A stretch of DNA of 10,000 nt from Nitrospira sp. (GTDB lineage Bacteria; Nitrospirota; Nitrospiria; Nitrospirales; Nitrospiraceae): positions 1 to 10,000 of the forward strand of contig JAIWOH010000023.1 of NCBI GenBank assembly GCA_020216985.1, read 5' to 3'. A program made the position numbers and the translations under genes. Below, piece by piece: positions 1 through 10,000 of the stretch (position 1 is the first letter of the stretch; every line of letters begins with the position of its first letter). The notes under the pieces were generated by a model. That model was not told the origin of the DNA, did not search any database, and saw only the letters and a list, made by a program, of their open reading frames with translations.

Positions 1-1734
1 TACGATCTCGTGATCATGGGAGCCCTGGGGGTGGGGGCCGTCAAGGAGAGCGTGATCGGCAGCAACACGGAGCGGGTGGTCCGTCGCGTGCGCAACTCCG
101 ACATGTTGATCGTCAAAAACGTCCAACCGATGCAGACGGGTAAGATCGTGGTCGCAGTCGACGGCAGTCCCTATTCGTTCGGCGGCCTGATGACCGCCCT
201 GCAACTCGGCAAGGCATTCGATATGCCGGTCGAGGCGATCTCCGCCTTCGACCCCTATTTTCACTACGCCGCCTTTCACAGCATTTCCGGCGTCCTGAAC
301 GAGGAAGCCGGGAAGGTGTTCCGTTTCAAAGAGCAGGAAAAGCTGCACGAAGAAATCATCGACAGCGGCTTGGCCAAAATCTATCAGTCGCACCTCGACA
401 TTTCCCGTGAGATCGCTCAGGCCGAACAATCGGATCTGAAGACGACCCTCCTCGATGGAAAAGCGTTTGAGAAGATCATTCAATACGTCCGCAAAGACGT
501 CCCGGCCCTGCTGGTCGTCGGCCGGATCGGAGTGCACAGCGACGAGGACATGGACATCGGCAGCAACACGGAAAATCTGCTGCGCAGCGCGCCTTGTAAC
601 GTTCTCGTCTCGAACAGAAAGTACGTGCCGCCGATCGATACGCAGGCGGAGTACACCATCGCCTGGACGGAAGAAGCCCTCCGCCGTATGGAAAAGATCC
701 CCGTCTTCGCCCGCGGAGTCGCCAAGACCGCCATTCACCGCTATGCGATCGAAAAGGGCCACACGATCATCAGCAATACGGTTGTGGACGCGGCGGTCGG
801 TCACATCCTGCCCAAGGGAGCCATGGAGGCCATGCGGGCGCTGGGCGGAAGTCTTGATCAAGCCGGTATCGATCGGAACAAGATGCAGGCCGACGACGCG
901 GTGGCGCAAGACCTGATGGGCGCGACTTTGAGCGGCATCATGACGCAAATCGTCGAGGAGAAGCCCAAGACGTCTGACTCGACGCAGGCCTATCTGGATC
1001 GCATGAGTCAAAATTATTTCGTGTGCGACGGCTGCGGCTACATCGGAAAAGGGGACACGCCGGTGAAATGCCCGGTCTGCGGCGCGGACGGCGCGCGATT
1101 CAAACAAGTGGACAAGACGATCTTCGAAGCGGCGGCCCAAGCCGAAGGGGGGCTGGAAACGGACGTGGCGTATGACGACGTCCCCATGCAGTGGACCAAA
1201 GACGCAAAAGAAGCCATCCGGGCCGTCCCGGCCGGCTTTCAGCGGCGGCGGGCCAAGGCCAAGATCGAGAAGACCGCCCGCAAACTCGGCATGACCACCG
1301 TCACCTTGGAATTTGCCGCCCCCATGATTAAAGAGGCGGCGTCGGAGGAGTACCGTCCGATTTTCTCCAACAAGGGAACGGGAATCTCCTCGGAGGCGGC
1401 AGCCAAACTGGGAATTGCAGGAGGGGAAACCAACTTAAGCGGCAACGGCGCCCATGGCCTTGATGAAACGAAGGGCCAACAGCAGGCCGACACTTCCCCC
1501 TATACCTGGACCGCGGAGGCGCAGGCACGGCTGGAACGGGCTCCGGAAGGCTTCATGCGGGACTGCACAAAGGCTTTGATTCTGAAACACGCGGAAAAGA
1601 TCGGCGTGACCCATATTACGCTGGAAGTCGCCAACGAAGGGATCGAGCAAGCCAAAGGCTACATGGCCGAGGCCATGAAAACCGGCAATCTCAAGAGCAT
1701 GATCGCGGACCTGACCGGAAAAGGGCGCGCCTAA
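1..1734 (+). CDS. Universal stress protein with rubredoxin-like knuckle and three PCP_red domains (5' truncated)
   Basis: The frame is open from base 1, and the first residues (YDLVIMGALG) are the end of a UspA domain, so the true start lies upstream. Residues below count from the GTG at base 10. The first Usp domain ends at about residue 40. A complete second Usp domain spans about 43-205. Both keep the nucleotide-binding spacing G-x2-G-x9-G-S (Gly4, Gly7, Gly17-Ser18 and Gly171, Gly174, Gly184-Ser185), so ATP-type binding is likely. A PCP_red domain follows (about 215-265, Trp219). Then comes a four-cysteine knuckle (Cys339, Cys342, Cys354, Cys357), like the metal site of rubredoxin or a zinc ribbon. 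Two more PCP_red domains follow (Trp395 and Trp500). PCP_red is known from the C-terminus of protochlorophyllide reductase subunit B. No signal peptide or membrane segment is visible in this part, so it is probably cytoplasmic. The domain calls are firm. The function is unknown; binding of a tetrapyrrole or redox partner is inferred. Confidence 0.88.
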   Translation, partial: YDLVIMGALGVGAVKESVIGSNTERVVRRVRNSDMLIVKNVQPMQTGKIVVAVDGSPYSFGGLMTALQLGKAFDMPVEAISAFDPYFHYAAFHSISGVLNEEAGKVFRFKEQEKLHEEIIDSGLAKIYQSHLDISREIAQAEQSDLKTTLLDGKAFEKIIQYVRKDVPALLVVGRIGVHSDEDMDIGSNTENLLRSAPCNVLVSNRKYVPPIDTQAEYTIAWTEEALRRMEKIPVFARGVAKTAIHRYAIEKGHTIISNTVVDAAVGHILPKGAMEAMRALGGSLDQAGIDRNKMQADDAVAQDLMGATLSGIMTQIVEEKPKTSDSTQAYLDRMSQNYFVCDGCGYIGKGDTPVKCPVCGADGARFKQVDKTIFEAAAQAEGGLETDVAYDDVPMQWTKDAKEAIRAVPAGFQRRRAKAKIEKTARKLGMTTVTLEFAAPMIKEAASEEYRPIFSNKGTGISSEAAAKLGIAGGETNLSGNGAHGLDETKGQQQADTSPYTWTAEAQARLERAPEGFMRDCTKALILKHAEKIGVTHITLEVANEGIEQAKGYMAEAMKTGNLKSMIADLTGKGRA

Positions 1735-1801
1735 CTCATCTCGCATCATCTCTTCATGATACGGCTCCGGAGAGGCTTCCTTCGTCCTACGTCTTATTCC
1801 G

Positions 1802-1814
1802 CCTGCGCAGCAGG
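1802..1814 (+). promoter_or_regulatory. Small hairpin covering a possible ribosome binding site
   Basis: CCTGC and GCAGG pair perfectly around a GCA loop. The 3' arm contains the AGG of the AGGA that would serve TTG 1825. In a read-through transcript from the upstream gene this stem could hide that site. The five-base stem is short, so a regulatory role is only a possibility. Confidence 0.2.
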
Positions 1815-1819
1815 ACGAC

Positions 1820-1825
1820 TATAAT
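1820..1825 (+). promoter_or_regulatory. Exact TATAAT -10 element just ahead of the radical SAM gene
   Basis: The hexamer TATAAT lies 8 bases before ATG 1834, in otherwise GC-rich DNA. A transcript from it would begin around 1831-1834, giving a very short or absent leader and excluding the TTG 1825 start. No good -35 box is seen 16-18 bases upstream (TTCCGC at 17), and there is no TG extension. It may therefore be weak or a chance match. Confidence 0.35.
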
Positions 1826-1833
1826 TGACTCGC

Positions 1834-3198
1834 ATGGGCAAATCGCTTCCTATTCTAAATCCATCCCCTGCGCCGGGTTCTCCACCGTTCCAGAGTGTGG
1901 GCGACCGCTCGCCTTCGCCGCTTCGGGACGGACGAACCGTCGATGACTTCAAGCCTTATCTCGTCGCACTCAACCTGACCAAGCGGTGCAATCTGAAGTG
2001 CGACCACTGCTATCTCGACGCCACCACCAGGGCGTCTGGCGGTCATGACGAACTGTCCACCGAAGAATGTTTCCGACTGATCGATCAGATCGCCGAGGTC
2101 AACAAAGGCTGTTTGCTGGTCATCACGGGCGGCGAGCCGCTGGTGCGGCCGGACATCCTCGACATCGCCCGCTATGCCGTGAACGCCGGCTTCATGGTCG
2201 TCCTGGGGACGAACGGGATGCTGATCGACGATCGGATCGCCAAAACCCTGGTCGAGATCGGCGTGATGGGGGTGGGCATCAGCATCGACTCGCTGGACCC
2301 GGCCAAACACGACGCGTTCCGCGGCATTCCGGGAGCGTGGAACGCCGCGGTCGCCGGCATCGAAGCCGGCAAGCGCAACGGTCTTCAGTTTCAAATTCAT
2401 TTCAGCGTCCAGCCTATGAACTACCGGGAACTACCCGAGGCCATCGAATGGGCCCATCGGCTCGGAGCCCGCGTGTTCAACGTGTTTTTCATGGTATGCA
2501 CAGGGCGAGGAGAAGAACTGACCGATATCACGCCGGCTCAGTACGAAGAGGCGCTCGGCTATCTGGTCAATTGCCAGGACAATTACAAAGGCATGCTGGT
2601 CCGCGCCCGATGCGCGCCGCACTTCAAACGGCTGGCCTATGAGAAAGATCCGAATTCTCCCCTCACCAAAGCAACCGGCTACATGGGCGGCGGCTGCCTG
2701 GCCGGCACCAACTATGCTCGCGTGACCCCGAACGGCGAATTGACTCCCTGTCCCTATATGCCCCTCTCGGCCGGGAATGTGCGGCAGCATAGTTTTGTGG
2801 ACCTGTGGAATCACTCCGACATTTTCAACTCGTTCCGTTATCCTCAACTCAAAGGCAAATGCGGAGACTGTGAGTATTCGGATATTTGCGGGGGGTGCCG
2901 CGCGCGCCCTTACGTGGATCACGGCGATTGGTTGGATGAAGATCAGTGGTGTCTGTACACCCCCAAGGGCGGCGAAAAGATCAAAGTGGCGTTCAATACG
3001 CCGGAAGACGCCCCGATCCAATGGGACGACGCATCGTCGGTGCGTCTCGGCCGTATTCCTTATTTCCTGCGAGCCATGGTGAAAAAGGGCGTCGAAAAAC
3101 ACGCCCGGGAAAATAACATCTCACTGATTACCGTCGAGCTAATGGAAGAGTTGCGCAAGAAGCGATTCGGCAACGACGCGCCGGTCTTTAAGTTTTAG
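1834..3198 (+). CDS. Radical SAM/SPASM protein, NirJ/AhbC/AhbD-like, with C-terminal PCP_red domain
   Basis: Radical SAM enzyme of 454 residues. The CxxxCxxC site for the SAM-binding 4Fe-4S cluster is Cys52, Cys56, Cys59, and the GGE motif is at 99-101. The SPASM-type region for auxiliary Fe-S clusters has Cys288, Cys306, Cys343, Cys346, Cys352, Cys355 and Cys373. The segment DICGGCRARPY resembles the haem d1/alternative haem enzymes NirJ, AhbC and AhbD. After that region, residues about 395-447 (Trp397) form a PCP_red domain like those in the gene upstream. The first 35-40 residues are Pro/Ser-rich and look disordered. ATG 1834 is chosen as start. TTG 1825 is the alternative: it has an AGGA nine bases upstream and would add three residues. 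The gene lies 99 bases after the stress-protein gene on the same strand. Tetrapyrrole side-chain modification is a reasonable guess, but SPASM enzymes also modify peptides, so the substrate is open. Confidence 0.87.
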   Translation: MGKSLPILNPSPAPGSPPFQSVGDRSPSPLRDGRTVDDFKPYLVALNLTKRCNLKCDHCYLDATTRASGGHDELSTEECFRLIDQIAEVNKGCLLVITGGEPLVRPDILDIARYAVNAGFMVVLGTNGMLIDDRIAKTLVEIGVMGVGISIDSLDPAKHDAFRGIPGAWNAAVAGIEAGKRNGLQFQIHFSVQPMNYRELPEAIEWAHRLGARVFNVFFMVCTGRGEELTDITPAQYEEALGYLVNCQDNYKGMLVRARCAPHFKRLAYEKDPNSPLTKATGYMGGGCLAGTNYARVTPNGELTPCPYMPLSAGNVRQHSFVDLWNHSDIFNSFRYPQLKGKCGDCEYSDICGGCRARPYVDHGDWLDEDQWCLYTPKGGEKIKVAFNTPEDAPIQWDDASSVRLGRIPYFLRAMVKKGVEKHARENNISLITVELMEELRKKRFGNDAPVFKF

Positions 3199-3213
3199 CG
3201 CGTCTCTCGCACC

Positions 3214-3252
3214 GCCCGTGAACGGGCCGAACGCAGGTGCACCCCTCGGGTG
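3214..3252 (+). other. Two short GC-rich inverted repeats between the radical SAM and CopD-like genes
   Basis: The first hairpin is GCCCG-TGAA-CGGGC (3214-3227). The second is CACCC-CTC-GGGTG (3240-3252), which overlaps the palindrome GGTGCACC at 3236-3243. The sequence after them is pyrimidine-rich but has no proper T-run. They could be weak terminator or mRNA-processing structures between the two genes. They are too short to assign a role. Confidence 0.3.
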
Positions 3253-3280
3253 ACCGTTTCTCTTTCAGGACACATCGCAC

Positions 3281-3790
3281 ATGGACGCTTTCCAACAGAT
3301 CTTTTTTGATCTCAACACGCTCATTCCGATTCTCAATCATTGGCTCCACCTTCTCTCGGCGGTGGTCTGGATAGGCGGCCTCGCTTTTCTTGTGTTGGCG
3401 GTCACGCCGGGCCTTCAAGCGGCCGTGCCGAAGGAGCAGGTCAAACCGATCACGGACGTCTTCTACCGCCACTATAAGAAAGTGGCGGGCATTCTCCTGG
3501 TCGTCCTTCTGTTTACCGGCGGCATCAATCTGCACTATGTCAATCAGGTCATCACGTCGCAAACCGGCGCCGGCATGCAGCATCACGCCAAGTATCTGAT
3601 CGTTTTTTGCATCAAATTGCTTCTCGTGCTCGGTCTTCTCACGCTTTTTTTGTACACCGTGATTTTTAAATCCGATGACCAAGCCGAAGAGGGCGAGACC
3701 TACGAGGTCATTCCGTTTCAGCGCGCCGCGCTGTGGATGGGATTTTTTATCGTGTTGTGCGCCGCCGCGATGAAGCACCTGCATCTTTGA
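3281..3790 (+). CDS. CopD-like four-helix membrane protein
   Basis: Protein of 169 residues with four predicted inner-membrane helices at about 19-42, 68-88, 104-129 and 149-165. The first helix carries HWLHLLSAVVWIGG, a pattern typical of CopD-type copper-resistance domains and related small haem- or metal-binding membrane proteins. Histidines in or near the helix ends (His20, His23, His64, His85, His101, His102, His166) could bind haem b or copper. This is inferred from position only. The ATG start has AGGA ten bases upstream (3267-3270). The gene follows the radical SAM gene by 82 bases on the same strand and may be co-transcribed, although small hairpins lie between. There is no CopC or copper chaperone in view, so copper uptake is uncertain. 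A membrane haem protein serving the neighbouring radical SAM system is an alternative. Confidence 0.75.
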   Translation: MDAFQQIFFDLNTLIPILNHWLHLLSAVVWIGGLAFLVLAVTPGLQAAVPKEQVKPITDVFYRHYKKVAGILLVVLLFTGGINLHYVNQVITSQTGAGMQHHAKYLIVFCIKLLLVLGLLTLFLYTVIFKSDDQAEEGETYEVIPFQRAALWMGFFIVLCAAAMKHLHL

Positions 3791-3847
3791 AAAACGAATC
3801 GCAGGGCCGTTTGCGGAGTCTTAGAAATCGGCAGACACACACGGAAA

Positions 3848-4609
3848 TCATCGCGAACGCTTCGGATCGGACCACGCCCGTTTGAAAACCGTTCTGAGGC
3901 CGAAATAGCCGATCGAGTCCTTCAGATTCGAGTAGAGCCGCTTGATCGGATTCATGTCCGAATTCGTCACATACTCCATCGTCAGCACGATCCGTTCTTC
4001 TCCTTCTCCGAGAGGCGTGACGGCGTGCCAGAGCTTGTCGCCGTTGAAAATCACCAGGTCGCCGGGCTCGGTGACCAGTTCAAGATGACGGAGCGGTTTC
4101 GTCGGATGATTTTTGAAGAGATCGCATACCAACTTGCAACACGTTGACCGGTCGACCAACCCCATTAAAATCGTATAGCGCGCCCCCTTGTAATACGACG
4201 TGTCATAGTGAAATCCGATGTGGTCGCCGGGCTCCGTGTAGTAGTAGAGCGCGCATGCGTGCGGATCATTGTCCGGGCAGACCATCACGTGCGCATCGGT
4301 GAGCCGATTGAGGAAACGTTTGAACGACTCCGAGCGGTAGATGTCCAAAAAACGAGGCGCTTTTTCCTGAACCGTATAATAACTGACGCTTCCGCCTTTC
4401 TTATGGCCGGGAATATAGTTGCGATTGAGTTCGCCCTTCACGCCCTGCGCCTGCGGCACCAGGACCTGTTCCACAAAGGCCCGCGGCAAAAATTGCTTGA
4501 TAACCAGAAACTCTTCCTGATCCCAATACTCCCCGTGTAGCCGGTCGAGATCCAACGCCGCCACCGCTTGATCGACCGCCTCCACCACGGTGTATGCTTC
4601 GCGTATCAT
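3848..4609 (-). CDS. 2-oxoglutarate/Fe(II)-dependent oxygenase (prolyl-4-hydroxylase-like)
   Basis: Soluble protein of 253 residues with a double-stranded beta-helix oxygenase core. The iron site is HxD (His134, Asp136 in GFHYDTSYY) plus a distal His195. Arg206, eleven residues later in RIVLTMEY, is the expected 2-oxoglutarate carboxylate ligand. Asp136 is kept, so this is a hydroxylase-type site; Fe/2OG halogenases replace that residue with Ala or Gly. Several cysteines (Cys111, Cys119, Cys157, Cys158, Cys162) lie around the core. The substrate cannot be told from sequence; a protein side chain or small metabolite are both possible. The ATG has a good GAAGGG site nine bases upstream. The gene lies 136 bases after lolA on the same strand, with a hairpin in that gap, so it probably has its own transcript. 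It converges on the CopD-like gene with 57 bases between, where I see no convincing terminator. Confidence 0.85.
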   Translation of the reverse strand: MIREAYTVVEAVDQAVAALDLDRLHGEYWDQEEFLVIKQFLPRAFVEQVLVPQAQGVKGELNRNYIPGHKKGGSVSYYTVQEKAPRFLDIYRSESFKRFLNRLTDAHVMVCPDNDPHACALYYYTEPGDHIGFHYDTSYYKGARYTILMGLVDRSTCCKLVCDLFKNHPTKPLRHLELVTEPGDLVIFNGDKLWHAVTPLGEGEERIVLTMEYVTNSDMNPIKRLYSNLKDSIGYFGLRTVFKRAWSDPKRSR

Positions 4610-4618
4610 GGACGTTCA

Positions 4619-4624
4619 CCCTTC
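4619..4624 (-). promoter_or_regulatory. Ribosome binding site of the 2OG oxygenase
   Basis: GAAGGG on the minus strand sits nine bases before the ATG at 4609. It is one of the clearest Shine-Dalgarno sites in the window and supports that start. Confidence 0.6.
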
Positions 4625-4710
4625 AACATTGTGGTCATAATCTCCACGATCGGACCCACCCCTTTCACCGTCGACCTTGCCTCCCGATGAGGCTCGCATT
4701 GACGATCCTA

Positions 4711-4729
4711 CGGCGCCGGGATGGCGCCG
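4711..4729 (-). terminator. Perfect 7-bp GC hairpin after lolA (terminator-like, no T-run)
   Basis: CGGCGCC and GGCGCCG pair perfectly around a five-base loop, starting 16 bases beyond the lolA stop in the direction of transcription. No T-run follows on the minus strand. It could be a non-canonical terminator or a 3' mRNA-stabilising stem separating ftsK-lolA from the oxygenase. The hairpin is certain; the role is inferred. Confidence 0.4.
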
Positions 4730-4745
4730 ACAGGGATCGCCCCTC

Positions 4746-5453
4746 CTACGGCCCGGTCAAGACCGGAGTCTGGACCACCTCAACGTCGGGCGGGATGACG
4801 AACTCGAACGTCTCATTCGCCAAGCCCACGTTCGCCCTCAAATCGGAAAATTCAAACGTCGAGACATTACCGCTGACTTCATACAAAGACACGGTGCGGA
4901 GAAAATATGTTTTAGGAAACACCTCGATGACGATTCGCTGAGGATTTCTTGTCGATTCGTGGTCCTTGGCCTTTGGAACCAGCGTGATGAGGCGAAGGCC
5001 GCCCGTCCCCCGCTCGTTGCCCTCCGCCGGCCGGATATCGAAGGATTCTTCCAATTTGCCGACTCCCTGCAACAATTCCAACGGCGCCTTGGAGGCCGCC
5101 ATCTGCGTCAACTTTCCGACCAACACCTGTTTATGTTCCGGCACATACACCTTCACGTCGTCATTGGTGACGTAGATTCGTTCGTTTGCCGGTTCCAGAT
5201 AGTCCCACCGCAATCGCCCCGGCCGTTTCAAATACACCTTGCCGCTTGACGTCACGGGCCGCTCAAACCCTTCGATCCTGGTTTTTTGGATAAAGTCGGC
5301 TTGCAAATCCTTGGTCTTCTCATACCGACTCTGAATATGTTTGACGATGTCGCGGATTTCTTGAATCGCCTGATGATCGGCAGGCCCTTCCACTCCCCAA
5401 GCCGACGAGGTCACGCAAAGAACCAGTGGAATCCAAACCCACCGACGACTCAT
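4746..5453 (-). CDS. lolA: Outer-membrane lipoprotein carrier protein LolA
   Basis: Periplasmic chaperone that takes lipoproteins released by the LolCDE transporter and carries them to the outer membrane. The protein has 235 residues, somewhat longer than E. coli LolA. It begins with a Sec signal peptide: basic SRR, a hydrophobic stretch and an AWG site, giving probable cleavage after Gly20. Family features follow: LQADFIQ (50-56), GKVYLKRPGRLRWDY (71-85) and then YVTNDDVKVYVPEHKQV in the open beta-barrel fold. The ATG overlaps the ftsK stop as ATGA (5450-5453), so the two genes are probably co-transcribed and translationally coupled. A GGAGG lies only one base before the ATG, with GGGAG further upstream inside ftsK. 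The order ftsK-lolA is also seen in E. coli, which supports the call. The outer-membrane acceptor LolB is not in the window. Confidence 0.9.
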   Translation of the reverse strand: MSRRWVWIPLVLCVTSSAWGVEGPADHQAIQEIRDIVKHIQSRYEKTKDLQADFIQKTRIEGFERPVTSSGKVYLKRPGRLRWDYLEPANERIYVTNDDVKVYVPEHKQVLVGKLTQMAASKAPLELLQGVGKLEESFDIRPAEGNERGTGGLRLITLVPKAKDHESTRNPQRIVIEVFPKTYFLRTVSLYEVSGNVSTFEFSDLRANVGLANETFEFVIPPDVEVVQTPVLTGP

Positions 5454-7900
5454 CCCTCCACCGCTCCCACGGGCCCGCGACGCCCCAGCACCTCTCGCCG
5501 TCCGTCACGACCAGCCGCCCCCACGATGCCTTCCGCTTCCATTCGCTCGATCATGCGAGCGGCCCTCGGATAGCCGACCCGCAGACGCCGCTGGAGAAGC
5601 GAGGCCGACGCCTGCCCGGTGCTCAGCACCAGCTCTTTGGCCTGCTCATACACTTCGTCTTTTGCTTCCTCTTCCGCCTTTGCTTCGTCGCCGTTGAGCG
5701 ATTGCAATTCCTGATTGTAGGCGGGCGCCCCCTGTCGCTTCACAAACTCCACGACCGCCCGCACATCGTCGTCCGATACAAAAGACCCGTGTAACCGAAC
5801 AAGCCGACCGGTACCGGACGCGAGATACAACATGTCGCCCTTGCCGAGCAAGGCCTCCGCCCCGTTCGCATCCAGAATCGTCCGCGAGTCGGTTTTCGAA
5901 GACACCTGGAAGGCGATGCGCGCGGGAAAATTCGCCTTGATCAAGCCCGTCAGCACGTCGACGGAAGGCCGCTGCGTCGCCAGCACCAGATGGATACCGG
6001 ACGCCCGCGCCATTTGGGCCAGCCTCGCGATCTTGTCTTCCACCTCTTTGGGGGCCACCATCATCAAATCGGCCAGTTCGTCGATCATCACCACGATGTA
6101 GGGCAACGGCTCCGGAGGCGTCGGTTTCGTCTGCGTGGAACCCGGTTCACCGGCGGCGATCGCGGACTCTCCCGCCGACAATCGCTCCTCCTCCGAGAGG
6201 AACTGCATCGGCAGCTCCGGCTGTTCAACGGATGGAGACGGTTTTCCTGCAACGGCTTCATGCAGCCCAGCTACTTTGCGATTGTACGCATCGATACTTC
6301 TGACCCCGGCCTCCGCCAGCAATTTATATCGACGTTCCATCTCGGCCACGACCCATCCCAGCCCTTTCGCCGCCGACTTGGCGTCGGTCATGACCGGTCG
6401 CAACAGATGGGGGATCCCCTCGTATGATTGAAACTCCAGCATTTTGGGGTCGATGAGCAACAATTTGACTTCGTTGGGCTTGGCTGAAAAGAGAATGCTC
6501 AGCAACATCGTATTGAGCCCGACGCTCTTCCCCGCGCCCGTCGCACCGGCCACTAACAGATGAGGCATGGTTCTGAGATCGGCCGTCACCGGCGCTCCGA
6601 AAATGTCTTTCCCCAGCGCCAACGTCAGTTTTGAGCGCGCCCTCGAAAAGGCGCCGCTCATCAACACCTCTTTGATGGAAACGGTTTCGCGCGAGACGTT
6701 CGGCACCTCGATGCCGACCACCGATTTTCCCGGAAGCGGGGCCACGATGCGGAGGCTCACAGCCTTGAGCGCCAAGGCGAGATCGTCCGCCAGATTCACA
6801 ATCCGCGCGACCTTGGTGCCTGGCGCCGGCTCGAACTCGTACATCGTGACGACCGGACCGGGCCGAACTTCCGTCACCCGGCCTTCGATGCCGAAACTCG
6901 CTAAGGCTTTTGAGAGTACTTCGGTCTGAGCGTACAGTTCTTCCTCGGAGACACGGGCTGTCGAAGTAGGAGGATCGCTGAGAATCGTCGCCGGATCGGG
7001 AAGGCGATACTCGCCGGGTGCCACGGAAACACGGGAGTGCTCCCGTTCGATAGGGTGTTCCCTCTCCGATCCGACCGTGGAAGAGACAAAGACCGGCTTG
7101 CCACCTCTCCCCGTGAGCCCGCTCGCCGACGTCGGCGTTTCGACGACGTCCTCGGTTTCGGCAAGTTCACGGCCTACGCCGATCATCGCGGGAGATTGAA
7201 CCGCCTTCCGATTTTCGGATTCTTCTCCGCGGTCGCCGATCGATTTGGAGTCGCGGTCTCGGCATTCCGAGAGTCGGGAGCTCGCCCGTTCCAGCCACGC
7301 CCTGCCTCGATCCCGAATGCGCCGAGCCGTTTCGCCGAGCGAGAGCGGAGCGGTAAACAAGAGCGAGACCAAGAACCCCGCGATGATCACAATGTGAGCG
7401 CCCGTTCCCGCGAACACCGCCCGTAATCCGTTCCCGATAAACTGTCCGACCACGCCGCCGGCCGCGCCGCGAGAGATCACCCCGCTGCTGACGGTCGGCA
7501 CCCCCGTCGCTTCCAGATGCAGAAACGCGCTCAAAAAACACACCGCCGCAAGCGAGCTTGCTGCCGTTCGGAGACTGATACTCACAGGATTGCTGGAGAA
7601 ACAACGGACTCCCAACCTGGCCAACAAGATGGGGAACAAATACGCCGCTCCTCCGATCAGACGGAAAAACCAGGCGCCTACCAAAGCGCCGAACGATCCG
7701 ATGAGATTTTTCGGTTGATGCGACGATGCGACGCCGGTCGCCGGCGTTGTCGCCTCGCCCGGTACAAACGAGAGGAGGCTCAGGAACAGCAGCAGACTCA
7801 CCGCAATCGCGATGACCCCGGCGACTTCTCGTTGGGGATGGGAAGAAGCGTTGGAACCGCGGCGAGACTCGCCCCGCTTGGCAGAGGTGGTCGCACCCAT
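5450..7900 (-). CDS. ftsK: DNA translocase FtsK
   Basis: Membrane-anchored hexameric ATPase that pumps chromosome-dimer DNA through the division septum and helps XerCD recombination at dif. The protein has 816 residues. The N-terminal membrane domain has helices at about 26-47, 67-98 (long enough for one or two), 111-128 and 160-184. A charged, disordered linker runs from about 190 to 295. The motor starts near YRLPDPATIL (298-307). Walker A is GATGAGKS (452-459) and Walker B is IDE (606-608). The signature ATQRPSVDVLTGLIKANFPA follows. The C-terminal winged-helix gamma domain (about 748-808, ending a few residues before the stop) would read the orienting sequences. A Pro/Glu-rich stretch at about 540-600 lies between the Walker motifs. 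The linker is short compared with E. coli FtsK and typical of SpoIIIE/FtsK in many phyla. An in-frame stop lies just upstream of the ATG, which has no Shine-Dalgarno site but has a promoter ending at it. Confidence 0.96.
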   Translation of the reverse strand: MGATTSAKRGESRRGSNASSHPQREVAGVIAIAVSLLLFLSLLSFVPGEATTPATGVASSHQPKNLIGSFGALVGAWFFRLIGGAAYLFPILLARLGVRCFSSNPVSISLRTAASSLAAVCFLSAFLHLEATGVPTVSSGVISRGAAGGVVGQFIGNGLRAVFAGTGAHIVIIAGFLVSLLFTAPLSLGETARRIRDRGRAWLERASSRLSECRDRDSKSIGDRGEESENRKAVQSPAMIGVGRELAETEDVVETPTSASGLTGRGGKPVFVSSTVGSEREHPIEREHSRVSVAPGEYRLPDPATILSDPPTSTARVSEEELYAQTEVLSKALASFGIEGRVTEVRPGPVVTMYEFEPAPGTKVARIVNLADDLALALKAVSLRIVAPLPGKSVVGIEVPNVSRETVSIKEVLMSGAFSRARSKLTLALGKDIFGAPVTADLRTMPHLLVAGATGAGKSVGLNTMLLSILFSAKPNEVKLLLIDPKMLEFQSYEGIPHLLRPVMTDAKSAAKGLGWVVAEMERRYKLLAEAGVRSIDAYNRKVAGLHEAVAGKPSPSVEQPELPMQFLSEEERLSAGESAIAAGEPGSTQTKPTPPEPLPYIVVMIDELADLMMVAPKEVEDKIARLAQMARASGIHLVLATQRPSVDVLTGLIKANFPARIAFQVSSKTDSRTILDANGAEALLGKGDMLYLASGTGRLVRLHGSFVSDDDVRAVVEFVKRQGAPAYNQELQSLNGDEAKAEEEAKDEVYEQAKELVLSTGQASASLLQRRLRVGYPRAARMIERMEAEGIVGAAGRDGRREVLGRRGPVGAVEG

Positions 7901-7906
7901 GAATCG

Positions 7907-7935
7907 ATGCTAGCACAGGGCACGGGTCATTTCAA
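7907..7935 (-). promoter_or_regulatory. Sigma-70-type promoter of ftsK-lolA, predicted to give a leaderless mRNA
   Basis: On the minus strand a -35 box TTGAAA (7930-7935, five of six matches) is followed by a 17-base spacer and -10 TAGCAT (7907-7912, four of six). TGC directly before the -10 makes it an extended -10. Only six bases separate the -10 box from the ftsK ATG, so the start of transcription should fall at or next to the A of the ATG. This agrees with the missing ribosome binding site. Confidence 0.6.
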
Positions 7936-7990
7936 ACGAAGGCAGCCGCCGGATCGACAGAAACCGGCTCCGTTCCTAATCCCAACGCCG

Positions 7991-8662
7991 CTACGGAGAG
8001 ACGGGAGGCGCGGTATGGCGGATGATCTTCCCTTCGACGAGATAGACCACCAACTCGGCCATGTTGGTGGCATGATCGGCGATTCGTTCCAAATACTTCG
8101 CCACAAAGCTCAGTCGGATCGCGCGCGAAATGGTATGGGGGTTTTCGATCATGAACGACAGGAGCTCACGGAAAATCTGCTCCATCAGATCATCGACTAA
8201 ATCGTCGTCTTTGAGAACTTTTCTCGCAAGCGCCGCATCTTCTTTGACGAAGGCGTCGATGCTTTCTTTCACCATCATCCTGGCGATGCCGCCCATCCGC
8301 GGAATATCGATATAGGGCTTCAACTGAGGTTCTTGGTTTAACTCGATCGTCCGCTCGCAGATATTTTCGGCCAGGTCGCTGATCCGCTCGAGCTCCGTCG
8401 AGATTTTCATGGCCGTCGTCACCAACCGCAGGTCCCGCGCGGCCGGCTGGTGGAGCGCCAGCAGGCTGATGCACTCTTCGTCGATCTCCACATCCAGAGC
8501 GTTGACCTTGTGATCCCGTTCGATCACCTGACTCGCCCGTTCCGAGTCGCGCTTCACGAGCGCCTCGAGGGCCTTGTCGATCTGATCTTCCGCCAAGCCG
8601 GCCATCCGCACCAATTTGGCCTTGAGTTCGGCAAGTTCTTCGTCGAAATGCCGTTGCGTCAT
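7991..8662 (-). CDS. phoU: Phosphate transport regulator PhoU
   Basis: Cytoplasmic all-helical protein of 223 residues. It links the Pst transporter to the phosphate sensor kinase and restrains phosphate uptake and Pho-regulon expression when phosphate is plentiful. Two repeated three-helix PhoU domains are visible. Each carries the metal-binding ExxxD motif: ERISD at 92-96 and ERIAD at 192-196. The ATG at 8662 (MTQRHFDEEL) is chosen because it matches the usual PhoU N-terminus and sits four bases after the pstB stop. A TTG at 8761 would add 33 basic, low-similarity residues overlapping pstB and is rejected. Only a weak TTGAG-like site precedes the ATG, so translation may depend on coupling to pstB. 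It is the last gene of the pst operon here. No phoB or phoR is in the window. Confidence 0.94.
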   Translation of the reverse strand: MTQRHFDEELAELKAKLVRMAGLAEDQIDKALEALVKRDSERASQVIERDHKVNALDVEIDEECISLLALHQPAARDLRLVTTAMKISTELERISDLAENICERTIELNQEPQLKPYIDIPRMGGIARMMVKESIDAFVKEDAALARKVLKDDDLVDDLMEQIFRELLSFMIENPHTISRAIRLSFVAKYLERIADHATNMAELVVYLVEGKIIRHTAPPVSP

Positions 8663-8666
8663 GCGC

Positions 8667-9485
8667 TCAACCGAACCGTCCCGTGATGTAGTCTTCGGTC
8701 TGTTTCTTCGCCGGCGTCGTAAACAGCCGTTTGGTGGGGCCGAATTCCACGAGTTCACCAAGATACATGAACGCCGTCCAGTCAGAGATTCGCGCTGCTT
8801 GTTGCATATTATGCGTCACGATCAGAATTGTCACGCGGCGTTTCAAATCCTGCAACAGCTCCTCGATACTCGCCGTGGCAATGGGGTCGAGCGCCGACGT
8901 CGGCTCGTCCAACAGCAGCAGTTCCGGATCGGTCGCGAGCGCGCGGGCGATGCAGAGACGCTGCTGTTGCCCTCCCGACAACGATGTCCCCAGCGCGGAT
9001 AATCGATCCTTGACCTCTTCCCACAACGCCGCGCTTCGCAAGGCCTGCTCGACCTTTTCGTCGATCACGCGCCGATCTTGTACTCCTCGAACTCGCAGGC
9101 CGTAGGCGACGTTCTCGTACACGGACTTGGGAAAGGGATTGGGTTTCTGAAACACCATGGCCAATCGCATGCGCACTTCGATCGGATCGACTTCGCGGTC
9201 CAGAATGTTGCGGCTGTCCGGATAGAGCACGATGGATCCTTCGTAGCGGGTGCCGGGATAGAGATCGTGCATGCGGTTAAAGCACCGAAGAAACGTGGAC
9301 TTGCCGCACCCTGACGGACCGATCAACGCCGTGATGTTACATTCGGCGATCGGGACCGACACCCGCTTCAGCACCAACCGAGTTCCATAATAAAAACTCA
9401 GCTCGCACGTTTCTGCCTTGAGCGGCTTGGGCCAGTCTCCTCTTCCGGCCGAGTCGGTGTATGAGCCATTCACAGGTCGGGCCAT
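8667..9485 (-). CDS. pstB: Phosphate ABC transporter ATP-binding protein PstB
   Basis: ATPase subunit that powers phosphate import through the PstC-PstA channel from the binding protein PstS. The protein has 272 residues. All ABC motifs are intact: Walker [10 protein letters not shown] (56-64), Q-loop Gln113 in VFQKPNPFP, signature LSGGQQQR (169-176), Walker [14 protein letters not shown] (189-201) and switch His225 in VTHNM. The motif FQKPNPFP and the segment around [11 protein letters not shown] are characteristic of PstB rather than other importer ATPases. The N-terminus has about 20 extra residues before the first core strand, so the exact start is uncertain. ATG 9485 lies nine bases after the pstA stop and lacks a clear Shine-Dalgarno site. 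No later in-frame ATG precedes Walker A. Confidence 0.96.
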
Positions 9486-9494
9486 GAGTCGAAG

Positions 9495-10000
9495 TTACCA
9501 GGACACGCGCTTGCGCATCCGATAGCGGACGTAGATCGCCAGTCCGTTCATGGCAAGGGTCATCCCCACCAACAGCAAGCCCGCGGCGGCCGCATTGGCG
9601 GCGAAATCCTCGCCGGGCCTGGACACCCAGGCAAACATTTGGATCGGCATCACAGTGAAGGGGGACATGAGCCACTCAAACGAGAGGTATGGCGGCTGAT
9701 CCGTAACCGGTGAAGGAGGCAAAAACGCGATAAACGTGAGGGCTCCCACTGTCACGATCGGAGCAGTCTCCCCAATCGCGCGGCTTAACGCCAAAATGAT
9801 GCCCGTCAAGATCCCCGATGCCGAGTAGGGCAAGACGTGGTCGGCAACCGTCTGCCATCTGGTGGCCCCCAATGCAAAGGCGGCTTCCCGGATTTGGACC
9901 GGAATGGCGCGTATGGCTTCCCGTGTCGTCACGATCACCACCGGAAGGATCAACAAGGCCAGGGTCAACCCTGCCGTCAAAATGCTCGACCCAAAACCCA
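9495..10000 (-). CDS. pstA: Phosphate ABC transporter permease PstA (5' end beyond the window)
   Basis: C-terminal part of an inner-membrane permease, about 168 residues, that forms the phosphate channel with PstC. The frame stays open to base 10000 and reads GFGSSI before the TTG at 9980. That TTG is internal: the [11 protein letters not shown] helix here is in mid-protein in PstA. The cytoplasmic EAA loop that docks with PstB is visible ([15 protein letters not shown], then LP). Two more helices follow: one around [21 protein letters not shown], and one near the end around [21 protein letters not shown]. The protein ends with the basic tail [21 protein letters not shown] is typical of PstA/PstC permeases. 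The order pstA-pstB-phoU on the minus strand is the standard pst operon order, which implies pstC and pstS upstream. Confidence 0.94.

Follow-up and report, generated by a model that had tools for sequence, protein, structure and literature searches.

Adjacent stress-protein and radical SAM genes of Nitrospira belong to a conserved Nitrospirota protein system that shares PCP_red domains

Two adjacent genes at the start of a 10,000-nucleotide stretch of Nitrospira DNA (the window) belong to a protein system that is conserved in Nitrospirota, as shown by the identity of their domains, their conserved linkage, natural fusions, and the separateness of the radical SAM gene from the haem enzyme AhbD of hem operons. 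The first encodes a universal stress protein with three PCP_red domains (Usp-PCP) and the second a radical SAM/SPASM enzyme with one (rSAM-PCP). Four such domains had been proposed in an earlier note, and a search with the PCP_red profile (PF08369, curated cut-off 32.5 bits) bore this out: both proteins gave significant matches and all four copies scored over the cut-off (34.4–54.3 bits), at the tryptophans that had been named. They are true PCP_red domains. The features of the window are listed by position; throughout, L-numbers denote loci, P-numbers orthologous or related proteins, and f-numbers families outside our named Nitrospira set.

1..1734, + strand: Usp-PCP gene, 577 codons in the window; Usp domains, three PCP_red domains and one rubredoxin-like domain
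19..63, + strand: first Usp ATP-type motif, G-x2-G-x9-G-S (pattern match)
520..564, + strand: second Usp ATP-type motif (pattern match)
664..795, + strand: PCP_red copy 1; PF08369 54.3 bits, E 3.8e-14
1018..1104, + strand: rubredoxin-like domain (PF21349), residues 340–368; CDGC and CPVC cysteine pairs by pattern
1192..1326, + strand: PCP_red copy 2; PF08369 43.0 bits, E 1.3e-10 over 1192–1314; local profile residues 398–442
1507..1638, + strand: PCP_red copy 3; PF08369 34.4 bits, E 6.3e-8 over 1507–1632; local profile residues 503–546
1834..3198, + strand: rSAM-PCP gene, ATG at 1834, open frame from TTG at 1825; radical SAM, SPASM and C-terminal PCP_red
1987..2010, + strand: CNLKCDHC, radical SAM C-x3-C-x2-C motif by pattern (C49-x3-C53-x2-C56)
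2860..2952, + strand: auxiliary motif C-x2-C-x5-C-x20-C; C340, C343, C349 and C370 of the 451-residue frame
3022..3156, + strand: PCP_red copy 4; PF08369 51.9 bits, E 2.2e-13
3281..3790, + strand: small membrane protein like CopD/DUF4149; PF05425 21.8 bits, below the cut-off of 32.1

The tryptophan codons of the four copies begin at positions 664, 1192, 1507 and 3022. Trp219, Trp395 and Trp500 of the note fit numbering from a GTG at 10 and its Trp397 from the ATG at 1834; if the open frame's first residue is taken as 1, the Usp-PCP tryptophans are 222, 398 and 503. Scored as whole proteins, Usp-PCP reached 109 bits for PCP_red over three stretches, and rSAM-PCP 48 bits over one, together with Radical_SAM (83.9 bits) and SPASM (40.1 bits). 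PCP_red is a small domain familiar from chlorophyll synthesis, in which BchB is an established porphyrin-tied enzyme that bears it. The window copies are of one family with the BchB/ChlB domain (solved as 2KRU and 2L09), but among the proteins studied here PCP_red is carried by Usp proteins, a radical SAM enzyme and repeat proteins, and the match to the BchB models is confined to their final ~50 residues. The full-length BchB/ChlB model scored 66.6 bits against a window protein (cut-off 509), over profile residues 478–529 of 535 only, so this protein is not a full-length subunit B of DPOR. Pfam found no nitrogenase-type domain in the five PCP_red proteins of the genome, and the note's statement that no chlorophyll genes are present holds for the window itself (BchN and BchL lying outside the genome-wide search).

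This Nitrospira-type draft genome has 12 PF08369 matches, 11 of them over the cut-off, in five genes. Because Synechococcus elongatus alone among 14 control genomes gave a match at E ≤ 1e-4, these matches are more than chance; at a loose E ≤ 10, nine of the 14 controls had matches, over the cut-off in one. PF08369 serves as a marker of photosynthesis, one study counting it with the Pfams most prevalent in genomes of phototrophs and used for pre-screening (PMC12815261), yet it was carried by all 39 relatives that we searched (mostly as eleven matches within the genus Nitrospira). The PCP_red set is found in bacteria not known as phototrophs. Names among the matches listed include 'PCP reductase family protein' and 'Light-independent protochlorophyl...', and a literature word search on 'PCP_red' returned unrelated papers only.

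Usp-PCP is a universal stress protein by its Usp domains (PF00582, 76.2 bits; cut-off 24) and its two copies of G-x2-G-x9-G-S, which we take to be the Usp ATP-type motif, but it differs from other members in adding three PCP_red domains and a rubredoxin-like domain (RUBY_RBDX, 27.4 bits; cut-off 26.5) and in adjoining one radical SAM gene. Our protein searches scored only candidates sharing most words; among the 120 matches listed, every ortholog (P0121–P0240) had at least two copies of the ATP-type motif, and all 120 had the four-cysteine rubredoxin-like pattern in its relaxed version (a tighter version matched 20 of the 120). The contig start truncates the Usp gene, whose first 123 codons stand in an open frame at the end of contig C55 (L162:9632-10000); 123 plus 577 gives 700 amino acids, the same length as ortholog P0122. 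We infer that contigs C55 and C56 adjoin and that the C55 frame is the 5′ part of Usp-PCP.

The linkage of the two genes is conserved. Of the 245 relatives confirmed by our named scan we kept the best 80, which bear titles of Nitrospira or close kin apart from one Nitrosospira. In 77 of these 80 loci a Usp gene lay directly upstream of rSAM-PCP, the other three being contig ends; outside this set, the same arrangement was seen at 29 of 34 Nitrospirota loci. Independent occurrence, which the note had counted against its proposal that the two genes act together, was seen in only four of the 34 further loci (two f4, one f8 and one f26). In addition, one operon (L178) has three PCP genes in the order Usp-PCP5, rSAM-PCP, PCP4, CopD-like, another locus (L143) has a PCP gene cluster, and rSAM-PCP is naturally fused to PCP4 in P0105, P0107 and P0113, so that joint action of Usp-PCP and rSAM-PCP is well supported. 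The PCP4 structure model (pLDDT 70.2) best matched 2KRU (probability 1.00, E 0.12) and 2L09 (0.99, E 0.84). The partnership is independent of PCP_red in the Usp protein, because in f24 and f25 a two-domain Usp protein lacking PCP_red still adjoins rSAM-PCP. The CopD/DUF4149-like gene has a same-strand homologue in 76 of the 77 named loci having Usp upstream and likely shares an operon with the pair.

The gene that precedes the pair is mpqE and no haem gene, its end lying 283 bases upstream of the Usp gene of the window. An alternative is that the operon, which has mpqE and a B12-radical SAM gene upstream, is part of methyl-plastoquinone synthesis and that Usp-PCP and rSAM-PCP serve one of its steps. 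Nitrospira makes methyl-plastoquinones, according to one report (PMC12324825); among 64 named loci with room, MpqE is on the same strand in 62 and an slr0320-like gene is present in 55, and the N. defluvii MpqE scored 414.1 bits (cut-off 335). However, in f3 and f5–f8 mpqE is distant or on a different contig, the pair occurs without an mpqE match at E ≤ 1e-90 in the f10 and f14 genomes, and f9 and f17, in which PCP_red is present without rSAM-PCP, carry mpqE-type genes. We consider this alternative improbable.

Judged by its sequence, rSAM-PCP is a paralogue of the AhbD/NirJ2 haem enzymes. It scored 322.6 bits with the NirJ2 profile (TIGR04055) and 316.3 bits with that of AhbD (TIGR04545), in both cases below the equivalog cut-off of 500, and the next profile, for the peptide maturase WgkB, was far behind at 145 bits. 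It has the same radical SAM and SPASM build and both cysteine motifs, the auxiliary one as described for NirJ (PMC10548856). It differs in its extra C-terminal PCP_red, in its Usp partner in place of hemE or hemH, and in forming a separate clade, which split from the AhbD-type genes at 100/100 in a tree that carried a long-branch warning. The neighbours of rSAM-PCP are Usp, mpqE and CopD-like genes, with no hem-gene neighbourhood, whereas AhbD-type genes adjoin hemE in 8 of 11 fetched loci, with profile-confirmed neighbours in L168 (hemE, hemH and hemY), L173 (hemE) and L171 (hemH). None of 11 genomes reached the AhbD cut-off, and the AhbD-type protein of the L171 hem operon likewise fell under it (445 bits). 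rSAM-PCP is separate from the AhbD of hem operons.

Could rSAM-PCP nevertheless be the terminal haem synthase of these bacteria, converting coprohaem to haem b? Its likeness to AhbD would fit, as would the absence of HemN over the cut-off in f1 (8 of 8) and f3 (6 of 6) and of both HemN over the cut-off and PF06778 in f5 and f14 (HemF lying outside the search). But ChdC-type proteins occur in all 18 searched f1–f4 genomes, so rSAM-PCP is not needed there in that role, and all six f24–f26 genomes having rSAM-PCP have a separate AhbD-type gene. Haem synthesis looks to be served by other genes, and we judge this possibility even slighter than a quinone role.

The note had also suggested that PCP_red is a tetrapyrrole- or partner-binding module, a reading that is half supported. 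The tetrapyrrole part draws on the placement of the domain on three porphyrin-tied enzyme types, BchB, the AhbD/NirJ2-like radical SAM enzyme and a ChdC-like domain in f17. All eight fetched f17 loci encode PCP_red as the N-terminal part of a fusion with a degenerate domain resembling coprohaem decarboxylase, ChdC/HemQ (PF06778, 69.2 bits; best PDB match, coprohaem decarboxylase); in every one of them this domain has lost the Tyr and His that Nitrospira ChdC retains, and so may bind no haem. PCP genes also recur beside bd-type cytochrome genes: the order DUF420, PCP2, membrane protein, CydA-like held in 8 of 8 loci, and a PF01654 match bore out the CydA-like assignment in L011, L207 and also L209, where the gene adjoins another PCP2 protein. 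Near rSAM-PCP there are CydA-like or cytochrome c genes in L149, L153 and L157, hemL adjoins the Usp-rSAM pair in L155, and cbiD/cbiE lie near a PCP_red protein in L161; the f5, f7, f8, f10 and f24 loci, several on short contigs, had no cytochrome-oxidase-like neighbour. The enzyme-type and bd-cytochrome contexts favour a tetrapyrrole-linked docking module. However, no His or Cys is conserved in PCP_red across 52 representatives (Met19 is kept in 59%), which counts against direct haem binding, as do the apparent making of haem by other genes and the place of the window pair behind the quinone gene mpqE, and partner docking alone would explain the distribution of the domain. A tetrapyrrole role of the system is plausible, if unproven.

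PCP_red might instead be only a protein–protein docking tag. In that case the radical SAM enzyme would have another kind of substrate, such as the peptides that most SPASM relatives modify, and the connections to haem would be inherited or coincidental. The solved relatives of rSAM-PCP by sequence and fold (model pLDDT 71.7) are PqqE, SuiB, SkfB and anSME, all with peptide or protein substrates, and the lack of a conserved haem ligand, the f17 domain without its Tyr and His, and the spread of PCP_red over proteins without a known tetrapyrrole (Usp, PCP4) all agree with such a tag. Set against these are the nearest profiles, which are haem enzymes and outscore WgkB as given above, and the recurrence of bd-type cytochrome neighbours in several families; we see the tag as possible, though on the unlikely side.

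Our preferred explanation, a PCP_red-sharing Nitrospirota system with a docking module and a tetrapyrrole-linked enzyme, has as a whole about an even chance of being right. The scores of rSAM-PCP under the AhbD and NirJ2 cut-offs speak against it, as does the presence of PCP_red in f9 and f17 where rSAM-PCP is lacking. The members of the system are the radical SAM/SPASM paralogue of AhbD/NirJ2 with one PCP_red; the tandem-Usp protein with ATP motifs, three PCP_red domains and usually a rubredoxin-like site; and, in Nitrospira, three more multi-PCP_red proteins. PCP_red is likely the shared docking module of this set, and would join the enzyme, the ATP/iron protein and the other PCP proteins. 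Like its AhbD/NirJ relatives, rSAM-PCP would act on a coprohaem- or haem-like tetrapyrrole, electrons would come from the rubredoxin-like site, and the product or its delivery would serve the bd-type cytochrome and cytochrome c complexes neighbouring PCP genes; taken jointly, these steps seem to us evenly poised between right and wrong. A broader and doubtful extension is that tetrapyrrole enzymes in general, and not just those of chlorophyll synthesis, use PCP_red as a recruitment module, and that the Nitrospirota system, an AhbD/NirJ2-type enzyme with an ATP/iron Usp, makes or delivers a modified haem for bd-type cytochromes. If the system works on haem, it would add a cofactor-maturation or delivery step for widespread nitrifiers, whose bd-like oxidases are, to our knowledge, little understood. 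It also provides a concrete set of partners for probing the role of the C-terminal domain of BchB.

The window corresponds to contig C56 in a 222-contig draft genome (2.26 Mb), and its nearest named loci, among the best 80 of 245 relatives, belong to Nitrospira MAGs with protein identities of at most 98%. By Pfam, its first gene encodes a Usp domain, three PCP_red domains and a rubredoxin-like domain, and its second encodes Radical_SAM, SPASM and one PCP_red domain. A profile search bore out the four PCP_red copies that an earlier note had claimed here, each singly exceeding the PF08369 cut-off at the tryptophans named there. The Usp gene is truncated by the start of C56, and we infer that its first 123 codons form the end of an adjacent contig, C55, on which 283 bases separate the end of mpqE (the methyl-plastoquinone gene, L162:8572-9348, upstream of the window) from the Usp start on the same strand. 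The source genome has 12 PF08369 matches, 11 of them over cut-off, spread over five genes.

PCP_red genes of the source genome
C56, window 1-1734 and 1834-3198, plus strand: the window pair, Usp-PCP and rSAM-PCP, two of the five genes
C58: PCP4, three PCP_red over cut-off and one divergent copy
C59: ZnPCP2, two PCP_red with a CxxC-rich N terminus
C98: a two-copy PCP_red protein

Eleven matches is the count in most same-genus genomes of our relatives search, in which all 39 genomes carry PF08369 (3 to 13 matches each). Across Nitrospirota, PF08369 occurs in 84 of 158 genomes and a match to the radical SAM protein (E <= 1e-70) in 117; in 59 of these, reading the match table by eye, the match extends to at least query residue 440, into the PCP_red domain. 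One further genome, G170, also has rSAM-PCP (locus L178), though the search at that threshold missed it.

The earlier note had also proposed that the two genes act together, and gene order strongly supports this. In the best 80 of 245 relatives, all Nitrospira or close kin by title except one Nitrosospira, PCP_red is part of the radical SAM gene at 80/80 loci. At 77 of them the next gene upstream, on the same strand, is Usp; the remaining three stop at a contig edge. Usp has three PCP_red copies in 75 of those 77 and one and two copies in the other two, and a same-strand gene for a CopD-like small membrane protein is present in 76. Among 37 further loci, 34 have the radical SAM gene, and the order is kept in 29, cut by a contig end in one (L151) and broken in four (L026 and L027, family f4; L144, f8; L158, f26). 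Other PCP_red proteins join the cluster: L178 (f7) runs from a Usp with five PCP_red through rSAM-PCP and PCP4 to CopD-like, and L143 (f6) holds Usp-PCP3, rSAM-PCP, PCP4 and ZnPCP2 within 8 kb, accompanied by Haem_oxygenas_2 and DUF420 proteins, a NUBPL/ParA-type ATPase and a multidomain cytochrome c. In f16, rSAM-PCP and PCP4 form a single polypeptide (P0105, P0107, P0113; L152-L154). Usp-PCP and rSAM-PCP thus very probably act together. Because the neighbouring Usp protein in f24 and f25 consists of two Usp domains without PCP_red (L155 and L157 by Pfam, L156 by a local profile), the partnership does not seem to require a Usp copy of the domain, and it may predate the domain's spread. Also in f24, hemL lies directly upstream of Usp-rSAM (L155:12244-13533), and cbiD and cbiE have a gene for a small PCP_red protein in their vicinity (L161:9617-10000).

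Sharing the strand of mpqE in 55 of the 64 named Nitrospira loci with room (among the best 80 of 245 relatives) is a B12-binding radical SAM gene resembling cyanobacterial slr0320 (L109:5152-7715; 446.4 bits against a cut-off of 775); the window's genome has no such gene between mpqE and Usp. A passage of PMC8065906 suggests that Slr0320 may methylate plastoquinone, and the gene is a candidate C-methyltransferase for methyl-plastoquinone. Elsewhere in the window, a minus-strand gene (3848-4609) matches HalD, an Fe/2-oxoglutarate-type halogenase family in Pfam (40.7 bits, cut-off 26), with homologues in three other Nitrospira loci.

The top models for rSAM-PCP are the haem-making enzymes NirJ2 (322.6 bits) and AhbD (316.3 bits), both below their cut-off of 500, and four further members had the same two as their best models, also below cut-off. 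The protein contains C-x3-C-x2-C and C-x2-C-x5-C-x20-C motifs; the latter, auxiliary motif is shared with NirJ, for which a passage of PMC10548856 reports it. Its structural model (pLDDT 71.7, pTM 0.70) best matches PqqE, SuiB and SkfB. A tree of 39 sequences split 11 AhbD-type from 28 PCP-type proteins with support of 100/100, subject to a long-branch warning, and all six f24-f26 genomes that have rSAM-PCP have a second, AhbD-type match. Deeper Nitrospirota AhbD-type genes lacking PCP_red adjoin hemE in 8 of 11 fetched loci, four of which also have hemH alongside (both by sequence starts); profiles confirmed hemE, hemH and hemY in L168, hemE in L173 and hemH in L171.

HemE was found in 18 of 23 genomes, AhbC over cut-off in 0 of 23 and PF17805 in 0 of 23. 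Ferrochelatase (HemH, PF00762) was present in 5 of 11 genomes, namely all five of f1, and in none of the six f3 genomes searched; at three f3 loci (L028, L029, L030) hemE and hemY lie side by side despite this. PF06778 occurs in 20 of 35 genomes: all 18 of f1-f4, f8, and f17 as a PCP_red fusion; the protein of the source genome has coprohaem decarboxylases of solved structure among its matches (E 1e-25). HemN exceeded its cut-off in 6 of the 35, and f5 and f14 had neither PF06778 nor HemN over cut-off. Because ChdC-type proteins (PF06778) are present in all 18 f1-f4 genomes, rSAM-PCP is not needed there as a general haem synthase.

A single PF08369 match was obtained in each of fifteen f17 genomes, and PCP_red was present in all eight loci fetched (L190-L197; local profile). 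In the one protein scanned, PCP_red (54.5 bits) precedes a PF06778 part (69.2 bits) whose closest NCBIfam model, HemQ_actino, scores 56.2 bits (cut-off 235) and whose best PDB match is a coprohaem decarboxylase (E 9e-10). All eight align to Nitrospira ChdC yet have lost the Tyr and His, the catalytic and proximal residues, that all four aligned Nitrospirales ChdC proteins keep. The fusion is possibly a regulatory or binding pseudo-enzyme.

Cytochrome genes also recur near PCP_red. The order DUF420, PCP2, membrane protein, CydA-like holds in 8/8 loci (L011 in the source genome; L202-L208, f1 and f3), with PF01654 confirmed in L011 and L207. The f15 locus L209 places a PCP2 protein close to one PF01654 gene and to cytochrome c-like genes. 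Around rSAM-PCP, a PF01654 gene is present in L157; in L149 and L153 the neighbours are cytochromes c and a PF01654 relative that is partial or Pfam-negative. No such neighbour was seen in f5, f7, f8, f10 or f24 loci, several on short contigs.

A set of 52 representatives (<70% identity) of 293 unique PCP_red copies shows conservation at W1 (98%), A5 (94%), R8 (82%), L9 (75%), P13 (100%), F15 (86%), R17 (84%), E25 (88%), A28 (96%), G32 (84%), I/V36 (99%) and T37 (78%), with Met19 at 59% and no conserved His or Cys. The PCP4 model (pLDDT 70.2, pTM 0.53) shows helix-helix-helix repeats with short strands, its best Foldseek matches being 2KRU and 2L09. We favor, with some reserve, a docking module; a porphyrin site within PCP_red itself is unlikely, and any meeting of its two near-invariant arginines with propionates is speculation. 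The chances are about even that a tetrapyrrole is the business of the system as a whole. Word searches of the open literature, outside which most subscription papers lie, found no prior description of it. Database names of Nitrospira PCP4 (P0260, P0273 and others) include 'PCP reductase family protein' and 'Light-independent protochlorophyl...', and such names mislead about phototrophy.
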